Positions 1-64,000 of a stretch of 64,000 nt of DNA are shown here, in pieces. A program made the translations under genes and the position numbers. The stretch is taken from the NCBI GenBank assembly GCA_022703505.1, contig JAKLDN010000010.1, positions 62,001-126,000 on the forward strand, written 5' to 3'. The notes beneath the pieces were generated by a model that worked only from the letters and a program-made list of their open reading frames with translations, ran no database searches and was not told the DNA's origin. How positions within the stretch are numbered: position 1 is the stretch's first letter; each line of letters starts with the position of its first letter. The DNA comes from Spirochaetota bacterium. GTDB lineage: Bacteria > Spirochaetota > Spirochaetia > Treponematales > UBA12059.

Positions 1-2207
1 ATCCCCTGACCGCGGACGAGCTCCGCCGGGACGCCCGGGAGGGGCGGTTCAAGACCTTCTGGGAAGCCGCGGGGGCCTGGGACCGCTACCCCTACGGCCG
101 GGTTCCCTACTCCTACGGGGCTCTCTTCACCCGGTACCTCCTTGCGGAGTACGGTGAGGAGCTCTACCGGGAGCTCTGGCGCCGGATGGGCGAAGGCCTC
201 ATCCTGCCGGGGCTGGGGGACTTCCTCTTCGTCCGGGGCGCCTTCCGGCGGGTGTACGGCCTTCCCCTGTCCGAGGCCTGGGCGGACTTCGAGGGGCGCA
301 TGACCCCGTCGGAACCGGCGGCGGAGCCGGAGCGCCTGACCCCGCCGGGCTTGCTGACGGCCCTGGCGGCCGGGGGCGGGACGGTCTGGTGGTCCGACGG
401 GGCGGCCCGGCGCATCCGGTCCCTGGACGCCCGGACCGGCCTTCCCGGCACCCCCCTGCCCGGGGACGGGACGATCTCCCGGATCTCCGTGTCCCCCGAC
501 GGGCGGCGCCTCCTGGTCTCCCACTCGGTCGAGGAGGGCGGGGCGGCCCGGCTCGTCCTCCGCTCGGTCGATCCGGAGACCGGGGAGTCCCGGGTCCTGC
601 CGCACCGGGGGCTCCGGGACGGGGCCTGGGCCGGGACGGACATCCTGGCCGTCCGGGCGGAGCTCGGGGCCGGCTCCCTGGTCCGGATCCGGGACGGCCG
701 GGGGGAGGTCCTGGCGCCCGGCGGCCCGGGGCTTACCTGGGCTGCCCCCTGCGCCTCCCCGGAGGGCCGTTGGATCTACGCCCTGCGCCGGGAAGACGGG
801 GAGGTTTCGGTCGTCCGCTTCCCCGCCTCCGCGGAACCCGACGCCGCCGGCCCGTCCGGGCTCGAGCTCCTGGCCCTGCCCGAGGGCTTTTCGGCCGTGC
901 GGGACCTCTCGGTCGACGGGGACGGAACCCTCCGGTTCTCCTGGCACGACGGGGAAGCCTACCGGACCGCGGAGTATAGGGAGGGCGTCCTGCGGTATCC
1001 GGAGGCGGCCTACGCCGGGGGGACGCGCCGGGCGGCGGCCGCGGAGGGGCGAGTCTTCTTCCTGGGGGAGTACTCCGAGGGAGTGATCCTGTGCGCGGTT
1101 CCGGAAGGAACGGCCTGGGTGGAAACCACCGCTTCCTGGCTTCCCGACCCTGGTGCTGCGAAGATCGGGACGGCTCCGGACACTTCGCCTTCCCCGGAGT
1201 CCTGGCCTTATTCCGCCCTTCCCGGCCTGGCACCGAGCGTCCGGTATCCCACGTTCCGCCTCTCCTCGGAGGGGCTCTGGGGGGTCGGGGCCGGGGCCGC
1301 GGGGGGAGACGCGGCGGAAACCTTTTCCTGGCGGGCCGGCGCCCTCTGGATCCCGGACCTGGGGGCCGCGGACCTGGAGCTTTCCGTGGAAGTGACGGCC
1401 TTTCCCCCGGTCCTGGTCCTGTCCGCCTCGGACACCTTCGAGCCCGGCGGCTCCGGGGCGGTCCGGACTACCCGGGCGGGCCTTGCCCTGGACCGGAGCC
1501 GATCCATCTACGGAGGCTTCGAGGCGTCGACGGGCGCCGGCGCCGAGGTCTCATGGTTCACGTCCCTGGGACCCGGGGAGGACCCCTACGGCCCCCGGGA
1601 CGCCGCCCTGGCGGCCGGGACCGCCTCGGTGTCCTTCGGCCGATGGGGCTTCGAAATCAGGAAGCCCTCGGCCTCGCGGGGAGCCGGGATCGGGCTGACC
1701 CTGTTCGGAGCCCGGGTCCTGCCCCCGGGGGCACCGGAGACCCTGGCGGGAATCGAGGGCACCCTCCGATTCCGTGCCCTGCCCCTGGCTCTCTCCCTGG
1801 ACCTGTACGGTGCGGCCGCCCTCTCCCCCGGGCTCTCCTACGGCCCGGACGGCCGGATCTTCTCGGGCTTCGCGGGCGGGGCGTCGTACCCCGGGTACGA
1901 TGCCTGGAGCGGAGCCGGATCCGGTCCATGGTACGCCTACGGGGAGGCCGCGGCGTCGCCCTTGGTTCTGGAGATCCAGGGTCGATTGGGACCCGTCCAC
2001 CTTCAGCGACTCGTCCTCTCCGCGGGGGTCCGGGGAGCCTTGGCGGACGGGGAGCCCCTCGGGTCGGCCTTCGTCCGGGCCTCCCTGGACTTCGCCCCCC
2101 TCCTGGGCGTCTACGCCCGGCTCCGCCCCCGGGCCTGGGCGGAGGCGGAGTACGCGCCGGATCCGGACCGGGTGCTGGTGAGGTGGGCGGTGGAGCTGCC
2201 GTTGTGA
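1..2207 (+). CDS. Partial beta-propeller protein with peptidase-like N-terminus (5' end outside window)
   Basis: The frame is open from base 3 to the TGA at 2205-2207, so the gene begins upstream of the window. The first ~80 residues contain SYGALFTRYLLAEYG followed by LYRELW, which resembles the C-terminal part of gluzincin (peptidase MA-like) domains; the HExxH part would lie off the window. Next come repeated segments such as ISRISVSPDGRRLLVS and APCASPEGRWIYALRR, typical of TolB/WD40-like propeller blades. The last ~300 residues are rich in Gly, Ser and aromatic residues with alternating strands, possibly an outer-membrane beta region. An internal ATG at 186 is unlikely to be the start because the coding signal continues upstream. 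A secreted or surface protein is likely; the exact function is unknown. Confidence 0.75.
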   Translation, partial: PLTADELRRDAREGRFKTFWEAAGAWDRYPYGRVPYSYGALFTRYLLAEYGEELYRELWRRMGEGLILPGLGDFLFVRGAFRRVYGLPLSEAWADFEGRMTPSEPAAEPERLTPPGLLTALAAGGGTVWWSDGAARRIRSLDARTGLPGTPLPGDGTISRISVSPDGRRLLVSHSVEEGGAARLVLRSVDPETGESRVLPHRGLRDGAWAGTDILAVRAELGAGSLVRIRDGRGEVLAPGGPGLTWAAPCASPEGRWIYALRREDGEVSVVRFPASAEPDAAGPSGLELLALPEGFSAVRDLSVDGDGTLRFSWHDGEAYRTAEYREGVLRYPEAAYAGGTRRAAAAEGRVFFLGEYSEGVILCAVPEGTAWVETTASWLPDPGAAKIGTAPDTSPSPESWPYSALPGLAPSVRYPTFRLSSEGLWGVGAGAAGGDAAETFSWRAGALWIPDLGAADLELSVEVTAFPPVLVLSASDTFEPGGSGAVRTTRAGLALDRSRSIYGGFEASTGAGAEVSWFTSLGPGEDPYGPRDAALAAGTASVSFGRWGFEIRKPSASRGAGIGLTLFGARVLPPGAPETLAGIEGTLRFRALPLALSLDLYGAAALSPGLSYGPDGRIFSGFAGGASYPGYDAWSGAGSGPWYAYGEAAASPLVLEIQGRLGPVHLQRLVLSAGVRGALADGEPLGSAFVRASLDFAPLLGVYARLRPRAWAEAEYAPDPDRVLVRWAVELPL

Positions 2208-2212
2208 GGGAA

Positions 2213-2333
2213 GTGAATTGGTGAATAGTGAATAGTGAATAGGAACGGCCTGTACAGTTGGGGTGGTTAGGACGTAGCCGGGGGTCCGTTTGAATCCTCC
2301 CCATTCACGTATTCACCCCTTCATCTATTTACC
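2213..2333. repeat. GTGAAT-type intergenic repeat, copy 1
   Basis: Four near-tandem copies of GTGAAT(A/T)G lie directly after the stop codon of the preceding gene. About 65 bases later complementary copies follow (ATTCACGT, ATTCACCC, ATTTACC). The two sides could fold into a long imperfect hairpin. Related elements occur at 28371-28493 and 29343-29454. The region carries no reading frame of note. Confidence 0.7.
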
Positions 2334-2342
2334 GTCCCATTA

Positions 2343-2372
2343 TTGACCCCGCCCTCCCCGCGCCCCTATACT
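2343..2372 (+). promoter_or_regulatory. Sigma-70 promoter for the cNMP-GGDEF pair
   Basis: TTGACC (2343-2348), an 18-base spacer, then TATACT (2367-2372). The predicted start is near 2379, just before the AAAGGAGG ribosome binding site (2378-2385) of the gene starting at 2394. Confidence 0.75.
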
Positions 2373-2393
2373 CCCCGAAAGGAGGACCGGATT

Positions 2394-3413
2394 ATGCCGC
2401 AGGCTTCCTCGGGGCCCGCCGCGGACCCGGGGCTTCCCTCCCTGCTCCGAAAGGCGGAGATCTTCTCATCCCTGCTGGACGACGACTTGGCCTACGCGGC
2501 CTCCCGGGCCGGCGTGATCCGTTTGGCCAAGGGCGCCCGGCTCTTCGACGCCGGGCAGAAAGCCCAGCGCTTCTACGTGGTCCGGTCCGGAGGGATCCGG
2601 GTCTTCCGCTCCCGTCCCGACGGGGGAGAGGACGAGATGGCCCTCTTCGCCTCCGGGGACGCCCTGGGGGACTTCGACTTCGCCCGGGGCGCCGAGTACG
2701 ACGCCAGCGCCGAGGCGGTGGAGCCCACGGAGCTCGTGGTTTTCCCGGGCAAGGACCTGGTCTTCGACGACTTGGCCCGGGAGAGACCCGACGCCGCCGC
2801 CCGTCTCCTCCTCCGCTCCCTGGCCATGATCTCAGGCCGCCTCCGGGCCACCCACAAGCTGATCTCCGAAAACGCCCCCTGGGTGCGGGAGCTCCACCGG
2901 CAGGCCTACGAGGACCCGGGTACGGGGCTCTGGTCCAAGGCCTTCGTGGACGAGGAGCTCCCCCGCTACCTTGTCTCTCCCACTTCCCTGGTCATGATCA
3001 AGCCGGACCGCTTCAAGGTCCTGGTGGATTCCCGCGGCCACGCCGCCGGGGACGAGGCCATGGCCCGGATCGCGGGTGTCCTCCAGTCCTCGGTCCGGGC
3101 CCTGGGCCGGGGCTGGGCGGTCCGGGTGCGCTCCAACGAGACCGCCGTCATCGCCCCGGGCTGCGGCCGCGAGGTGGCCGAGGAACTGGCCCGGTCCATA
3201 GGGGAGAAGATCGCGGACCTGGAGCCCGTCCCCGCGTCCCGGGGGACCCCCTTCTTCCTGTTCTCCGCCTCCGTGGCGTACTCCGTCTGGCCCGCGGACG
3301 GCGAGGATTGGAAGGAGCTCTTCGTACGCTCCCAGGACGCCCTGATGGCCGCCTGGGGCGAGGGAGGAGCCCGGGTCGTCCCGGTGGCGCCCGCTCCCGG
3401 GGGAGCTCCGTGA
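2394..3413 (+). CDS. Cyclic-nucleotide-binding protein with degenerate GGDEF domain
   Basis: A 339-residue protein. Residues ~20-150 form a CRP-type cNMP-binding fold (FDAGQKAQRFYVVRSGGIRVF, then GDALGDFDFARG). Residues ~180-325 look like a GGDEF domain: DRFKVLVDSRGHAAGDEAM matches the usual first half, but the active-site motif is replaced by SNETA, so diguanylate cyclase activity is not expected. The start at 2394 is chosen over an in-frame ATG at 2343 because a strong AAAGGAGG sits 9 bases upstream. The gene shares a GTGA overlap with the next gene, which has the same architecture but an intact motif. A regulatory or sensing partner role is inferred. Confidence 0.85.
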   Translation: MPQASSGPAADPGLPSLLRKAEIFSSLLDDDLAYAASRAGVIRLAKGARLFDAGQKAQRFYVVRSGGIRVFRSRPDGGEDEMALFASGDALGDFDFARGAEYDASAEAVEPTELVVFPGKDLVFDDLARERPDAAARLLLRSLAMISGRLRATHKLISENAPWVRELHRQAYEDPGTGLWSKAFVDEELPRYLVSPTSLVMIKPDRFKVLVDSRGHAAGDEAMARIAGVLQSSVRALGRGWAVRVRSNETAVIAPGCGREVAEELARSIGEKIADLEPVPASRGTPFFLFSASVAYSVWPADGEDWKELFVRSQDALMAAWGEGGARVVPVAPAPGGAP

Positions 3414-4396
3414 GCCGCCTGACGGACTTCCTGGGGGGCACCGAGCTCTTCAAGGGGATGAGCGGCCTGGAGCTCAAGGCGGTCGCGGAGCTCCTGAAGC
3501 GCCGGGAGTGCCCCCGGGGCACCGTGGTCTTCCGGGAGGGCGAGCGGGGCCAGGAGCTCTTCATCGTCCTGTCCGGCAAGGTCGGCTCCTTCGTGACCCA
3601 GTCGGACGGGACCCGGCGCAGGATCTACGAGTTCGGGCCGGGCCGCTTCTTCGGGGAGATGGCCATCGTGGAGGGGGAGCCCCGTTCGGCCACCTGCTGG
3701 GCCGAGGAGGACACGACCCTCCTGGTCCTGGAGGGCATCGACTTCTACCGCCTAGTCTTCGACTACCCGATGATCGGCCTCAAGCTTTTGTCCTCCATCG
3801 TCCGGGTGATGGTGTCCTGGCTGAACGAGTCCTCCCGCTTCCTGAACGACCTGGTCCGGTGGGGCGAGACGGCCCGGCGCCGGGCCGTGGAGGACGCCCT
3901 CACGGGGCTCTTCAACCGGCGCTTCCTGGAGGAGACCCTGGCCAACCGCTTCACCTCCGGCCTGGGCTCCGGGCGCCGCCTTGCCCTGGTCATGCTGGAC
4001 CTGGACCACTTCCGGGAGATCAACGGCTCCTTCGGGCCCGCCGCCGGGGACGCCACGATCCGGGCCGCGGGCGCGGCCTTCCGACAGGCCCTTCGGGACG
4101 GGGATGTGGCCGCCCGTCTGTCCGGGGACGAGTTCGCCTTCCTCCTGCCCAACACGGGGCTGGACGAGGCCCTGGCCGTGGCGGAGCGCCTGCGGAAGCG
4201 GGCGGAGACGGTCCGCCTCGATTTCCGGCCCCCCGCGGGCGGCCCCGCCTCCAAGGTCCGCATCACCGCCAGCCTGGGGGTGGCCGTGGCTCCGGACCAC
4301 GCGGATACCCCGGGCGCTTTGATCGACCGCTCGGACAGGGCCCTCTACCTGGCCAAGGAAGGCGGCCGCAACCGCGTGGCCGGGCCGAAGGCGTAG
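3410..4396 (+). CDS. Cyclic-nucleotide-binding diguanylate cyclase
   Basis: A 328-residue protein beginning at a GTG that overlaps the stop of the preceding gene (GTGA). Residues ~1-130 are a CRP-type cNMP-binding domain (FREGERGQELFIVLSGKVGS and FFGEMAIVEGEPRSATCWA, the phosphate-binding-cassette region). Residues ~160-325 are a GGDEF domain with SGDEF as the catalytic motif and RDGD five residues upstream, an intact inhibitory I-site. It should make c-di-GMP under control of a bound nucleotide or similar ligand and be subject to product inhibition. There is no DNA-binding domain, so it is not a CRP transcription factor. Confidence 0.9.
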   Translation: MSRLTDFLGGTELFKGMSGLELKAVAELLKRRECPRGTVVFREGERGQELFIVLSGKVGSFVTQSDGTRRRIYEFGPGRFFGEMAIVEGEPRSATCWAEEDTTLLVLEGIDFYRLVFDYPMIGLKLLSSIVRVMVSWLNESSRFLNDLVRWGETARRRAVEDALTGLFNRRFLEETLANRFTSGLGSGRRLALVMLDLDHFREINGSFGPAAGDATIRAAGAAFRQALRDGDVAARLSGDEFAFLLPNTGLDEALAVAERLRKRAETVRLDFRPPAGGPASKVRITASLGVAVAPDHADTPGALIDRSDRALYLAKEGGRNRVAGPKA

Positions 4397-4402
4397 CGAA
4401 AC

Positions 4403-5035
4403 ATGATCGAGTACGTGGTCTCCGCCAATATCGACGACCGCATCCTCCGACGCGCCGCGGACCTCCTGCGCAAGGGAGGGGTGGTCGCCTTCCCGACGGA
4501 CACCAGCTGGAGCCTGGGCTGCTCCATCGCCTCCAAGGACGGCATCGCCAAGCTCAAGCGTCTGGTGGGGCGGGAGGCGGACGGCCCCCTCACGGTGATC
4601 TGCTCGGCCCTCCAGCAGGTCTCCGAGCTCTGCGAGCTGGACACGGTCTCCTTCCGGGCCATCAAGCGCCTGGTCCCGGGACCCTACGTCTTCATCCTCC
4701 CCTCCACGAATCGGGCGGCCAAGGACTTTGATCTCCGCCGCAGCGAGTTGGGGGTCCGCATCCCGGAGAACCCCGTGCCCTGCGCCTTGGCGGACGCCCT
4801 GGGCCTGCCCCTTTTGTCCGTGACGGCGAAGCGTACCCTTTTGGGCATGAGCCCCAAGGACGCGGAGTTCCCGGAGGAGCTCCTCTTCTCCGGGGGCTGG
4901 GAGATCGACGGGATCCCCGGGATCGACCTGGTCCTAGACCCCGGGGAGGAGCAGGAGCGCCGGGTTTCCACGGTCCTGGACATGCGGGGCGGGGGGATCG
5001 AGGTGCTTCGCCGCGGCGCCGGGGACTACCCCTAG
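4403..5035 (+). CDS. Sua5/YciO/YrdC family protein, YciO type
   Basis: A 210-residue single-domain YrdC-like protein: GGVVAFPTDTSWSLGCS, then KRLVGREADGPLTVICS and a PGPYVFILPSTNRAAK segment that matches the YciO subgroup. YrdC/Sua5 proteins make threonylcarbamoyl-AMP for tRNA t6A; YciO proteins are shorter relatives whose role is less settled. It starts six bases after the diguanylate cyclase stop, so it belongs to the same transcript. Membership of the YciO rather than the Sua5 branch is judged from length and motif wording only. Confidence 0.85.
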   Translation: MIEYVVSANIDDRILRRAADLLRKGGVVAFPTDTSWSLGCSIASKDGIAKLKRLVGREADGPLTVICSALQQVSELCELDTVSFRAIKRLVPGPYVFILPSTNRAAKDFDLRRSELGVRIPENPVPCALADALGLPLLSVTAKRTLLGMSPKDAEFPEELLFSGGWEIDGIPGIDLVLDPGEEQERRVSTVLDMRGGGIEVLRRGAGDYP

Positions 5036-5117
5036 TCCGGCCGTCATCCGGACCTTCGTCCCGGATCCGGCCCTCCGGCCCCGGGCCGCCTTGTAGCGCC
5101 GCCCGCGGCGAGCCGCC

Positions 5118-5145
5118 TTGCGGCGGACGGCCCCTTCGGTATACA
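5118..5145 (+). promoter_or_regulatory. Promoter for ABC-F gene, near-leaderless
   Basis: TTGCGG (5118-5123), a 16-base spacer, then TATACA (5140-5145). The expected start is around 5152, only about five bases before the ATG at 5157, and no Shine-Dalgarno sequence is present. Confidence 0.6.
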
Positions 5146-5156
5146 GTCCACCCCGC

Positions 5157-7121
5157 ATGAACATCCTCTCCCTGGACGGCATATCCAAGAACATGGGCGG
5201 AACCATCCTCTTCTCCGGGGTATCCCTAGGCGTGGAGGACCGTTCCCGGGCGGGCCTGGTGGGCCGCAACGGGAGCGGAAAGTCTACGCTCCTCAAAATT
5301 CTGGCGGGCATGCTGGAGCCCGACGGGGGGACCGTCGCCCGGCGTCGGAACCTGGCCGTGGCCCTCCTGCCCCAGCTCCCCCGCTTCGCCCCGGGGGCCA
5401 CCCTGGGTTCCTTCCTCCTCGAGGACGAGTCCCCGGCGGTACGTCTGGTCCGGGACTACGAGGCCTGCGCCGCCGCGGTGGGCCGCGGGGAGAAGCGGCA
5501 CGCGGAGCTCGAGCGCCTGACCCGTCGCATGGAGGAGGAGCGGGGCTTCGTCCTGGAGCACGCCTACGCATCCTACTGCACCGAGCTGGGCCTGCCCGGG
5601 CCCGAGGCCCGCATGGACACCTTTTCCGGGGGCATGGTGAAAAAGGCCGCCCTGGCCCGGCTCCTCTGCTCCGGGGCGGACCTGGCCCTCCTGGACGAGC
5701 CCACGAACCACCTGGATGTCGAGACGATCGAGTGGCTGGAGGCCAAGCTCGGCTCGGCCCCCTTCGCCTTCGTTGTGGTGACCCACGACCGGTACTTCCT
5801 GGACGCGGTCTGCTCCTCCATCTGGGAGATCGACGACGAGGCCGTGTACGGCTACCCCGGGGGCTATACGGACTTCCTGGCCCGGCGGCGGGAGCGATGG
5901 GAGGCCTTGGAAAAGGCGGACGCCCGCCGGAAGGCCATCCTCAAGATCGAGATGAAGTGGCTCAACCGGGGCGCCCGGGCCCGGGCCACCAAGAGCGAGC
6001 GCCGCAAGGAGCTGATCCGGGGCCTCCAGGCCTCGGCCCTCGTTCGGCCCGAGAGCATGGGGGAGTTCTCCTCGGCCTCCCGCCGCATGGGCGGCAAGGT
6101 CCTCAGGCTCGAGGGGGTTTCCAAGTCCTACGGGGACCGCGCGGTACTCGCCCCCTTCCGGCACGAGTTCGGCCGGGGCGAGCGGGCCGGGGTCGTGGGC
6201 CCCAACGGCTCGGGCAAGACGACCTTCCTGGGGATCGTCTCGGGCAGGATCGCCCCCGACTCGGGCAAGGCCGAACCGGGTCCCACGGTGACCTTCGGCT
6301 GCTTCGACCAGACCGCCGCGGCCCTGGACCCCTCGGCCACGGTCCTGGACTACGTCCGGGAACACGCCGAGCAGGTCCGCCTGGGGGACGGCTCCGTCCT
6401 CTCCGCGGAGCGCCTCCTGGAGCGCTTCCTCTTCGACCGGGACATGTTCCCCCGGGCTCTGGGCGCCCTGTCCGGCGGGGAGCTCCGCCGGCTCCAGCTG
6501 GTACGGCTCCTGGCGGAGGCCCCGAACTTCCTCCTCCTGGACGAACCCACGAACGACCTGGACATCGAGACCATCGAGCTGCTCGAGGACTTCCTGGAGG
6601 ATTTCTCCGGCTGCGTCCTGGCGGTCTCCCACGACCGGGCCTTCCTGGACCGGGTCACCCGGACCACCTTCGTCCTGGACGGTGAGGGAGGGGTGCGGAG
6701 CTTCCCGGGTACCTATTCCGACTGGCGGGTCGCCCGGGAGCTGGAGGAGGAGGAGAGGGCCGCGGCCGCCCGCTCCGCGGACCGGGGGCGCGGGAAGGAC
6801 CGGGGAGGGCCCGCGGCCGCTCCCTTCGGCGTCCCGGGAAACTCGAATCCTTCCGCGTCCTCCGACGCACCGGCCCGGGAGGCCGCCGAATCCGCCCGCC
6901 GCCGCAAGCCCAGCTTCGCGGAGCGCCGCGAGTTCGAGACCCTCCTGCCCGAGATCGAGGCCCTGGAGGCGGAAAAGGCCGAGCTGGAGGCCCTCTTCGC
7001 CGCGGGCGGACGGGACGGGCAGTCCCTGGAACAGGCATCCCGGCGCTATGCCGAGCTCGATCCTCTCATTCACGCCAAGACCGCCCGCTGGGACGAGCTG
7101 GCGGAACTCGTCGACCGTTGA
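5157..7121 (+). CDS. ABC-F family ATPase (Uup-like)
   Basis: A 654-residue cytosolic protein with two ABC domains and no membrane segments. Domain 1 has Walker A GRNGSGKST near residue 37, signature FSGGM, and Walker B followed by DEPTNHLD. The linker contains the charged ABC-F signature region around residue 250. Domain 2 has GPNGSGKTT, LSGGELRR and DEPTNDLD. The C-terminal ~70 residues form a charged coiled coil (PEIEALEAEKAELEALFAA) as in Uup. ABC-F proteins act on ribosomes or nucleic acids rather than in transport. The ATG at 5157 (MNILSLDG) is preferred to the upstream in-frame TTG at 5118, which lies in the promoter. Confidence 0.92.
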   Translation: MNILSLDGISKNMGGTILFSGVSLGVEDRSRAGLVGRNGSGKSTLLKILAGMLEPDGGTVARRRNLAVALLPQLPRFAPGATLGSFLLEDESPAVRLVRDYEACAAAVGRGEKRHAELERLTRRMEEERGFVLEHAYASYCTELGLPGPEARMDTFSGGMVKKAALARLLCSGADLALLDEPTNHLDVETIEWLEAKLGSAPFAFVVVTHDRYFLDAVCSSIWEIDDEAVYGYPGGYTDFLARRRERWEALEKADARRKAILKIEMKWLNRGARARATKSERRKELIRGLQASALVRPESMGEFSSASRRMGGKVLRLEGVSKSYGDRAVLAPFRHEFGRGERAGVVGPNGSGKTTFLGIVSGRIAPDSGKAEPGPTVTFGCFDQTAAALDPSATVLDYVREHAEQVRLGDGSVLSAERLLERFLFDRDMFPRALGALSGGELRRLQLVRLLAEAPNFLLLDEPTNDLDIETIELLEDFLEDFSGCVLAVSHDRAFLDRVTRTTFVLDGEGGVRSFPGTYSDWRVARELEEEERAAAARSADRGRGKDRGGPAAAPFGVPGNSNPSASSDAPAREAAESARRRKPSFAERREFETLLPEIEALEAEKAELEALFAAGGRDGQSLEQASRRYAELDPLIHAKTARWDELAELVDR

Positions 7122-7131
7122 AGGCGCCCGA

Positions 7132-8766
7132 TCAGGGGTAGAGGCGGGCGATGTCGGGCTCCCGATCCCGGAACGCCTCCACGATGACCGGGTCGAAGTG
7201 ACGGCCTGAATTCTCCAGGATGTATCCGCCGGCCGTGTCCCGCCCGAGGGCGGGTTTGTAGGGCCGCTCGGACCGGATGGCGTCGTAGACGTCCGCCATG
7301 GCCACCAGCCGCGCCGGCAGGGGAATGTCGTTTCCCGCGAGACCTTCGGGATAGCCGTCCCCGTCCCATCGCTCGTGGTGGTACCCGGCGATTTCCGCGG
7401 CCAGGGCCACCCGGGGATCGTACCGGATGTGCTTCGACGCCTCCAGGAGGATCTCCCGTCCCACGATGACGTGCCGCTGCATCAGGGACCTCTCCGCGTC
7501 GTCCAGGGGACCGGGCTTCTGGAGCACCGCGTCGGGGACGGCGATCTTCCCGATGTCATGGAGCGGAGCCATGCGGGCGATGGTCGTGAGGCTTCCCGGG
7601 CCGAGCCGGGGGAACGCCCCTTCCTCGATGAGCCGTTCCCCGAGGATCAGGACGATCTCCCGGGTCCGGTCGATATGCTGTCCCGTCACCTCGTCCCGGG
7701 CCTCGATCAGGTCCGCCAGGGCGTGGGTCACGGCCTCGGCCCAGCCCTCCAGCCGTTCGGACAGGCGGCGGGCCTTGCGTCGGAGGGTGCCCCGCTCCCG
7801 GTTCAGGCTGGCTTCCGCGGCGGAGGGTCGGCCGCTCCTCCGCTCCAGCACAGCGGCCCTCTCCGAATCCTCGTAGGCGTCCCGGAAGCGGCCCCTCAGA
7901 GCCCGGACCCGGCCCCGGAGGCGCAGGAGTTCGGTGTAGCGGAGAAGGTCCCCGGCTGCGGCCCGGGGCAGCCATTCCTCCGCCAGGGCTTCCGCCTCGT
8001 CGAGCTGTCCGTCCTCGATCCGCGCCCGCACCAGGGAGACCGCGGCCCGCACTCCGACCATGGCGAAGCCGCCCCGGTTCGCCCGGGCCAGGGCATCCTC
8101 GAGGGTGTCGAGGCTTTCCGTCCGGCGGCCGCAGGACCGGAGGGATTCCCCCTTCCCGAGGCGGGCTTCCGCCTGGACGACGGCGTTGCCGGAAGCCTCG
8201 GCGTCGGACATCACGCCGTCGATGAGACCCAGGGCATCCTCGGGCCGTCCGCACAGGGTGAGGGCTTCCGCGTACTGGAGGCGCAGGGCTTCGACGGGAA
8301 CCCCGGGAATCGCGGCGTTCCCCGCGGCGTCCAGGGCTTCCCGAAGATAGGCGGCCGCTTTCTCCACCCTGCCGGCTTCGAGGCTGGCGATGCCCAGGTT
8401 GCCCAGGCTGCGTACCAGGGAGGTACGGTCCCCGGACCTACGGGAAAGGCGCAGGGCCTTTTCCAGGATCGCGATGGATTCGACGTACCGACCCGCCTGG
8501 AAATGGGATATCCCCTCCGCGCACAGGAGTCTCACCCGGAGGCCCGTCTCCACGGGCTTGAGGGCCTGTCCCTGCCGCGCCAGCTCCAGGGCCCGGTCGG
8601 GATTCCCCGTCGCAAGCGCCGCGTAGGCCGCGACGGCGGCCGCGTGCGACGCCCTTGACGGGTCGGGGAGCCCGCGAGTCTCCGACAGCAGGACAAGAGC
8701 CCCCTCCAGGGCTCGGTCCGGCCGGGACTTGAGTAGGGCTTCCAGGGCTTCGATGGAATCCGGCAT
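7132..8766 (-). CDS. TPR-containing HD-GYP domain protein
   Basis: A 544-residue protein. The N-terminal ~320 residues are helical tetratricopeptide-like repeats (for example SLGNLGIASLEAGRVEKAAA). The C-terminal ~190 residues are an HD-GYP domain with HDIGK, YHHERWDGDGYPEG and MADVYDAIRSERPYK. HD-GYP proteins hydrolyse c-di-GMP or cGAMP-type nucleotides; the metal-binding His/Asp and the GYP triplet are all present, so activity is expected. There is no receiver or membrane segment; the TPR part probably binds a partner. It may oppose the diguanylate cyclases at 3410 and 60485. Confidence 0.92.
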   Translation of the reverse strand: MPDSIEALEALLKSRPDRALEGALVLLSETRGLPDPSRASHAAAVAAYAALATGNPDRALELARQGQALKPVETGLRVRLLCAEGISHFQAGRYVESIAILEKALRLSRRSGDRTSLVRSLGNLGIASLEAGRVEKAAAYLREALDAAGNAAIPGVPVEALRLQYAEALTLCGRPEDALGLIDGVMSDAEASGNAVVQAEARLGKGESLRSCGRRTESLDTLEDALARANRGGFAMVGVRAAVSLVRARIEDGQLDEAEALAEEWLPRAAAGDLLRYTELLRLRGRVRALRGRFRDAYEDSERAAVLERRSGRPSAAEASLNRERGTLRRKARRLSERLEGWAEAVTHALADLIEARDEVTGQHIDRTREIVLILGERLIEEGAFPRLGPGSLTTIARMAPLHDIGKIAVPDAVLQKPGPLDDAERSLMQRHVIVGREILLEASKHIRYDPRVALAAEIAGYHHERWDGDGYPEGLAGNDIPLPARLVAMADVYDAIRSERPYKPALGRDTAGGYILENSGRHFDPVIVEAFRDREPDIARLYP

Positions 8767-8802
8767 GCAATCCCCCGGGGACGCGGGCGGTTATCCTCCT
8801 AG

Positions 8803-8831
8803 AGTCTTGCGCTTCCCCCGCGGCGTGTCAA
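8803..8831 (-). promoter_or_regulatory. Promoter for the HD-GYP gene
   Basis: On the minus strand a perfect TTGACA (8826-8831) and AAGACT (8803-8808) are separated by 17 bases. The gene begins 36 bases after the -10 box. Confidence 0.6.
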
Positions 8832-8873
8832 ATCCGAACGTCGGGAACCCCGGCTCCGGCTCGGGGGCGAAGG

Positions 8874-9557
8874 TCAGGATCCCGCGGTCTTCTTGAAATC
8901 AACCAGTGCCGCGGGCAGTACTTCGGCCCCGTTTCCCTTCCAGAACTCGTTGAACCGCTCGAGGGCCTCCAGGCTGGACCCGGTCAGGGGCATGGAGTGG
9001 GCGTCCGAGGGGAGGACCAGGTCGTAGCCCCTGCCGTCGGCGCCCCAGAGGGTGGCGCTTACGCAGGCCGTGGATCCCAGGCCGCAGATCACCACCCGGC
9101 CGATGCGCCGGGCGTCTAGGAGGGCCTCCAATTCGGTCCCGCTGAAGGAATCCGCCGTGGACTTCCGCACCTGCTCGGCTCCCTCCGGGGGGGTCAGGGA
9201 GGGATGCAGGAGCCAGGATTCTCTGCCCGGAGTGAAGGATCCCCCGTCGGTGTGGTACACGTAGATCACCGGAACTCCCGCCTCGTTCGCCCGGTCCACC
9301 AGGGTCCGCACCGCCGCCAGGAAGGTCGCCTCCCGATGCAGGGGGAAGATGCCCCGTTGGACGTCCACGACGATCAGGGCGGTCCAGGGATAGAGGGCCT
9401 TCTTGGGCTCCGACGCCGAGGCCGTCGGCTTAACCGCGCTCGCACAGCCGGCGGCCAGCAGGACCGCCAGGAACAGGGCGGCCGCGGAAACGAGCCGATC
9501 CGCCGCGCCCGGGGTGCGGCGGCCCCGTACGCATCGACCTTCGGGTACTATCCTCAT
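8874..9557 (-). CDS. Isochorismatase-like cysteine hydrolase, lipoprotein
   Basis: A 227-residue protein. The N-terminus is a lipoprotein signal ending LLAAGC (lipobox, Cys about residue 38). The rest is an isochorismatase fold with the expected catalytic triad: Asp in ALIVVDVQRG, Lys in VRKST, Cys in LGSTACVSAT. The substrate cannot be read from sequence; relatives include nicotinamidases and other amide hydrolases. An AAAGGAGG lies 5 bases before the ATG. It is the last gene of a minus-strand run (12667 to 8874), starting 12 bases after the SUMF1-like gene. Location outside the cytoplasmic membrane is unusual for this family. Confidence 0.85.
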   Translation of the reverse strand: MRIVPEGRCVRGRRTPGAADRLVSAAALFLAVLLAAGCASAVKPTASASEPKKALYPWTALIVVDVQRGIFPLHREATFLAAVRTLVDRANEAGVPVIYVYHTDGGSFTPGRESWLLHPSLTPPEGAEQVRKSTADSFSGTELEALLDARRIGRVVICGLGSTACVSATLWGADGRGYDLVLPSDAHSMPLTGSSLEALERFNEFWKGNGAEVLPAALVDFKKTAGS

Positions 9558-9569
9558 CGGGTACCTCCT

Positions 9570-10496
9570 TTACGGACCGTTGCGCACGATCCGGAATCCC
9601 ATGCCCGGGTCCGCCTGCTTGGGCAGGTCCCGGCTCCGGAAATGGACCGCCGCGGAGTCGGCGCTCTCGTGATAGTTGCCTCCCCTCCGCACTCGTTTCA
9701 CCCCGTAGGACCGGTCCGCCTCCGCGATCTCCGGACCGGCCGGATCCGCCCAGGGAAGGCTGCCGTCCCGGGAGCCCGCGGGGGCCTTCGAATACCAGGC
9801 CGCGGCGTACCAGTCCTGGCACCACTCCCAGACGTTCCCGCTCATGTCGTAGATTCCGAGCTCGTTGGGCTTCTTCGACTCCACGGCCGCCGGGCTCGGG
9901 GCGTCCCCGAAGACCGCGACCTCCGAGGGGTCGTCGGAACCCGAAAGGCGGAAGCCCCGGCTCCGGGGACCGCCCCGGGCGGCGTACTCCCACTCGGCCT
10001 CGGTGGGCAGGCGGTAGCCGTCCGCGGAGGGGTCGAAGGTCCTGCCCTCCTCGTCGTAGCAGGGGGTCCTGCCCGCCGCCCGGCTCAGGAAGTTGCAGAA
10101 CCGGACCGCGTCCGCGAAGGAGACGTCGATGACCGGCTGCCGGCCGCGTCCCCATCCGTTGTCTTTGGGGCTCCGCGCCCCGGCCAGGGCGCAGTAGGCG
10201 TCGTACTCCTCGAAGGTCACCTCGTGCCGGAGGATGCGGAAGGGCTTGGTGAGGGCCACGGAATGGGCCGGCCGGGAGTCCGGAAGCCCACGGTCGCTGC
10301 CCATGACGAAGACCCCGGGCTCCACGTTCACCATCGCGGCCTCCACGGCCTCCACGAGGTCCCGGGCGTCCGGCCCCCTCCACGGGTCCGGGATCTGGGC
10401 CCCGAGGGTTCCCGCAGCCGCGGCCAGAAGGACGAAGGCGGCGAGGCGGCCGGCGGACCTCGGCCGGCCGGCCCCGCGATCCTTCCGCCCTCTCAT
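9570..10496 (-). CDS. SUMF1/formylglycine-generating-enzyme-like secreted protein
   Basis: A 308-residue protein with a signal peptide (AAFVLLAAAAGTLGAQ). The body is an FGE-sulfatase (SUMF1) domain: NVEPGVFVMGS, ADGYRLPTEAEWEYAARGG, GIYDMSGNVWEWCQDWY, RVRRGGNYHES and the terminal GMGFRIVR. In true formylglycine-generating enzymes paired cysteines do the chemistry; the equivalent C-terminal pair is not evident here, so a binding or other oxidase role is as likely. The ATG overlaps the stop of the preceding gene (ATGA), implying coupled translation. Confidence 0.85.
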   Translation of the reverse strand: MRGRKDRGAGRPRSAGRLAAFVLLAAAAGTLGAQIPDPWRGPDARDLVEAVEAAMVNVEPGVFVMGSDRGLPDSRPAHSVALTKPFRILRHEVTFEEYDAYCALAGARSPKDNGWGRGRQPVIDVSFADAVRFCNFLSRAAGRTPCYDEEGRTFDPSADGYRLPTEAEWEYAARGGPRSRGFRLSGSDDPSEVAVFGDAPSPAAVESKKPNELGIYDMSGNVWEWCQDWYAAAWYSKAPAGSRDGSLPWADPAGPEIAEADRSYGVKRVRRGGNYHESADSAAVHFRSRDLPKQADPGMGFRIVRNGP

Positions 10497-11533
10497 GCCG
10501 CCCCGCCCGCCCGCCGGGAGCTCCCCGGCGGATCCGGCGTCCGGAACCGCTCGAGCACGGAATCGGGAATCCGGATCCTGAACCGGCACCGGGGATCCCC
10601 CGCCAGGACGGACTCGGTCACCTCCGCCTCGGTCTCCTCGCCGAAGACCGTGTCGAAGAGGAACTTCTCGTACCCCGCCGAACAGGCGCACCAGGCCGAC
10701 GGGACCCCCGCCCCGGCCTCGGTGATGGAGGACGCGGCCAGGGGGCAGTGGCAGGCCAGGCGGCGTTTTTCCAGGGGATCCTGCGACGCCAGGAAACGGT
10801 CCGGGTCGTAGGGGATCTTGGTGGCCCAGAGGTGGCGGCCGTCGGACACCGTGGACAGGATTTCCTGGTTCCCCCGGACGAAGTCCACCACCGCGGGGGT
10901 GATCCTCTGCTCGAACCAGAGGGTCCCGTCCTCGGCGTGGCGCTCGAGTTCCCGGACCTTCCGGCCGTGGAAGGCTGCCAGCCATTCCTCCAGGGAGGCC
11001 GAGGCGAGGAAGGCCTCCCGTTCCGCGGCGAAGGCCGCGGCGGGTATGCCGTGGACGTTCCAGCAGAGGACCCGGCGGGCCTTCTCGGCGCCCAGCACCG
11101 CTTCCAGGGCCTGCACGAAGGCCGCCGTGGCCGCGGGGTAGACCTCCGGGGGGGCTCCCGTCGGGGGGACCTCGACGCCCGCCATCACCCGGTCCCTCAC
11201 CGGGCCGCCCTCGAGCTCGGCCAGGCGGTCCGCCATGGCGGGAAGGACACCCACGGGCAGGAGGTAGGCCAGGAGGCGGATGGCGACCGCGTCGATCCCG
11301 GCCGCGGCGAAGTACCGCGCCAGGGCCATCAACCGCTCGTCCCGGACTTCGCCCTGTGCTACCAGACGCTCCACGTGGCGTTCGACCTCCGCGAGGGAAG
11401 CGCCGGCCAGGGTGCCGTCCGGGCCCGGGGCCTCCGCCTCCAGGACCCGGACCCAGGTCACGGCTTGTTCCACCGCCTCCGGGCCCAGGCCCCGGGCGGC
11501 GCAGCGTTCGCGGAATTCCTTCTCCTTGTACAC
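10493..11533 (-). CDS. Cys-rich protein with ATC-hydrolase-like C-terminus
   Basis: A 346-residue soluble protein with a GTG start preceded by AAAGGAGG. The N-terminal two thirds are helical and not recognised. The C-terminal part, CHCPLAASSI, then CACSAGYEKFLFDTVFG, then GDPRCRFRI, resembles the conserved end of L-2-amino-thiazoline-4-carboxylic acid hydrolase-type and related metal- or haem-binding domains. The many conserved Cys and His residues suggest a bound cofactor. It sits between the beta-lactamase-like gene (30 bases upstream) and the SUMF1-like gene (4-base overlap). Function unknown. Confidence 0.7.
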   Translation of the reverse strand: MYKEKEFRERCAARGLGPEAVEQAVTWVRVLEAEAPGPDGTLAGASLAEVERHVERLVAQGEVRDERLMALARYFAAAGIDAVAIRLLAYLLPVGVLPAMADRLAELEGGPVRDRVMAGVEVPPTGAPPEVYPAATAAFVQALEAVLGAEKARRVLCWNVHGIPAAAFAAEREAFLASASLEEWLAAFHGRKVRELERHAEDGTLWFEQRITPAVVDFVRGNQEILSTVSDGRHLWATKIPYDPDRFLASQDPLEKRRLACHCPLAASSITEAGAGVPSAWCACSAGYEKFLFDTVFGEETEAEVTESVLAGDPRCRFRIRIPDSVLERFRTPDPPGSSRRAGGAA

Positions 11534-11563
11534 GGTCGCCTCCTTTGGGGCCCGGGCGGCCCC

Positions 11564-12667
11564 TCAGTCCTTCGCCCCGGGCGCTGCCGCGAAGCCCGCG
11601 GCCGCGGCCAGCTCCCGGCAGAGGGCCCAGACGTCCGCGTCCTGGTTGGCCAGGACCGCGACGAAGCCCCCCGCGGCCGGGTACCGCATGGCTATCGCCG
11701 CGACCCCGGGATTGACCCCGTCCTTGCCGTAACGGACCAGGGTGCCCGCGGGATCGTAGTCGAACTCCAGGCAGTGTCCGTACTTCCGCAGGCCGCCGTC
11801 CCGGAGGGCGAAGGCATCGACCCGGGGGGTCAGGAAGTCCCGGCGCAGATCCGGGGACAGGAAGTCCTCGCCCTCGATCGCCCGGAAGAGCCGCCGGAGA
11901 TCCTCGACGGTGGTCAGGACGCCCGCGTCCGGGGATCCTATGGGCGGGAAGGCGTAGATGTTCTTGCGGAACCCCGCGGCCTTCCCGTGAGCGCCCTCGA
12001 CCGTAGCGTACCCTTCGGCGATCCCGGGCTCCGGGGTGTCCTTGGCGAAATAGCCGGTGCGGGACAGGCCCGCGGGCTCGATCACTTCCCGCCGGACGAG
12101 TTCCCGGAAGGAGAGCCCCGTCCGGGCCTCCATCGCGAGGCCCGCCAGCACGTAGGCGCAGTTGTTGTACCGGGACGCCGTGCCCGCGGGGAACACGGGA
12201 TCCTTGTAGGCGAACTGGGGCAGGAAGTCCGCGCAGTCCCGGACCCGGTAGCAGGGCCGGGTTTTCCAGATCTCCTCGTAGTCCTCCCCGGCTTCCTCGT
12301 CCGCGTCGTCCGCGATCCCGGAGCTATGGGTCAGGCAGTGGCGGACCGTGACGTTCCCCGGAATCTTGGTACCTTCCAGGGGGACGAGGTCCCGGATCCG
12401 GTCGTCCAGTCCGAGCAAGCCCCGGTCCGCCAGGCGGAAGGCCGCGGCGGCCGTGAAGAGCTTGCCCAGGGAGGCGGTGTCGAAGCGCGTTTCGACGGTG
12501 TTGGGCACCGAGAAGCCCCGGTGGGCCAAGCCTCGGGCCTCGTGGAGGAGGATCGCGTCCCCCCGGGCGACGAGGACGGAACCGGAGAAGAGATCCTCCG
12601 CTTCGTGGCGGTCCACGATGGAGGACAGCGCGGAGGCGACGATCCGGGTCGGGGCCGGCTCGTTCAT
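11564..12667 (-). CDS. Serine hydrolase of the class C beta-lactamase family
   Basis: A 367-residue protein. SLGK (near residue 67) is the SxxK nucleophile motif and RYNNCAY (near residue 170) the YxN motif, as in the AmpC/penicillin-binding/esterase EstB group. There is no convincing signal peptide, so it may act in the cytoplasm as an esterase or peptidase rather than against beta-lactams. A TATACT on the minus strand (12709-12714) with a weak TTCCGG 17 bases before it could be the promoter of this four-gene run. Confidence 0.85.
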   Translation of the reverse strand: MNEPAPTRIVASALSSIVDRHEAEDLFSGSVLVARGDAILLHEARGLAHRGFSVPNTVETRFDTASLGKLFTAAAAFRLADRGLLGLDDRIRDLVPLEGTKIPGNVTVRHCLTHSSGIADDADEEAGEDYEEIWKTRPCYRVRDCADFLPQFAYKDPVFPAGTASRYNNCAYVLAGLAMEARTGLSFRELVRREVIEPAGLSRTGYFAKDTPEPGIAEGYATVEGAHGKAAGFRKNIYAFPPIGSPDAGVLTTVEDLRRLFRAIEGEDFLSPDLRRDFLTPRVDAFALRDGGLRKYGHCLEFDYDPAGTLVRYGKDGVNPGVAAIAMRYPAAGGFVAVLANQDADVWALCRELAAAAGFAAAPGAKD

Positions 12668-12798
12668 GGGATACCCCTGCAGGCGACAGTTTTGGAATGA
12701 TCCGGATGAGTATACCCCCGTTTTGGGAGGGCCGGAAGGAGAAAAAGCCGCGCGACCGCGCGGGGCTCGCCGCCCGGGAACCCCCGGGCGGCCGTCGT

Positions 12799-15105
12799 TC
12801 ATCCCAGGACCTCCCGCAGGAAGGGACCCGTGACGCTGTCCGGGTCGGCGGCCAGGTCCTCCGGGGTGCCCCGGGCGATGACCCGGCCCCCCGCCGCGCC
12901 CCCCGCGGGTCCCAGCTCGATGAGCCAGGAGCAGGCCGCCAGGGCGTCCAGGTCGTGCTCGATCACGACCACCGTGTTTCCCCCCGAGGCCAGGCGTTCC
13001 AGGACCCCGACCAGCCGGGCCACGTCCGTCGGGTGGAGCCCCGAGGTCGGCTCGTCCAGGATGTAGACCCCCCCGGTCTTGTGCAGCTCCGAGGCCAGCT
13101 TGAGCCGCTGGGACTCCCCTCCCGAGAGGCTCGAGAGGCTCTGTCCCAGGGGCAGGTAGTCCAGCCCGACCTCCCGGAGAACCGCGAGGCGGCGGCGGAG
13201 CTCCGGGGTGCGGAAGAAGCCCTCCGCCTCCTCCGCCGTCATCGCCAGGGCGTCCGCCACGTTCCTGTCCCCGTACCGGATGTCCAGGACCTCGGCCCGG
13301 TACCGGGCGCCCCCGCACTCGTCGCAGGTCATGCGCACGTCGTCCAGGAAGTTCATCTCCACCGCCAGGAAGCCCGCGCCCCCGCACTTGGGGCAGGCGC
13401 CCTTGGAATTGAAGGAGAAGAGCCCGGGGTCCGCTCCCGTGGCCTTGGCGAACTCCTTCCGCATGAGGTCGAAGGCCCCGACGTAGCTGGCCACGGTGCC
13501 CCGGGAGGTCCGGCCGATGGCCCCCTGGGCCACGACCACCGCCTCCGGGTGGGCGGGGGCGAAGACCTCGTGGATCAAGGTGGACTTGCCGGAGCCCGCG
13601 GGGCCGCAGATCCCGACCAGGATGCCCAGGGGGATGTCCACGTCGACACCCTTCAGGTTGTTCGCCCGGGCGTCCCGGACCGGGAAGCTCCGGGTCCAGG
13701 GCCTCCGGACCCGGGGTGCGGCTGCGCCTGCGCCCGAGGGAACGGCCGCCGCCCGGAAGGCGCGCCGGGCCGCCCGCTCCCGGAGGATCCGTCCGGTGGG
13801 ACCCTCCGTACCCGCGAGACCGCCCACCGGACCCGCGTAGAGGAGCTCGCCGCCCCCGCGTCCCGCGGCCGGCCCGATCTCGATCGCCCAGTCGGCCCCC
13901 TCGATCAGGGCGGGATCGTGCTCCACCACCAGGACCGAATTGCCGGCCCCGCTCAGGGCCCGCAGGGCCGCCAGGACGCGCCGGGCGTCGGCGGGGTGGA
14001 GGCCCGAGCTCGGCTCGTCCAGGACGTACAGCAGGCCCGCCAGGTCGCAGTCCAGGCGGCGGGCCAGCTTGACCCGCTGGGACTCCCCGCCGGAGAGGGT
14101 GGAGACCGCCCGGTCCAGGGAGAGGTAGCCCGCCCCCATGCCGATCAGCCGGCCCGCCAGGCTCCGCATCTTGGAGACCAGGGCCTCGGAGCCGGGGATC
14201 GAAAGGCCCGCCAGGAACCCGTCGAAGGCCGTGAGCTCCAGGGCGCAGGCCTGGGCGATGTCCAAGCCCCCGACCTTGACGGACAGGGCCCGGGGATTCA
14301 CCCGGCGGCCCCCGCAGGCGGGGCAGGTCCCGTAGCGGAGGAAGCTCTGGTAGACGTCCTTCTCCCCCTCCTCCGCCTCGTCCTCCGCCTTGTTGGCGTA
14401 GTACCTCTCCAGCCGCCGGATGACCCCCTCGAAGTTCTTCTTCGTGGTGCCCGCCCCGTGCCGGACCTCCACGGGGAACGGCTCGGTGTGGAGGAAGCGT
14501 TCCAGGTCCGCGGGCTTCCACCGGCCGAGGGGCAGGTCGGGATCGAAGAGGTCGATCGAGAGGAACTCCCGCCAGAAGTAGCCCCCGACCTTGTAGTCCG
14601 GGTGGAGGAGGGCCCCCTCCCGGAGGCTCCGGGCCGGGTCGTAGAAGGCCCCGGGATCGATCCGGATCCGCTTGCCCAGGCCCGAGCACTCCGGGCACAT
14701 CCCCTCCGGGTTGTTGAAGGAGAAGTAGAAGGAGGGGCCGACGAAGGGCGAGCCGAACCGGGAATAGAGCATCCGGAGGTAGTCGGCGATCTCCGTGGCC
14801 GTCCCGACGGTGCTCCGGAGGGTCCGCCCCATGGGCTTCTGGTCCACCACGATGGAGACCGCCAGGTTGCGGATCTCGTCCACCGGGGGGCGGGTCAGCT
14901 TGGGCAGGCGGCGCCGGGCGAAGGTGGAGAAGGTCTCCACCAGCTGGCGCTGGGCCTCGGTGTGGATGGTGTCGAACAGCAGGGAGCTCTTGCCCGCCCC
15001 GCTGGGACCCGTGAACACGACGATCCCGTCCTTGGGCACGTCCACGGACAGGTTCTTGAGGTTGTGGGTGCGCGCTCCGCGCACCTGGATAGGGTGGTCG
15101 TTCAT
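12799..15105 (-). CDS. Short UvrA-like excinuclease ATPase
   Basis: A 768-residue protein against about 940 for housekeeping UvrA. It carries both ABC halves: GPSGAGKSS and GPAGSGKST Walker A motifs, two LSGGESQR signatures and two Walker B stretches ([20 protein letters not shown]). Zinc-binding pairs [20 protein letters not shown] and CDECGG are present. The region that normally holds the UvrB-binding domain is short. Such class II/III UvrA paralogues are linked to drug tolerance or damage resistance rather than standard repair. A -10 (TATCCT on the minus strand, 15113-15118) lies seven bases before the ATG, so the mRNA may be leaderless. Confidence 0.85.
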
Positions 15106-15142
15106 GGGGGGAAGGATAGCCGGGGTCGGCTGGGGTGGTGCG

Positions 15143-15919
15143 CTACTGTAGGGTTGTCTTTTTCGTCGACCGATCCTCCAGGACCGAGATCAGGGATTCT
15201 GCCCGGGCTTCCTGCTCCGCCAGGGAGCTGAGCCATCGGTCGCAGGCCGTGAGAGCTTCCTCTCCCGGGGCGGGGGTGTCCAGGACCTCCCGCAACTCCC
15301 CGTCCCGGCCCCGGTCCAATGCCCGGGTCATGCGCTGGACCGCCATGACCGAGTAGCCCGCCAGGAGGAGGGTGCGGATCACCCGGAGCCTGCCGATCTC
15401 CCCGGGGCCGTAGGTCCGCCGGCCCCCCTCGGTTTCCCGGGGGGTCCGGATCAGGCGGTTACGTTCCCAGTTGCGGACCTGCCCCGGCGTGGCCCCGGCC
15501 GCCCGGGCGGCCTCCCGGGGACCCAGGCGGGGAGCCCGTCGGCCGTCGCCCGCATCGGCCCGTCCCCGGGCCCAGGATTCCAGAAACCTCGCCGCCTCCT
15601 CCGCCCGGGCGCGCTCCTGGCGCACGAGGTCCCGGTGGGCCCGGGCCGCGGGCAGGGCCGCCTCGGGACCCTCCGCGGCGGCCTTGCGGACCAGGGCCAG
15701 GGCGGAGGCCCGGATCCGCCGACCCGGCCAGAGGCCGTGCAGGGCCTTCCGGGCGAAGACCATCTGGTCCCGGTGCTCCCCCTTCCAGAGTCGGTACCCG
15801 TTGGGACCCCGTTCCGCGGGGGGCAAAAAGCCCATCGCCTCGTAGAACCGGACCGTGTTGACGTGGGTTCCCGCCGCCCGGGCCAGGTCGGCGGTGCGGA
15901 GGACCTCGCCCGGCGCCAC
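15143..15919 (-). CDS. MerR-family regulator with two DNA-binding heads
   Basis: A 258-residue protein. Residues ~6-75 are one MerR winged-helix (LRTADLARAAGTHVNTVRFY, then PNGYRLW). Residues ~125-200 are a second one (PREAARAAGATPGQVRNWER, then GGRRTYGPGEIGRLRVIRTL). The C-terminal helix is the usual dimerisation coil but there are no effector-domain cysteines. Two heads in one chain is uncommon and might let a monomer bind a full operator. GTG start. It lies between the immunophilin (7 bases away) and the UvrA-like gene, so either could be a target. Confidence 0.8.
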   Translation of the reverse strand: MAPGEVLRTADLARAAGTHVNTVRFYEAMGFLPPAERGPNGYRLWKGEHRDQMVFARKALHGLWPGRRIRASALALVRKAAAEGPEAALPAARAHRDLVRQERARAEEAARFLESWARGRADAGDGRRAPRLGPREAARAAGATPGQVRNWERNRLIRTPRETEGGRRTYGPGEIGRLRVIRTLLLAGYSVMAVQRMTRALDRGRDGELREVLDTPAPGEEALTACDRWLSSLAEQEARAESLISVLEDRSTKKTTLQ

Positions 15920-15926
15920 GGGGACC

Positions 15927-16958
15927 CTACCTTACCCCGACCACTTCCATCTCGAAGACCAGGAAGGCATCCGGGGGGATGACCCCGCCTCCGGCCCCCG
16001 CCGGGCCGTAGCCCAGCTCCGGCGGGATGACCACCAGGCGGCGCTCGCCCTTCTTCATGTCCAGGAGGGTGAGGTCCCAGCCCAGGATCACCTGGCCGGT
16101 TCCCACCTCCAGTTCCAGGGGGCCGCCGTGGAGGCGGGAGGCGTCGAAGGTCTTGCCGGTCGTCAGCATCCCCTGGTAGTCGACCCTGGCCAGGTCCCCG
16201 TGGGCCAGCTTGGGCCCGGAACCCTCCTTGAGGACCTTCCAGCGGAGACCCCGGGGCCCCTCGGACAGGCCCGGCCACTTGGCGTCGATTTGGGCCGTTT
16301 CGGCGGCCCGGGCCGCCTCGCGCTCCTCCCGCAGCTTGGCCGTCCGTGCCTCGGCCAGGGAGTTCCATAGGGCCTGATCGGCCTTGTACCCCTCCCAGTT
16401 CGAGCCGATACGGAGGATCTCCACGGATTCGATGCGGTCCCCCGGCTGGACGGAGTCCACCACGGACTGGCCCTCCACGACCCTGCCGAAGACCGAATAC
16501 CCCCCGTCCAGCCAGGGCGCGGCCTTGTGGGTGATGTAGAACTGGGAACCGTTGGTATGGGGGCCCGAGTTGGCCATGGCCAGGACCCCGGGGCCGTCGT
16601 GACGCAGGGACGTGTCCGTCTCGTTCGGGAAGCGGTAGCCCGGACCCCCGGAACCGTTCCCCGCGGGGTCCCCTCCCTGGATCATGAAATCCTTCACCAC
16701 CCGGTGGAAGGTGAGTCCGTCGTAGTAGCGCTTGCCCGCCGCGGCGTCCAGGGTGCCTTCCGCCAGGCCCACGAAGTTGGCGACCGTCAGGGGGGCCTTC
16801 TCGGCCTCCAGGCGCAGGAGGATCTCCCCCCGGCCGGTCTTGAGGCGGGCGTACAGGCCCTCGGGCAGTTCCTTGCGGGGCTGGCAGGAAGTCAGGGAGA
16901 CGGCCGCGGCCGCGAGGGCCACGGAAAGCCGGGCCCGGAACGAGATCGGATGGTGCAT
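15927..16958 (-). CDS. Dual-family immunophilin lipoprotein (cyclophilin-linker-FKBP)
   Basis: A 343-residue peptidyl-prolyl isomerase with a lipoprotein signal (SLTSC). Residues ~35-185 are a cyclophilin (YDGLTFHRVVKDFMIQGGDP, GSQFYITHKAAPWLDGGYSV). A ~50-residue charged helical linker follows (LAEARTAKLREEREAARAAE). Residues ~240-343 are an FKBP (DLARVDYQGML, FDASRLHGGPLELEVGTGQV, PPELGYGPAGAGG). The CYN-linker-FKBP order matches the dual immunophilin (CFBP) reported from Treponema denticola, supporting a spirochaetal host. It should fold proteins in the periplasm. The start at 16958 follows CCGGAGGAACC; frame extensions upstream lack a better site. Confidence 0.92.
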   Translation of the reverse strand: MHHPISFRARLSVALAAAAVSLTSCQPRKELPEGLYARLKTGRGEILLRLEAEKAPLTVANFVGLAEGTLDAAAGKRYYDGLTFHRVVKDFMIQGGDPAGNGSGGPGYRFPNETDTSLRHDGPGVLAMANSGPHTNGSQFYITHKAAPWLDGGYSVFGRVVEGQSVVDSVQPGDRIESVEILRIGSNWEGYKADQALWNSLAEARTAKLREEREAARAAETAQIDAKWPGLSEGPRGLRWKVLKEGSGPKLAHGDLARVDYQGMLTTGKTFDASRLHGGPLELEVGTGQVILGWDLTLLDMKKGERRLVVIPPELGYGPAGAGGGVIPPDAFLVFEMEVVGVR

Positions 16959-17068
16959 GGTTCCTCCGGGGCGAATCTTGGCGTACACGGCGTCCTTTGG
17001 CAAGGTCTTCCCGGTGTCACGAAGCTTGTGACGGCCGGCCCCGGGTCCGGGCCGCGCGTCGGACCGCC

Positions 17069-17097
17069 TTGTCCCCGGACGGCCCCCGTGGTAGGCT
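17069..17097 (+). promoter_or_regulatory. Promoter for atoS-atoC
   Basis: TTGTCC (17069-17074), a 17-base spacer, then TAGGCT (17092-17097). The ATG at 17119 is about 15 bases from the expected start of transcription. Confidence 0.5.
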
Positions 17098-17118
17098 CGA
17101 AGTCGAGGTTCCCTTCCC

Positions 17119-18923
17119 ATGAAATTGACCACCCGGCTTCTCATCCTCCTCTTCCTGAGCGTGCTGTTGCCCCTGCTGGGCCTGTCCTTCCTGCTCCGGG
17201 AGGAGGTCACCGAGAGCATCCTCAAGGAGAAGGAGGACAAGCTCTTCGGCCTGGCCCGGCAGCTGGATCGGCACCTTTCGGGGACCTTCGAGGACATACT
17301 CCGGGAGGAGGGCGTCCTGGAGGCTCCCCGGGACCGGAAGATCGCCGTGCTCAACAAGCGTCTGTGGGCGATCACGGACTTCGTGGCCTCCGGAAACGAC
17401 GGGGTGGGGGTGGGCTACTACAGCCGGGACCTCGACGCGGTCCTGACCTACGGCCCGAGCTCGGAGTTCCAGTACACCGTGGGACAGTCCATCTTTCCGG
17501 GGCACAGGGGCTACGAGGTCATGGCCACGGGCAAGCCCCTGGTACAGCAGGGCCACCTCGTACGGGGCAACATCCTGAACTGCATGTGGCCCGTGGTCCG
17601 GGAGGGCCGGACGATCGGCTACATCTGGTCCAACGAGACGGTGGACCAGATCTCGGGTCAGCTGGCCCCCATCCTGCGCCGGGTCTACGGGATCGTGCTT
17701 CTCATCTTCCTGCTCATCTACGCCAGCGTGACGGTCTCCACCCAGACCCTCCTGGACAAGATCTACCGCATCAAGAAGGGGATCGAGGGGCTCTTCGAGG
17801 CCCCCACCCGGCACATCCCCCCGGTGCGGGGGGAGCTGTCCGTCATCGTCCAGACCATCAACGAGCTCGTGGACAACATGAACCTCATCAAGTGCTACAA
17901 CAAGAGCATCCTGGAGGGGGTTTCCGACGGGGTCCTGGCGGTCACCCTGGACGGCCGCGTGTCGCGGGCCAACCGGGCCTTCTATCGCCTCTTCCCGGAG
18001 CATTCGGACGAGACTCTCCTGGGCCGCGGGGTCCGGGAGGTCTTCGGGCCGGAGATCCGCGGCCTGGTCGAAGCCGGTATGGAAGATCCGGAATACCGTT
18101 CCGCCCGGGAGATCCCCTCGGGCGGCCGGACCCTGGAGGCCTACGGCAACCGGATGATCGGGGAGGACGGAGAGCCCCTGGGCTCGGTCTTCGTGTTCCG
18201 GGACGTGACCCCGGCCCGGCGCTACGAACGGGAGGTCCAGGAGAAGGAGAGGGCGGTGGCGCTGGGAAACATGGCCCTGGGGGTCGTGCACGAGGTCAAG
18301 AATCCCCTCACCTCCGTGAAGGGTTTCGCCCAGCTGCTCCTGAGGCCGGAAATTCCGGAGGACAAGCGCGCCGAGTACGTCCGGCTGATCGACTCGGAGC
18401 TGAACCGGGTCAACCGCCTTTTGAACGAGATGCTGGTCTACGGCGGGAAGAGCCGGCTGGAGCTCCGCGAGTGTGATATCCTGGGAATCCTGGAGGACCG
18501 GGTGGACAACTGCGAGTGGTGCGCCTCCCCGCGGCCCGAGATCCGCGCCCGGCCGGGCCTGTCCTTCGTCGCCCGGGTGGACGAGTTCAAGCTGGCCCAG
18601 GTCTTCGACAATCTCCTCAAGAACGCGTCCGAGGCGGTGTCCGCGAAGGGGGACGGGCGCATCGTGGCGATCCTGCGCGAGGAGGCGGGGTGGTACGCCC
18701 TGGACCTGGTGGACACGGGCTGCGGGATCCGGGCCGAGGACCTGGACCGGATCGGCAACCCCCTCTTCTCCACCAAGCGGGACGGCGCCGGCCTGGGCCT
18801 GGCCATCAGCCGGAAGATCCTGGAAGCCCACGGCGGGAAGCTTTCCATCGAGTCCCGGCTCGGGTTCTACACCAAGGTCAGCCTGCGGCTCCCGCGGTCC
18901 GGCGCGGCCGAGGCGGTGCCGGC

Positions 18924-18927
<4 letters not shown>
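17119..18927 (+). CDS. atoS: Sensor histidine kinase, AtoS-like
   Basis: A 602-residue membrane kinase. One segment at residues ~6-26 and another at ~190-207 enclose a periplasmic sensor of ~160 residues. HAMP (~208-262), PAS (~263-370) and kinase domains follow, with His391 in VVHEVKNPLTS as phosphoacceptor and ATP-binding boxes NLLKNASEA, DTGCGI and GAGLGLAIS. It is coupled by a TTGA overlap to a sigma-54 activator and lies next to acetoacetate/short-chain fatty acid genes, so it is named by analogy with E. coli AtoS. The signal sensed is inferred, not shown. Confidence 0.88.
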
Positions 18928-20264
<1,337 letters not shown>

Positions 20265-20265
20265 G

Positions 20266-20304
20266 CGCGCAAGATCTTGCGCGGTCCACGACGGATCTTG
20301 CGCG
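20266..20304. promoter_or_regulatory. Probable AtoC enhancer sites upstream of atoE
   Basis: An 18-bp perfect palindrome, CGCGCAAGATCTTGCGCG (20266-20283), starts two bases after the atoC stop. A second partial site, GGATCTTGCGCG (20293-20304), is centred 21 bp further on, two helical turns, so both sit on the same face. They lie about 120 and 100 bases before the predicted sigma-54 start, the usual place for NtrC-type activator sites. There is no T-run, so a terminator is unlikely. Confidence 0.7.
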
Positions 20305-20367
20305 TTTCCCCATTCCCCGGGAAGGCCGCCTAGTCCCCGAACGCCGCCGGACGGCCGTTTTCGAGCC

Positions 20368-20383
20368 TGGCACGGAACTTGCT
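20368..20383 (+). promoter_or_regulatory. Sigma-54 promoter of atoE
   Basis: TGGCAC, five bases, then TTGCT: an exact match to the -24/-12 consensus with GG and GC ten bases apart. The predicted start is near 20394, followed by AAGAGGAGG and the atoE ATG at 20418. Confidence 0.88.
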
Positions 20384-20417
20384 TTAGTGTTCTCAACACA
20401 TCTCAAGAGGAGGCCGT

Positions 20418-21752
20418 ATGATCCGGGCTCTAGGCAATTTCTTTACCAAGATCGCGAAGAAGTGGATCCCCGACGCGTTCATCTTCGCGATCATCCTGAC
20501 CATCCTGGTGTTCGTGCTGGGGCTGGTCATCCAGGGCAAGTCGTTCATCGAGATGACGTCCTATTGGGGCGGCGGCATGTGGAGCCTCCTGGGCTTCTCC
20601 ATGCAGATGGTCCTGGTCCTGGTCACGGGCTCCGCCCTTGCCCTGTCCAAGCCGGTGCACAGGGTCCTCAAGACCATCGCGTCCGCGGCCAACACCCCCG
20701 CCAAGGCCATCGCCATCGTCGCCTTCGTCATGGGCATCGGCTGCTGGCTCAACTGGGGCTTCGGGCTCATCATCAGCGCGATCCTGGCCAAGGAGATCGC
20801 CAAGGTCACCAAGGGCATCCACTATCCCCTTCTCGTGGCCAGCTCCTATTCGGGCTTCGTGCTTTGGCACTCGGGTCTGTCGGCCTCCATCCAGCTGACC
20901 ATCGCGGCCAAGAACCCGGTCATGGAGAAGGTCGCCCCGGGGACCATCATCCCCACTGGTGAGACCATCTTCTCCCCCCAGACCCTGATCATCGTCCTCG
21001 TGCTCCTGGTCACGGTGCCGATCATCAACGTCCTTATGATGCCCAAGAAGAAGGAGGAGATCGTCGAGGTGGACCCCTCGATCTTCGCGGAGGACGAGAA
21101 GGAAGAAGTCGCGACGAAGTCCTTCAAGGGGATGACCCCCGCCGAGAAGATCGAAAATTCCATCGTACTGGCGATCATCGTCGGTGTGGTGGGGCTCGTG
21201 TATGCGGTCCGCTACCTCGCGAAGGGCGGCTCCCTCTCCCTGGACGTGGTCAACTTCATCTTCCTCGTCCTGGGCCTCCTCATGCACAAGACCCCGATCA
21301 ACTACGTGAAGGCCGTGGACAAGTCCGTGCGCAACTGCGGCGGCATCGTCCTCCAGTTCCCCTTCTACGCGGGGATCATGGGCATGATGGTCAGCTCCGG
21401 CCTGGCCGCCACCTTCTCCAACTGGTTCGTGTCCATTTCGACGCCCAAGACCTTCCAGCTCTTCACCTACTGGTCCGCGGGCCTTGTGAACATGTTCGTA
21501 CCCTCCGGCGGCGGCCAGTGGGCCGTCCAGGGTCCGATCATGATGCCCGCCGCCCAGGCCCTGGGAGTCAGCTACGCCCGAACCGCCTCGGCCATCGCCT
21601 GGGGAGACGCCTGGACCAACATGATCCAGCCCTTCTGGGCCCTGCCCCTCCTGGCGGTGGCCAAGCTGGGCATCAAGGACATCATGGGCTACACCACCGT
21701 GATCATGCTCTGGGTGGGCATCATCACCTCCCTGGGACTGCTCTTCCTCTGA
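20418..21752 (+). CDS. atoE: Short-chain fatty acid transporter, AtoE family
   Basis: A 444-residue inner-membrane protein with about 12 hydrophobic segments, close to the 440 residues of E. coli AtoE. Family hallmarks include SYWGGGMWSLLGFSMQMVLV near the N-terminus, LNWGFGLIISAILAKEIAK, and near the C-terminus NMFVPSGGGQWAVQGPIMM and WGDAWTNMIQPFWALPLL. It should import short-chain fatty acids or acetoacetate. A strong AGAGGAGG precedes it. Transcription depends on the sigma-54 promoter just upstream; a 14-bp-stem terminator follows the gene, so the CoA-transferase genes are read through it or from their own promoter. Confidence 0.93.
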   Translation: MIRALGNFFTKIAKKWIPDAFIFAIILTILVFVLGLVIQGKSFIEMTSYWGGGMWSLLGFSMQMVLVLVTGSALALSKPVHRVLKTIASAANTPAKAIAIVAFVMGIGCWLNWGFGLIISAILAKEIAKVTKGIHYPLLVASSYSGFVLWHSGLSASIQLTIAAKNPVMEKVAPGTIIPTGETIFSPQTLIIVLVLLVTVPIINVLMMPKKKEEIVEVDPSIFAEDEKEEVATKSFKGMTPAEKIENSIVLAIIVGVVGLVYAVRYLAKGGSLSLDVVNFIFLVLGLLMHKTPINYVKAVDKSVRNCGGIVLQFPFYAGIMGMMVSSGLAATFSNWFVSISTPKTFQLFTYWSAGLVNMFVPSGGGQWAVQGPIMMPAAQALGVSYARTASAIAWGDAWTNMIQPFWALPLLAVAKLGIKDIMGYTTVIMLWVGIITSLGLLFL

Positions 21753-21768
21753 TTCCCGTCGCTTGACG

Positions 21769-21806
21769 CCGGGTCCGGCGGGTGCGCCCCGCCGGACCCG
21801 GTTTCC
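21769..21806 (+). terminator. Terminator after atoE
   Basis: A perfect 14-bp stem, CCGGGTCCGGCGGG, with loop TGCGC and a short TTTCC tail. The tail is weak, so it may attenuate rather than fully stop transcription into atoD. Confidence 0.7.
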
Positions 21807-21906
21807 TCCCGGCATACGGCTCGATACATACGTACACTTCGCAGGCCGGGCCGCCGGGAGTCCGTCCGAGGCGCGAAGGTTGTTTTGAACGTTAGGAGCG
21901 ATAGAC

Positions 21907-22590
21907 ATGGTAGCGAAACCGATTATCGCGGCCGAGAAGGCCGTGGAGCTGATCAAGGAAGGCGACACCGTCATGGTCGGCGGCTTCCTGGGCTGCGGGT
22001 CCCCTCCGGCCCTGATCGACGCCCTGGAACAACAGGGAACGAAGAATCTGACCCTGGTCTGCAACGACACGGCGTTCCTGAATTTCAAGACGGGCGCCTG
22101 CACCCACGTGGCCAAGCTGGTGGCCAAGAAGCAGTTCCGGAAGATCGTGGTCTCCCACATCGGCACGAACCAGGAGACCCAGCGGCAGATGAACGAGGGG
22201 GAGACCGAGGTGGTCCTAGTGCCCCAGGGTACCCTGGCCGAGAGGATCCGAGCGGCCGGCGCTGGCCTGGCGGGCGTCCTCACCCCCACGGGCGTGGGCA
22301 CCGAGGTCCAGGAAGGCAAGCAGGTCCTGGACGTGGACGGCCGGAAATTCCTGCTGGAGAAGGCCCTGCCGGGAAACGTCGCCCTGCTCAAGGCTAAGAA
22401 GGCCGACAAGGCCGGCAACCTCGTCTACGACAAGGCGGCCCGCAACTTCAACCCCCTCATGGCCATGGCTTGCGAGACCGTGATCGTGGAGGCGGACGAG
22501 ATCGTCGAGATCGGACAGCTGGACCCCGAGATCGTGGTGACGCCCTCGGTGCTCGTGCACTACCTGGTCCGGTCGAAGAAGCAGGGGTAA
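21907..22590 (+). CDS. atoD: 3-oxoacid/acetate CoA-transferase subunit A
   Basis: A 227-residue alpha subunit: DTVMVGGFLGCGSPPALIDAL is the CoA-binding glycine-rich start of the family, and LEKALPGNVALLKAKKADKAG is the typical CoA-transferase I signature. With subunit B it moves CoA from acetyl- or acyl-CoA to acetoacetate or short fatty acids. TTAGGAGCG precedes the ATG. The following gene starts 4 bases after this one ends. Confidence 0.93.
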   Translation: MVAKPIIAAEKAVELIKEGDTVMVGGFLGCGSPPALIDALEQQGTKNLTLVCNDTAFLNFKTGACTHVAKLVAKKQFRKIVVSHIGTNQETQRQMNEGETEVVLVPQGTLAERIRAAGAGLAGVLTPTGVGTEVQEGKQVLDVDGRKFLLEKALPGNVALLKAKKADKAGNLVYDKAARNFNPLMAMACETVIVEADEIVEIGQLDPEIVVTPSVLVHYLVRSKKQG

Positions 22591-22594
22591 GGAC

Positions 22595-23260
22595 ATGGAA
22601 TACACGGCAAACAAGGAAGTCATCGCCAAGCGCATCGCCCGGATCTTCAAGGACGGGGATGTGGTGAACCTGGGTATCGGCCTGCCGACCCTGGTGGGCA
22701 ACTACGTTCCGGCGGGGGTGACCATCGTCCTCCAGTCGGAGAACGGCTTTCTGGGCCTGGGGCCCGCTCCGGCGCCGGGCAGGGAAGACCCCGCCCTGGT
22801 GAACGCCGGGGGAGGATTCGTGACCATACAGCCCGGCGGGGCCTTCTTCGACTCCGCCATGAGCTTCGCCATCATCCGGGGGGGGCACGTGGACGCCACG
22901 GTCCTGGGGGTCCTGGAAGTGGACCAGAAGGGCAACCTGGCGAATTACAAGATACCCGGCAAGATGGTCCCGGGCATGGGGGGGGCCATGGACCTGACCG
23001 TGGGCGCTAAGATCGTCGTGGCCGCCACGGAGCACTTCGACAAGTCCGGGGCCTCCAAGCTCCTGCGGGCGTGCAAGCTGCCCCTGACCGCCGCCGGGCA
23101 GGTGGACTTCGTCTGCACCGACGTCGGGTTCTTCGAGGTCCGGAACGGGACCTTCGTGCTCAAGGAGTATTTCAAACCCTACACGGTGGACTACATACTG
23201 GAGAAGACCGACGCGGACATCGTGGTGGACAAGGACTGCCGGGAAGTGGATCTCGGGTAA
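22595..23260 (+). CDS. atoA: 3-oxoacid/acetate CoA-transferase subunit B
   Basis: A 221-residue beta subunit. LQSENGFLGLG carries the catalytic glutamate (SENG motif) that forms the enzyme-CoA thioester. GMGGAMDL and HFDKSGASKLLRACKLPLTA are family signatures. It pairs with the subunit encoded just upstream. The role in the pathway is activation of the imported acid before thiolysis. Confidence 0.93.
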   Translation: MEYTANKEVIAKRIARIFKDGDVVNLGIGLPTLVGNYVPAGVTIVLQSENGFLGLGPAPAPGREDPALVNAGGGFVTIQPGGAFFDSAMSFAIIRGGHVDATVLGVLEVDQKGNLANYKIPGKMVPGMGGAMDLTVGAKIVVAATEHFDKSGASKLLRACKLPLTAAGQVDFVCTDVGFFEVRNGTFVLKEYFKPYTVDYILEKTDADIVVDKDCREVDLG

Positions 23261-23317
23261 GCGAGGCGCGGCCCGCGGTCGAGAACGGTTCGGTGCGACA
23301 TCGACAAGGAGTATGGA

Positions 23318-24577
23318 ATGAGCAAGACCAGCATAGTCGGCGCCTACAACACGGCGTTCGGCTCCTTCGTGAAGAAGAACAAGGAAACCAAGGAGGTCAC
23401 GGACCTCAAGAGCATCTACGAGCTCATCGAGGAGGCCGGGAGGGGCGCATTGGCGGACGCCGGGATCGAGGCGGACCGCATCGGGGGGATCTGGGTGGGT
23501 TCCTGCTCGCCCTCCCTCTTCGCCAACCAGGAACACCTGGCGCCCAACGCCCTGGAGGTGGACCCCAAGGGACTCCGCTTTAAGCCCGCCTACCGGGTGG
23601 AGGACGCCTGCGCCTCCTCCTCCGCGGCCCTGTACAGCGCGGTCTACGCCGTGGAGGCGGGGCGCTGCGACGCGGCCCTGGTGATCGGGGTCGAGAAGAT
23701 GAACCTCCTGGACACCAAGGGGGTCACCCACGCCCTGGCCTGCTCCTCCCATTGGCCCACCGAGGGCGGGATGGGTATGAGCTTCCCGGCCCTCTTCGCC
23801 GAGTACGCCAAGGGCTACCGTGACCGGTACAAGATTTCCGACAAGAAGCTGGCGGAGATGCTGGCCGCCGTGGCCGCCCTCTGCTACCGAAACGGCCTGG
23901 ACAACCCCCTGGCTCACTTCGGCAAGGGCGGGCCCTCGGACAAGCTGGGCCTGGTCACCGCCGAGGCCATCCTGGGCCTCCCGGAGGACAAGAACCCCAT
24001 GATCGCGGAGCCCCTGCGGCTGCACGATTGCTCCCTGGTCACCGACGGCGCCGCGGCCCTGGTGGTCATGCGGACCGAGGAGGCCCGGAAGCGCGGCCGC
24101 CCCGCCGTCGAGATCGCCGGCATCGGCCACACGACGGAGCGGATGCCCATCAAGGTGCGTCCGAACATGCACGAGCTCATGGCCGGCAAGGAAGCCGCCC
24201 GCCGCGCCTTCGCCGAGGCGGGGATCGCGAGCCGGGACATCGACATCGCCGAGGTCCACGACTGCTTCACCATCAACCAGATCCTCTGCACCGAGGCCCT
24301 GGGCCTGTCCGCGGACGGAAAGGCCGGCGACGACTACCTGGCCGGACGCTTCGGCCGGGACGACAAGGTCTGCGTGAACCTCTCCGGCGGCCTCAAGGCC
24401 AAAGGGCACCCCGTGGGCGCCACCGGCGCCTCCATGCACGCCCTGCTGTACAAGCAGTTGACCGGCCACGCCATCGGGACGGCCCCCTCCAAGGGCACCC
24501 CCAAGGTGGGTGCCGTGCTCAACGTGGGAGGCTCCTCGGTGACCAACTGCGTGACCGTCCTGCGGGTCCTGGGCTGA
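23318..24577 (+). CDS. Thiolase of the SCP-x type (acetyl-CoA acetyltransferase family)
   Basis: A 419-residue thiolase. The nucleophile is Cys in VEDACASSSAAL; catalytic His residues lie in AEVHDCFTIN and LKAKGHPVGATG. The pattern and the lack of the classical C-terminal CxG put it with SCP-x-like thiolases rather than AtoB. It probably splits acetoacetyl-CoA, or a longer 3-ketoacyl-CoA, as the last step of the locus. It starts 57 bases after atoA, with AAGGAG at 23307-23312. The gene itself contains several rare-looking Lys-rich stretches but no frame break. Confidence 0.87.
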   Translation: MSKTSIVGAYNTAFGSFVKKNKETKEVTDLKSIYELIEEAGRGALADAGIEADRIGGIWVGSCSPSLFANQEHLAPNALEVDPKGLRFKPAYRVEDACASSSAALYSAVYAVEAGRCDAALVIGVEKMNLLDTKGVTHALACSSHWPTEGGMGMSFPALFAEYAKGYRDRYKISDKKLAEMLAAVAALCYRNGLDNPLAHFGKGGPSDKLGLVTAEAILGLPEDKNPMIAEPLRLHDCSLVTDGAAALVVMRTEEARKRGRPAVEIAGIGHTTERMPIKVRPNMHELMAGKEAARRAFAEAGIASRDIDIAEVHDCFTINQILCTEALGLSADGKAGDDYLAGRFGRDDKVCVNLSGGLKAKGHPVGATGASMHALLYKQLTGHAIGTAPSKGTPKVGAVLNVGGSSVTNCVTVLRVLG

Positions 24578-24590
24578 GGATTGAACGCAT

Positions 24591-24724
24591 TGGAACCATG
24601 AGACGGACAGGATGAACAGGATGAAGAACGGATGAACAGGATTGGAGTTGGGGATAAATTCATGCCCGATTTTATCCTGTCCATCCTCTTCCATCTTGTG
24701 AATCCTGTCTGATCTATGGTTCCA
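24591..24724. repeat. ACAGGATGA-type repeat element with terminal inverted repeats
   Basis: Outer 9-base inverted repeats TGGAACCAT (24591-24599) and ATGGTTCCA (24716-24724) enclose three near-copies of GGATGAACAGGAT and, beyond an AT-rich middle, the complementary ATCCTGTCCATCCT and AATCCTGTC. It fills most of the 186-base gap between the thiolase and the deaminase. No protein is encoded. Confidence 0.75.
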
Positions 24725-24763
24725 TTGTTGTGAGATCCGGAGTAACGCGGGGGAGGGGCGGGC

Positions 24764-25249
24764 ATGGAAGAGTACCGAAGGCCGAGCTGGGACGAGTACT
24801 TCATGGAGGTGACCAACGCCATCGCCAAGCGGGCCACCTGCGACCGGGGCCGGTCCGGCTGCGTGATCGCCCGGGACAACCAGGTCCTGGCCACGGGCTA
24901 CGTGGGCGCCCCCGCCGGCCTGCCCCACTGCGACGAGGCGGGCCACCAGCTCAAGCAGACCGTCCACGAGGACGGTACCGCCACCACCCATTGCGTCCGC
25001 TCCGTCCATGCCGAGCAGAACGCCATCTGCCAGGCCGCCAAGAACGGGGTGCCCATCCGGGGCGCCACCCTCTACTGCCGCATGACCCCTTGCCGAACCT
25101 GCGCCATGATGATCATCAACTGCGGCATCCTCCGGGTCGTCTGCGAGCGCAAATACCACGCCGGCTCGGAGAGCGAGGCCATGTTCCGCACCGCCGGGGT
25201 CAAGCTCGAGTACGTCCACGAGGAAGTGGAGAAGTACGAGAAACAGTAG
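24764..25249 (+). CDS. dCMP deaminase (ComE-like cytidine/deoxycytidylate deaminase)
   Basis: A 161-residue zinc deaminase. The zinc site and catalytic base are VHAEQNAI (His, Glu) and TPCRTCAMM (two Cys). The N-terminal SWDEYFMEVTNAIAKRATC and the insertion with CDEAGHQ match deoxycytidylate deaminases, which convert dCMP to dUMP for thymidylate synthesis. The ATG follows GGGAGGGGCGGGC. The gene stands alone between a repeat element and a perfect hairpin. Confidence 0.92.
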   Translation: MEEYRRPSWDEYFMEVTNAIAKRATCDRGRSGCVIARDNQVLATGYVGAPAGLPHCDEAGHQLKQTVHEDGTATTHCVRSVHAEQNAICQAAKNGVPIRGATLYCRMTPCRTCAMMIINCGILRVVCERKYHAGSESEAMFRTAGVKLEYVHEEVEKYEKQ

Positions 25250-25250
25250 C

Positions 25251-25271
25251 GCGAACCGCTTTGCGGTTCGC
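25251..25271. repeat. Perfect hairpin without T-run
   Basis: GCGAACCGC, loop TTT, GCGGTTCGC: a 9-bp perfect stem immediately after the deaminase stop. It lacks a T-run, so it may act as a 3' mRNA end or protein site rather than an intrinsic terminator. Confidence 0.6.
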
Positions 25272-25276
25272 ACGGC

Positions 25277-25305
25277 TTGATCCCCCCGCCTTCCGTCGGT
25301 ATGTT
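25277..25305 (+). promoter_or_regulatory. Leaderless promoter for the YmdB-like gene
   Basis: TTGATC (25277-25282), a 17-base spacer, then TATGTT (25300-25305). The GTG start codon begins six bases later, where transcription itself should start. Confidence 0.65.
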
Positions 25306-25311
25306 GGACGG

Positions 25312-26139
25312 GTGAGCGTACGCATCCTCTACATAGCGGAAATCGTCGGCAAGACCGGCGTTTTCGTGGTCAAGAACCTCCTTCCCGGCCTGCGGCGGGA
25401 CCTCAAGCCCGATCTGGTCGTGGCCTGCGCGGACGGGGCCACCGGTGGTGCCGGGGTGGGCCGCGCCCACGCGACCTACCTGCGGAAGCTAGGCGCGGAC
25501 ATCCTGACCACCGGGGAACGGGGCTTCTACAAGAAGGACATCGTCGAGCTCTTCCCCAAGGCCTCCTGGCTTCTCCGGCCGGCCAACTATCCCTATGGAG
25601 TCCCGGGACACGGCTGGAAGGTCTACGCCGCGGGGGAGAGGAAGATCGCGGTAGTCCAGCTCCTGGGGCAGTCGGGCTTTCCCCGGACCCACCTGGCCAA
25701 TCCCTTCCTCCTGATGGATGACCTCCTGCAGCGCCTGAAGCAGGAGACTCCCGTCGTGATCGTGGAGTTCCATGCCGCCACGACAGCGGAGAAGATCACC
25801 CTGGCCGCCCACCTGGACGGCCGGGTCACGGCGGTCATCGGGGCCCACACCCGGGTGCCCACCGCGGACGCCCGGGTTTCCCCCAAGGGGACGGCCGCGA
25901 TCACCGACGCGGGCCGCACGGGGGCCTTCCTGTCCGTCGGGGGGATGGACCCGGCCGGCCGGGTCCGGGAGTACCTCTCGGGGATACCCGAGTGGACCCG
26001 GGACGGGGGCGGGAACCTGGAACTCCAGGGCTGTCTGGTCGAATCGGACGAGAACGGTAGGGCCCTCTCCCTGGAGCTGTTGAGGGTGCCCTGCAAGGAG
26101 GTCATGGTTGAAAGAACAGGGAACGACGACGAGGATTGA
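25312..26139 (+). CDS. YmdB-like (TIGR00282) metallophosphoesterase, metal site degraded
   Basis: A 275-residue protein aligning over its length with YmdB phosphodiesterases: YIAEIVGKTGVFVVKNLLPG, LLRPANYP, EFHAATTAEKI, LDGRVTAVIGAHTRVPTAD and DAGRTGAF. Of the seven YmdB metal ligands only the two histidines matching His150 and His175 (here 154 and 179) survive. Asp8 is Glu10, Glu39-Asn40 are Asp41-Gly42, Asn67 is Glu69 (and its neighbour His68 is Arg70), and His177 is Arg181. Cyclic-nucleotide hydrolysis is therefore doubtful; a binding role or changed metal use is possible. The GTG start is set by the promoter six bases upstream. The end overlaps the rseC-like gene by 32 bases. Confidence 0.82.
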   Translation: MSVRILYIAEIVGKTGVFVVKNLLPGLRRDLKPDLVVACADGATGGAGVGRAHATYLRKLGADILTTGERGFYKKDIVELFPKASWLLRPANYPYGVPGHGWKVYAAGERKIAVVQLLGQSGFPRTHLANPFLLMDDLLQRLKQETPVVIVEFHAATTAEKITLAAHLDGRVTAVIGAHTRVPTADARVSPKGTAAITDAGRTGAFLSVGGMDPAGRVREYLSGIPEWTRDGGGNLELQGCLVESDENGRALSLELLRVPCKEVMVERTGNDDED

Positions 26140-26521
26140 CGGGTCCGTGGTGACCCTTCGGATAGACCTGGAGGCGAACTGCGCGGGCTGCATGAACAAG
26201 GAAGGCTGCGGACTGGCGGGCAGCCTGATAAAGGCCCAGGATCCCGGAGGGCTCGTGAGCGCCCCGGGCCAGCGGGTGGAGGTGGAGATCTCCTCGGGCG
26301 CCCAGGCCGCGGGGGCCTTCTGGCTCCTGGGCCTGCCCCTGGTCCTCTTCGGGGCGGGTTACGCGGCCGGCGCGGCCCTGTTCCCCGCCTCCGGGGAGGG
26401 ACCCGCGGCCCTTTTAGGCATCGGGGGCTTCGCCCTGGGGATCCTGGCTGCCTTCCTGCTCAAGAGGGGAACCCGGGCCGCCTCCCTGCCGGTCGTCACG
26501 CGGGTGCTTCGTCTTCCATGA
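26108..26521 (+). CDS. RseC/MucC-like membrane protein
   Basis: A 137-residue protein: short N-terminal domain with a CAGCMNKEGCG cysteine cluster, then two transmembrane segments (residues ~55-80 and ~95-115). This is the layout of SoxR-reducing/RseC proteins, which accompany electron-transfer Rnf/Rsx complexes. The TTG start at 26108 is chosen because AAGGAGG (26096-26102) sits five bases before it. It overlaps the preceding gene, implying coupling. No rnf genes are visible in the window, so the partner is unknown. Confidence 0.8.
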   Translation: MKEQGTTTRIDGSVVTLRIDLEANCAGCMNKEGCGLAGSLIKAQDPGGLVSAPGQRVEVEISSGAQAAGAFWLLGLPLVLFGAGYAAGAALFPASGEGPAALLGIGGFALGILAAFLLKRGTRAASLPVVTRVLRLP

Positions 26522-26525
26522 CGAT

Positions 26526-26581
26526 CCAGAGTCGCGTTCGCGACTCTGGCCGAATACGTCAAGCGCCCGTCCGTGGGCGCT
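26526..26581. terminator. Paired hairpins between convergent genes
   Basis: First an 11-bp perfect stem CCAGAGTCGCG with a two-base TT loop (26526-26549), then a 7-bp stem AGCGCCC/GGGCGCT (26562-26581). Both lie between the ends of two convergent genes and have no T-run. A shared transcription end or RNA-stability role is likely. Confidence 0.5.
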
Positions 26582-26584
26582 CGG

Positions 26585-27127
26585 CTACAACAGGACCTTG
26601 GAAGCCAGCTCCTCCGCCGCGGCCTTGCCCAGCAGGGCCCGGATGACCGCTACGGAAAAATCGCCCGCGCAGCCCGCCGCCCGGGAGGTGATCAGGTTCC
26701 CGTCCTCGACCACCCGCTCGGCGACGAAGGTTCCTCCGTACGGGTCCTTTTCCAGGCCCGGGTAGCAGGTGAACCTCCGGCCCGCCAGGATCCCGCAGTG
26801 CTTTCCGAGGACCCAGACCGGGGCCGCGCAGATGGAGGCGGTCAGCCGTCCCTCCCGGAAGTGCTTCACGATCAGGTTCCGGGCGCTCTCGTCCTTGCCG
26901 ATGGCCTCGCAGCCCCGTCCGCCGGGCACGACGACCAGGTCGAAGGGCCCCTCGAGGTCGTCCGCCGCCAGGTCCGCGGTCAGGCGGATGTCATGGGCGC
27001 CCATCAGGTCCCGCTCCCCGATACCGGCCACGTCGACCTCGACTCCCGCGCGCCGGAGGTAGTCTATGGGGGTGATCGCCTCGACCTCCTCGGTCCCGTT
27101 GGCCATGAATACGACGGCTCGCTTCAT
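26585..27127 (-). CDS. DJ-1/ThiJ/PfpI family protein
   Basis: A 180-residue DJ-1-superfamily protein. The nucleophile is Cys in TASICAAPVWVL, and the conserved glutamate is in NGTEEVEAITPID; both match the DJ-1/YajL branch with its oxidation-sensitive cysteine. Roles proposed for the family include oxidative stress protection and glyoxalase or deglycase chemistry. AAGGAGGGGAG precedes the ATG. It is transcribed away from the small membrane protein gene at 27276 from its own promoter. Confidence 0.9.
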   Translation of the reverse strand: MKRAVVFMANGTEEVEAITPIDYLRRAGVEVDVAGIGERDLMGAHDIRLTADLAADDLEGPFDLVVVPGGRGCEAIGKDESARNLIVKHFREGRLTASICAAPVWVLGKHCGILAGRRFTCYPGLEKDPYGGTFVAERVVEDGNLITSRAAGCAGDFSVAVIRALLGKAAAEELASKVLL

Positions 27128-27150
27128 CTCCCCTCCTTGATCTCTCCTCG

Positions 27151-27179
27151 AGTGTAGGCCCGACGCCCCGGCCGCGCAA
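27151..27179 (-). promoter_or_regulatory. Promoter for the DJ-1 gene
   Basis: Minus strand: TTGCGC (27174-27179), a 17-base spacer, TACACT (27151-27156). The ATG lies 23 bases beyond the -10 box with a good ribosome binding site between. Confidence 0.55.
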
Positions 27180-27208
27180 CCGCCCGGGAGGTGTTTTCCC
27201 GCCCTTCG

Positions 27209-27237
27209 TGGACAACCGGGCGGGGGCGGATTATACT
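27209..27237 (+). promoter_or_regulatory. Promoter for the small membrane protein gene
   Basis: TGGACA (27209-27214), a 17-base spacer, TATACT (27232-27237). The transcript would start near 27244 and carry AAAGGAG before the ATG at 27276. Confidence 0.65.
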
Positions 27238-27275
27238 CCTACCGTACCATCCCACCACGCCAAAGGAGTCGCCGT

Positions 27276-27557
27276 ATGGATACTCGAAACGGGCTCGTGA
27301 CCTTCGGACTGTTCGTGCTCCTGTTCGCCTTCACCTTCGTCTTCAGCATGGTGGCGCTGAGCGAGGACAACGTCGCCTACGGGATCCTGGCCCTGATCGG
27401 GTTCCTGGTCTGCATCGGAGCGAGTGTATTCAACAGCGTCCTGGCGGCCCAGGAAGGGGCGATCTTTGCGGTCTGGTTCCGGACCTACGCCATCCTGGTG
27501 GGCATCCTCTTCGTGTGGTTCCTGACCCGGGTGGGCACAGCCTTCGGTTGGTGGTAA
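27276..27557 (+). CDS. Small three-helix membrane protein, unknown
   Basis: A 93-residue protein with hydrophobic segments at residues ~8-28, ~35-55 and ~65-85 and almost no soluble part. It has its own promoter and a clear AAAGGAG. No motif points to a function. It is not part of a longer frame. Confidence 0.75.
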   Translation: MDTRNGLVTFGLFVLLFAFTFVFSMVALSEDNVAYGILALIGFLVCIGASVFNSVLAAQEGAIFAVWFRTYAILVGILFVWFLTRVGTAFGWW

Positions 27558-27629
27558 GCCGTTCCCGCTGAGCGCCGCCCGGGCCGGGGCTCTCTCCCGG
27601 CGGGCGGCCCCGCGGGTTCCTCCCCCTCC

Positions 27630-28382
27630 GTGTCTCCGGAAGCCTCCCGGGCCGTCCTCCGGGCCGCCCAAAAACTCGGACAAGCGAAGCGCCTCATCGC
27701 CTTCACCGGGGCGGGGATCTCCGTGGAGAGCGGCATACCCTCCTTCCGCGGAGAAGGAGGCATCTGGACCCGGTACGACCCCGCAACCCTCGAGCTGGGC
27801 CGTTTCCTCCGGGACCCCGCGGCCGCCTGGCCTACCATCCGGGAGATCTTCTACGAGTACACCTCCAAGGCCGAGCCGAACGACGCCCACCGGATCCTGG
27901 CCCGCTGGGAGGCGGAGGGCCGCCTGGCCTTCCTGGTGACCCAGAACATCGACGGGCTCCACGAGGCCGCGGGCTCCCGGGCCTTGGCGGAGTTCCACGG
28001 CTCCTGCCGGCACCTGGTCTGCCTGGACTGCGGGACCCGGGTCGAGGCCGAGCCGGCCCTCCTGGCGGATCTTCCGCCCCGGTGCCGGTGCGGGGGGATA
28101 TTCAAGCCCGGCTTCGTCTTTTTCGGGGAGGGGATCCCCCGGAACGCCTACGAGGCGTCCTTCGCCGCGGCGGAAACCGCGGACGCCTGCCTGGTCATCG
28201 GCAGCACCGGGGAGGTCTATCCCGCCGCCGAGATCCCCCGGATCGTGAAACGCCGGGGCGGCCTCGTGGTGGAGATCGACCCCGAGCCCACGGGGTTCAC
28301 GGAGTCGGTCACGGACATCTTCATCCGGGCCGGCGCCTCGGAGGCGATGAGGGAGTTGGATAGAGAATTGGTGAATGGGTGA
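27630..28382 (+). CDS. Sir2-type NAD-dependent protein deacylase
   Basis: A 250-residue sirtuin. FTGAGISVESGIPSFRG is the NAD-binding start, TQNIDGLHEAAGS the catalytic core, EFHGS the catalytic His, and CLDC plus CRCG the zinc knuckle (four Cys). FVFFGEGIP and VIGSTGEVYPAAEIP complete the family. It removes acyl groups from lysines using NAD. The GTG at 27630 has no strong ribosome binding site. The last codons and stop (GTGAATGGGTGA) are made by the first units of the repeat that begins at 28371, so the C-terminus has been shaped by the repeat. Confidence 0.9.
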   Translation: MSPEASRAVLRAAQKLGQAKRLIAFTGAGISVESGIPSFRGEGGIWTRYDPATLELGRFLRDPAAAWPTIREIFYEYTSKAEPNDAHRILARWEAEGRLAFLVTQNIDGLHEAAGSRALAEFHGSCRHLVCLDCGTRVEAEPALLADLPPRCRCGGIFKPGFVFFGEGIPRNAYEASFAAAETADACLVIGSTGEVYPAAEIPRIVKRRGGLVVEIDPEPTGFTESVTDIFIRAGASEAMRELDRELVNG

Positions 28383-28493
28383 ATAGGTGAATTAGGAAGG
28401 TCCCTGAGTCTACGTGATATGCGCTTTCCTCATGATTGAGCTAGGTGATTTCTAGCCAATACCCATTCACCTATTCACTATTCACCCATTCAC
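28371..28493. repeat. GTGAAT-type intergenic repeat, copy 2
   Basis: Three units GTGAATGG, GTGAATAG and GTGAATTA begin inside the last codons of the Sir2 gene. After ~65 unique bases, complementary units ATTCACCT, ATTCACTA and ATTCACCC follow. The right side supplies the -35 box TTCACT of the next promoter. Confidence 0.75.
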
Positions 28494-28503
28494 GTTTTAC
28501 ACT
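28474..28503 (+). promoter_or_regulatory. Leaderless promoter for the Fpg-like gene
   Basis: TTCACT (28474-28479, within the repeat), an 18-base spacer, TACACT (28498-28503). The ATG at 28510 starts six bases after the -10 box. Confidence 0.5.
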
Positions 28504-28509
28504 TCCCCC

Positions 28510-29346
28510 ATGCCCGAACTTCCCGACCTGGTCTACATCGTAGAGCGCCTCCGGCCGGCCCTCCTGGGGCGCCGGATCGTCGATGCCTCGGTGGGCAACC
28601 CGACGGTCCTGCGGATCCTGGTGCCCGGGGATTTCCGGGAACTTCTGGCCGGGGACACCTTCCGGACCCTGGAGCGGCGCGGTCCCTTCCTGCGGTTTTC
28701 CCTGGACAGGCACGACCTGGTGATGCACCTCATGCTGGCGGGCCGGGTCCGGGTTGTCCCGGCCGGGGAGAAGCCCCTGGCGGCCCGACGCTTCGCCCTG
28801 GACCTGGAGGACGGAACCCGCTTCGAGTACGGGGACGAGAAGAACATGGGCAAGGTCTACCTTTGCGAACCCGGCCGCTTCGAGGCGATCCCGGGCTTCC
28901 TGACCCAGGGGGTGGACCTCACGGGCCCGGATTTCGACCGGGAGGTTTTTCACCGGCTGATCGCCAAGGAGCGGCGCCAGGCCCGGGTCTTCCTGATGGA
29001 CCAGACCAAGCTTTCCGCTGTGGGGAACGCCTACGCCGACGAAATCCTCTTCTCCGCCCGCATCCACCCCAAGGCCCCCTGCAGCAGGTTGTCCCCCCAT
29101 GAGAAGGACGCCTTCTACACCGCGATCCGGGAAGTCCTGGCCTGGGGTATCTCGGAGGTGGCCGAAGCGGGGAAGCCCACGGAGGAGAAGGTCCGGGACC
29201 ATATGCGGGTGCGGAACCGGGCGGGCTCGCCCTGCCCGGTGTGCGGAACCACGATCCGCAAGGCCGGGGTCCTGGGCTTCGATTCCTTCTTCTGCCCCGG
29301 ATGCCAGAAGCCCAAGACGGAGCAGTTCATAGACTGGAGTCGGTGA
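28510..29346 (+). CDS. Fpg/Nei-family DNA glycosylase-like protein
   Basis: A 278-residue protein starting MPELPD, with the catalytic Pro2 and Glu3 of Fpg/Nei enzymes. The helix-two-turn-helix is present (SAVGNAYADEILFSARIHP) and so is a C-terminal zinc finger (CPVCG and CPGCQ). Differences from classical MutM: Glu6 is Asp, the 8-oxoguanine-contacting lysine region reads ERRGPFLRF, and the RRFG void-filling loop reads KNMGKVY. It probably excises damaged bases but the preferred lesion may differ. The stop codon is the TGA of a GTGAAT repeat unit. Confidence 0.87.
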   Translation: MPELPDLVYIVERLRPALLGRRIVDASVGNPTVLRILVPGDFRELLAGDTFRTLERRGPFLRFSLDRHDLVMHLMLAGRVRVVPAGEKPLAARRFALDLEDGTRFEYGDEKNMGKVYLCEPGRFEAIPGFLTQGVDLTGPDFDREVFHRLIAKERRQARVFLMDQTKLSAVGNAYADEILFSARIHPKAPCSRLSPHEKDAFYTAIREVLAWGISEVAEAGKPTEEKVRDHMRVRNRAGSPCPVCGTTIRKAGVLGFDSFFCPGCQKPKTEQFIDWSR

Positions 29347-29454
29347 ATAGGTGAATGGGTGAATGGGTGAATGGGAGAATGGGAGAATGGGAGAATGGGA
29401 GAATGGCGCAACTTTTCCTCCCTTATTCACCAATTTACTCATTCACCTATTCAC
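29343..29454. repeat. GTGAAT-type intergenic repeat, copy 3
   Basis: Four units GTGAAT(A/G)GG are followed by four identical AGAATGGG units, then ~25 bases, then complementary TTATTCACC, TTTACTC, ATTCACCT and ATTCAC. It provides the stop codon of the preceding gene and ends five bases before the -35 box of the methionine operon promoter. Confidence 0.75.
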
Positions 29455-29458
29455 TATC

Positions 29459-29487
29459 TTGTACTTATTTACAGAAACCGTTATAGT
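29459..29487 (+). promoter_or_regulatory. Promoter of the methionine operon
   Basis: TTGTAC (29459-29464), a 17-base spacer, TATAGT (29482-29487). Transcription should start near 29494, giving a leader of about 380 bases before the first structural gene at 29875. Confidence 0.72.
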
Positions 29488-29560
29488 CTGCCTGTCCGAG
29501 GCTTTCAAAGGATGAAACGGCCGCCGCGCCGTTCCTGTCCCGCTTCGGAGGGAGGTTCCC

Positions 29561-29659
29561 GTGACCCGAACGCAGAGCCCCGCCGGCCGCTCCTCCTCCT
29601 ACACCCTCCTCCGCTTCCGCTCCATGCGCCCCGCCTTCCTCCCCGGCATGATGATGTGA
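29561..29659 (+). CDS. Putative methionine leader peptide ending Met-Met-Met
   Basis: A 32-codon frame with a GTG start four bases after GGAGGGAGGTT and codons 30-32 all ATG directly before TGA. A further Met is codon 22. Peptides with a run of the end-product amino acid at their C-terminus are the mark of ribosome-stalling attenuators (trp, his, leu). It lies in the 380-base leader of an operon that makes homocysteine and methionine. Two mutually exclusive hairpins begin at its stop codon. The peptide itself has no other recognisable feature. A second small frame (29512-29676, ATG start) overlaps it in another phase but has no ribosome binding site. Confidence 0.65.
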   Translation: MTRTQSPAGRSSSYTLLRFRSMRPAFLPGMMM

Positions 29660-29724
29660 CGCCCCGGGCGTCCTAGGACTGAAGCGGTTCCGACCCGTCG
29701 ACGCGGGAAGGGACGACGCCCGGG
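29658..29724 (+). promoter_or_regulatory. Candidate attenuator with two alternative hairpins
   Basis: Hairpin A: GACGCC (29658-29663) with GGCGTC (29667-29672), three-base loop, overlapping the TGA of the leader peptide. Hairpin B: CCCGGGCGTC (29663-29672) with GACGCCCGGG (29715-29724), a perfect 10-bp stem. The strands overlap, so only one can form. A ribosome paused on the Met codons would cover the left arm of A and leave B free. No T-run follows either, so control may act through translation or through further structure nearer 29875, where GTCGGGGC (29811-29818) and GCCCCGAC (29839-29846) can also pair. Confidence 0.55.
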
Positions 29725-29874
29725 CAGTTACAACCGAACATCACCGTCGAACACAACCGGCTTCCGGGCGGAATTCCGCCGGTCGCCGCATTTCGCCGCC
29801 CGCCGTCCCGTCGGGGCGCGCCGCCGTATCCGGCCGCCGCCCCGACCCGTGCGGGGGGCCCTGGGGAGTTTCGT

Positions 29875-31341
29875 ATGCGGACCAAGACCTACGAAGAGAT
29901 AAACGAGAAGCTAGCCCGAGGCGATGCCGTGGTCCTGACGGCCATGGAGTTCAAGGACCTCGCCCGGGACCTGGATCCCGCCGAACTCGTTCGGGAGGTG
30001 GACGTCGTGACCACCGCCACCTTCGCCCCCATGTGTTCCAGCGGGGTCTTCCTGAACTTCGGGCACTCGGACCCGCCCATCCGGATGGAGGAGATTTCCC
30101 TGAACGGGGTGCCCGCCTACGAAGGCCTGGCCGCCGTGGACGCCTACCTGGGGGCCACGGCCGAGGATCCGGAGGACCCGGGGTACGGGGGCGCCCACGT
30201 CATCGAGGCCCTGGTGCGGGGAGAGGAAGTCCGGCTCTCCGCCCGGGGCAAGGGCACGGACTGCTACCCTCGCACCAGTATGGAGACCTCCGTCTCCCTG
30301 GACCGCTTGAACGAGGCCTGGTTCTTCAATCCCCGGAACGGGTACCAGAACTACGGGGCCGCGGTCAACGGCTCCGGCCGGCCGTTGCGCACCTACATGG
30401 GGCTCCTGGAGCCGGATTACGGGAGCGTCTCGTACTCCACCTCCGGGGAGCTCTCGCCCCTGCTGAACGATCCCGAGTGCCGGACCGTGGGGACGGGCAC
30501 CCCGGTTTTCCTCTGCGGGGCCCGGGGGAGGGTGACGGGGCCGGGCACCCAGTACTGCGACCGGCGGGAGGCGGGGCGGTCCGGCCTCCCCGTGGCCGGG
30601 GCCCGGACCTTGGCCCTCTGGGCGGACCTCAAGGAGGCCGAACCCGAGTTCCTGGCCGCCGCCCGCTACGACGGCTACGGGATCAGCCTCTTCGTGGGGC
30701 TGGGCCTGCCCGTCCCGGTCCTGGACGAAGACCTGGCCCGCCGCCTGTCCGTGCGGGACGGGGACATCGAGACCGAGGTCCGGGACTATTCCCGGCCCGG
30801 CCGGCCCGTGACGGGACGCTGCACCTACGCGGAGTTGCGGTCGGGGTCCGTGGAGCTGGCCGGCCGACGGGTTCGGACCTCCAGCCAGTCGAGCCTGGCC
30901 AAGGCCCGGCGCATCGCGGAGGTCCTGAGGGAAAGGGTCCTGGAGGGTCGCTTCCCCCTGGAAGCCCCCCGGGAGCCGCTTCCGGAAGGCCGGACTCCCC
31001 GGGGCCTCGCGGAGCGGGCCTTCGTGTCGATCCCGGGGTCGGCGGAATCCACGGCCGGGGATCCCGGGGTCGGAGGTGCGGGGTACCGCCGGGATCTATG
31101 CGTGGACTGCGGGTCCTGCGCGGCCCATTGCCCCCGGGGCGCCTTGGCCATCGGGGCGCCGGAGTGGAGGCTCCGGTACGTGACCGGCCTGTGCGACGGC
31201 TGCGGGGCCTGCTTCGGCGCCTGTCCCCGGAAGGCCCTGGGCGCCGGGAAGGCAGCGGCGGCGGCCGGTTCCATATCCGGGCGAACGGCGGAGGGACGCG
31301 CCGGGTCCTCGAACAAGAGGATCATCCGTGTACCAGCCTAG
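29875..31341 (+). CDS. Homocysteine-forming DUF39 protein fused to ferredoxin (aspartate-semialdehyde sulfurtransferase type)
   Basis: A 488-residue protein. Residues ~1-375 are the HcyBio (DUF39, COG1900) domain, with Cys54 in FAPMCSSG and Cys130 in GTDCYPRT at the positions of the two cysteines studied in Methanosarcina MA1821. Residues ~400-460 hold two 4Fe-4S motifs (CVDCGSCAAHCP and CDGCGACFGACP). In methanogens the DUF39 protein and a separate NIL-ferredoxin partner convert aspartate semialdehyde and sulfide to homocysteine; here the ferredoxin is fused and the NIL domain is absent. The ATG follows GGGGAG. It is the first gene of an operon with UPF0280, MetF and MetH. Confidence 0.85.
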   Translation: MRTKTYEEINEKLARGDAVVLTAMEFKDLARDLDPAELVREVDVVTTATFAPMCSSGVFLNFGHSDPPIRMEEISLNGVPAYEGLAAVDAYLGATAEDPEDPGYGGAHVIEALVRGEEVRLSARGKGTDCYPRTSMETSVSLDRLNEAWFFNPRNGYQNYGAAVNGSGRPLRTYMGLLEPDYGSVSYSTSGELSPLLNDPECRTVGTGTPVFLCGARGRVTGPGTQYCDRREAGRSGLPVAGARTLALWADLKEAEPEFLAAARYDGYGISLFVGLGLPVPVLDEDLARRLSVRDGDIETEVRDYSRPGRPVTGRCTYAELRSGSVELAGRRVRTSSQSSLAKARRIAEVLRERVLEGRFPLEAPREPLPEGRTPRGLAERAFVSIPGSAESTAGDPGVGGAGYRRDLCVDCGSCAAHCPRGALAIGAPEWRLRYVTGLCDGCGACFGACPRKALGAGKAAAAAGSISGRTAEGRAGSSNKRIIRVPA

Positions 31342-32185
31342 GACCTACCGCGCCCTGGCGGCGGCGGAACGATTCGCGTACTTTCCCGTGCGGTACCGGG
31401 AGACGGACCTCTGGATCGGGGTGGACCGCCCCTCCTTTCGGTCCTCCCTGGGTCAGGACGTGCTGGAGCGGGTGATCGATCTTCGGCTCCGGCTGGAGTC
31501 CTATATCGAGCGCCGTCCGGAATTCCGGTCCTCCTTCGAACCGATCCCGGATGACCCGGGGGCCCCCGCGATCGCGTCTGCCATGCTCCGCGCCGCCCGG
31601 GAAGCCGGGGTGGGGCCCATGGCCGCCGTGGCCGGGGCCTTCGCGGACGCGGCGGCCCGCTTCCTCCTGGGCCCCGGCCGGTGCCGGGAGCTTGTCGTGG
31701 AGAACGGGGGGGACATCGCCCTGTCCGGGGAATCGGAGTTCACCGCGGCCCTGCTGGCGGGAACCTCGTCCCTGTCGGGTGCCTTGGGCCTCAGGATCCG
31801 GGGCGGCGGGTACCGGGGGCTGGCCGCCAGCGCGGGCCGGGTGGGACCCTCCTACAGCGCCGGACGTGCGGACGCCTGCGCGGTCCTGGCCCGGGACGCG
31901 GCCCGGGCGGACGCCCTGGCCACGGCCTTCGGGAACCGTGTAGGATCCGGGGCGGACATCGAGGGTGTGCTGGACCTGGCCCGGCGTACCGATGGCGTCC
32001 TGGGGATCGCCCTGATCGCGGGCTCCACCTTCGGGTGCGCGGGAGACCTGGAGCTGGTCCCTTTGGCTGCGGGCCGGGGCCGGGCCTGTAAATCTCCCAA
32101 GGGCGGGCCGGATTCGGAGACTAGACGGCGGTCGGATCCGGCGGCGCCGGAGACGCGGACGGTCCGGGCGGGGAGGCTTCCATGA
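31328..32185 (+). CDS. UPF0280 family protein
   Basis: A 285-residue protein of the UPF0280 (COG2122) family, distantly ApbE-like: FSPxxYR-type start, GPMAAVAGAFADAAARFLL, VVENGGDIALSG, and SAGRVGPSYSAGRADACAVLA with ADALATAFGN. Homologues (such as MA1715) accompany DUF39 proteins and have been linked to homocysteine formation; the chemistry is not settled. GTG start, overlapping the preceding gene by 14 bases. The C-terminal ~35 residues are low-complexity and probably disordered. Confidence 0.82.
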   Translation: MYQPRTYRALAAAERFAYFPVRYRETDLWIGVDRPSFRSSLGQDVLERVIDLRLRLESYIERRPEFRSSFEPIPDDPGAPAIASAMLRAAREAGVGPMAAVAGAFADAAARFLLGPGRCRELVVENGGDIALSGESEFTAALLAGTSSLSGALGLRIRGGGYRGLAASAGRVGPSYSAGRADACAVLARDAARADALATAFGNRVGSGADIEGVLDLARRTDGVLGIALIAGSTFGCAGDLELVPLAAGRGRACKSPKGGPDSETRRRSDPAAPETRTVRAGRLP

Positions 32186-33210
32186 ACGATACGAACGCGG
32201 CCGTGCCGCTTGCCGACGGGATCTTCTCCATCGAGGTGGTCCCTCCCGCCCGGGGGGCGGGCCTGGAGGACCTCTTCGCGGCGGTGGAGACCCTCCTTCC
32301 CTACGGGCCCTCCAAGGTGAGCGTCACCGACCACCCCGCGGGTCCCCCGGACGGGGCGCCCCTGCCCGGGGGAGGCTTCGCCCGCTCCGGTCCCCGGTCC
32401 AAGCCCGGCACCCTGGGCACGGCCCTGGCCCTCCAGTCGGCCTTCCGGGTGCGAGCCGTACCCCACCTGGTATCCCGGGGAGCAGACCGCTACGCCATGG
32501 AGGACCTCCTCATCGACCTGCACTACGCGGGGTTCCGGGAACTCTTCGTGGTCCGGGGGGACGATCGTTTCCACCGGGATCCCGGGGACGCCGGCGCGGG
32601 GCCGGAATCCCCGGTCCGGGGATATTCCAGCGCCGCGGACTTGGTGGCCCATGTAGCCGCCCTCAACCGGGGCGAGTACCTCCCCCCCGCTGAGCCTGGA
32701 AAACCCACGGACTTCCGGGTCGGGGTGGCGGGGTACCCGGAAAAGCACTTCGCCGCGCCCAACAAGGAGGCGGACCTCCGGAAGCTCAAGGAGAAGGTGG
32801 ACGCCGGGGCTTCCTACATCGTCACCCAGATGGTCTTCGATGCCCGACGGTACTTCGAGTTCGTCGCCGCCCTCCGGGGGGCCGGGATCGCGGTGCCCGT
32901 GATCCCCGGGATCAAACCCCTGACCCGGGCATCCCAGGCCGCCGCTGTGCCCCGGAACTTCTTCGTGGACCTCCCCGATAGCCTGCTCCGATCCCTGGAG
33001 GGAGCCCGAACTCCGGAGGAGGAGCGGAGCGTGGGGATCCGGGCCGCGGCGCGCCTGGCGGAGGACCTCCTTTCGGGCGGGGCCCCGGCCCTGCACTTCT
33101 TCACCATGGGCCGGGGCGGCGCCACACGGGACGTCCTGGACGCGGTCTTCGGGGGGCCGGAGGGGGCCCGGATCCGCGGCGCGGCCGGGTTCGGGGGAAA
33201 CATCCAATGA
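32182..33210 (+). CDS. metF: Methylenetetrahydrofolate reductase
   Basis: A 342-residue FAD enzyme. FSIEVVPP carries the catalytic glutamate, LFVVRGDD the FAD-binding aspartate, VGVAGYPEKH the folate-site segment, and YIVTQMVFD the conserved Gln; PVIPGIKPL is also typical. It reduces 5,10-methylene- to 5-methyl-tetrahydrofolate, the methyl donor for the next gene. ATGA overlaps on both sides show translational coupling within the operon. Slightly longer than E. coli MetF (296), with insertions rich in Gly and Pro after residue 60. Confidence 0.92.
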   Translation: MNDTNAAVPLADGIFSIEVVPPARGAGLEDLFAAVETLLPYGPSKVSVTDHPAGPPDGAPLPGGGFARSGPRSKPGTLGTALALQSAFRVRAVPHLVSRGADRYAMEDLLIDLHYAGFRELFVVRGDDRFHRDPGDAGAGPESPVRGYSSAADLVAHVAALNRGEYLPPAEPGKPTDFRVGVAGYPEKHFAAPNKEADLRKLKEKVDAGASYIVTQMVFDARRYFEFVAALRGAGIAVPVIPGIKPLTRASQAAAVPRNFFVDLPDSLLRSLEGARTPEEERSVGIRAAARLAEDLLSGGAPALHFFTMGRGGATRDVLDAVFGGPEGARIRGAAGFGGNIQ

Positions 33211-36200
33211 GCGGAGGAAATCGAGCTTCGGACCGGGATATCCGGACGGTCTTCGGGAACCGCCTCCTCTTGGCGGACGGCTCCACGGGCACGGCCCTGG
33301 AGGAGTTGGCGCCCGGGCGTTCCGCGACCTTCCTGCCCCTGGAGGCCCCCGAAATCGTGGAGGAACTCCACCGGGCCTACTTCGACGCGGGCTCCGACCT
33401 CGTGGAGACCGCCACCTTCGGCGCCAACGAGCGGGCCCTGGCCAAGGCCGGTGCCCCGGGCGCGGCCCGGGAGCTGAACCGGGCCGCCTGCGAGGCCGCG
33501 GTGCGGGCCGCCCGTCGGGCCGAGGAGGCCGACGGCCGCCCCCGCTGGGTGGCGGGTTCCGTGGGCCCCGGGGAGGACCCTCCCAGCCTGGGGGCCTCGA
33601 CCTATGCCGAACTGGTGGAGTCCTACCGGCCCCAGATGGCCGGCCTCCTGGAAGGCGGGGCGGACCTGGTCTTCATCGAGACCTGCCAGGACCCCCTGCA
33701 GGTCAAGGCCGCCCTGGGGGCCCTCTTCGACGCCCGGGCCGAGGTCGGCCGGGAGGTCCCCTTCATCGTCTCCGCCACCGTGGACGCTTCCGGCCGGATG
33801 CTGACCGGCACGGGCATGGAGGCCCTGGCCGCCATCGTCGCTCCTTTCCGCCCCCTGGCCCTGGGCCTCAACTGCTCCGGGGGACCCGCGGAGCTCGCGG
33901 CCGCCCTGGAAGCCCTGGCCCGGGCCTCCCCCGCGCCCCTTTCCCTGATGCCCAACGCGGGCTTTCCCCGCCTCGAAGCGGGGCGGGCCGTCTACCCCAT
34001 GGGCCCCGGGGACTTCGCCCGGGAGACGGCCGCTCTGGCCCGAAGGTTCGGCGTATCCCTGGCCGGTGGCTGCTGCGGTACGGGACCGGCCCACATCCGG
34101 GCCCTGGCGGGACTCCTCGCGGACCGGCCCCGGCCCTCCCCGCGCCCGGCCCGGAAGCCCGGCCTGGCCTCGCTGTACCAGGCCTGGCCGCCGGAATCCG
34201 GCGGCGTCTCGAAGGCGGCGGATGCGTCCCCGGCCGCCTTCCTGCGGGTCGGCGAAAAGGCCAACGCCGCGGGCTCCGCGGCCTTCGCCAAGCGGGTCCT
34301 GGCCGGGGACGTGGAGGGCCAGGCCGCCCTCGCCCTGGCCCAGGAGGAGTCGGGGGCCCATGCCCTGGACCTCCATCTGTCCCGACCCGGCCGGGACGAG
34401 GCCGCGGACCTCGCGGCCCTGACCGGGCGCCTGGCGGGGACCGCCCGGGCGGCCCTGTCCCTGGATTCCCCGGACCCCGAGGTCCTGGCCGCGGCCCTGC
34501 CCCTTGTCGGGGGGCGGCCCCTCCTGAACTCCGCCAACCTGGAGGATGAAGCCAAGGCCCGCCGGGTCTTCCGCCTGGCCCGGCGCTTCGGGGCGGCCGT
34601 AGTCTGTCTGGCCCTGGACGGCGGGGGTCCCGCCCGGGACACGGCGGGAAAGGTACGGATCTGCCGGGCCCTCCACGACCTCGCCCTGGAGGAGGGACTG
34701 GCGCCGGAGGACCTCTACTTCGACTGCCTGACCTTCTCCCTGGCCTCCGAGTCCGGGGGCTTCGAGGGGGCCGCGGCCCGGACCCTGGAGGCGATCCCCC
34801 GGGTGAAGGAAGCCTGTCCCGGTTCCTCGACGATCCTGGGGGTGGGGAACTGCTCCTTCGGACTGCCGCGGCCCCTCCGTCCCCCGGTAACCGCGGTCTT
34901 CCTGGAAGCGGCCCGGGCGGCCGGCCTGGACGCGGCCATCCTGGACCCGGGACTTCCGGACCCGGAAACCGTGGACGTCGGGATCCGCTCCGCCGTCCGG
35001 ACCCTGATCGGCGGGGAGGCGGGCGTCGAAGCCCGGGCCGCCGCCCTGGACTCCCTCCTGGCGCGGGCACCCGGGGCCGCCGAGGCCGCCGCGCAGGACA
35101 CCCCCGGGGCAGCCCCGGAGGATCGCCTGAGGGCGGCCATACTGCGCGGCGAGGCCGGGGCCGCGGCGCGGGCGGCCCGGGAGGCCGCCGGGCATCCCCC
35201 GGTCACCTCCCTCGTGGCCTCCGCCATGTCCGAGGTTGGGGCCCGGTTCTCCGCGGGGGATCTGCCCCTGCCCCGGGTCCTCCGGAGCGCCGAGGCGGCC
35301 CAGGCGGCCCTCGGGGAGCTGACCCCGGGGTCGGAGGTCCAGGGCCTCGGCCGGGGCACCGTGGTGATGGCCACCGTGAAGGGGGACCTTCACGACATCG
35401 GCAAGAACCTGACCGGCCTGATCCTGGGGGGTTCGGGGTACCGGGTCGTGGACCTGGGCACCGACGTCGGGATCGAGCGACTCCTGGCCGCGGTAGGGAA
35501 GGAGGGGGCCGCCGCCCTGGGGCTGTCCGGACTCCTGACCCGGAGCCTGGAGGAAATGCGGAAGGCCGCCCGGGCTCTCGGGGATTCGGGATCGGAAGCC
35601 CTCCTTCTCCTGGGAGGGGCCGCCGTGGACCCCCGCTTCGTGGAAGCCGAGCTGGCTCCCCTGCACCCCGGTCGGGTCCGGGCCTGCGCGGACGCCTTCG
35701 AGGCCCTGCGCGTCCTGGCCAAGGACCGGGAGCCGGGGGCGTCGGATCCCGCGACCGGACCCGCCACGAGACCCGCTGCCGCCGCGCCCGCGGCCGAAGC
35801 CTCGGGAGCGCCGTCCGATGCCGGCCCAGCCCTGCCCGGGGCACCCGCCCCGGACGGACGGAAACGGTCCCGGATTCCGGGCCTCCCGCCGACCCCCCCC
35901 TGGACTCCGCCCTTCCGGGGCTCCCGACCGGCGGACGGGCTTTCCCCGGAGGAGCTCTTCGCGGCCCTGGACCGGAAAACCCTGCTCCAGGTCCGCTGGG
36001 GCTTCGGCCGGCGCGGAAGGGAGGAGGCGGAGGAGTCCTTCGAGCGGATCTCCGGCCTCGCCCGGTCCCGGGGGCTTTGCCGGGCCGCCGGGGTATACGG
36101 CTACTTTTCCTGCGAGCACCGGGGGGGCGGGCTTCTCCGGGTGGACGACGGCCGGGGAGGCGCCCGGGAGTTCCGGTTCCCCGGAGCGGGCGGCCCGGGG

Positions 36201-36614
36201 GGCCCTACGATCGCCGCGTACTTCGACGGGGAGGGTTCCGTCATCCCCTTCTTCGCGGTGACCGCGGGGCCGGAGCTTTCCCGGGCCGCCGCGGAACTGA
36301 GGGCTTCGGGGGACCCGCGGGAGTACTTCCTCCTGCACGGCCTTGCCGCAGCCCTGGCGGAGGCCGCCGCGGAGGTCCTCCACCGGCGGATCGGCCGGGA
36401 GCTCGAGGCGGCCGGGGCCGGTACGGCGGGGAGGCGCTACTCCTTCGGCTTTCCCGGCTGCCCGGGGGTGGAGTTCCAGGGGGAGCTCCTGGGTCTCCTG
36501 GGGGCGGCCCGGGTCGGGATCGGGGTTACGGAGGGGCACCAGCTGACCCCGGAGTTCTCCGTAACCGCCTTCGTGGTGCCCCGGCCGGACGCGGAGTACT
36601 TCTCCCCGCCGTAG
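33207..36614 (+). CDS. metH: Cobalamin-dependent methionine synthase
   Basis: A 1135-residue enzyme with the full MetH domain order. Homocysteine-binding barrel (~1-315, zinc Cys in LNCSGG and GGCCGTGP); folate barrel (~325-600, KANAAGSAAFAK and GVGNCSFGLP); B12 cap and Rossmann domain (~630-850, with the axial histidine in VKGDLHDIGKN); and an AdoMet reactivation domain (~900-1135, YGYFSC, GFPGCPGVEFQ and VTEGHQLTPEFSVTAF). It methylates homocysteine from 5-methyl-THF. A Pro/Ala-rich linker precedes the activation domain. The stop at 36612 overlaps the -35 box of the next promoter. Confidence 0.94.
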   Translation: MSGGNRASDRDIRTVFGNRLLLADGSTGTALEELAPGRSATFLPLEAPEIVEELHRAYFDAGSDLVETATFGANERALAKAGAPGAARELNRAACEAAVRAARRAEEADGRPRWVAGSVGPGEDPPSLGASTYAELVESYRPQMAGLLEGGADLVFIETCQDPLQVKAALGALFDARAEVGREVPFIVSATVDASGRMLTGTGMEALAAIVAPFRPLALGLNCSGGPAELAAALEALARASPAPLSLMPNAGFPRLEAGRAVYPMGPGDFARETAALARRFGVSLAGGCCGTGPAHIRALAGLLADRPRPSPRPARKPGLASLYQAWPPESGGVSKAADASPAAFLRVGEKANAAGSAAFAKRVLAGDVEGQAALALAQEESGAHALDLHLSRPGRDEAADLAALTGRLAGTARAALSLDSPDPEVLAAALPLVGGRPLLNSANLEDEAKARRVFRLARRFGAAVVCLALDGGGPARDTAGKVRICRALHDLALEEGLAPEDLYFDCLTFSLASESGGFEGAAARTLEAIPRVKEACPGSSTILGVGNCSFGLPRPLRPPVTAVFLEAARAAGLDAAILDPGLPDPETVDVGIRSAVRTLIGGEAGVEARAAALDSLLARAPGAAEAAAQDTPGAAPEDRLRAAILRGEAGAAARAAREAAGHPPVTSLVASAMSEVGARFSAGDLPLPRVLRSAEAAQAALGELTPGSEVQGLGRGTVVMATVKGDLHDIGKNLTGLILGGSGYRVVDLGTDVGIERLLAAVGKEGAAALGLSGLLTRSLEEMRKAARALGDSGSEALLLLGGAAVDPRFVEAELAPLHPGRVRACADAFEALRVLAKDREPGASDPATGPATRPAAAAPAAEASGAPSDAGPALPGAPAPDGRKRSRIPGLPPTPPWTPPFRGSRPADGLSPEELFAALDRKTLLQVRWGFGRRGREEAEESFERISGLARSRGLCRAAGVYGYFSCEHRGGGLLRVDDGRGGAREFRFPGAGGPGGPTIAAYFDGEGSVIPFFAVTAGPELSRAAAELRASGDPREYFLLHGLAAALAEAAAEVLHRRIGRELEAAGAGTAGRRYSFGFPGCPGVEFQGELLGLLGAARVGIGVTEGHQLTPEFSVTAFVVPRPDAEYFSPP

Positions 36615-36640
36615 ACTCCCCGCCCTCGCCGTTGTAGTAT
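36612..36640 (+). promoter_or_regulatory. Promoter for the M20 peptidase
   Basis: TAGACT (36612-36617, sharing the metH stop codon), a 17-base spacer, TAGTAT (36635-36640). The ATG lies at 36710 after GGAGCTCCC. Confidence 0.5.
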
Positions 36641-36709
36641 GGGGGTCCCCCGATACCAAGACCGGTCCTGCGGCGGTTTTCGCGGCGCCGGGGCCGAAAA
36701 GGAGCTCCC

Positions 36710-37936
36710 ATGTCCGACAAGTCCAAGATCTTCGCCCATATCGAAGCGTCCGTCGACGGGATCGTCGAACTCGAATCCATCCTGACCGCCGTCCCCGCCA
36801 TGGCTCCGGAGTCCGGGGGCACCGGGGAGATGAAGAAGGCCGAGGTCCTCCTGGCCTGGCTCGCCAAGAAAGGCATCCGGAACATCGAGCGCTTCGACGC
36901 CCCGGACGACCGGGTGCCCGGAGGCCTGCGGCCGAACATCGTCGCCACCATCCCCGGCCGGGACGACTCCGGCCGCCTGTGGATCATGAGCCACCTGGAC
37001 GTGGTGCCCGAGGGGGACCGCTCCATGTGGAAGACAGACCCCTTCACGGTGGTCAGGAAGGACGGCCGGGTCTACGGCCGGGGGGTGGAGGACAATCAGC
37101 AGGGCCTGGCCTCCTCGGTCTTCGCGGCCCTGGCCCTCCTGGAGAACGGGATCGTCCCTACCCACACGGTCAAGCTCCTCTTCGTCGCGGACGAGGAGTA
37201 CGGATCCAAGTTCGGCATCCAGCACCTCCTGGCCAAGCACGACCTGTTCCGCAAGGACGACCTCATCATCATCCCCGACGGAGGCTGCAAGGACGGCTCG
37301 GAGATCGAGATCGCCGAGAAGAACATCGCCTGGGTCAAGGTCGTCACCAAGGGAAAGCAGTGCCACGGATCCACCCCGGACGAGGGGGCCAACGCCTTCC
37401 TGGCCGCCTGCGACCTTGCCCTGCGGGTCCACGAACTCGAGAAGACCGTATTCACCGCCCGGGACTCCCTCTTCCACCCGGACCGCACGACCCTCTCCCC
37501 GACCCTGAAGGAGGCCAACGTCCCCAACGTCAACACCATCCCCGGGGACGACGTCTTCTGCTTCGACATGCGCATCCTGCCCCAGTACCCGATCGCCCAG
37601 GTCCTTTCGGAGGTCGAGAAGGTCATGCGCCAGGTGGAGGCCGCCCACGGGGTGAAGATGAGCTACGAGATCCTGAACCGGAACGAATCCGTGGCCACCA
37701 AGGCCGAGGCCCCGGTGGTGAAGGCCCTGTCCGGGCCGGTCGAGGAGGTCTACGGGGTCAAGGCCAAGGCCATCGGGATCGGCGGGGGCACCGTGGGGGC
37801 CTACCTGCGGAACGCGGGCTTCGACTGCGTGGTCTGGGCCCGGCTCGAGGAGACCGCCCACCAGCCCAACGAGAACGCCCTGCTTTCCAACATCGTCGGG
37901 GACGCCAAGGTCTTCGCCAGCCTCATGCTCCGCTAG
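36710..37936 (+). CDS. M20-family metallo-hydrolase/peptidase
   Basis: A 408-residue zinc hydrolase of the ArgE/DapE/PepV/CPG2 group. Metal ligands lie in MSHLDVVPEG, GRGVEDN and ADEEYGSK, with the terminal ligand in ETAHQPNEN; CHGSTPDEG marks the lid domain. The reaction is amide or peptide hydrolysis; substrate is not deducible. It has its own promoter. Its TAG stop shares a CTAG palindrome with the stop of the convergent radical SAM gene. Confidence 0.9.
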   Translation: MSDKSKIFAHIEASVDGIVELESILTAVPAMAPESGGTGEMKKAEVLLAWLAKKGIRNIERFDAPDDRVPGGLRPNIVATIPGRDDSGRLWIMSHLDVVPEGDRSMWKTDPFTVVRKDGRVYGRGVEDNQQGLASSVFAALALLENGIVPTHTVKLLFVADEEYGSKFGIQHLLAKHDLFRKDDLIIIPDGGCKDGSEIEIAEKNIAWVKVVTKGKQCHGSTPDEGANAFLAACDLALRVHELEKTVFTARDSLFHPDRTTLSPTLKEANVPNVNTIPGDDVFCFDMRILPQYPIAQVLSEVEKVMRQVEAAHGVKMSYEILNRNESVATKAEAPVVKALSGPVEEVYGVKAKAIGIGGGTVGAYLRNAGFDCVVWARLEETAHQPNENALLSNIVGDAKVFASLMLR

Positions 37937-40233
37937 ACCAGTACTAATCCCTCGCCGCGGAGGGCGGTCAGCAGGCCGTCCCCCGCGCCGACCGCGCCCG
38001 CCGCGGCCAGGAACTCGTCCGGATCCATGCCGTCGGGGCGCCGCGCGAGGGCCGCGAGCGCCTCCGCCAGGCGCTCCGCCCCGGGTCGGGGCAGGTCGAT
38101 GCCCGCGGGCCGGCCCCGGTCGAACCACTCGACCCGAGCGAGGCCGCCCGCGGCGGTCCGGGCCGAGGCGGCTCGCCCGCCGGAGGATGCCCGCACCGCG
38201 GTCAAGGCCGGGAGTCCCGCCAGCCAGTGGACCCGGGGCCGGGCCGGAAGGACCTCCCCCTCGTAGGGGTGTTCCGCGGCGGCCCGGGCCAGGGTCCCGA
38301 CACGGTCCGGGGCCAGGGATGGCCCGGGGCCGCCGGGCACCAGGGGGCGTACCGGACGATCCAGCCCCTTCCCGGCCATCCAGTCCGCGAGCAGGGCCTC
38401 CAGGGGGCCGTCGTAGGGATCCCAGCGTTCGGAACCCCGGAATTCCAGGTCGTTGGTAGCGAAGTTGCCGCCCCGGTCCACGGGCTGCAGGTCCGGCTCC
38501 TTACCCGTCCGCCACCGGGCGTACAGCTCCGAGTGCCGGGTGAGCACGAAGCGGTGCCAGAACGCGGAATCCAAAAGGCCCGCCGCGAAGAGCTGGCGGA
38601 CCGCCTCCGCGGAATCGACCAGGTCCCCGGGGGTCTGGGCGGGGAAGCCGTAGATCAGGTAGCCGTGGACCAGGACCCCCGCCCGCTTGAAGGCGGCCAG
38701 GGCCCGTACCAGGTCCGGGAAAGTGAAGCCCTTGCCGGTCATCGCGAGGCCCCGGTCCGTGGCGATCTCGATCCCCCCGGATACGGCCGTGAGCCCCGAG
38801 GCGGCCAGGAGGGCGCAACGATCCGCGGTCCAGACCCGGTCGAAGCGGACGTTCCCCCAGAAGGAGAAGGGTCGGCCTTCCGCGCGGTTCCGCCGGGCGA
38901 ACTCCAGGAGGCCCGGGAGGGGCAGGGCCTCGTCGGTGAAATGGATCCCCGAAAGGCCGGTCCGGTCCCGGGCCGCCCGGGCCGCGTCGAAGAGGGCCCC
39001 GGGATCCGAGGGCAGGTAACGCCGGACGTAGTCCAGCCGGGTGTCGCAGAAGGAGCAGCGGTGCCAGTAGCAGCCGTAGGCCAGCTGGTACTTGAGCCAG
39101 GGAGGGTCCGACCAGATCCGGTGCATGGGATTGTCCGAGTACGGGGCCCGGACGCAGGAGCCGAAGTCGGCGTTCCGGTAGTCCGGGAAGGTCGAGCGAA
39201 GGGCCTCCTCCTCCAGGGACGCGAAGCGGTCCCCGTCGGGGCAGGGCGTCCGCCGGATCCCGGCCGGGTCCGCGTCGTCCTCCGGGGGCTGGCCGCAGTA
39301 CTCCACCTCCCCGTCCGGAGCCCGGCGGGCCGTCCGGTACGGGGCGGGTACCGGCCGACCGGCGCGCTCCGCCTCGGCCCCCTCGATCAGGGAGGCCAGG
39401 GCCCCGTAGCCCGCGTCGAAGCACAGGTAGTCGATGTCCGAGAAGACCGAGGCGTCCCGGAGGCGCCGGAGCTCCGTGGATACATAACCCCCGCCCAGGG
39501 CGATCCGGACCCCGGGTCCGAAGGCCCGCCGGACCTCCCGGGCGGCGGCGACCGCCCCGGCCAGACAGCCCGGGAAGGGCACGGTCAGCAGGGCGAAGTC
39601 CGGGACCGGGGCCGACAGGGCGCGGAACTCCTCCCGCAGCCGGGGCCGGTAGAATTCCCGCATCAGGTAGCCCGATTCCGCCGCCTCGGAGATTGGGCCG
39701 TACTCCGCCCGGGATGAGGCGATCCGCTCGGCGTAACGGACCGTCCCGAAGTCCGGATCCAGGGCGTAGGCCACCAGGTCCCCCAGGTCGTCCAGGATCC
39801 GGATCGCCAGGGCCGGGGCATCCTCGGGCTTCAGAAGACCCTCCCGCTCCTCCAGGAAGGTCTCCGCCCGCCGGCCCAGGGGCAGGTCGTCGGGCACACG
39901 GGACAGGCGGAAGGCCAGGGCGGGGTCGCCCCCGGAGAGGAAGCGGGCCAGGGGTTCCGCCCACTCGACCCAGCGGTCCCGGTAGGAGAGGTACCGGGCG
40001 GTCTGAAGGGCCGTCTCCGGATCCGGGGCCGGCCGGGCTTTCAGGGCGGTTTCCGCGTCCGAAAGGATGCGCCGTACGGACCGGGGCGCCATCAGCTCCC
40101 GGTAGAGACCGGCCGAGTCGTCCCGCACGACGGTATCGTGGCCCCGGTCCCGGAGGAAACGGTCCAGGCAGTGGACCGCGGGGTAGGGGGCGTTCAGCTG
40201 GACGAAGGGCGGCTGGATGAGGAGGAAGCGCAT
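37933..40233 (-). CDS. B12-binding radical SAM protein
   Basis: A 766-residue protein. The N-terminal part (LLIQPPFVQLNAPYPAVHCL, later PGVRIALGGGYVSTELR) is the cobalamin-binding-like fold of COG1032 proteins. The cluster motif is CYWHRCSFC, with four residues between the first two cysteines instead of three, a variant seen in some B12-radical SAM families. GGIEIATDRGLAMTGKGF, followed by LVHGYLIYGFPAQTPGD, is a typical barrel core. It probably methylates or rearranges an unknown substrate. A -10 TATACT lies six bases before the ATG, so its mRNA is expected to be leaderless. The downstream end abuts the M20 gene at a shared CTAG. Confidence 0.87.
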   Translation of the reverse strand: MRFLLIQPPFVQLNAPYPAVHCLDRFLRDRGHDTVVRDDSAGLYRELMAPRSVRRILSDAETALKARPAPDPETALQTARYLSYRDRWVEWAEPLARFLSGGDPALAFRLSRVPDDLPLGRRAETFLEEREGLLKPEDAPALAIRILDDLGDLVAYALDPDFGTVRYAERIASSRAEYGPISEAAESGYLMREFYRPRLREEFRALSAPVPDFALLTVPFPGCLAGAVAAAREVRRAFGPGVRIALGGGYVSTELRRLRDASVFSDIDYLCFDAGYGALASLIEGAEAERAGRPVPAPYRTARRAPDGEVEYCGQPPEDDADPAGIRRTPCPDGDRFASLEEEALRSTFPDYRNADFGSCVRAPYSDNPMHRIWSDPPWLKYQLAYGCYWHRCSFCDTRLDYVRRYLPSDPGALFDAARAARDRTGLSGIHFTDEALPLPGLLEFARRNRAEGRPFSFWGNVRFDRVWTADRCALLAASGLTAVSGGIEIATDRGLAMTGKGFTFPDLVRALAAFKRAGVLVHGYLIYGFPAQTPGDLVDSAEAVRQLFAAGLLDSAFWHRFVLTRHSELYARWRTGKEPDLQPVDRGGNFATNDLEFRGSERWDPYDGPLEALLADWMAGKGLDRPVRPLVPGGPGPSLAPDRVGTLARAAAEHPYEGEVLPARPRVHWLAGLPALTAVRASSGGRAASARTAAGGLARVEWFDRGRPAGIDLPRPGAERLAEALAALARRPDGMDPDEFLAAAGAVGAGDGLLTALRGEGLVLV

Positions 40234-40239
40234 GGGGGA

Positions 40240-40269
40240 AGTATACTGGAGACAGGAGTCAGGAGTCAG
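40240..40269 (-). promoter_or_regulatory. Leaderless promoter for the radical SAM gene
   Basis: Minus strand: CTGACT (40264-40269, inside a repeat element), an 18-base spacer, TATACT (40240-40245). The ATG begins six bases further on. Confidence 0.55.
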
Positions 40270-40380
40270 GACTCAGAGACTATCTAGATGGCGGTTGCGT
40301 CCTGCCGTCCATCCGCAGTCTGAATGATAATCGGCCGCCCGTCGCCTGGTTCCTGACTCCCGAGTCCTGCCATCTGACTT
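40251..40380. repeat. CAGGAGT-type intergenic repeat
   Basis: Left side: GACAGGAGTCAGGAGTCAGG with ACTCAG after it. Right side: TTCCTGACTCCCGAGTCCTG and CATCTGACTT. The ~80 bases between are unique. The arms are complementary with slips and could form an imperfect hairpin. Each end supplies a -35 box: CTGACT leftward for the radical SAM gene and TTGACT rightward for tRNA-Phe. Confidence 0.7.
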
Positions 40381-40408
40381 GACTTCCCTACCGCTTTCAC
40401 GGTATAAA
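40379..40408 (+). promoter_or_regulatory. Promoter of tRNA-Phe
   Basis: TTGACT (40379-40384), an 18-base spacer, TATAAA (40403-40408). The tRNA begins 13 bases after the -10 box. Confidence 0.7.
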
Positions 40409-40421
40409 CTCCCCGCGACAT

Positions 40422-40494
40422 GCCGCTGTAGCTCAGTTGGTAGAGCAGTGGACTGAAAATCCACGTGTCGTCAGTTCAATTCTGACCGGTGGCA
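40422..40494 (+). tRNA. tRNA-Phe (anticodon GAA)
   Basis: A 73-base cloverleaf: acceptor stem GCCGCTG/CGGTGGC with G-U pairs, D arm AGCTCAGTTGGTAGAGCA, anticodon stem GTGGA/TCCAC with loop CTGAAAA, T arm GTCAG-TTCAATT-CTGAC, discriminator A. The CCA end is not encoded. Confidence 0.96.
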
Positions 40495-40495
40495 G

Positions 40496-40529
40496 AAGGG
40501 CCGTCCCGAAAGGGGCGGCCCTTTGTTTT
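40496..40529 (+). terminator. Terminator of tRNA-Phe
   Basis: AAGGGCCG-TCCC-GAAA-GGGG-CGGCCCTT: a 12-bp stem with a GAAA loop followed by TGTTTT. This is the clearest intrinsic terminator of the window. Confidence 0.88.
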
Positions 40530-40629
40530 CCTTGCCCCGGAACCCTCCCCCTGTGTACTTTTTACCCCGTCCCGCGGGAGCGAATCCGTACAAGCTTCGA
40601 AGCGTCACCCCGGGTCTCCAGGAGGAACC

Positions 40630-41139
40630 ATGGCCGTCATCAAGTTCAAGGGAAACCCCGTGCATACCGCCGGCGACCTGCCCGCCCCGGGCACCGCCGC
40701 CCCGGATTTCCGCCTGACCAAGGGGGATCTGTCCGACGTATCCCTGTCGGACTTCAAGGGCAGGGTCCGGATCCTCAACATCGTGCCCAGCCTGGACACC
40801 TCGGTCTGCGCCCTCTCGGCCAAGCGCTTCGAACAGGAGATCAAGAAACGCCCCGGCCTCGTGGTCCTGACGATCAGCCGGGACCTGCCCTTCGCCCAGG
40901 GTCGGTTCTGCAAGACCGAGGAGGTGGAGAACGTCGTCATGCTGTCGGAGCTCCGGAACCGGGACTTCGGCAAGGCCTACGGGGCGGAGATGAAGGACGG
41001 CCCCCTTTCGGGCCTGCTCTCCCGGGCCGTGGTGGTCGTGGATTCCGCCGGGAAGGTGGTCTACACGGAGCAGGTGCCGGAGATCGCCCAGGAGCCGGAC
41101 TACGAGAAGGCCCTGGCAGCGGCGTCGAAGGCGAATTAG
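40630..41139 (+). CDS. tpx: Thiol peroxidase
   Basis: A 169-residue atypical 2-Cys peroxiredoxin. Peroxidatic Cys60 lies in LDTSVCALS and resolving Cys94 in GRFCKTEEV, the 34-residue spacing of Tpx. The start at 40630 is fixed by AGGAGGAACC; an upstream in-frame GTG at 40489 lies in the tRNA and terminator. It reduces hydrogen and alkyl peroxides with thioredoxin and acts in the cytoplasm. Confidence 0.95.
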   Translation: MAVIKFKGNPVHTAGDLPAPGTAAPDFRLTKGDLSDVSLSDFKGRVRILNIVPSLDTSVCALSAKRFEQEIKKRPGLVVLTISRDLPFAQGRFCKTEEVENVVMLSELRNRDFGKAYGAEMKDGPLSGLLSRAVVVVDSAGKVVYTEQVPEIAQEPDYEKALAAASKAN

Positions 41140-41209
41140 GGAATCGATCGAACGGGCCCGGGGCGGGCGAGCGGCCGAGCCGCCGGATCTGCTTCGGGCC
41201 CGATTCCGT

Positions 41210-42187
41210 CTACGGCAGGCTCTTGTCGATCACGACCACGACACGGCCTTCCCGGAGGAGGGCGCGGTTCTCCGGTAGGGTCAGGATGCGCAGGGCCTCC
41301 TCCCGGGAGATCACCAGGTCCGTCCGGGACGTGCCGAAGACCGCGGAGGCCGCGATCCGCAGGGGGTTGTCCCCGGTGCGCTCCTCCAGGGCCGCCGCGG
41401 CCAGATCCTCGGTATAGCCCACGAGGCCCCATCGGCGGATGGCTTCGGGGGAAACCAAGTTCCGTTCCAGGATAGTGTTCATCCTCTCGTCGAAGATCCT
41501 CGGAAAGAGGCAGGGCACCGCCCGCGCCCGGACGTGCTCCCCGTGCACCGGAAGCTCCCCCTTGGCGTAGATCACGATCCCCGAGTACGGACGGGACGGT
41601 GTGTAATCCAGGGGGGCGGCCAGCTCATAGGGGCGGCTGTGTCTCACGTAGAGGGACGCGATGTCGGTCAGGGGCAGTTCGTAGAGGGCGGAGAAGGTCC
41701 GGAAGTCCGGGGAGAAGGAGCTCTCCCTGCGGGACAGGGACCGGATCAGGTTGAGCAGGTCGTTGATGGAAAGGGTCCCGTCCGCCAGGGTATCCCCCAC
41801 GGTCCGGTAGGAATCCACGGGAATCCGGAATACCGTCTCCTGCAGGAGGCCGGGCAGGTCCCGCTCGATCATGTTCTCCGCTTCGGACCGGCCCGCGGGA
41901 AGGCGTATTCCCGCCGCGCGGAGGTCCAGGGATACCCGGGCGGCCAGGGTCATGGTGTCCCAGCGGAGGAGCGCGGAGGTCGAGTAGGATGTCGCGGGGA
42001 GGGCGGATCCCGCGGCGGCCGTCGCGGCCGGACCCGGAGCAGCGGGTACCGGGGAGGCGGACATGCCCGAAGAGCCCGCCTGGGCAGACGCGGGGAGGAG
42101 GCCGGCGGCCCAGAGCGCCGCCGCGGCCCACAGCGCCGCCGGGAGAAGGCGGTACGCCGGTCTTCGATGCTCGGGTGAACGTTTCAT
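41210..42187 (-). CDS. Conserved secreted protein, unknown
   Basis: A 325-residue protein with a signal peptide (LLPAALWAAAALWAAGLLPASAQA) cut near residue 37, then a Pro/Ala-rich stretch and a folded domain of ~250 residues. Visible features are an LSINDLLNLIRSLSRRESSF segment and a terminal GRVVVVIDKSLP. I do not recognise the family. It is the last of three genes transcribed together from 44724, after a LysM transglycosylase, so a cell-envelope role is likely. Confidence 0.75.
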   Translation of the reverse strand: MKRSPEHRRPAYRLLPAALWAAAALWAAGLLPASAQAGSSGMSASPVPAAPGPAATAAAGSALPATSYSTSALLRWDTMTLAARVSLDLRAAGIRLPAGRSEAENMIERDLPGLLQETVFRIPVDSYRTVGDTLADGTLSINDLLNLIRSLSRRESSFSPDFRTFSALYELPLTDIASLYVRHSRPYELAAPLDYTPSRPYSGIVIYAKGELPVHGEHVRARAVPCLFPRIFDERMNTILERNLVSPEAIRRWGLVGYTEDLAAAALEERTGDNPLRIAASAVFGTSRTDLVISREEALRILTLPENRALLREGRVVVVIDKSLP

Positions 42188-42211
42188 GGGTGGTCGGTGA
42201 GGCGTTCCGCC

Positions 42212-43663
42212 TCACTCCATTTTCGGCACCTTCAGGGTCATTCCTTCGCGGATAATGGACGAGATGTCCAGGCCGTTGCGCTCCGCCAGGACCTCCGGCT
42301 GGACCCCGTACCGTAGGGAGATGGACCACAGGGTGTCTCCCTTGGTAACGACGTAGGAGCCCGAGAACTCCAGGGACTCCGAGGGGGAGGCGGGGGCGTA
42401 GGGGCCCTTTTCCTTGAGGGCCGGGATGACCAGGGTGGAGCCTATGCGCAGGGCCTCGGGACGGACGCCGGGGTTGAGCCGGAGGATGAGGGGCACCGAG
42501 ACCTCGTAGTGGCGGGCCAGGGCGGAGAGGGTGTCCCCGGACCGGATCCGGTGCTGGTAGTAGCGCAGGGCCTGGAAGCCCGGCCGGGCCAGGACCTCCC
42601 GGACGGCGGGGGCGGCCCCGACGGGAACCTTGAGGGCGTACCGGCCCTCCGGGGGGGTCACGTCGTACCGGAGCTCGGGGTTCCCGGTCCGCAGGACCGC
42701 CAGGGAAACCCCGGAGGCCTCGGACAGCAATGCCAGGTCCACGGGCCGGTCCAGGTCCACCCGGTCCCAGGTTTCGAGGGCGGTTTCCGGAATAGTGAGC
42801 CCGTATCGGCCGGCCCGGCCCAGGACGGACACGGCGGCCAGGAACTTGGGCACGTAGTTGACGGCCTCCGCCGACAGCAGTCCCCGGGCGGAGAGCTCCC
42901 AGTAGTCCCGGGTGCCCGCCGCGGCGGCGGCCCGGCTCACGGCACCCAGGCCCGCGTTGTACGCGGCCAGGGCCATCTCCCAGGAGCCCAGGGACTCGTA
43001 GTTGCTCCGGAGCTTGCGGAGCGCGGCGTCGGTGCTCTTCATGAAGTCCCGCCGCTCGTCCACCCAGTCGTCGATGCGCATGTCGTAGCCCGCGATGGAG
43101 TTGCGCATGAACTGCCAGAGCCCCATGGCCCCGGAGCGGGACACCGCCCGGGGGGACCACTCCGACTCGATCACGGGCAGGAAGAAGAGTTCCTCCGGCA
43201 GGCGGTACCAGCGGATGCGCTCGTACACGTAGGAGGCGTAGGGCGAGGACCGGGCGGCCACGGCCTCCAGCCACTTGCGCCCCCCGGGGGAAAGATAGGC
43301 TTCCCGGAACTTCCGGAACCTCTCGTTCTCCCAGGGCAGGGCCAGGGACAGGCCGTCCTCGGGGGGGCGGCGGGTCAGGGCTCCCGGATCCGCCGGGTAC
43401 CCGGGCTCGGCGATGCCCGGAGAAGCGGGATCCGTGGGCGCGCCGGGTCCCTCCGGGACCGACCCGGGCGGGACGGAGCGGAGGAGGCGGGGCGAGTCCC
43501 GGGCGGCCGGGGCGGCGGGAGGAGAGGCTTTCTCCGGGGGCGGGAAGGCCGTGCTCGAGGGGGCCCCGTCCGAGGCGAAGGCCGAGGCGGCGGCCGCCGC
43601 GAAAACGGCCAGCCGGAAGAGGATCCCCGGGACGCGGACCCGGCGGGCCGGGCCACGGATCAA
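42212..43663 (-). CDS. LysM-containing lytic transglycosylase (MltD-like)
   Basis: A 483-residue exported protein. Signal peptide at residues ~10-30 (LAVFAAAAASAFAS), Pro/Ala-rich spacer, SLT transglycosylase domain (~150-310: FFLPVIESEWSPRAVSRSG with the catalytic Glu, then GLWQFM and ALAAYNAG), and two LysM repeats (VRSGDTLSALARHYEV type near ~385 and TKGDTLWSISLRYGV near ~440). It cleaves peptidoglycan without water. The start is TTG 43663, overlapping the stop of the preceding lipoprotein gene (TTGA); a longer in-frame extension to 45112 crosses that gene and is not real. Confidence 0.9.
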   Translation of the reverse strand: MIRGPARRVRVPGILFRLAVFAAAAASAFASDGAPSSTAFPPPEKASPPAAPAARDSPRLLRSVPPGSVPEGPGAPTDPASPGIAEPGYPADPGALTRRPPEDGLSLALPWENERFRKFREAYLSPGGRKWLEAVAARSSPYASYVYERIRWYRLPEELFFLPVIESEWSPRAVSRSGAMGLWQFMRNSIAGYDMRIDDWVDERRDFMKSTDAALRKLRSNYESLGSWEMALAAYNAGLGAVSRAAAAAGTRDYWELSARGLLSAEAVNYVPKFLAAVSVLGRAGRYGLTIPETALETWDRVDLDRPVDLALLSEASGVSLAVLRTGNPELRYDVTPPEGRYALKVPVGAAPAVREVLARPGFQALRYYQHRIRSGDTLSALARHYEVSVPLILRLNPGVRPEALRIGSTLVIPALKEKGPYAPASPSESLEFSGSYVVTKGDTLWSISLRYGVQPEVLAERNGLDISSIIREGMTLKVPKME

Positions 43664-44724
43664 TTCAGTTTTTCCCCGAAGTAGATCCCCGCCCACTCCC
43701 AGCGGCCGTGGATCTCGGGGTCCGAGGGGAAGTTGATCTTCCGGAAATAGAGGTACCAGGTGGCGATGCGCTCGGACCAGCCCCAGGTCCGGAGGAAGGC
43801 CTCCCGGGCGTTGGATCCCGGGTCCAGGGCGGGGGCGGAGAAGATCCGGCTGCCCGTCATGAACTCCGAGAAGTCGAAGAGGACCTGGCTGTTCCCCTCG
43901 GTCTGGTCCTGCTGCCAGGACATGGCGAAGAACCCGACCTTGGCCCGGAGCCGCTGGAGGGTCCGGGGGCTCCCCTGGGCCAGGGCGGCCTGGACCCGCC
44001 CCACCAGATCGTCCAGGCTCTCGAAGGTCCAGTCCTTGGGAGAGTTGGCGAACTCGATCAGGGTACGGGCGTACTGGAAGGCGTCCGGGTAGCCGGGGAT
44101 GGAGGACCCGAAGTGGGGCAGGTACTTCTGGTAGGCCGCGAGGGCCGCGTCCCAGTCCCCGATCCGCTCGTACTCCTTGCCCAGGAGGAACCAGGCCGCC
44201 CCGAGGTCGATGGAGTCCGGGAACCGGGCGATGAGCTCCCGGCGGTAGTCGATGCGCCGCACCGGGGAGGGGGAGAGCTCCAGGAGGCGCTCCAGACAGA
44301 CCTTGTGGATCGACTCGCCCCTCAGGATGAGGTCCGGGTGGTTCTTGACGATCCGGTCGAAGTAGAGGGCGGCCACCTCCCGCGCCCCGGACTGGAGGTA
44401 GGCGTAGGCCACGGTGAAAAGGTAGTGGGCCGCGTAGGGGTCCGAGGCGTCCTTTTCCACGACCCCGGTCAGGAAGGACACCAGGCGGCCGTAGTCCCGG
44501 GAGCGGAGGTAGGCGTCCGCGATCGTCTGGACGACCGCGAAGCGCTCCTCGTCCTTGATCCCGGGATCCGAGAGTAGGGTGAAGAGCTCGGCGAGCTCCC
44601 GGACCTCCCGGTCTTCCGCGGAAGCCGCGGAATCGGGCCGGCCGGAGGAGGGGCTGGGCGCGCCGCAGGCGGCCAGGAGGACGAGGAGGGCCGCGCAGAC
44701 GGCCGCGGCGGTGCGGGGGACCAT
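43660..44724 (-). CDS. TPR-like lipoprotein
   Basis: A 354-residue lipoprotein (lipobox LLAAC, Cys20). The rest is helical with repeat-like segments (FAVVQTIADAYLRSRDYGRL, AAWFLLGKEYERIGDWDAAL) that read as tetratricopeptide repeats. No enzyme motif. It precedes and overlaps the LysM transglycosylase gene, so it may help organise cell-wall enzymes at the membrane. Its promoter places the -10 box six bases from the ATG. Confidence 0.82.
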   Translation of the reverse strand: MVPRTAAAVCAALLVLLAACGAPSPSSGRPDSAASAEDREVRELAELFTLLSDPGIKDEERFAVVQTIADAYLRSRDYGRLVSFLTGVVEKDASDPYAAHYLFTVAYAYLQSGAREVAALYFDRIVKNHPDLILRGESIHKVCLERLLELSPSPVRRIDYRRELIARFPDSIDLGAAWFLLGKEYERIGDWDAALAAYQKYLPHFGSSIPGYPDAFQYARTLIEFANSPKDWTFESLDDLVGRVQAALAQGSPRTLQRLRAKVGFFAMSWQQDQTEGNSQVLFDFSEFMTGSRIFSAPALDPGSNAREAFLRTWGWSERIATWYLYFRKINFPSDPEIHGRWEWAGIYFGEKLN

Positions 44725-44730
44725 GAAAAA

Positions 44731-44760
44731 AGCCTAGCATGACCGTCTCGGCGTTGGCAA
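44731..44760 (-). promoter_or_regulatory. Leaderless promoter for the TPR lipoprotein operon
   Basis: Minus strand: TTGCCA (44755-44760), an 18-base spacer, TAGGCT (44731-44736). The ATG starts six bases later. Its -35 box occupies the same bases as the -35 box of the rightward promoter. Confidence 0.6.
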
Positions 44761-44782
44761 GAACGGGCCGCGCGGCTATACT
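44754..44782 (+). promoter_or_regulatory. Leaderless promoter for the membrane protein gene
   Basis: TTGGCA (44754-44759), a 17-base spacer, TATACT (44777-44782). The ATG at 44790 is seven bases after the -10 box. It is back-to-back with, and shares its -35 with, the leftward promoter. Confidence 0.7.
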
Positions 44783-44789
44783 CCTATAC

Positions 44790-45347
44790 ATGAGCGGCTC
44801 CCGGCCCCGACCCCCGAAAGACTCCACCTTCGCACTGGCCATCGTCCTGGTCCTGGTCGGCACGGCCCTGCTTTTCCTGACCACCGGCGCCATGCCGGGA
44901 CCCGCCCGGCTCTGGCCCATGGGGGTGGCCGCCGCGGGCAGCGTCATCCTATACCTGGGCGCCACCCGCTCCCTGGCCTCGGCCTGGTTCTTCACGGGCT
45001 CGGCCTTCGTCCTCTCCTCGGTCCTCCTGATCGTCCGGGGCTTCCTGGAATGGCCGCTTTCCTGGTATTGGCCCCTGTTCATGGTCGTGCTGGGCTTGTC
45101 CAGCCTGGTCACGGGCTGGAACCGGTACCGCAGACCCCGGGCGGCCTACCTGGTGCCGGCCTTCTCCTTCGTGGTCCTGGGGATCTTCTTCTCCCTCTTC
45201 TCCTTCGACGTCATCCGGTTCTCCTTCCGTCGGTTCTTCACGGAATGGTGGCCCGTGTTCCTCATCGCCGCGGGCTTGGTCCTGTTGACCCTCTACTTCT
45301 ACAACCGGACCCGGTTCTCCCGACCCCCGGAGAGGCACGGCCGATGA
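44790..45347 (+). CDS. Multi-pass membrane protein, LiaF/DUF5668-like
   Basis: A 185-residue protein with six hydrophobic segments in three short pairs, containing WPLFMVVLGLSSLVTGW and WWPVFLIAAGLVLL. The WP-x-hydrophobic-GL pattern is typical of LiaF-type transmembrane and DUF5668 domains. No soluble sensor part is present. The start at 44790 is chosen over an ATG at 44739 because the latter lies before the expected transcription start. It overlaps the next gene (ATGA). Confidence 0.78.
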   Translation: MSGSRPRPPKDSTFALAIVLVLVGTALLFLTTGAMPGPARLWPMGVAAAGSVILYLGATRSLASAWFFTGSAFVLSSVLLIVRGFLEWPLSWYWPLFMVVLGLSSLVTGWNRYRRPRAAYLVPAFSFVVLGIFFSLFSFDVIRFSFRRFFTEWWPVFLIAAGLVLLTLYFYNRTRFSRPPERHGR

Positions 45348-47059
45348 GGTACCGGCGGGGTCCGAAGGCCGCAGCCGCTGCGCTCGCCGCGGCCGTCCTC
45401 GGGGCGGTCCTGGTCCTGACCGCCTGCGTCTCCACGCCTCCCCCCCCCGATACCGGCACGGCCCTGACCATGCAGGGGAGGTCCGGGGAGTCCGCGGCGG
45501 CCAAGACCGCCGTGGAGACCCTGCTCGCCCGGGGAACCCCGGACGCCCTGTCCCGGGCCCGTGAGCTGGCGGAATCCTCGAGGGCCCTGAGTCCCTCGGA
45601 CGTGCTTCTGTACCGGTGGTTCGCCGTGGAGCTGGGACGTATGGCCTATCCCGAACGGCTGGGAACCGTTCCGGTGGCGCCGGAGCCGCCCTCGGGCCAC
45701 CCCTGGGCCCGGGCCTTCGCGGACGCCCGGACCGGCCGGATCGGGACTCCCCGGGAAGGGGCCGATCCCCTGGAACTTCTGGCCCTGGCCTCGGCCCTCT
45801 TCCGGGGGGATTCCAAGGAGACCACCCGGGCGGCGACCCTGGCCCTGGAGCTCTTCGCCCAGACCCGCCTGGAGTCGCCCCTGGCGGACCACCTCCAGGG
45901 CGTGATCTCGGAGCGGTCCGCCAACCTGTCCTCCGCGCAGGAGCGGTACGTCGCGGCCTTCGTCGCCGCCCCGGACTGCTATCCGGCCCTCTTCGGAGCG
46001 GCCCGCACCCTGATCGCCCTGGGACGGCCCCAGGAGGCGGTGGACATTCTATCGGCCTCCAAAACCGCCTTCGGGGACAGCTTCGGCTGGGTCCGCCTCA
46101 TGGCCCTGGCCCTGTACGACTCGGGGCGCTACGACGAGGCGGGACCCTTCGTCATGAGGGTGCTCCTGGAGGATCCCCTGGACTCCCGGATCCTCCTTAT
46201 CCGGGCGGACATGCTGGTCCGGGCCGGGGACTACCGCCAGGCAGCGCCCCTCCTGGACGCCTACGCGGCCGTGGACCCCGCGGACCGGCGCTATCTCTTC
46301 CTCCGGGGAAGGGTCGCCTGGGAGGGGTCCCGGAACAAGGACGAGGCCCTGCGGTTCTTCCGCAGGCTCCTCTCGATCTATCCCGACGACTCCGAGACCC
46401 TCCTGGCCGCGGCCCGCATCCTGGCCCTGGGCACCTCCTCGGAGCGGGGGGAGGCCTACCTGATGGCCGGCCGCGTCCTGGCTAAGTATCCCGCGGATCC
46501 CGGCGCCCTGCGGATCCTCCTGGCCGAGGAGATCCGCCGCAGGGACTGGACCTCGGCCCTGGCCACCCAGGAGCGGCTCCGGGCCGCGGATCCCGAGTAC
46601 CGGGACCGGGCCTCCCTGTACCTGGTCTACCGGTCCGCGGGCCGGTTCGAGGAAGCCTTCCGGGTCGCCTCGGAGTGGCGGACCGCCTCCCCGGACTCCG
46701 AGGACGCCCGGATCGCCTACATCCGCTCCCTTATCGACCGCAGGGACTCAGGCGGAGCCCGGGATCTCATCGCCCGAGCCCTGACCGAAAAGGGGTCCGC
46801 CCGGTTCCGCTCGAGCCTCTACTTCCTCCAGAGCCTCGTCCAGCCCAACGACGAGGCGGCCCTGAATTCCCTGCGCTCCAGCCTGGTGGAGAACGTCCAG
46901 AACCTGGAGGCCCTGACCGCCATGTACGACATCTACATGCGTCAGAAGGACGCCCAGAAGGCCCGGTTCTACCTGCGCCAGGCCCTGGCCGTGGCCCCCG
47001 ACGACCCCGCCCTGGCTCGCCGCCGGGAGGAGCTCATCCGCCTGGGCCTGGCCCCCTGA
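45344..47059 (+). CDS. TPR lipoprotein
   Basis: A 571-residue lipoprotein (lipobox LTAC, Cys near residue 27). About ten helical repeats follow, for example YPALFGAARTLIALGRPQEA and ILLIRADMLVRAGDYRQAA, ending with FYLRQALAVAPDDPALARR, all of TPR form. Probably a periplasmic scaffold. The ATG overlaps the preceding stop (ATGA); the following gene also overlaps it, so three genes form one unit. Confidence 0.85.
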   Translation: MRYRRGPKAAAAALAAAVLGAVLVLTACVSTPPPPDTGTALTMQGRSGESAAAKTAVETLLARGTPDALSRARELAESSRALSPSDVLLYRWFAVELGRMAYPERLGTVPVAPEPPSGHPWARAFADARTGRIGTPREGADPLELLALASALFRGDSKETTRAATLALELFAQTRLESPLADHLQGVISERSANLSSAQERYVAAFVAAPDCYPALFGAARTLIALGRPQEAVDILSASKTAFGDSFGWVRLMALALYDSGRYDEAGPFVMRVLLEDPLDSRILLIRADMLVRAGDYRQAAPLLDAYAAVDPADRRYLFLRGRVAWEGSRNKDEALRFFRRLLSIYPDDSETLLAAARILALGTSSERGEAYLMAGRVLAKYPADPGALRILLAEEIRRRDWTSALATQERLRAADPEYRDRASLYLVYRSAGRFEEAFRVASEWRTASPDSEDARIAYIRSLIDRRDSGGARDLIARALTEKGSARFRSSLYFLQSLVQPNDEAALNSLRSSLVENVQNLEALTAMYDIYMRQKDAQKARFYLRQALAVAPDDPALARRREELIRLGLAP

Positions 47060-47925
47060 ACCCGCCGACCCCCCGGAGCCGCGCTCCGGACCTTTCCGCC
47101 TTCCTGGAAACCGCCTACGCCGAGCTGGCCCGGCCGGAGCTGATCGACCCGGATCCTCTGGCCGTGACGAGGGAGTACGTCGACCCCGGGGATCGGGAGG
47201 TGGCGGGCCTGGCCGCCGCCTGCCTGGCCCTGGGCTCCGCCCCCCTCATCGTGCGGGCGGCCCGGGAAGTCCTGGCGCCCCTCGGCTCCTCCCCGGCCGA
47301 CGCCCTGGGAGCCCTGGGGGACGACGACCTCGCCCGCCTCCTTTCCGGGTTCCGGTACCGCTTCTTCGGGGGGGAGGACCTGGCGGCCCTCCTGTCCGCC
47401 GTCCGGAACGCCCGGGCCCGGCACGGGTCCCTGGAGGTCCTGTTCCGGGCCGGGGACGATCCCTCGGAGCCGACGATCATCCGGGGGGCGGACCGGTTCG
47501 CCGCCGCCCTGGAAGATTTCGCGGGCTCCCGTTGGATACGGGTTTCGGGAAAAGCTCCCTGGAGGGACAACCTCCTGCCTCGGCCGAGCCGGGGCTCCGC
47601 CTGCAAGCGCCTCTTCCTATACCTGCGATGGATGGTCCGGAAGGACGCCGTGGACCCCGGCGGCTGGACCGGGGTGAGCCCTTCCCGGTTGGTCGTTCCC
47701 CTGGATACCCACATGGGGGCGGCATGCCGCCGCCTGGGCTTGGTAACCCGCAGAGCCGACGACCTGAAAGCCGCCTTGGAAGCCACCGAGGCCTTCCGCC
47801 GCCTTCGGCCGGACGATCCTGTGCGGTACGACTTCGCCCTGACCCGTCCGGGAATCCACCCCTGTCTGGAAGCGGATGCCTATTTCCGCTGTTTCGACGA
47901 TCCCGAGCCGCGCCCCCGGCCTTGA
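47056..47925 (+). CDS. TIGR02757 family protein
   Basis: About 289 residues. The conserved family start is LSAFLETAYAELARPELIDPDP; then GLAAACLALGSAPLIVRAA, YRFFGGEDLAALLSAVR, SACKRLFLYLRWMVR, PLDTHMG and the terminal Cys-rich end. TIGR02757 proteins are found in spirochaetes and Bacteroidetes and resemble helix-hairpin-helix DNA-repair folds; function is not established. No ATG, GTG or TTG exists in a suitable place: the frame begins at CTG 47056, which overlaps the upstream stop (CTGA), so a CTG start with coupled translation is proposed. Confidence 0.78.
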   Translation: MNPPTPRSRAPDLSAFLETAYAELARPELIDPDPLAVTREYVDPGDREVAGLAAACLALGSAPLIVRAAREVLAPLGSSPADALGALGDDDLARLLSGFRYRFFGGEDLAALLSAVRNARARHGSLEVLFRAGDDPSEPTIIRGADRFAAALEDFAGSRWIRVSGKAPWRDNLLPRPSRGSACKRLFLYLRWMVRKDAVDPGGWTGVSPSRLVVPLDTHMGAACRRLGLVTRRADDLKAALEATEAFRRLRPDDPVRYDFALTRPGIHPCLEADAYFRCFDDPEPRPRP

Positions 47926-47973
47926 CCCTCGGGGAGGGAGCGTGGTAGATTTTTCGGGCGCCCAAGGGCGCGA

Positions 47974-47998
47974 CGGGCAATAGCGCAGGTGGTTAGCG
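47974..47998 (+). repeat. Partial copy of tRNA-Pro 5' end
   Basis: Twenty-five bases identical to the first 25 of tRNA-Pro (48030-48054): CGGGCAATAGCGCAGG then TGGTTAGCG. It lacks everything after the D arm, so it is not a tRNA gene. Confidence 0.85.
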
Positions 47999-48029
47999 AC
48001 GTCACAACGACCAATAGAGAAAAATCGGT

Positions 48030-48103
48030 CGGGCAATAGCGCAGGTGGTTAGCGTACGAGTCTGGGGGACTCGGGGTCCGCGGTTCGAGTCCGCGTTGCC
48101 CGA
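48030..48103 (+). tRNA. tRNA-Pro (anticodon GGG)
   Basis: A 74-base cloverleaf: acceptor CGGGCAA/TTGCCCG, D arm with GCGC/GCGT, anticodon stem CGAGT/ACTCG with loop CTGGGGG, T arm CGCGG-TTCGAGT-CCGCG, discriminator A. The flanks AAAAATCGGT (48020-48029) and ACCGATTTTT extend the acceptor helix by 10 pairs. The CCA end is not encoded. Confidence 0.94.
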
Positions 48104-48146
48104 CCGATTTTTTTCCATCACTATCGTGACGATGAGTCTGGGGACC

Positions 48147-48203
48147 GGTCAACAAGGCTAGCGCCTTGTTGACCTGGCAGTTTTCGGCTTCGCCGAAAAC
48201 TGC
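48147..48203. repeat. Two adjacent perfect hairpins downstream of tRNA-Pro
   Basis: A 12-bp stem GGTCAACAAGGC with loop TAGC (48147-48174), then a 12-bp stem GCAGTTTTCGGC with loop TTC (48177-48203). They lie in the 113-base segment between the tRNA and its duplicated 3' end. No coding content. Confidence 0.75.
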
Positions 48204-48216
48204 ATGAAGACCCAAT

Positions 48217-48246
48217 GGGTCCGCGGTTCGAGTCCGCGTTGCCCGA
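48217..48246 (+). repeat. Duplicate of tRNA-Pro 3' end (attachment-site-like)
   Basis: Thirty bases identical to 48074-48103, covering the T arm and 3' acceptor strand. It is followed at once by a terminator, suggesting that this is the original tRNA end and that the 143 bases between were inserted. Confidence 0.85.
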
Positions 48247-48247
48247 G

Positions 48248-48285
48248 AAGCGGTTTCCGGAAACGGGGACCGCTTTTTATTTATT
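48248..48285 (+). terminator. Terminator after duplicated tRNA end
   Basis: AAGCGGT pairs with ACCGCTT, a 7-bp stem, followed by TTTATTTATT. Confidence 0.6.
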
Positions 48286-48303
48286 GGCCGCCCTCTGACA
48301 AGC

Positions 48304-48327
48304 CTTCTCGGGCAACGCGGACTCGAA
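48304..48327 (-). repeat. Inverted copy of tRNA-Pro 3' end
   Basis: Twenty-four bases that are the exact reverse complement of 48227-48250, including four bases beyond the tRNA. It shows that the source was the downstream copy rather than the tRNA itself. Confidence 0.8.
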
Positions 48328-48338
48328 GGGTTCGAGCG

Positions 48339-48374
48339 GCACGGGCGATCCGAGACATCGAGGATCGCCCGTGC
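48339..48374. repeat. Perfect 13-bp hairpin
   Basis: GCACGGGCGATCC and GGATCGCCCGTGC around a ten-base loop, with no T-run after it. It lies among the tRNA-end copies. Confidence 0.65.
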
Positions 48375-48449
48375 GAGAGGCCATGGACGGCCTCGAGAGC
48401 GAGAACCCCGGCCCGGAAGCCTCGGACAAGGATGTACGAGGCTGAAGGG

Positions 48450-48467
48450 CGAGTCCGCGTTGCCCGA
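48450..48467 (+). repeat. Fourth partial copy of tRNA-Pro 3' end
   Basis: CGAGTCCGCG then TTGCCCGA, identical to the last 18 bases of tRNA-Pro. Confidence 0.75.
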
Positions 48468-48499
48468 TTGAATTCGTCGGTTTGTAGGCTCCCGGCTTC

Positions 48500-48552
48500 T
48501 AGACACGGAATTCCGGGAACGGTATTATGTCGAAACCGACCGACAGTCGGTC
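48500..48552 (+). promoter_or_regulatory. Promoter and TetR-type operator of the ABC exporter operon
   Basis: TAGACA (48500-48505), a 17-base spacer, TATTAT (48523-48528), then the palindrome GACCGAC-A-GTCGGTC (48538-48552) across the expected start point. A repressor bound there would block transcription of its own gene. Confidence 0.65.
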
Positions 48553-48571
48553 TACTAGTACTGTGAGAGTG

Positions 48572-49255
48572 ATGATGGAAGCGGAAGAACGGCGGCAGGA
48601 GATCCTCGACGCGGCGGAAGCGCTGTTCCGGGAGCAGGGGTACTCCGGGACGAGCACCGGGGACATCCTGGACCGAACGGGCATAGCCCGGGGAACTCTG
48701 TACTACCACTTCGAATCGAAGGCGGCGGTCATGGAGGCCCTGGTCGACCGGCTCTGCGACCGCCTCTTCAAGGCGGCCCGGGAGACGGGGGAGGCTCTGA
48801 GGGACCGGCCGGCCCTGGAGCGGCTCCTGGCCGTGATCGGGGCCTTCCAGGCCTCCGGCGACGTGGGGCAGGGCCTCCTGGAGCACCTCCACGATCCCGG
48901 AAACCTTCCTCTCCACGACCGCGTCCAGCGCCGCCTCGTGGCCGGGATGACCTCGATCCTGTCCGGCATCGTCCGGGAGGGGATCTCGGCGGGAGCCTTC
49001 GACACTCCCTATCCCGAGGAGAGCATGGAACTGGTCGTCGTCTACATGACCGAGGTCATCGACGGGGGACTCGTGGACCTCTCCGAGGCGGAGCGCTCCG
49101 GAAGGCTCCGGGCCCTGGTCTTCAACATCGGCCGTTTGTTCGGGCTCGGCACGGACGACCTCTCGAGGGTGCGGTCGGCATTCGGCGGTGAACCTGAGAA
49201 CGGAACGCGCGGCTCCCGGGGCCGCCCCGGAAAGAATCCGAAGGACGGACGGTAG
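48572..49255 (+). CDS. TetR-family repressor of the adjacent ABC exporter
   Basis: About 227 residues from the ATG at 48572. The N-terminal helix-turn-helix is typical (RRQEILDAAEALFREQGYSG, then GDILDRTGIARGTLYYHFES). The ligand domain is variable. ATG 48527 is rejected because it overlaps the -10 box and precedes the operator; GTG 48563 and ATG 48575 are alternatives. It is followed after 2 bases by an FtsX-type permease and an ATPase, so it probably controls this exporter. Confidence 0.87.
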   Translation: MMEAEERRQEILDAAEALFREQGYSGTSTGDILDRTGIARGTLYYHFESKAAVMEALVDRLCDRLFKAARETGEALRDRPALERLLAVIGAFQASGDVGQGLLEHLHDPGNLPLHDRVQRRLVAGMTSILSGIVREGISAGAFDTPYPEESMELVVVYMTEVIDGGLVDLSEAERSGRLRALVFNIGRLFGLGTDDLSRVRSAFGGEPENGTRGSRGRPGKNPKDGR

Positions 49256-49257
49256 AC

Positions 49258-51576
49258 ATGTACGCACGGATCATACGGAACGACATACGGAGGAGCCGGC
49301 TGGCCTCCCTGGCGACGGTGCTCTTCGTCATGGTCTCCGCCCTCCTGGTCTCCCTGGCGGGGGCCCTGGGGGCGGAGCTCTCCGCGGCCCTCGAGACGCT
49401 GATGGAACGGGCCGCGACGCCCCACCTCCTGCAGATGCACTCGGGACCGATCGACCTGGAGCGCCTTGAATCCTTCGCCGCAGGGAGTTCGGAGTTGGAG
49501 GGCTTCCAGGTCCTCGAGTTCCTGAACGTCGAGGGAGCCGCCTTCGAGTTCGGGGACCGCACCCTGGCCGGCAGCGTCCAGGACAACGGGCTTTCGATCC
49601 AGGGCCGGGACTTCGACTTCCTCCTGGACCTGGACGGGAACGTCGCGAATCCCCGGGAGGGCGAGCTCTACGTCCCCGTGTTCTATTTCAAGGACGGCAC
49701 CGCCCGCGCCGGGGACCGGGTCCGGATCCTGGGCCGGGAGTTCCGCGTGGCCGGCTTCGTCCGGGACTCCCAGATGAACTCCGCCCTCTCCTCTTCCAAG
49801 CGATTCCTGGTGAGCCCTGAGGATTACGCCACCCTCCGGGACCGGGGCTCCGTCGAGCACCTCATCGAGTTCCGCCTCCGCGACCCCGGGGCCCTGGGGA
49901 ACCTCGAGGCGGCCTATGTCGCCGCGGGGCTGGAGTCCAACGGTCCCCGCGTGGGCTTCCCCCTCTTCCGGATGATGAACGCCCTTTCCGACGGCCTGCT
50001 GATCGTCGTCCTCCTCTTCGTGGGTCTCCTCGTTACCTTCGTGTCCCTGCTCTGCGTCCGCTTCGCCCTCCTGGCCAAGATCGAGCAGGACTACCGGGAG
50101 ATCGGGGCGATGAAGGCCGTCGGACTCCGGGTATCGGACATCCGGCGGGCCTACCTGGCCAAGTACGCGGTCCTGGCCGTCCCGGGAGCCCTTTTTGGCT
50201 GGGCCCTCTCCTTCGCCTTCCGGGGACCCCTCCTGGCCAACCTCCGGCTCTTCATGGGAGAGGGCGGGGCCTCGCGCCTGGCCCCGGCCCTGGGACTCGC
50301 CGGGGCCCTCCTGGTGGGCCTCCTGGTCCTCGGGTATGTCCGGGGAGTCCTGGGGCGCTTCCGGAAGATCTCCGCGGCCGAGGCCCTCCGCTTCGGCGCC
50401 CCCCGGCAGGCCGCCCGCCGTCCGGGCCGCCTCCGTCTGGCCGCGGGGCTGCCCCTGGGGGCCAACGCGGCCCTCGGCTTCCTGGACGTCCTGGCCCGGA
50501 TACCGCTCTACGGGACGATGCTCGCGGTCCTGGTCGCCTCCTCCTTCATCGCCGTAGTGCCCAGGAACCTCCACACCACCGTCGCCTCCCCGAGCTTCAG
50601 CTCCTACCTGGGCATCGGGGCCTGCGACCTCCGGGCGGACGTACAGGCGGTCGGGGACATACCCGGACGGGCCTCGGAGATCGCGTCCGCCCTGGCCGCG
50701 GATCCCGAGGTTCGCAAGACCGTCGTCCTCACGGCCCGGGCCTTCACGGTCCGCGGGAAGGACGGCTCCGAGTCGAGCCTCAAGGTCGAGCTCGGGGACC
50801 ACGCGGTCTTCCCCGTGGCCTATGCCGAGGGAAGGGCGCCCGGGGCACCGGACGAGATCGCCCTCTCCGTCCTGAGCGCCGAGGATCTCGGAACGCGGGT
50901 GGGGGACCGGCTCGCGGCGGCGGTGGACGGGGAGTGGAGGGATCTGCGGGTGGCCGGCCTCTACTCGGACGTGACGAACGGCGGGAAGACCGCGAAGGCC
51001 GCCTTCTCGGGCGGGGAGGCCCCGGTCCTGTGGGCCGTAGTCCAGGCCGGTCTGGCCGATCCGTCCCGATCCCGGGAAAAGGCCGCGGCCTACGCCGCCG
51101 CCTTCCCCTACGCCAAGGTCTCCAGCCTCCAGGAGTACGTGGCCCAGACCTTCGGGCCCACGATCCGGGCGGTCGGATCCGCCTCCCGCATCAGTCTCGG
51201 GGTGGCCCTGGTCCTGGCAGCCCTGATCACGGCGCTCTTCGTCCGGATGCTCGTGGCCCGGGACCGGGTTTCCATCGCGGCCCTGCGGGCCCTGGGCTTC
51301 CGGAACTCGGACCTGACCCGGCAGTACCTGGCCCGGTCCGCCCTCGTGGCCGGGATCGGGGTCCTGGCCGGTTCCCTCCTCGCGAACACCCTCGGCGAGT
51401 CCCTCGTCGGGGCCCTGATATCCCTGTTCGGCGCCGCCTCCTTCGAGTTCGCCGCCGACCCCCTTTCGGCCTACATCTTGATCCCCCTAGCCGTCGCGCT
51501 CGCGGCCCTCGCGGCCACGGCGGCCGGGGCTGCGGGAGCCGGCCGGATCGGGATAGCCCAGACCATCCGGGAGTAA
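49258..51576 (+). CDS. FtsX-like ABC transporter permease
   Basis: A 772-residue membrane protein with the MacB/FtsX layout duplicated: N-terminal helix (~18-40), a large extracytoplasmic domain (~41-250), three helices (~255-370), a fourth near ~425, a second extracytoplasmic domain (~450-620) and three C-terminal helices. It is paired with the ATPase encoded directly downstream (2 bases). Such pairs export peptides, lipoproteins or drugs, or transmit force; the substrate is not indicated. Confidence 0.88.
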   Translation: MYARIIRNDIRRSRLASLATVLFVMVSALLVSLAGALGAELSAALETLMERAATPHLLQMHSGPIDLERLESFAAGSSELEGFQVLEFLNVEGAAFEFGDRTLAGSVQDNGLSIQGRDFDFLLDLDGNVANPREGELYVPVFYFKDGTARAGDRVRILGREFRVAGFVRDSQMNSALSSSKRFLVSPEDYATLRDRGSVEHLIEFRLRDPGALGNLEAAYVAAGLESNGPRVGFPLFRMMNALSDGLLIVVLLFVGLLVTFVSLLCVRFALLAKIEQDYREIGAMKAVGLRVSDIRRAYLAKYAVLAVPGALFGWALSFAFRGPLLANLRLFMGEGGASRLAPALGLAGALLVGLLVLGYVRGVLGRFRKISAAEALRFGAPRQAARRPGRLRLAAGLPLGANAALGFLDVLARIPLYGTMLAVLVASSFIAVVPRNLHTTVASPSFSSYLGIGACDLRADVQAVGDIPGRASEIASALAADPEVRKTVVLTARAFTVRGKDGSESSLKVELGDHAVFPVAYAEGRAPGAPDEIALSVLSAEDLGTRVGDRLAAAVDGEWRDLRVAGLYSDVTNGGKTAKAAFSGGEAPVLWAVVQAGLADPSRSREKAAAYAAAFPYAKVSSLQEYVAQTFGPTIRAVGSASRISLGVALVLAALITALFVRMLVARDRVSIAALRALGFRNSDLTRQYLARSALVAGIGVLAGSLLANTLGESLVGALISLFGAASFEFAADPLSAYILIPLAVALAALAATAAGAAGAGRIGIAQTIRE

Positions 51577-51578
51577 CC

Positions 51579-52337
51579 ATGAACACCATCCTGAGCGGCG
51601 AACACATCGTGAAGTCCTTCGGCGACGGAGCCGAGCGCCGGAACGTCCTGGACGGGGTCTCCGTGGAGATCCGGAAGGGCGAGTTCGTCTCCATCATGGG
51701 TCCCTCGGGATCCGGGAAGTCCACACTCCTGTATGCCCTGAGCGGCATGGACCGGGTCGACGGCGGCCGGATCCTCTTCGAGGGGCGGGACCTCTCGGGA
51801 CTGCGGGACGACGACCTCGCGGACCTGCGCCGCCGGCGCATGGGCTTCGTCTTCCAGCAGCCCACACTGCTGGGGAACCTCGACCTCCTGGACAACATCA
51901 TCCTGCCCGCGGTGCGGGACGAGCGGCGGGGCCTGGGCCGCCACGTCGAAAAGGCCCGGGACCTCATGCGTAGGACCGGGATCGAGGGGCTGGAACGCCG
52001 CTCGGTCTCCCAGGTCTCGGGGGGGCAGCTCCAGCGGGCGGGGATCTGCCGGGCCCTCCTGCGGGATCCCGCGGTCCTCTTCGGGGATGAGCCGACCGGG
52101 GCCCTCAACTCCGCCTCGGCACGGGAGATCCTGGACATCCTCTCGGAGGTGAACGCGGCCGGGACCGCGGTCCTCCTGGTGACCCACGACGCGGCGGTGG
52201 CGGCCCGGGCGGGGCGGGTGCTCTTCCTCCGGGACGGCCGGATCGACCGGGAGCTGGAGCTCGGGCCTCCGGACGGGCAGGGACTCGAAGAGCGGACAGG
52301 GCGCGTATCCCGGACGATGCGGGAGCTCGGTATCTAG
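51579..52337 (+). CDS. ABC transporter ATP-binding protein (LolD/MacB type)
   Basis: A 252-residue ATPase starting at ATG 51579. Walker A GPSGSGKST (near 42), Q-loop FVFQQPTLL, signature VSGGQLQRAGICRALL, Walker B VLFGDEPTGALNS with Gly where Ala/Leu is usual, and H-loop VTHDAA. LolD-type subunits pair with FtsX-like permeases such as the one immediately upstream. Confidence 0.92.
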   Translation: MNTILSGEHIVKSFGDGAERRNVLDGVSVEIRKGEFVSIMGPSGSGKSTLLYALSGMDRVDGGRILFEGRDLSGLRDDDLADLRRRRMGFVFQQPTLLGNLDLLDNIILPAVRDERRGLGRHVEKARDLMRRTGIEGLERRSVSQVSGGQLQRAGICRALLRDPAVLFGDEPTGALNSASAREILDILSEVNAAGTAVLLVTHDAAVAARAGRVLFLRDGRIDRELELGPPDGQGLEERTGRVSRTMRELGI

Positions 52338-52362
52338 TGGGTTGTCGCGAAAGGAGCTGAGC

Positions 52363-53148
52363 ATGTGGAGATTCATCGCGATCGCCTACCTGACCTTCTG
52401 GGCGGTCATCCTGGGCCTCGGAGGATTCGCCTCGATGGTCTTGGGCGCCCCGGAGCCGGTGATGAGGGGGATCGTCGTGCTCGGTTCCTGGTCCCCGACC
52501 CTGGTACTGCTGGCCCTGCGGCGCAGGTTCCTGCCCGGCGGCTCGGTCCGCGCCTTCTACGCCAAGGTTTTCGCGGGAAGGATCCGGCCCGGCATGGTCC
52601 TGGGGATCCCGGCCCTCGTGTTCGGCCTCTTTGCGGCGGCCGCCGCGGCCGCGGCCGTTCTCGGCGGCTCGAGACCCGGTGCGGGGATCTCGATCGAGCC
52701 CGGGGCCCTGCTCGGTACGGCGGCGCTCATGCTCTTCCTGGGACCCTCCGGCGAGGAGTCCGCCTGGCGGGGTTACCTGCGGCCGGAGCTCGAGAGCCGG
52801 TACGGATTCCTGAAGGGGAACCTCCTCCTGGGCCTGGTCTGGGCCTTCTGGCACGCCCCCCTCTGGGTGCTCGCCTCGGAGTTCCGGGGCTTGGAGGGCC
52901 TCGTATTCGCGGGGGCGAACGTGGTCGTCCTCACCTCCCTGACGGTGATCCTGGGTGTCCTGATGAAAAGGAGCGACAACCTCCTGGTCGCCTTCTGGAC
53001 CCACTACTGCTTCAACGTGTCCCTGTCCCTCTGGTCCGGCGGGATCGGCCTCTTCGCGGCCCTCTCGGTCGCGTATCCCGCGGCGGCCGCGATCCTGGCG
53101 GCCGTCTTCTTCCGAACCCGGTCGGAGAGCCTAGGGGCGCGCGGCTGA
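52363..53148 (+). CDS. CPBP-family intramembrane protease-like protein
   Basis: A 261-residue membrane protein with about eight helices. The three CPBP (Abi) motifs are present: EESAWRGYL (EExxxR), FWHAPLW (FxxxH-like) and HYCFNVSL (HxxxN/B). Family members include type II CAAX proteases and bacteriocin-immunity proteins. AAAGGAG precedes the ATG at 52363. Probably the last gene of the TetR-ABC operon. Its 3' end overlaps the convergent DUF4386 gene by 18 bases. Confidence 0.85.
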   Translation: MWRFIAIAYLTFWAVILGLGGFASMVLGAPEPVMRGIVVLGSWSPTLVLLALRRRFLPGGSVRAFYAKVFAGRIRPGMVLGIPALVFGLFAAAAAAAAVLGGSRPGAGISIEPGALLGTAALMLFLGPSGEESAWRGYLRPELESRYGFLKGNLLLGLVWAFWHAPLWVLASEFRGLEGLVFAGANVVVLTSLTVILGVLMKRSDNLLVAFWTHYCFNVSLSLWSGGIGLFAALSVAYPAAAAILAAVFFRTRSESLGARG

Positions 53149-53862
53149 CGCGGATTCCCGGCGGTCCGCCGGGAGGCGGCGCCGGAACCCCGCGGCCAGG
53201 AGCCAGCCGATGAAGCCGAGTTCCGCGGCCACCTTCGCCGCGGAGTCCGCCGCGTTCGCCACGGCCAGGGGGGCCCGCAGGGCCGCGGGGGGCGGATCCA
53301 GGAGGAAGTACTCGAAGAACCGGAGCACGTAGAAGGCGCAGGCGGCGATCAGCACGACGCCCAGGGCCTTCGGGGCGAATCCCGACTTGAAGGCGAGCAC
53401 CCCGGCGGGGAGGAGCCAGAGTCCCCAGAACATGCAGGCCAGGCGTTCGCCGTCCCGGTACAGGCCGATGAAAAGCGGGGCCAGCCATTCCGCTCCGGTT
53501 CCCGGGAGCCCGGGGTACGCGGAGACGGCCAGACGCTCCACGACCAGCTGGTGGGCGCGGTTCAGGAAGGCGACGGATACCCCCGCGACCACGAAGACGA
53601 CCAGGAGCCGGGCCCACGCCGCGTCGACGGGGGAGAACAGCTCGTACAGGGCCGCGGCCGTGGCCAGCAGGCAGACGTGCCCCAGCAGGGCGCTCAAAAA
53701 GCCGAGTCGGTAGAGTCCGCCCGTTTCCGCGATCTTGCGGAGCAGTTCCGGATCGTCGCCGGCGACCCGACCCTCCACGTACATCATTCCGAAGATGTAG
53801 AACACCGCGGCCGCCAGGTAGAAGAGCCCTGCGCGGCGGGCCGCCTTCGAATCATAGTCCAT
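53131..53862 (-). CDS. DUF4386-family membrane protein
   Basis: A 243-residue protein with six or seven hydrophobic segments; the ARRAGLFYLAAAVFYIFG start and SVAFLNRAHQL are typical of DUF4386 proteins, whose function is unknown. AAGGAG precedes the ATG. It is transcribed divergently from a TetR regulator out of a fully palindromic promoter/operator, so it is almost certainly that regulator's target. Confidence 0.82.
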   Translation of the reverse strand: MDYDSKAARRAGLFYLAAAVFYIFGMMYVEGRVAGDDPELLRKIAETGGLYRLGFLSALLGHVCLLATAAALYELFSPVDAAWARLLVVFVVAGVSVAFLNRAHQLVVERLAVSAYPGLPGTGAEWLAPLFIGLYRDGERLACMFWGLWLLPAGVLAFKSGFAPKALGVVLIAACAFYVLRFFEYFLLDPPPAALRAPLAVANAADSAAKVAAELGFIGWLLAAGFRRRLPADRRESASAARP

Positions 53863-53880
53863 GGTCTACTCCTTGCTGTC

Positions 53881-53933
53881 CTGGATTGACAGTAAGTAAA
53901 CTATACCGTATAGTTTACTTACTGTCAATCCAG
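53881..53933. promoter_or_regulatory. Perfect 53-bp palindrome: TetR operator with two mirrored promoters
   Basis: Two 26-bp arms surround one central base (53907). Rightward promoter: TTGACA 53886-53891, 17-base spacer, TATAGT 53909-53914. By symmetry the leftward promoter has TTGACA at 53923-53928 and TATAGT at 53900-53905. The -10 box of each lies inside the other's spacer. The centre AAACTATACCGTATAGTTT has the form of a TetR operator. Both divergent genes flank it. Confidence 0.85.
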
Positions 53934-53970
53934 AATTGTGAACCCGCTGTCGGCATGGTATGGTGGCGAA

Positions 53971-54627
53971 ATGGAGCGATGGAGCCGGAACGGTACGCAG
54001 GGGGGGCGGAAGCCCTCCGAGGAGAAGCGGGAATCCATCCTGGAGGCCGCGATCCGGGTGTTCTCTCGCGGGGGCTTCGAGGCCTCGAGCATGGACCTGG
54101 TCGCCCTGGAGGCCGGAGCGTCCAAGCGGACCGTGTACAACTACTTTCCGAGCAAGGAGATCCTGCTTCACGAGATCGCCGCCCGCTTCGGCCGGGAGAT
54201 GCGCGCCTTCAAACGCTTCGAGTACGATCCGGCCGTTCCGATCGAGACCCAGCTCGGGCGTTTCGCGGACGCCGAGCTCGAGGTGGTCCGGAACGAGCGG
54301 TGGATGGGCATGATCCGGCTTCTCGTGGCGGCCTTCGTGCGTTCCCCCGAGCTGGCCCGGGCCTCGGTTTCCCGGGATCCCGCGTCGGAGGATCCCCTGG
54401 CGGACTGGATGCGCGCCGCCGCCCGAGCCGGGAAGCTGGACGCGCCGGAGCCCGCCATGGCGGCCGCGGTGTTCCGGGCCCTGCTCGGCGGAGCGTACAC
54501 CTGGCCGGCGGTCTACGGGGGCGGTACGGTGCCCGACGGCGGGGAGGCCCTCAAGCGCGAGCTCGTGGAGACCTTCCTGGCCCGGTACCGCCCCTCGGAC
54601 CATCCCGCGGAGCGTCGCGCCCGGTGA
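53971..54627 (+). CDS. TetR-family regulator
   Basis: About 218 residues from ATG 53971 (GTG 53938 is possible but lacks a ribosome binding site). Helix-turn-helix: KRESILEAAIRVFSRGGFEA then VALEAGASKRTVYNYFPSKE. The C-terminal ligand domain matches the AcrR-like C_1 type (RWMGMIRLLVAAFVRSPE). It should bind the 53-bp palindrome and repress both itself and the DUF4386 gene. It is coupled to the next gene by a GTGA overlap. Confidence 0.87.
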   Translation: MERWSRNGTQGGRKPSEEKRESILEAAIRVFSRGGFEASSMDLVALEAGASKRTVYNYFPSKEILLHEIAARFGREMRAFKRFEYDPAVPIETQLGRFADAELEVVRNERWMGMIRLLVAAFVRSPELARASVSRDPASEDPLADWMRAAARAGKLDAPEPAMAAAVFRALLGGAYTWPAVYGGGTVPDGGEALKRELVETFLARYRPSDHPAERRAR

Positions 54628-55343
54628 AGACGTTCCAGGAAACCACAATTCTCGTCGAGGACCTGGAGGTGACCCTCCGGCGTAGGCCCGTCCGGACCCT
54701 GCGCGTCGTCATCCGGCCCCCGGACGGCCGGGTCCTGGCCTCCGCGCCCCTGCTCATGCCCGAGACCGCGATCCGGGCCTTCCTGAGCGAGAAGCTGCCC
54801 TGGATCCGGCGCCACCGGGGAGCCGTCCGGGCCCGGGAGCGGCCCTCCTCGGACCTGGAGAGCGGGGACACGGTATCCTGGCTCGGGCGGGCGTACCGGC
54901 TTTCGGTCCGGGAGCGGGGACGGGGGATCGGCGCTCGCCTGGCGGGGCCGGATACGCTGGAGCTCTTCGTCCCGCCCGGCGCGGGCCCGGAGGGTCGGCG
55001 GGCGATCCTGGACGGCTGGTACCGGGAACGGCTCAAGGAGCTGATCCCGCCCCTGGGGGCCAAGTGGGAGACGGCCCTGGGAGTCCGGGCCGCGGAGTGG
55101 GGCATCAAGCGGATGAAGACCCGTTGGGGAACCTGCAACATCCGGGCCCGGCGGGTCTGGCTCAACCTGGAGCTCGCGACCCGGCCCCCCGAGTGCCTGG
55201 AGTACGTGATCGCCCACGAGCTGGCCCACCTGATCGAGCGGAACCACAACGCCCGGTTCCACGCCATCCTGGACCGGGTCCTGCCGGACTGGAGGGAGCG
55301 GCGGGAGGATCTGCGGCGGAATCCCCCGGCCCGGGACGGGTAG
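54624..55343 (+). CDS. YgjP/DUF45-family metallopeptidase
   Basis: A 239-residue zinc peptidase-like protein. The zinc site is YVIAHELAHLIERNHNARFH (HExxH plus a later His/Asn), preceded by KRMKTRWGTCNIRARRVWLN, the diagnostic YgjP/SprT-like segment. Start GTG 54624 overlapping the TetR stop. Biological role unknown; co-transcription with a regulator suggests inducible expression. Confidence 0.88.
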   Translation: MKTFQETTILVEDLEVTLRRRPVRTLRVVIRPPDGRVLASAPLLMPETAIRAFLSEKLPWIRRHRGAVRARERPSSDLESGDTVSWLGRAYRLSVRERGRGIGARLAGPDTLELFVPPGAGPEGRRAILDGWYRERLKELIPPLGAKWETALGVRAAEWGIKRMKTRWGTCNIRARRVWLNLELATRPPECLEYVIAHELAHLIERNHNARFHAILDRVLPDWRERREDLRRNPPARDG

Positions 55344-55379
55344 GCGGCGCGGCGGGCCGCTTCTTTGGAAGGGAAGGGG

Positions 55380-55418
55380 CCGGGGAGGGAAACCTTTCCT
55401 AAAGGTGTCCCTCCCCGG
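55380..55418. terminator. Bidirectional hairpin between convergent genes
   Basis: CCGGGGAGGGA pairs with TCCCTCCCCGG (11 bp); after one mismatch ACCTTT pairs with AAAGGT around loop CCT. It lies between the peptidase and the Bax-inhibitor gene, which end toward each other. Confidence 0.7.
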
Positions 55419-55424
55419 ATAGAC

Positions 55425-56129
55425 CTACCTCCTGCGGCCCGTGAGCCGGAGCAGGTGGAGGAAGAGGTTGATGAAGTCCAGGTAGAGCTGGAGGGCCCCG
55501 TAGATCGAGAGGCGCAGGTAGTTGCCCTCGTCCACCTCGGAGCCGAAGCGGGCGGAGAGGGCCTTGATCTTCTGGACGTCGTAGGCGGTCAGGCCCGAGA
55601 AGATGGCCACTCCCGCCAGGGACACGATCCAGCCGAGCCCGTCGGAGCGCAGGAAGATGTTCACCACCGATGCGATGACAAGGCCGATGACCCCCATGGC
55701 CAGGTAGGAGCCCATCCGGGTCAGGTCGATCTTGGTCACGTACCCCAGGAAGGCCAGGGAGGCGAACATCCCCGCGGTGATGAAGAAGACCGAGGCGATG
55801 GACCCGGAGGTGTAGACCAGGAAGATCACCGAGAGGGTCACCCCGGTGAGCCCCGAGTAGCCGACGAAGGTCGCGGCCGCCGCGGCGGGGCTCATCTTGA
55901 GGACCCGGGAGGCCAGGAACCAGACCGCCCCGAGCTGGCCGAATACGAGTCCGTAGAACAGGAAACGGTTCAGGACCAGGGTGCGGAGGAGGCCCGGGCT
56001 GTTGGACACCCCCCAGGCCACGATGCCGGTGAAAGCCAGCCCCAGGGTCATCCAGACGAAGGAGTTGCGCAGGATATTCCGCTCCAGGGTGAGGTCCCCG
56101 AACCGGGTCCGGGTCATGCTGTCGGACAT
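55425..56129 (-). CDS. Bax inhibitor-1/YccA family membrane protein
   Basis: A 234-residue protein with seven membrane segments. Signature residues: FVGYSGLTGVTLSVIF and the C-terminal SIYGALQLYLDFINLFLHLL, where the aspartate is the pore-lining residue of the TMBIM family. It probably modulates ion leak or interacts with FtsH. The start at 56129 is set by AGAGGTACTTTCC; an in-frame extension to 56315 is unlikely. Confidence 0.92.
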   Translation of the reverse strand: MSDSMTRTRFGDLTLERNILRNSFVWMTLGLAFTGIVAWGVSNSPGLLRTLVLNRFLFYGLVFGQLGAVWFLASRVLKMSPAAAAATFVGYSGLTGVTLSVIFLVYTSGSIASVFFITAGMFASLAFLGYVTKIDLTRMGSYLAMGVIGLVIASVVNIFLRSDGLGWIVSLAGVAIFSGLTAYDVQKIKALSARFGSEVDEGNYLRLSIYGALQLYLDFINLFLHLLRLTGRRR

Positions 56130-56232
56130 GGAAAGTACCTCTCTTGTCGGACGAATCGTTCCGCGGCCTCCCGGCCGCTTTCTCGAATATACCCAGGATG
56201 CCGCCCGGTGGACAGCTCCGTCCGGGGGCGCT

Positions 56233-57423
56233 TCACCCCCGGTCCGGTACGCCGCCCCGGGTGGTCGCGGCAAGGGCCAGGGCCAAGGCGGAGACCAGGG
56301 CCGCCACGAGGGCATAGAAGGCGAATCCGACGTTGACGCCCGCGGCGCCGGCGATGCGGGACATCAGGAAGGGGAAGAGGAAGGCTCCCAGCCCTCCCCC
56401 GGCTCCCGCGAATCCTATGGCCGCGCCCTCCGCCCCAGGATGGGCCCGGCCTTCCAGGAATATCACGATGGGGTAGATCGACGAGCAGAACAGGCCCGCC
56501 AGCGCGACGGATGCGGCCCCCACAAAGACGGCCGGGGGGCCGAAAAAGGACGAGGCCGCGAGCAGGAGGGTGCTCGCCGCGAGGCCCGCCGACAGGACGA
56601 CCAGGACCTTCTCCTGCCGGGCCCGGGGCAAGAGGAGGGGAATCCCCAGGCGCCCCGCCAGGAGTCCCAGCCAGAACAGGGACACCATGAAGGAGCCGGT
56701 CGCCTCGGATCCGCGGAAGGAGCGTACGAAAAGCTCCGCGGCCCAGTTCGATATGCCCAGCTCGGCGCCCACGTACAGGAACAGGACCGCGAAGCCGAGG
56801 ACATAGGCGCGATCCCGGACCGAGGGGCCGCCGCCGGTCCGGGCCGCGACGGTTTCCCGGCCCAGACGGTCGAAGGGCAGGGCGAGGCCCGCCGCGAGAA
56901 CGACGCCGAACAGGAGGGCCATGCCGCGGTAGATCAGGACCCAGGGCCGTCCGGAAGCCAGAAGCCATCCGACCGCGAAGGGGCCGGCTACGGCCCCGAT
57001 CGAGAAGGCCGCGTGCATTATGCTCATCGCCCGGCCTTCCCGGTCCATGCGCATCACCGACCAGTTGACCAGGATCTCCAGGAAGCCCTGGCCTATCCCG
57101 ATGAGGGCGTAGAGGGCCAGGTTCAAGGCGGGGCCGGGGGAGGCGGCGAAGAGGGCGAGACCGCCGGACACCAGGGATAGCCCTATCAGGGCTGCGGTCC
57201 GGGGCCCGATGCGGCCGACGATCCTACCGGCCGCGAACACGGACCCGAAGTAGCCGATCGCGTTCGCCGCGATCACCGCTCCTGCGGTCCCGTAGCTCCA
57301 GCCGAAATTTTCGAGGATCCGCGGCAGGGTGGCCCCGATGACGGTCATCGAGGTTCCGAAGAGCGCGAAGAGGCATACCAGGAAGGCGTATATCGGGGCG
57401 TAGCGGCGTTCGACCATGGGCAT
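56233..57423 (-). CDS. Major facilitator superfamily transporter
   Basis: About 396 residues with 12 hydrophobic segments. The A-motif region is GRIVGRIGPRTAALIGL after helix 2, and helix 5 contains FSIGAVAGPFAVGWLLASG, similar to sugar and drug MFS carriers of the FucP/YbjJ kind. Starts at 57423, 57417 or 57459 are all possible and none has a good ribosome binding site, which fits translation controlled by upstream structure (hairpin 57465-57501). Substrate unknown. Confidence 0.85.
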   Translation of the reverse strand: MPMVERRYAPIYAFLVCLFALFGTSMTVIGATLPRILENFGWSYGTAGAVIAANAIGYFGSVFAAGRIVGRIGPRTAALIGLSLVSGGLALFAASPGPALNLALYALIGIGQGFLEILVNWSVMRMDREGRAMSIMHAAFSIGAVAGPFAVGWLLASGRPWVLIYRGMALLFGVVLAAGLALPFDRLGRETVAARTGGGPSVRDRAYVLGFAVLFLYVGAELGISNWAAELFVRSFRGSEATGSFMVSLFWLGLLAGRLGIPLLLPRARQEKVLVVLSAGLAASTLLLAASSFFGPPAVFVGAASVALAGLFCSSIYPIVIFLEGRAHPGAEGAAIGFAGAGGGLGAFLFPFLMSRIAGAAGVNVGFAFYALVAALVSALALALAATTRGGVPDRG

Positions 57424-57464
57424 GACAGGGGTATTGCACGCGGGGATCGGCGAGGTCAAGGGGA

Positions 57465-57501
57465 GGGCCGCCCGGAAGCCTGAAGGCGTACCGGACGGCC
57501 C
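57465..57501 (-). promoter_or_regulatory. Leader hairpin before the MFS gene
   Basis: GGGCCGTCCGG pairs with CCGGGCGGCCC (minus strand, one U-G pair) around a 15-base loop, between the upstream 16-residue reading frame and the transporter start. It may control entry of ribosomes or polymerase. Confidence 0.4.
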
Positions 57502-57525
57502 GCTTATCTGGAAGCGGCCCGGGAA

Positions 57526-57576
57526 TCAGGCCCGGGGCCGCGCGGCATGGATCGGGGCGCCGTATGCTGTCCGCAT
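57526..57576 (-). CDS. Putative 16-residue leader peptide upstream of the MFS gene
   Basis: ATG at 57576 preceded by a strong AAAGGAGG with five bases between, encoding MRTAYGAPIHAARPRA and stop. It lies 100 bases before the transporter on the same strand and just after a promoter. The short length, strong ribosome binding site and following hairpins suggest a leader frame; a Pro/Arg-rich end could stall ribosomes. It may equally be chance. Confidence 0.4.
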   Translation of the reverse strand: MRTAYGAPIHAARPRA

Positions 57577-57607
57577 GTCGGCCTCCTTTCCAGGTCGGTA
57601 TACGGAC

Positions 57608-57636
57608 AGGATAGCCGCGCACCGGGATTTCTGCAA
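57608..57636 (-). promoter_or_regulatory. Promoter for the leader peptide and MFS gene
   Basis: Minus strand: TTGCAG (57631-57636), a 17-base spacer, TATCCT (57608-57613). The rest of 57424-57767 holds only this leader and the next gene's promoter. Confidence 0.5.
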
Positions 57637-57706
57637 GGGTGTCGGGCCGCGCAGCGGCCCGGGGGGTCCGATAAGTCCGTTGCTTTTTGGACAGCTCCGC
57701 GGTTCC

Positions 57707-57735
57707 TTGACTCCGGGATCGCCCCGTTCGATACT
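57707..57735 (+). promoter_or_regulatory. Promoter for the single-domain response regulator
   Basis: TTGACT (57707-57712), a 17-base spacer, GATACT (57730-57735). The GTG at 57768 follows GAGGAGCGAGACGCC. Confidence 0.6.
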
Positions 57736-57767
57736 TCGATCGGAAACCACCCGAGGAGCGAGACGCC

Positions 57768-58187
57768 GTGGATCCGACTTCCGCCCCCGAGGCTATTCTT
57801 TGCGTGGACGACGAGGGCATCATCCTCCTGCACCTGGTCATGCTCCTGAAGCGGAGATACGGGGACAGGTATCGGTACGAGAGGGCTTCCGACGCCGCGG
57901 AGGGGCTGGCGGTCGTGGAGCGCCTCGAGTCCGAGGGGGCAAGGCTCTCCATCCTGATCTCCGACTGGCTGATGCCCGGGATCTCCGGGGACGAGTTCGT
58001 CCGTTCCCTGCACGAAACGCGCCCAAAGCTCCGGTCGATCCTGGTATCCGGCAAGTCCGACGAGGACGAGATCCGGAGGCTCTGCGAGGAGGCCGGCCTG
58101 GCGGGTTTCCTGTCCAAGCCGATCTCCTCGGAAGAGCTGTTCGCCCTGATCGACCGGATCGAGGAAGATCGGCGGGCCGGGACCTAG
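57768..58187 (+). CDS. Single-domain response regulator
   Basis: A 139-residue receiver with no output domain. Asp14-Asp15 (CVDDEG) bind metal, Asp66 (SDWLMPG) is the phosphorylation site and Lys117 (FLSKPIS) completes the active site. The likely kinase is the convergent HisKA_2 protein next door. Output would be by protein contact, as with CheY. The TAG stop lies in the first CTAG of the small inserted element. Confidence 0.88.
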   Translation: MDPTSAPEAILCVDDEGIILLHLVMLLKRRYGDRYRYERASDAAEGLAVVERLESEGARLSILISDWLMPGISGDEFVRSLHETRPKLRSILVSGKSDEDEIRRLCEEAGLAGFLSKPISSEELFALIDRIEEDRRAGT

Positions 58188-58321
58188 CAGGGTGTTGAAA
58201 AAGGCTATAGAGCCTTTTTCAACACTTCCTTAATGTCGCAATTGCGCAGAGAACCGTAAGGTTCTCGAGCAATTGCATACCAGGTTGGAGAAATGCCTCG
58301 AGTATTTCGACAACCTGCTAG
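58184..58321. mobile_element. MITE-like element inserted at CTAG between convergent genes
   Basis: CTAG occurs at both ends (58184-58187 and 58318-58321), followed inward by GCAGGGTGTTGAAA on the left and its imperfect complement (TTTCGACAACCTGC) on the right. Inside are a 15-bp perfect hairpin (GTGTTGAAAAAGGCT, loop ATAG) and AGAACC-GTAA-GGTTCT flanked by GCAATTGC. There is no transposase. CTAG looks like a target duplication, and each copy supplies one gene's TAG stop. Confidence 0.7.
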
Positions 58322-59667
58322 ACCCGGGCTTCGAACAATCCGTCCCGGAAGGCCAGGATCCAGGTCGTCCCCTCCCCGGTCCGGTATTCCACGCTCCCGT
58401 GAAGCTGGTACTCGATCAGGGACACCACCGTGCGCAGGCCGAGCCGCCCGTCCCGCTCCGCGTCGAAGCCCGGGGGCAGGCCGATCCCGTCGTCCTCCAC
58501 CCGCATCTCGATCATCCCGTCGTCCCGCCGCCCGAGCCGGACCCGGATGAGGCCCCCCCGTCCGCCCGGGAAGGCGTGCTTCACGGCGTTCACGACCAGC
58601 TCATTCAGGGCAAGGCCGCAGGGGATGGCGGCGTCCAGGAGGGACACGATCCCCTGGTCCGCGTCCACCCGGATTTCGATGCCCTTCCGGTCGTCCAGGA
58701 ATCCGTTCCGGATTCCCGCCGTCAGGTCCTCGACGTACTCCCCAAGGTCGATGCGGGAGAGGTCCTTGGACTCGTAGAGCTTCTTGTGCACCAGGGCCAT
58801 GGACCGGATCCGCCCCACCATCTCCCTCATCACCCCCCGGGTTCCCTCGTCCTCGGAGATCAGGGCCTGCATCTCCAGGAGGGAGGCGATGACCTGCATG
58901 TTGTTCTTGGTCCGGTGGTAGACCTCCTGCAGGAGGGTCTCCTTCTCCCGGAGGGAGCGCCGGACGGCCTCCTCGGACTCCCGCAGGTCCTCCATGGCCC
59001 GCACTTCGTCCGCCCGGGCCTCCGCCACGCCCCGCTCCAGGGCGTTGAACGAGTCGGCCAGGATCTCCAGCTCGTCCCCCTTGGGCTTCTTGTCCAGCCG
59101 CAGGGGGGCGCGGACCTTCCCGGGGGAAAATCCGTCCAGGTGCTCCACGATCCGTACCAGGTGGCGGGTCACCATCCGCTCGAAGAGCAGGAAGACCAGC
59201 AGGGAGGCCAGGACCAGCAGGAAGGCCTGGGCGCCCAGGGACTGCAGGACCTCGGACCGGACGTCCGAGGCGAGCCGTTCCGTGTCGATCTCCAGGGCAA
59301 GGGTGCCCACGGGGATCTCCCGGCCCCCGTACGGATAGACCAGGGGGAAGAACCCGGGGCGGCTCGAGGGTTTCATGCCCCCGGCGAAGTAGACGCGGCC
59401 GTCCTGGTCCGCGACCGAGACGTAGTTGACGTAGGGGAACAGGGCCATCCCGTCGACCAGGATCCGGACTTGGTCCGTGTCCGAGCTCCAAAGGGCGGAC
59501 AGAAGGGCCGGGGTCTGGACGGACCGGAGGTTCTCCGCCGCCTCGATCGCGGATTCGGTCCGGCTCCGGTACCTCCGGACGTACTGCACCGCGGTCGTGC
59601 CGGCCACGAGAAGGAGGCAGACCAGGAGCATCCGCCGGAACGCCCGGGGACCGATCCCTCCGGCCAT
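58318..59667 (-). CDS. HisKA_2-type sensor histidine kinase
   Basis: A 449-residue membrane kinase. Helices at ~11-28 and ~145-165 enclose an extracytoplasmic sensor; HAMP-like linker and coiled coil (~165-245); phosphoacceptor VYHRTKNNMQVIASLL of the HisKA_2/HWE class; then an ATPase with LALNELVVNAVKHAF, VEDDGIGLP and LGLRTV. The gene for a periplasmic binding protein starts the same transcript 4 bases upstream, and a lone receiver lies convergent, so the three probably form one signalling system. Confidence 0.9.
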   Translation of the reverse strand: MAGGIGPRAFRRMLLVCLLLVAGTTAVQYVRRYRSRTESAIEAAENLRSVQTPALLSALWSSDTDQVRILVDGMALFPYVNYVSVADQDGRVYFAGGMKPSSRPGFFPLVYPYGGREIPVGTLALEIDTERLASDVRSEVLQSLGAQAFLLVLASLLVFLLFERMVTRHLVRIVEHLDGFSPGKVRAPLRLDKKPKGDELEILADSFNALERGVAEARADEVRAMEDLRESEEAVRRSLREKETLLQEVYHRTKNNMQVIASLLEMQALISEDEGTRGVMREMVGRIRSMALVHKKLYESKDLSRIDLGEYVEDLTAGIRNGFLDDRKGIEIRVDADQGIVSLLDAAIPCGLALNELVVNAVKHAFPGGRGGLIRVRLGRRDDGMIEMRVEDDGIGLPPGFDAERDGRLGLRTVVSLIEYQLHGSVEYRTGEGTTWILAFRDGLFEARV

Positions 59668-59671
59668 GGCG

Positions 59672-60388
59672 TCAGAGGCCGCCGACCACGGAATCGACGA
59701 TCCCGCGCCAGGTGCCGTCCGCCTTCATGGCCTTGAGGGCCGCGGCCAGCCTGGGCGCCAGGTCCCGGTGACGGACGTTCAGGTACAGGAACATCTCCGT
59801 GGTCGCCAGGGGAGGACCGAGCTGATGGATGCCCGTCAGGCCGTGGTTCCGGATCCAGACCCGTCCCTGCAGGGCCTCGTACACGATGACGTCGACCCGG
59901 CCGTGGAGGAGCATCTCGAAGAGGGCCTCGTCGTCCTTGACCCGGGTCACGGACCTCATGCCGGCGGTGGCCGCCTCCGGATTCTTCCATCCCCGGATGA
60001 AGGCGATGCTGTAGGGCGCCAGGCTCGGATATCCCGTGATCCTCAGGGTAGGATCCCTGCCGAAGGCCGCGAACTCGTAGTCGCAGACCGATTCCGGGAC
60101 CATTACCAGGTTGGCATATCCCGCCTCGACCCCGGCGACCTTCACGAAGAGTCCGTCGTCGATGCCCTGGTTGACGTTGATGAGGGCCCGCTCCGAGGGC
60201 AGGGGGGTGATCCGGACGGCGAGGCCCACGCGGCGGAAGGCCTCCTTCAGGATCAGGTCCTCGAAGCCGCGGCCATCCGGGGTCGAGCGGGGGTAGACGT
60301 CGTCCGTGACCAGGCTGAGGGTCTGGGCCCCCAGGCCGGCCGCGGCCAGGCCTAGCATGAGGAACAGTCGCGCCCTTCGTGCGAACAT
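59672..60388 (-). CDS. Periplasmic amino-acid-type binding protein, likely sensor partner
   Basis: A 238-residue SBP_bac_3-like protein with a signal peptide (LMLGLAAAGLGAQ). FEDLILKEAFRRVGLAV and ALFEMLLHGRVDVIVYEALQG are typical of this fold. No transporter genes are nearby; it ends 4 bases before a membrane histidine kinase, so it probably delivers a ligand signal to that kinase. Confidence 0.82.
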   Translation of the reverse strand: MFARRARLFLMLGLAAAGLGAQTLSLVTDDVYPRSTPDGRGFEDLILKEAFRRVGLAVRITPLPSERALINVNQGIDDGLFVKVAGVEAGYANLVMVPESVCDYEFAAFGRDPTLRITGYPSLAPYSIAFIRGWKNPEAATAGMRSVTRVKDDEALFEMLLHGRVDVIVYEALQGRVWIRNHGLTGIHQLGPPLATTEMFLYLNVRHRDLAPRLAAALKAMKADGTWRGIVDSVVGGL

Positions 60389-60484
60389 TTCCGTACCCCC
60401 GCAGGCTCGAGTCTAATTCATGGGACTGCGAATATCCATGGAATCGAGTTCTTGTTCGAGTTCGTCGGCGCGAACCCCGGGGGT

Positions 60485-61525
60485 TCAGGTCCGCGGCCGC
60501 TTCTTTCCGGAACGCTCCTGCTTTTCCCGGTACATCTCCTCGTCCGCACGCCTAACGAGGCTTTCCTCGTCCGTGCCGTCCTCCGGGAAGACCGCGAACC
60601 CCACGCTGGCCGTGACGCCCAGGACCGACGTACCGAGGTCGATGGGCGCCCGGATCGCCTCCCGCACCTTTTCCGCGACCGCCGCAGCGTCTTCCCTCCG
60701 GGAGATCCCGAAGGCGAAGGCGACGAACTCATCCCCTCCGAAGCGCCCCGCGCCGTCGGATTCCCGGAGGGTCCGTTCGATCCTCCGGGCGGTCTCCTCG
60801 AGAACCGCGTCCCCCGCGGCGTGGCCGTAGTTGTCGTTCACGGGCTTGAAGTCGTCCAGGTCGATGAACAGGAGGGCCAGCTTGTTCCGCTCCCGCCGGG
60901 TGACGGCCAGGGCCTTCCCCAATAGCTCCGAGAAAAGGGCCCGGTTCGCCAGGCCCGTCAGGGGGTCGTGCCGGGCCGAACGGCGCAGGGCCTCCGCCTG
61001 TTCCTTGTTCTCCGTGATGTCCACGGAGACCCCGAGGATGGCGGGCTTTTCCCAATCCGGGTGGCGGTACGGAATTTTAGTGGTCTGGAACCAGCCGGGA
61101 CTCCCGTCGGGCCGGGGCGCCCGCTCCTCCGGCACGAACAGGGGCTTCCCGGAACGCAGGATTTCCCGGTCCTCCTCCATGAACCGGGCGGTCTCCTCCG
61201 GAGTGGCCCCGTAATCCTCGTTGGTCTTGCCCGTCACCTCCTCGGGCTCCACCCCGAAGACCCGGGCGAACAGGCGGTTCACCAGGATGAAGTGCCCCGC
61301 GTCGTCCTTGGCGTAGATGTAGGCGGGCACGGTGTCGATCACCAACCGCAGGTGCTCGGAATGCCGCCGGAGCCGCTCGCTCAGCTCCACCAGCTCCGAC
61401 TCGCGGCGCCGCAGGCTCTCCCGCAGGCGGCCCAGGCGGATCCGGTGCAGGACGCCTGCGGCCAGGAGGGCGGCGCCCGCGGCGGCCAGGGCCGCCGCGT
61501 ACTCGGGCAGGGGAGCGTTCGGCAC
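60485..61525 (-). CDS. PAS-GGDEF diguanylate cyclase
   Basis: A 346-residue protein: one N-terminal membrane helix (~9-25), coiled coil (~28-58), PAS domain (~60-180, AYIYAKDDAGHFILVNRLFA), and GGDEF domain (~185-340, ARHDPLTGLANRALF, RFGGDEFV). No RxxD I-site is seen five residues upstream (TLRESDGAGRFGGDEF contains RESD, which does fit RxxD with a four-residue gap, so weak). It starts at GTG 61525, two bases after the PEPCK stop, so both are on one mRNA. Confidence 0.9.
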   Translation of the reverse strand: MPNAPLPEYAAALAAAGAALLAAGVLHRIRLGRLRESLRRRESELVELSERLRRHSEHLRLVIDTVPAYIYAKDDAGHFILVNRLFARVFGVEPEEVTGKTNEDYGATPEETARFMEEDREILRSGKPLFVPEERAPRPDGSPGWFQTTKIPYRHPDWEKPAILGVSVDITENKEQAEALRRSARHDPLTGLANRALFSELLGKALAVTRRERNKLALLFIDLDDFKPVNDNYGHAAGDAVLEETARRIERTLRESDGAGRFGGDEFVAFAFGISRREDAAAVAEKVREAIRAPIDLGTSVLGVTASVGFAVFPEDGTDEESLVRRADEEMYREKQERSGKKRPRT

Positions 61526-61527
61526 TC

Positions 61528-63384
61528 CTAGTCCTCGGTGGGTTCCAGGGGAGTCTGGTTGAATTCCCAGTGCTCCGGGGATCGCCAGATGGCCGAGAGG
61601 GTGAGCTCCCGGATGAAGATGAGCTCCTTGGGCAGGCGGTCGTAGAGCTTGGTGAAGAGTTCCTCGTGGGAGAGGAGCTCCCCGACCCACTGGTCCCGGT
61701 CCACGGCCATGAGCTCCTTGAACCGGGCCTCCCCGAAGTCCTCCAGCCCCTTCCAGCAGATGTCCTCGTACCGGGGCATCCATCCCAGGGGGCTCTCGAC
61801 GCCCTTGGCGTGGTTGTTGGCCCGTTCCACGATCCACTTGAGCACCCGGATGTTCTCCCCGAAGCCGGGCCAGAGGAAGTCCCCGTTCTTGTCCTTCCGG
61901 AACCAGTTGACCCCGAAGATCCGGGGCGGGTTCTTGATCATCCGTCCGAAGCGCAGCCAGTAGTTGAAGTAGGCCGCCATGTGGTAGCCGCAGAAAGGCA
62001 GCATGGCGAAGGGGTCCCTCCGGATCTGGCCCACCGCGCTGGAGGCCGCCGCGGTGGTCTCGGAGCCCAGGGTGGCGGCCAGGTAGACCCCGTACATCCA
62101 GTTGAAGGACTGGTAGACCAGGGGGAAGAGGGTGGAGCGGCGGCCGCCGAAGACGAAGGCCTTGATCGGCACCCCCGCCGGGTTCTCCCAGTCCGGGTCG
62201 ATGGAAGGGCACTGCCGGGCCGGGGCCGTGAACCGGGCGTTGGGATGGGCCGCGGGCTTCCCGGAGGCCGGGTCCCAGGGCATGCCCTGCCAGTCGATGA
62301 GGCCCTCCGGCGGGGTCTTGGTCATCCCCTCCCACCAGACGTCCCCGTCCGGGGTCAGGGCGACGTTCGTGAAGATCGTGTTGGCCCGGATGGCGGCCAT
62401 GGCGTTGGGGTTGGATTTCTCCGAGGTTCCCGGAGCCACCCCGAAGTACCCGGCCTCGGGGTTGATGGCCCGGACCTGCCCCTGGGCGTCCGGCTTGAGC
62501 CAGGCGATGTCGTCCCCCACGGTGGTGACCTTCCAGCCCTCGAAGGCCGCGGGCGGGATCAGCATGGCGAAGTTGGTCTTTCCGCAGGCGCTGGGGAAGG
62601 CGGCGGCCACGTAGGTCTTCTCGCCCTCCGGCGATTCGACCCCCAGGATCAGCATGTGTTCCGCCAGCCAGCCCTGGTCCCGGGCTATGACCGAGGCGAT
62701 GCGCAGGGCGAAGCACTTCTTCCCCAGCAGGGCGTTGCCGCCGTACCCGGACCCGTAGGACCAGATCTCCCGGGTTTCCGGGAAATGGACGATGTACTTC
62801 CGGTCCTTGTCGCAGGGCCAGGGAATGTCCTTCTGCCCCGGCGCGAGGGGAGCCCCCACGGAGTGGACGCAGGGCACGAACTCGCCGTGGTCCCCCAGGA
62901 CCTCCAGCGCCGCCTTCCCCATCCGAGTCATGATCCGCATGTTGGCCACCACGTAGCCGGAATCGGTGATCTCCACCCCGATGTGGGACAGGGGGGAACC
63001 CAGGGGACCCATGCTGAAGGGGATGACGTACATCGTCCGGCCCCGCATGCAACCGTCGAAGAGCCCCCGGAGGATGTCCTTCATCTCCTTGGGATCTTTC
63101 CAGTTGTTCGTGGGGCCCGCCTCCACCTTGCGGCGGGAGCAGATGAAGGTCCGGTCCTCCACCCGGGCTACGTCCCCCGGATCGGACCGGGCCAGGAAAC
63201 TGCCGGGCCGCTTCCCGGGATTCAGGGGGATGAAGGTGCCGGAGGCGACGAGCTCGGCGCAGACCTTGTCATGCTCCTCCCGGGAGCCGTCGCACCAGTG
63301 GATGGTGTCGGGCTTGCAGAGGGCCGCGATCTGAGCGACCCAGGCCTTCAGGCCCTCGTGCCTCACGTAGGCGGGGGTGTCCAT
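61528..63384 (-). CDS. pckG: Phosphoenolpyruvate carboxykinase (GTP)
   Basis: A 618-residue GTP-type [18 protein letters not shown] is the kinase-1a P-loop with the reactive hyper-mobile Cys; GDDIAWLKP is kinase-2; [16 protein letters not shown] and [10 protein letters not shown] bind substrate and metal; the C-terminus [15 protein letters not shown] is GTP-specific. It interconverts oxaloacetate and PEP. GGAGG precedes the ATG and a TATACT lies at 63432-63437 (minus). Co-transcribed with a diguanylate cyclase. Confidence 0.96.
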
Positions 63385-63510
63385 GGAATCCTCCGTGTAT
63401 GAAATCGCGCGGGGGCTGCGCGACGGAATCCAGTATATAAGGAAATACCGAAAAAGGGTGGAAGAAAACGCCGTCCGGATCCCGGCCCTGACCGAACCGG
63501 ACGGCGACGA

Positions 63511-64000
63511 TCACGGCCGCTCGCCTCCGATGACCGCGGAATACCGCGCCCCCTCCGGCAGCCAACGGTCGGCCCAGCCGAACCTCCAGGCCGTGCCCGC
63601 CGCGGCCGCGACGGCCAGGACGAGCAGGAGAAGATACAGGCCCCAGGGTTTCTTCTTCTCCGAGAAAGGGTCCGGCAGGGAGGGCAGGGTCCCCGGAGGC
63701 AGGACGGCCAGGGACGTGAGGGACGCCCCGAAGGGTATGTTGATCCGTGCCTGGGTGTTGATGGCCCACCCGTTGGCGTCCAGGATGGGGGCCAGATTGC
63801 GTTTCCTCAGCTTGAGAGAGGCCAGGATCATGGACGGCCCCGAGATCAAGAGCAGGATGCCCAGGACCCCGAGGGGCAGGAAAACCCCCAGCCCGAAGAG
63901 GGTCTGGAGGAATCCCGCCACCAGGGCGCTCACGCCGCCGATCGCGGTGCCCAGCAGGGCTATGGTTCCCAGGTCCAGCTTCTTGGTCGGTTCGGCGGGC
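63511..64000 (-). CDS. Partial membrane protein with KLRKRNLAPILDANGWAI motif (5' end outside window)
   Basis: The frame is open to the window edge; the codons before 63933 continue as LDLGTIALLGTAIGG, so a GTG at 63933 is probably internal. Visible are two long hydrophobic segments, then KLRKRNLAPILDANGWAI and RINIPFGASLT, a motif I have seen in uncharacterised bacterial membrane proteins, followed by a final helix (LYLLLLVLAVAAAA) and short tail. Function unknown. Confidence 0.7.
   Translation of the reverse strand, partial: PAEPTKKLDLGTIALLGTAIGGVSALVAGFLQTLFGLGVFLPLGVLGILLLISGPSMILASLKLRKRNLAPILDANGWAINTQARINIPFGASLTSLAVLPPGTLPSLPDPFSEKKKPWGLYLLLLVLAVAAAAGTAWRFGWADRWLPEGARYSAVIGGERP

Follow-up and report, generated by a model that had tools for sequence, protein, structure and literature searches.

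A conserved leader frame ending in methionine codons suggests ribosome-mediated attenuation of methionine synthesis in spirochaetes

The leader of a methionine operon in a spirochaete, together with the leaders of its relatives, probably acts as a ribosome-mediated attenuator that senses how much methionine is available and in which formation of one long helix, P1, would raise expression of the methionine genes; we assign this reading a probability of about 0.77. Methionine is usually read via SAM riboswitches, Met T-boxes or repressors. The leader lies in a stretch of 64,000 nucleotides (the window, the positions of which are used throughout), for which an original prediction had proposed a ribosome-mediated attenuator layout and a comparison of orthologous leaders. 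We find that a frame ending in methionine and a long stem are conserved among such leaders and that their context is always methionine synthesis, so that a predicted Met-specific leader-peptide attenuator, in the window and in its relatives, is well supported, whereas the short hairpin of the proposed layout, hairpin A, is intact in only part of the loci and is not universal.

The leader and the operon that follows it contain these features:

29459..29487, + strand: promoter candidate TTGTAC-17-TATAGT, read from the sequence; the -10 and its flank are identical in the sister species
29547..29555, + strand: Shine-Dalgarno (SD) sequence of the leader frame, GGAGGGAGG; an SD precedes 13 of the 14 homologous frames
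29561..29659, + strand: leader peptide gene, 32 codons, MTRTQSPAGRSSSYTLLRFRSMRPAFLPGMMM-stop, in UGAC context; the frame is kept in the sister species and the 14 homologous frames end Met-TGAC
29648..29656, + strand: three terminal Met codons, ATG ATG ATG, the proposed sensing site; MMM in 7 of 14 loci
29863..29868, + strand: SD of the first structural gene, read from the sequence
29875..31341, + strand: hcyBio, DUF39 homocysteine biosynthesis enzyme with a ferredoxin domain (PF01837, E 9.7e-129)
31328..32185, + strand: 285-aa frame overlapping hcyBio and metF by a few bases; no Pfam match
32182..33210, + strand: metF, methylenetetrahydrofolate reductase (PF02219, E 7.5e-47)
33207..36614, + strand: metH, cobalamin-dependent methionine synthase (PF02574, PF00809, PF02310, PF02965)

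The operon for homocysteine and methionine named in the original prediction was recovered by the Pfam matches of hcyBio, metF and metH, and the 32-codon frame ending in three ATG codons was found in the sequence as described, from a GTG start at 29561 to a TGA at 29657-29659, with its ribosome binding site in place. The predicted consensus promoter holds up in part: its -10 is good and conserved, with ACAGAAACCGTTATAGTCTGCCTGTCCGAGGCTTTC around it identical in the sister species, but the -35 matches the consensus at only three of six positions and a consensus promoter scan made no call at 29459-29487. Upstream of the leader lie a formamidopyrimidine-DNA glycosylase-like gene and a GTGAATGG repeat hairpin region, in which positions 29343-29454 hold tandem GTGAATGG/GAGAATGG units and a 30-nt inverted copy downstream that is 90% complementary. 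The sister species differs at this repeat, again with GTGAACGG-like units, and the miRNA-like Rfam matches at 29338-29469 were attributed to the repeat hairpin and set aside as leader elements.

A Met codon stands directly before UGAC in 14/14 leader frames, which range from 16 to 51 codons in length; seven of them end in MMM (the window, G002, G003, G007, G071, G022 and G041), four have two Met within the last four codons (G010 MM, G080 MAM, G018 MTM and G101 MTM) and three have a single terminal Met codon (G012, G013 and G016). An in-frame start with an SD, 16-51 codons before the stop, was present in 13 of the 14 leaders, compared with 1.9% of the remaining TGA sites in these loci, G041 being the leader that fails for the start codon chosen, and for this reason we consider the window leader to be more than a chance frame. 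It is presumably translated. Between the window and the sister species, the frame carries no indel and 12 changed codons, two of them synonymous and 10 nonsynonymous, and across the 14 loci the peptide sequence drifts as the frame holds, with the terminal Met as the only conserved residue. The sequence ATGATGATGTGA occurs a single time in the 64-kb window, counting both strands.

All 14 leaders precede genes in or next to methionine synthesis. The first gene is hcyBio in the window, G002 and G022, metF in G010, G012, G013, G016 and G018, and an aspartokinase or aspartokinase-like frame in G003, G007, G041, G101, G080 and G071, where the assignment in the last three is by sequence resemblance and G080 and G071 lack a Pfam match; metH, asd, metA or cysK follow further downstream in several loci. 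In G080 and G071 (L170 and L173) this first gene is 206-215 aa long and aspartokinase-like, and it may be an amino acid kinase that has been truncated or has diverged.

The element is confined, in our searches, to two families of one spirochaete order: family f1, where 10 of 23 genomes have it, and family f4, where 4 of 30 do (kinship labels of the search tool; named records call the organisms Spirochaetes). In the sister species, hcyBio is 87% identical and the block from the stop codon to P1 96% identical. A DNA search of the order gave nine further copies. No leader was found on reading upstream of the distant hcyBio homologues L012, L014, L019 and L030, so the search was instead extended by RNA model and methionine-gene orthology. 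A covariance model from which the Met and stop codons had been left out recovered eleven copies among 394 genomes of the order, including a new one in G012, and every copy was preceded by ATGTGA; the DNA search alone yielded the G010 copy, and the divergent copies in G013 and G101 were found by gene orthology, upstream of methionine genes. There was no additional copy in 296 genomes spread over the phylum, nor outside f1 and f4 in the sample of 394 from the order. TGACGCCCCGGGCGTC also occurs with one mismatch elsewhere in the order; the copies inspected were rejected as coding sequence or as lacking the frame and P1/P3. Within f1, 12 genomes have a metF match and 10 of these carry the element; the other 11 genomes all lack it.

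The RNA around and after the stop codon can form these structures:

29658..29672, + strand (29658-29663/29667-29672): hairpin A, 6 bp, overlapping the stop codon, -9.1 kcal/mol; 10 of the 14 loci keep it intact
29663..29672, + strand: P1 5' strand, CCCGGGCGUC, common to hairpin A; nearly invariant across genera
29715..29724, + strand: P1 3' strand, GACGCCCGGG; P1 cells paired 100% in 10 loci and 96% in 11 loci
29687..29714, + strand (29687-29691/29710-29714 and 29694-29698/29703-29707): P3 hairpin, from the fold; conserved, with compensatory changes in relatives

Both predicted stems, the 6-bp hairpin at the stop codon and the perfect 10-bp alternative hairpin using strand 29663-29672 (P1, 29663-29672/29715-29724), are thus present in the window, where they have one strand in common and would exclude each other; the P3 hairpin, a three-way junction in relatives and the 13 further copies go beyond the original prediction. 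The local fold at 29645-29750 is more stable than shuffled sequences (z -2.95); the window leader as a whole is not (z -0.31). A 10-bp helix occurs at 5.6% of the TGA sites in the window, which makes P1 alone unremarkable, and what makes it noteworthy is its recurrence in 13 of the 14 loci, G010 being the exception without a P1 3' strand. Ten of the 14 loci combine a near-invariant TGACGCCCCGGGCGYC with a 10-bp P1. In these canonical copies the 3' strand varies mainly via G-U-tolerated steps (one position is G-C, G-U or A-U, another U-A, U-G or C-G) and the 5' strand is fixed, as expected for a strand with two partners. P1 is 7 bp in G012, has an altered stem sequence in G013, where P2 is missing as well, and in G101 takes the form of an unrelated 11-bp helix that begins inside the stop codon, with almost all of the core primary sequence lost. 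Hairpin A is reduced in G041, G012 and G013 and absent in G101, so that G013 and G101, whose stem sequences have changed, retain P1 but not an intact hairpin A. P1 is therefore the near-universal part and hairpin A may be secondary to it. Most loci form a P1-P2-P3 three-way junction, in which the P3 core CCGUCGACGCGG is conserved and P2 is variable or, as in the window, the sister species, G013 and G101, absent. Pair-shuffle controls for P1 and P3 are individually weak, with few and very conserved pairs, and the structural argument accordingly rests on recurrence across diverged leaders rather than on covariation statistics. Two further pairings were noted: a pseudoknot CGGUU (29686-29690)/AACCG (29731-29735), which occurs in the window and the sister species, had no equivalent on reading the other leaders and is not claimed, and a complementarity in the G010 metF copy (L168/L175) between the first strand of hairpin A, GACGCCC, and GGGCGTT overlapping the metF start, which may be chance.

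How could the terminal Met codons control P1? A ribosome would translate the short leader frame and, with ample Met-tRNA, would pass the terminal Met codons and pause at the stop codon, where it would cover most of the P1 5' strand; UGAC is a poor terminator in E. coli. With scarce Met-tRNA, the ribosome would stall on the Met codons, leaving P1 free to pair, so that the P1-P3 structure could fold and hairpin A would be blocked. Whether or not hairpin A competes, P1 formation would then increase expression of the methionine genes. We infer the stalling, the direction of the switch and the way in which P1 acts. If the footprint is taken to extend 12 nt past the A-site codon's first base, an assumption from standard toeprint distances, a ribosome whose A site holds the first Met of the terminal cluster leaves 10 of 10 P1 pairs free in nine loci and one with its A site at the stop leaves three, which suggests that stalling on Met lets P1 form and that a ribosome waiting at the stop keeps it from forming.

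Which step P1 would act on is a matter of weaker preferences. The missing U-run of the original prediction was confirmed, as a terminator scan found no terminator-like site with a U-run in the window leader (29300-29900), and reading the other leaders gave no consistent terminator. Because neither a U-run terminator nor conserved SD sequestration was found, Rho-dependent early termination in the leader is our first guess, at somewhat less than even odds, with translation or mRNA stability as alternative outputs. The organism has Rho (TIGR00767, 721.9 bits). The last 60 nt of the leader frames have a mean C content of 0.48 and a mean G content of 0.14, a composition that fits a rut-like Rho site but is not specific evidence for Rho, since the terminator-bearing ilv leader in the same genome is just as G-poor. 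A more particular layout can be suggested only tentatively, and we regard it as rather doubtful: a ribosome terminating at a weak UGAC and one halted on Met, one to four codons before that, would be told apart by whether the ribosome covers the 5' strand of a single long helix beginning at the stop codon, in a layout that has neither its own terminator nor an SD-sequestering hairpin.

In a translational attenuator, the leader frame or a P1 strand would hide the SD of the structural gene and a stalled ribosome would open it. The minimum-energy fold of the window leader does pair CUCCCC of the leader frame with the SD GGGGAG, and the SD opening cost drops by ~3 to 6 kcal in G010, G080, G003 and G018; however, the effect is small in the window, near nil in G022, G016, G013 and G101 and opposite in G007, giving no consistent change in SD accessibility across loci, and the distance from stop to start ranges from 73 to 392 nt. 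We consider this reading unlikely. Less likely still is a classical transcription attenuator, in which hairpin A would compete with P1 and, when P1 is absent, an intrinsic terminator would form downstream. The mutual exclusion of the two stems through a common strand would fit such a switch, and a U-run terminator is present in the genome's ilvN-ilvC-leuA leader, but the scanned window leader has no such site, hairpin A is lost or weakened in G101, G012 and G013, and the P1 3' strand has no conserved partner in the downstream leader (mean z -0.02 against shuffles).

The two remaining readings are very improbable. A metabolite riboswitch for SAM, methionine, SAH or cobalamin, with the P1-P2-P3 junction as aptamer and the frame incidental, would fit the junction in most loci, the P3 core and the downstream methionine genes, but P2 is dispensed with in four loci, the core sequence is almost wholly lost in G101, the frame and its terminal Met are conserved in all loci, and there is no Rfam match: no riboswitch or T-box reached even permissive thresholds, in line with the predicted absence of a SAM-I, SAM-II, SAH or cobalamin core, and no SAM-I riboswitch was found in any of the 23 f1 genomes. 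A nascent-chain arrest at the stop codon that depends on free methionine or SAM, like that of TnaC on tryptophan, would account for the invariant last-codon Met and UGAC (14/14), but no other residue of the peptide is conserved and 10 of 12 codon changes in the sister species are nonsynonymous, which argues against a specific arrest peptide.

The ilv leader mentioned above lies on the minus strand of the same genome (L210, G000:C1:504500-509500), upstream of ilvN-ilvC-leuA. It encodes a 54-aa branched-chain-rich peptide ending in LYILTIIVLLLILGM, with its stop near G000:C1:505693, followed by a GGCCGTCC/GGACGGCC hairpin and then TTCCTTTTT, and looks like a branched-chain attenuator with an intrinsic terminator; the hairpin was not called in a strict terminator scan, probably because of its large loop. 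The lineage thus appears to use such leaders.

Is such an element known for methionine? A search of the open-licence literature, in which absence is not proof, found no description of a methionine-biosynthesis attenuator or of any spirochaete attenuator. This agrees with the original prediction that none is described for methionine in spirochaetes, but a Met leader peptide, metL, has been predicted upstream of metNIQ in Streptomyces lividans TK24 (PMC8079986). Like the spirochaete element, metL is a short frame that contains Met codons and precedes methionine genes, and it is followed by hairpins without a Rho-independent terminator; it differs in being a prediction for one genome, on a leaderless transcript and before import genes, for which neither a terminal run of Met codons nor a conserved structure is reported (PMC8079986). 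A 2005 survey of Actinobacteria described terminator-less leaders of cys and leu genes and reported that methionine operons there showed no conserved RNA structure (PMC1262725). These cys leaders and the LEU element share with the spirochaete leaders a run of codons for the regulated amino acid near the stop and the lack of an obvious terminator, and the LEU element also has conserved alternative structures, but they respond to cysteine or leucine, and the base stem of the LEU element pairs the codon run with the SD (PMC1262725). The ilvB-II motif upstream of ilvB in Corynebacterium is a conserved leader region that proved to involve a translated uORF; it concerns branched-chain amino acids and another phylum (PMC10272879).

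In conclusion, the spirochaete leaders resemble the trp, his and ilv attenuators in combining codons for the product amino acid in a leader frame, hairpins predicted to exclude each other and a biosynthetic operon, but have no intrinsic terminator, place their hairpins on and after the stop codon, and concern methionine. With the Rho-dependent tna and mgtCBR leaders they share a leader peptide, G-poor and C-rich RNA and the lack of an intrinsic terminator, whereas tna senses free Trp during termination rather than uncharged tRNA. The predicted methionine attenuator would thus be a conserved element that is previously undescribed, as far as the literature was searched, built on a kind of switch that is itself known. 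As a leader-peptide sensor of methionine synthesis it would extend ribosome-mediated control to a further amino acid and a further lineage, and its tight overlap of Met codons, a UGAC stop and a terminator-less helix could provide a compact, testable case of attenuation without an intrinsic terminator.
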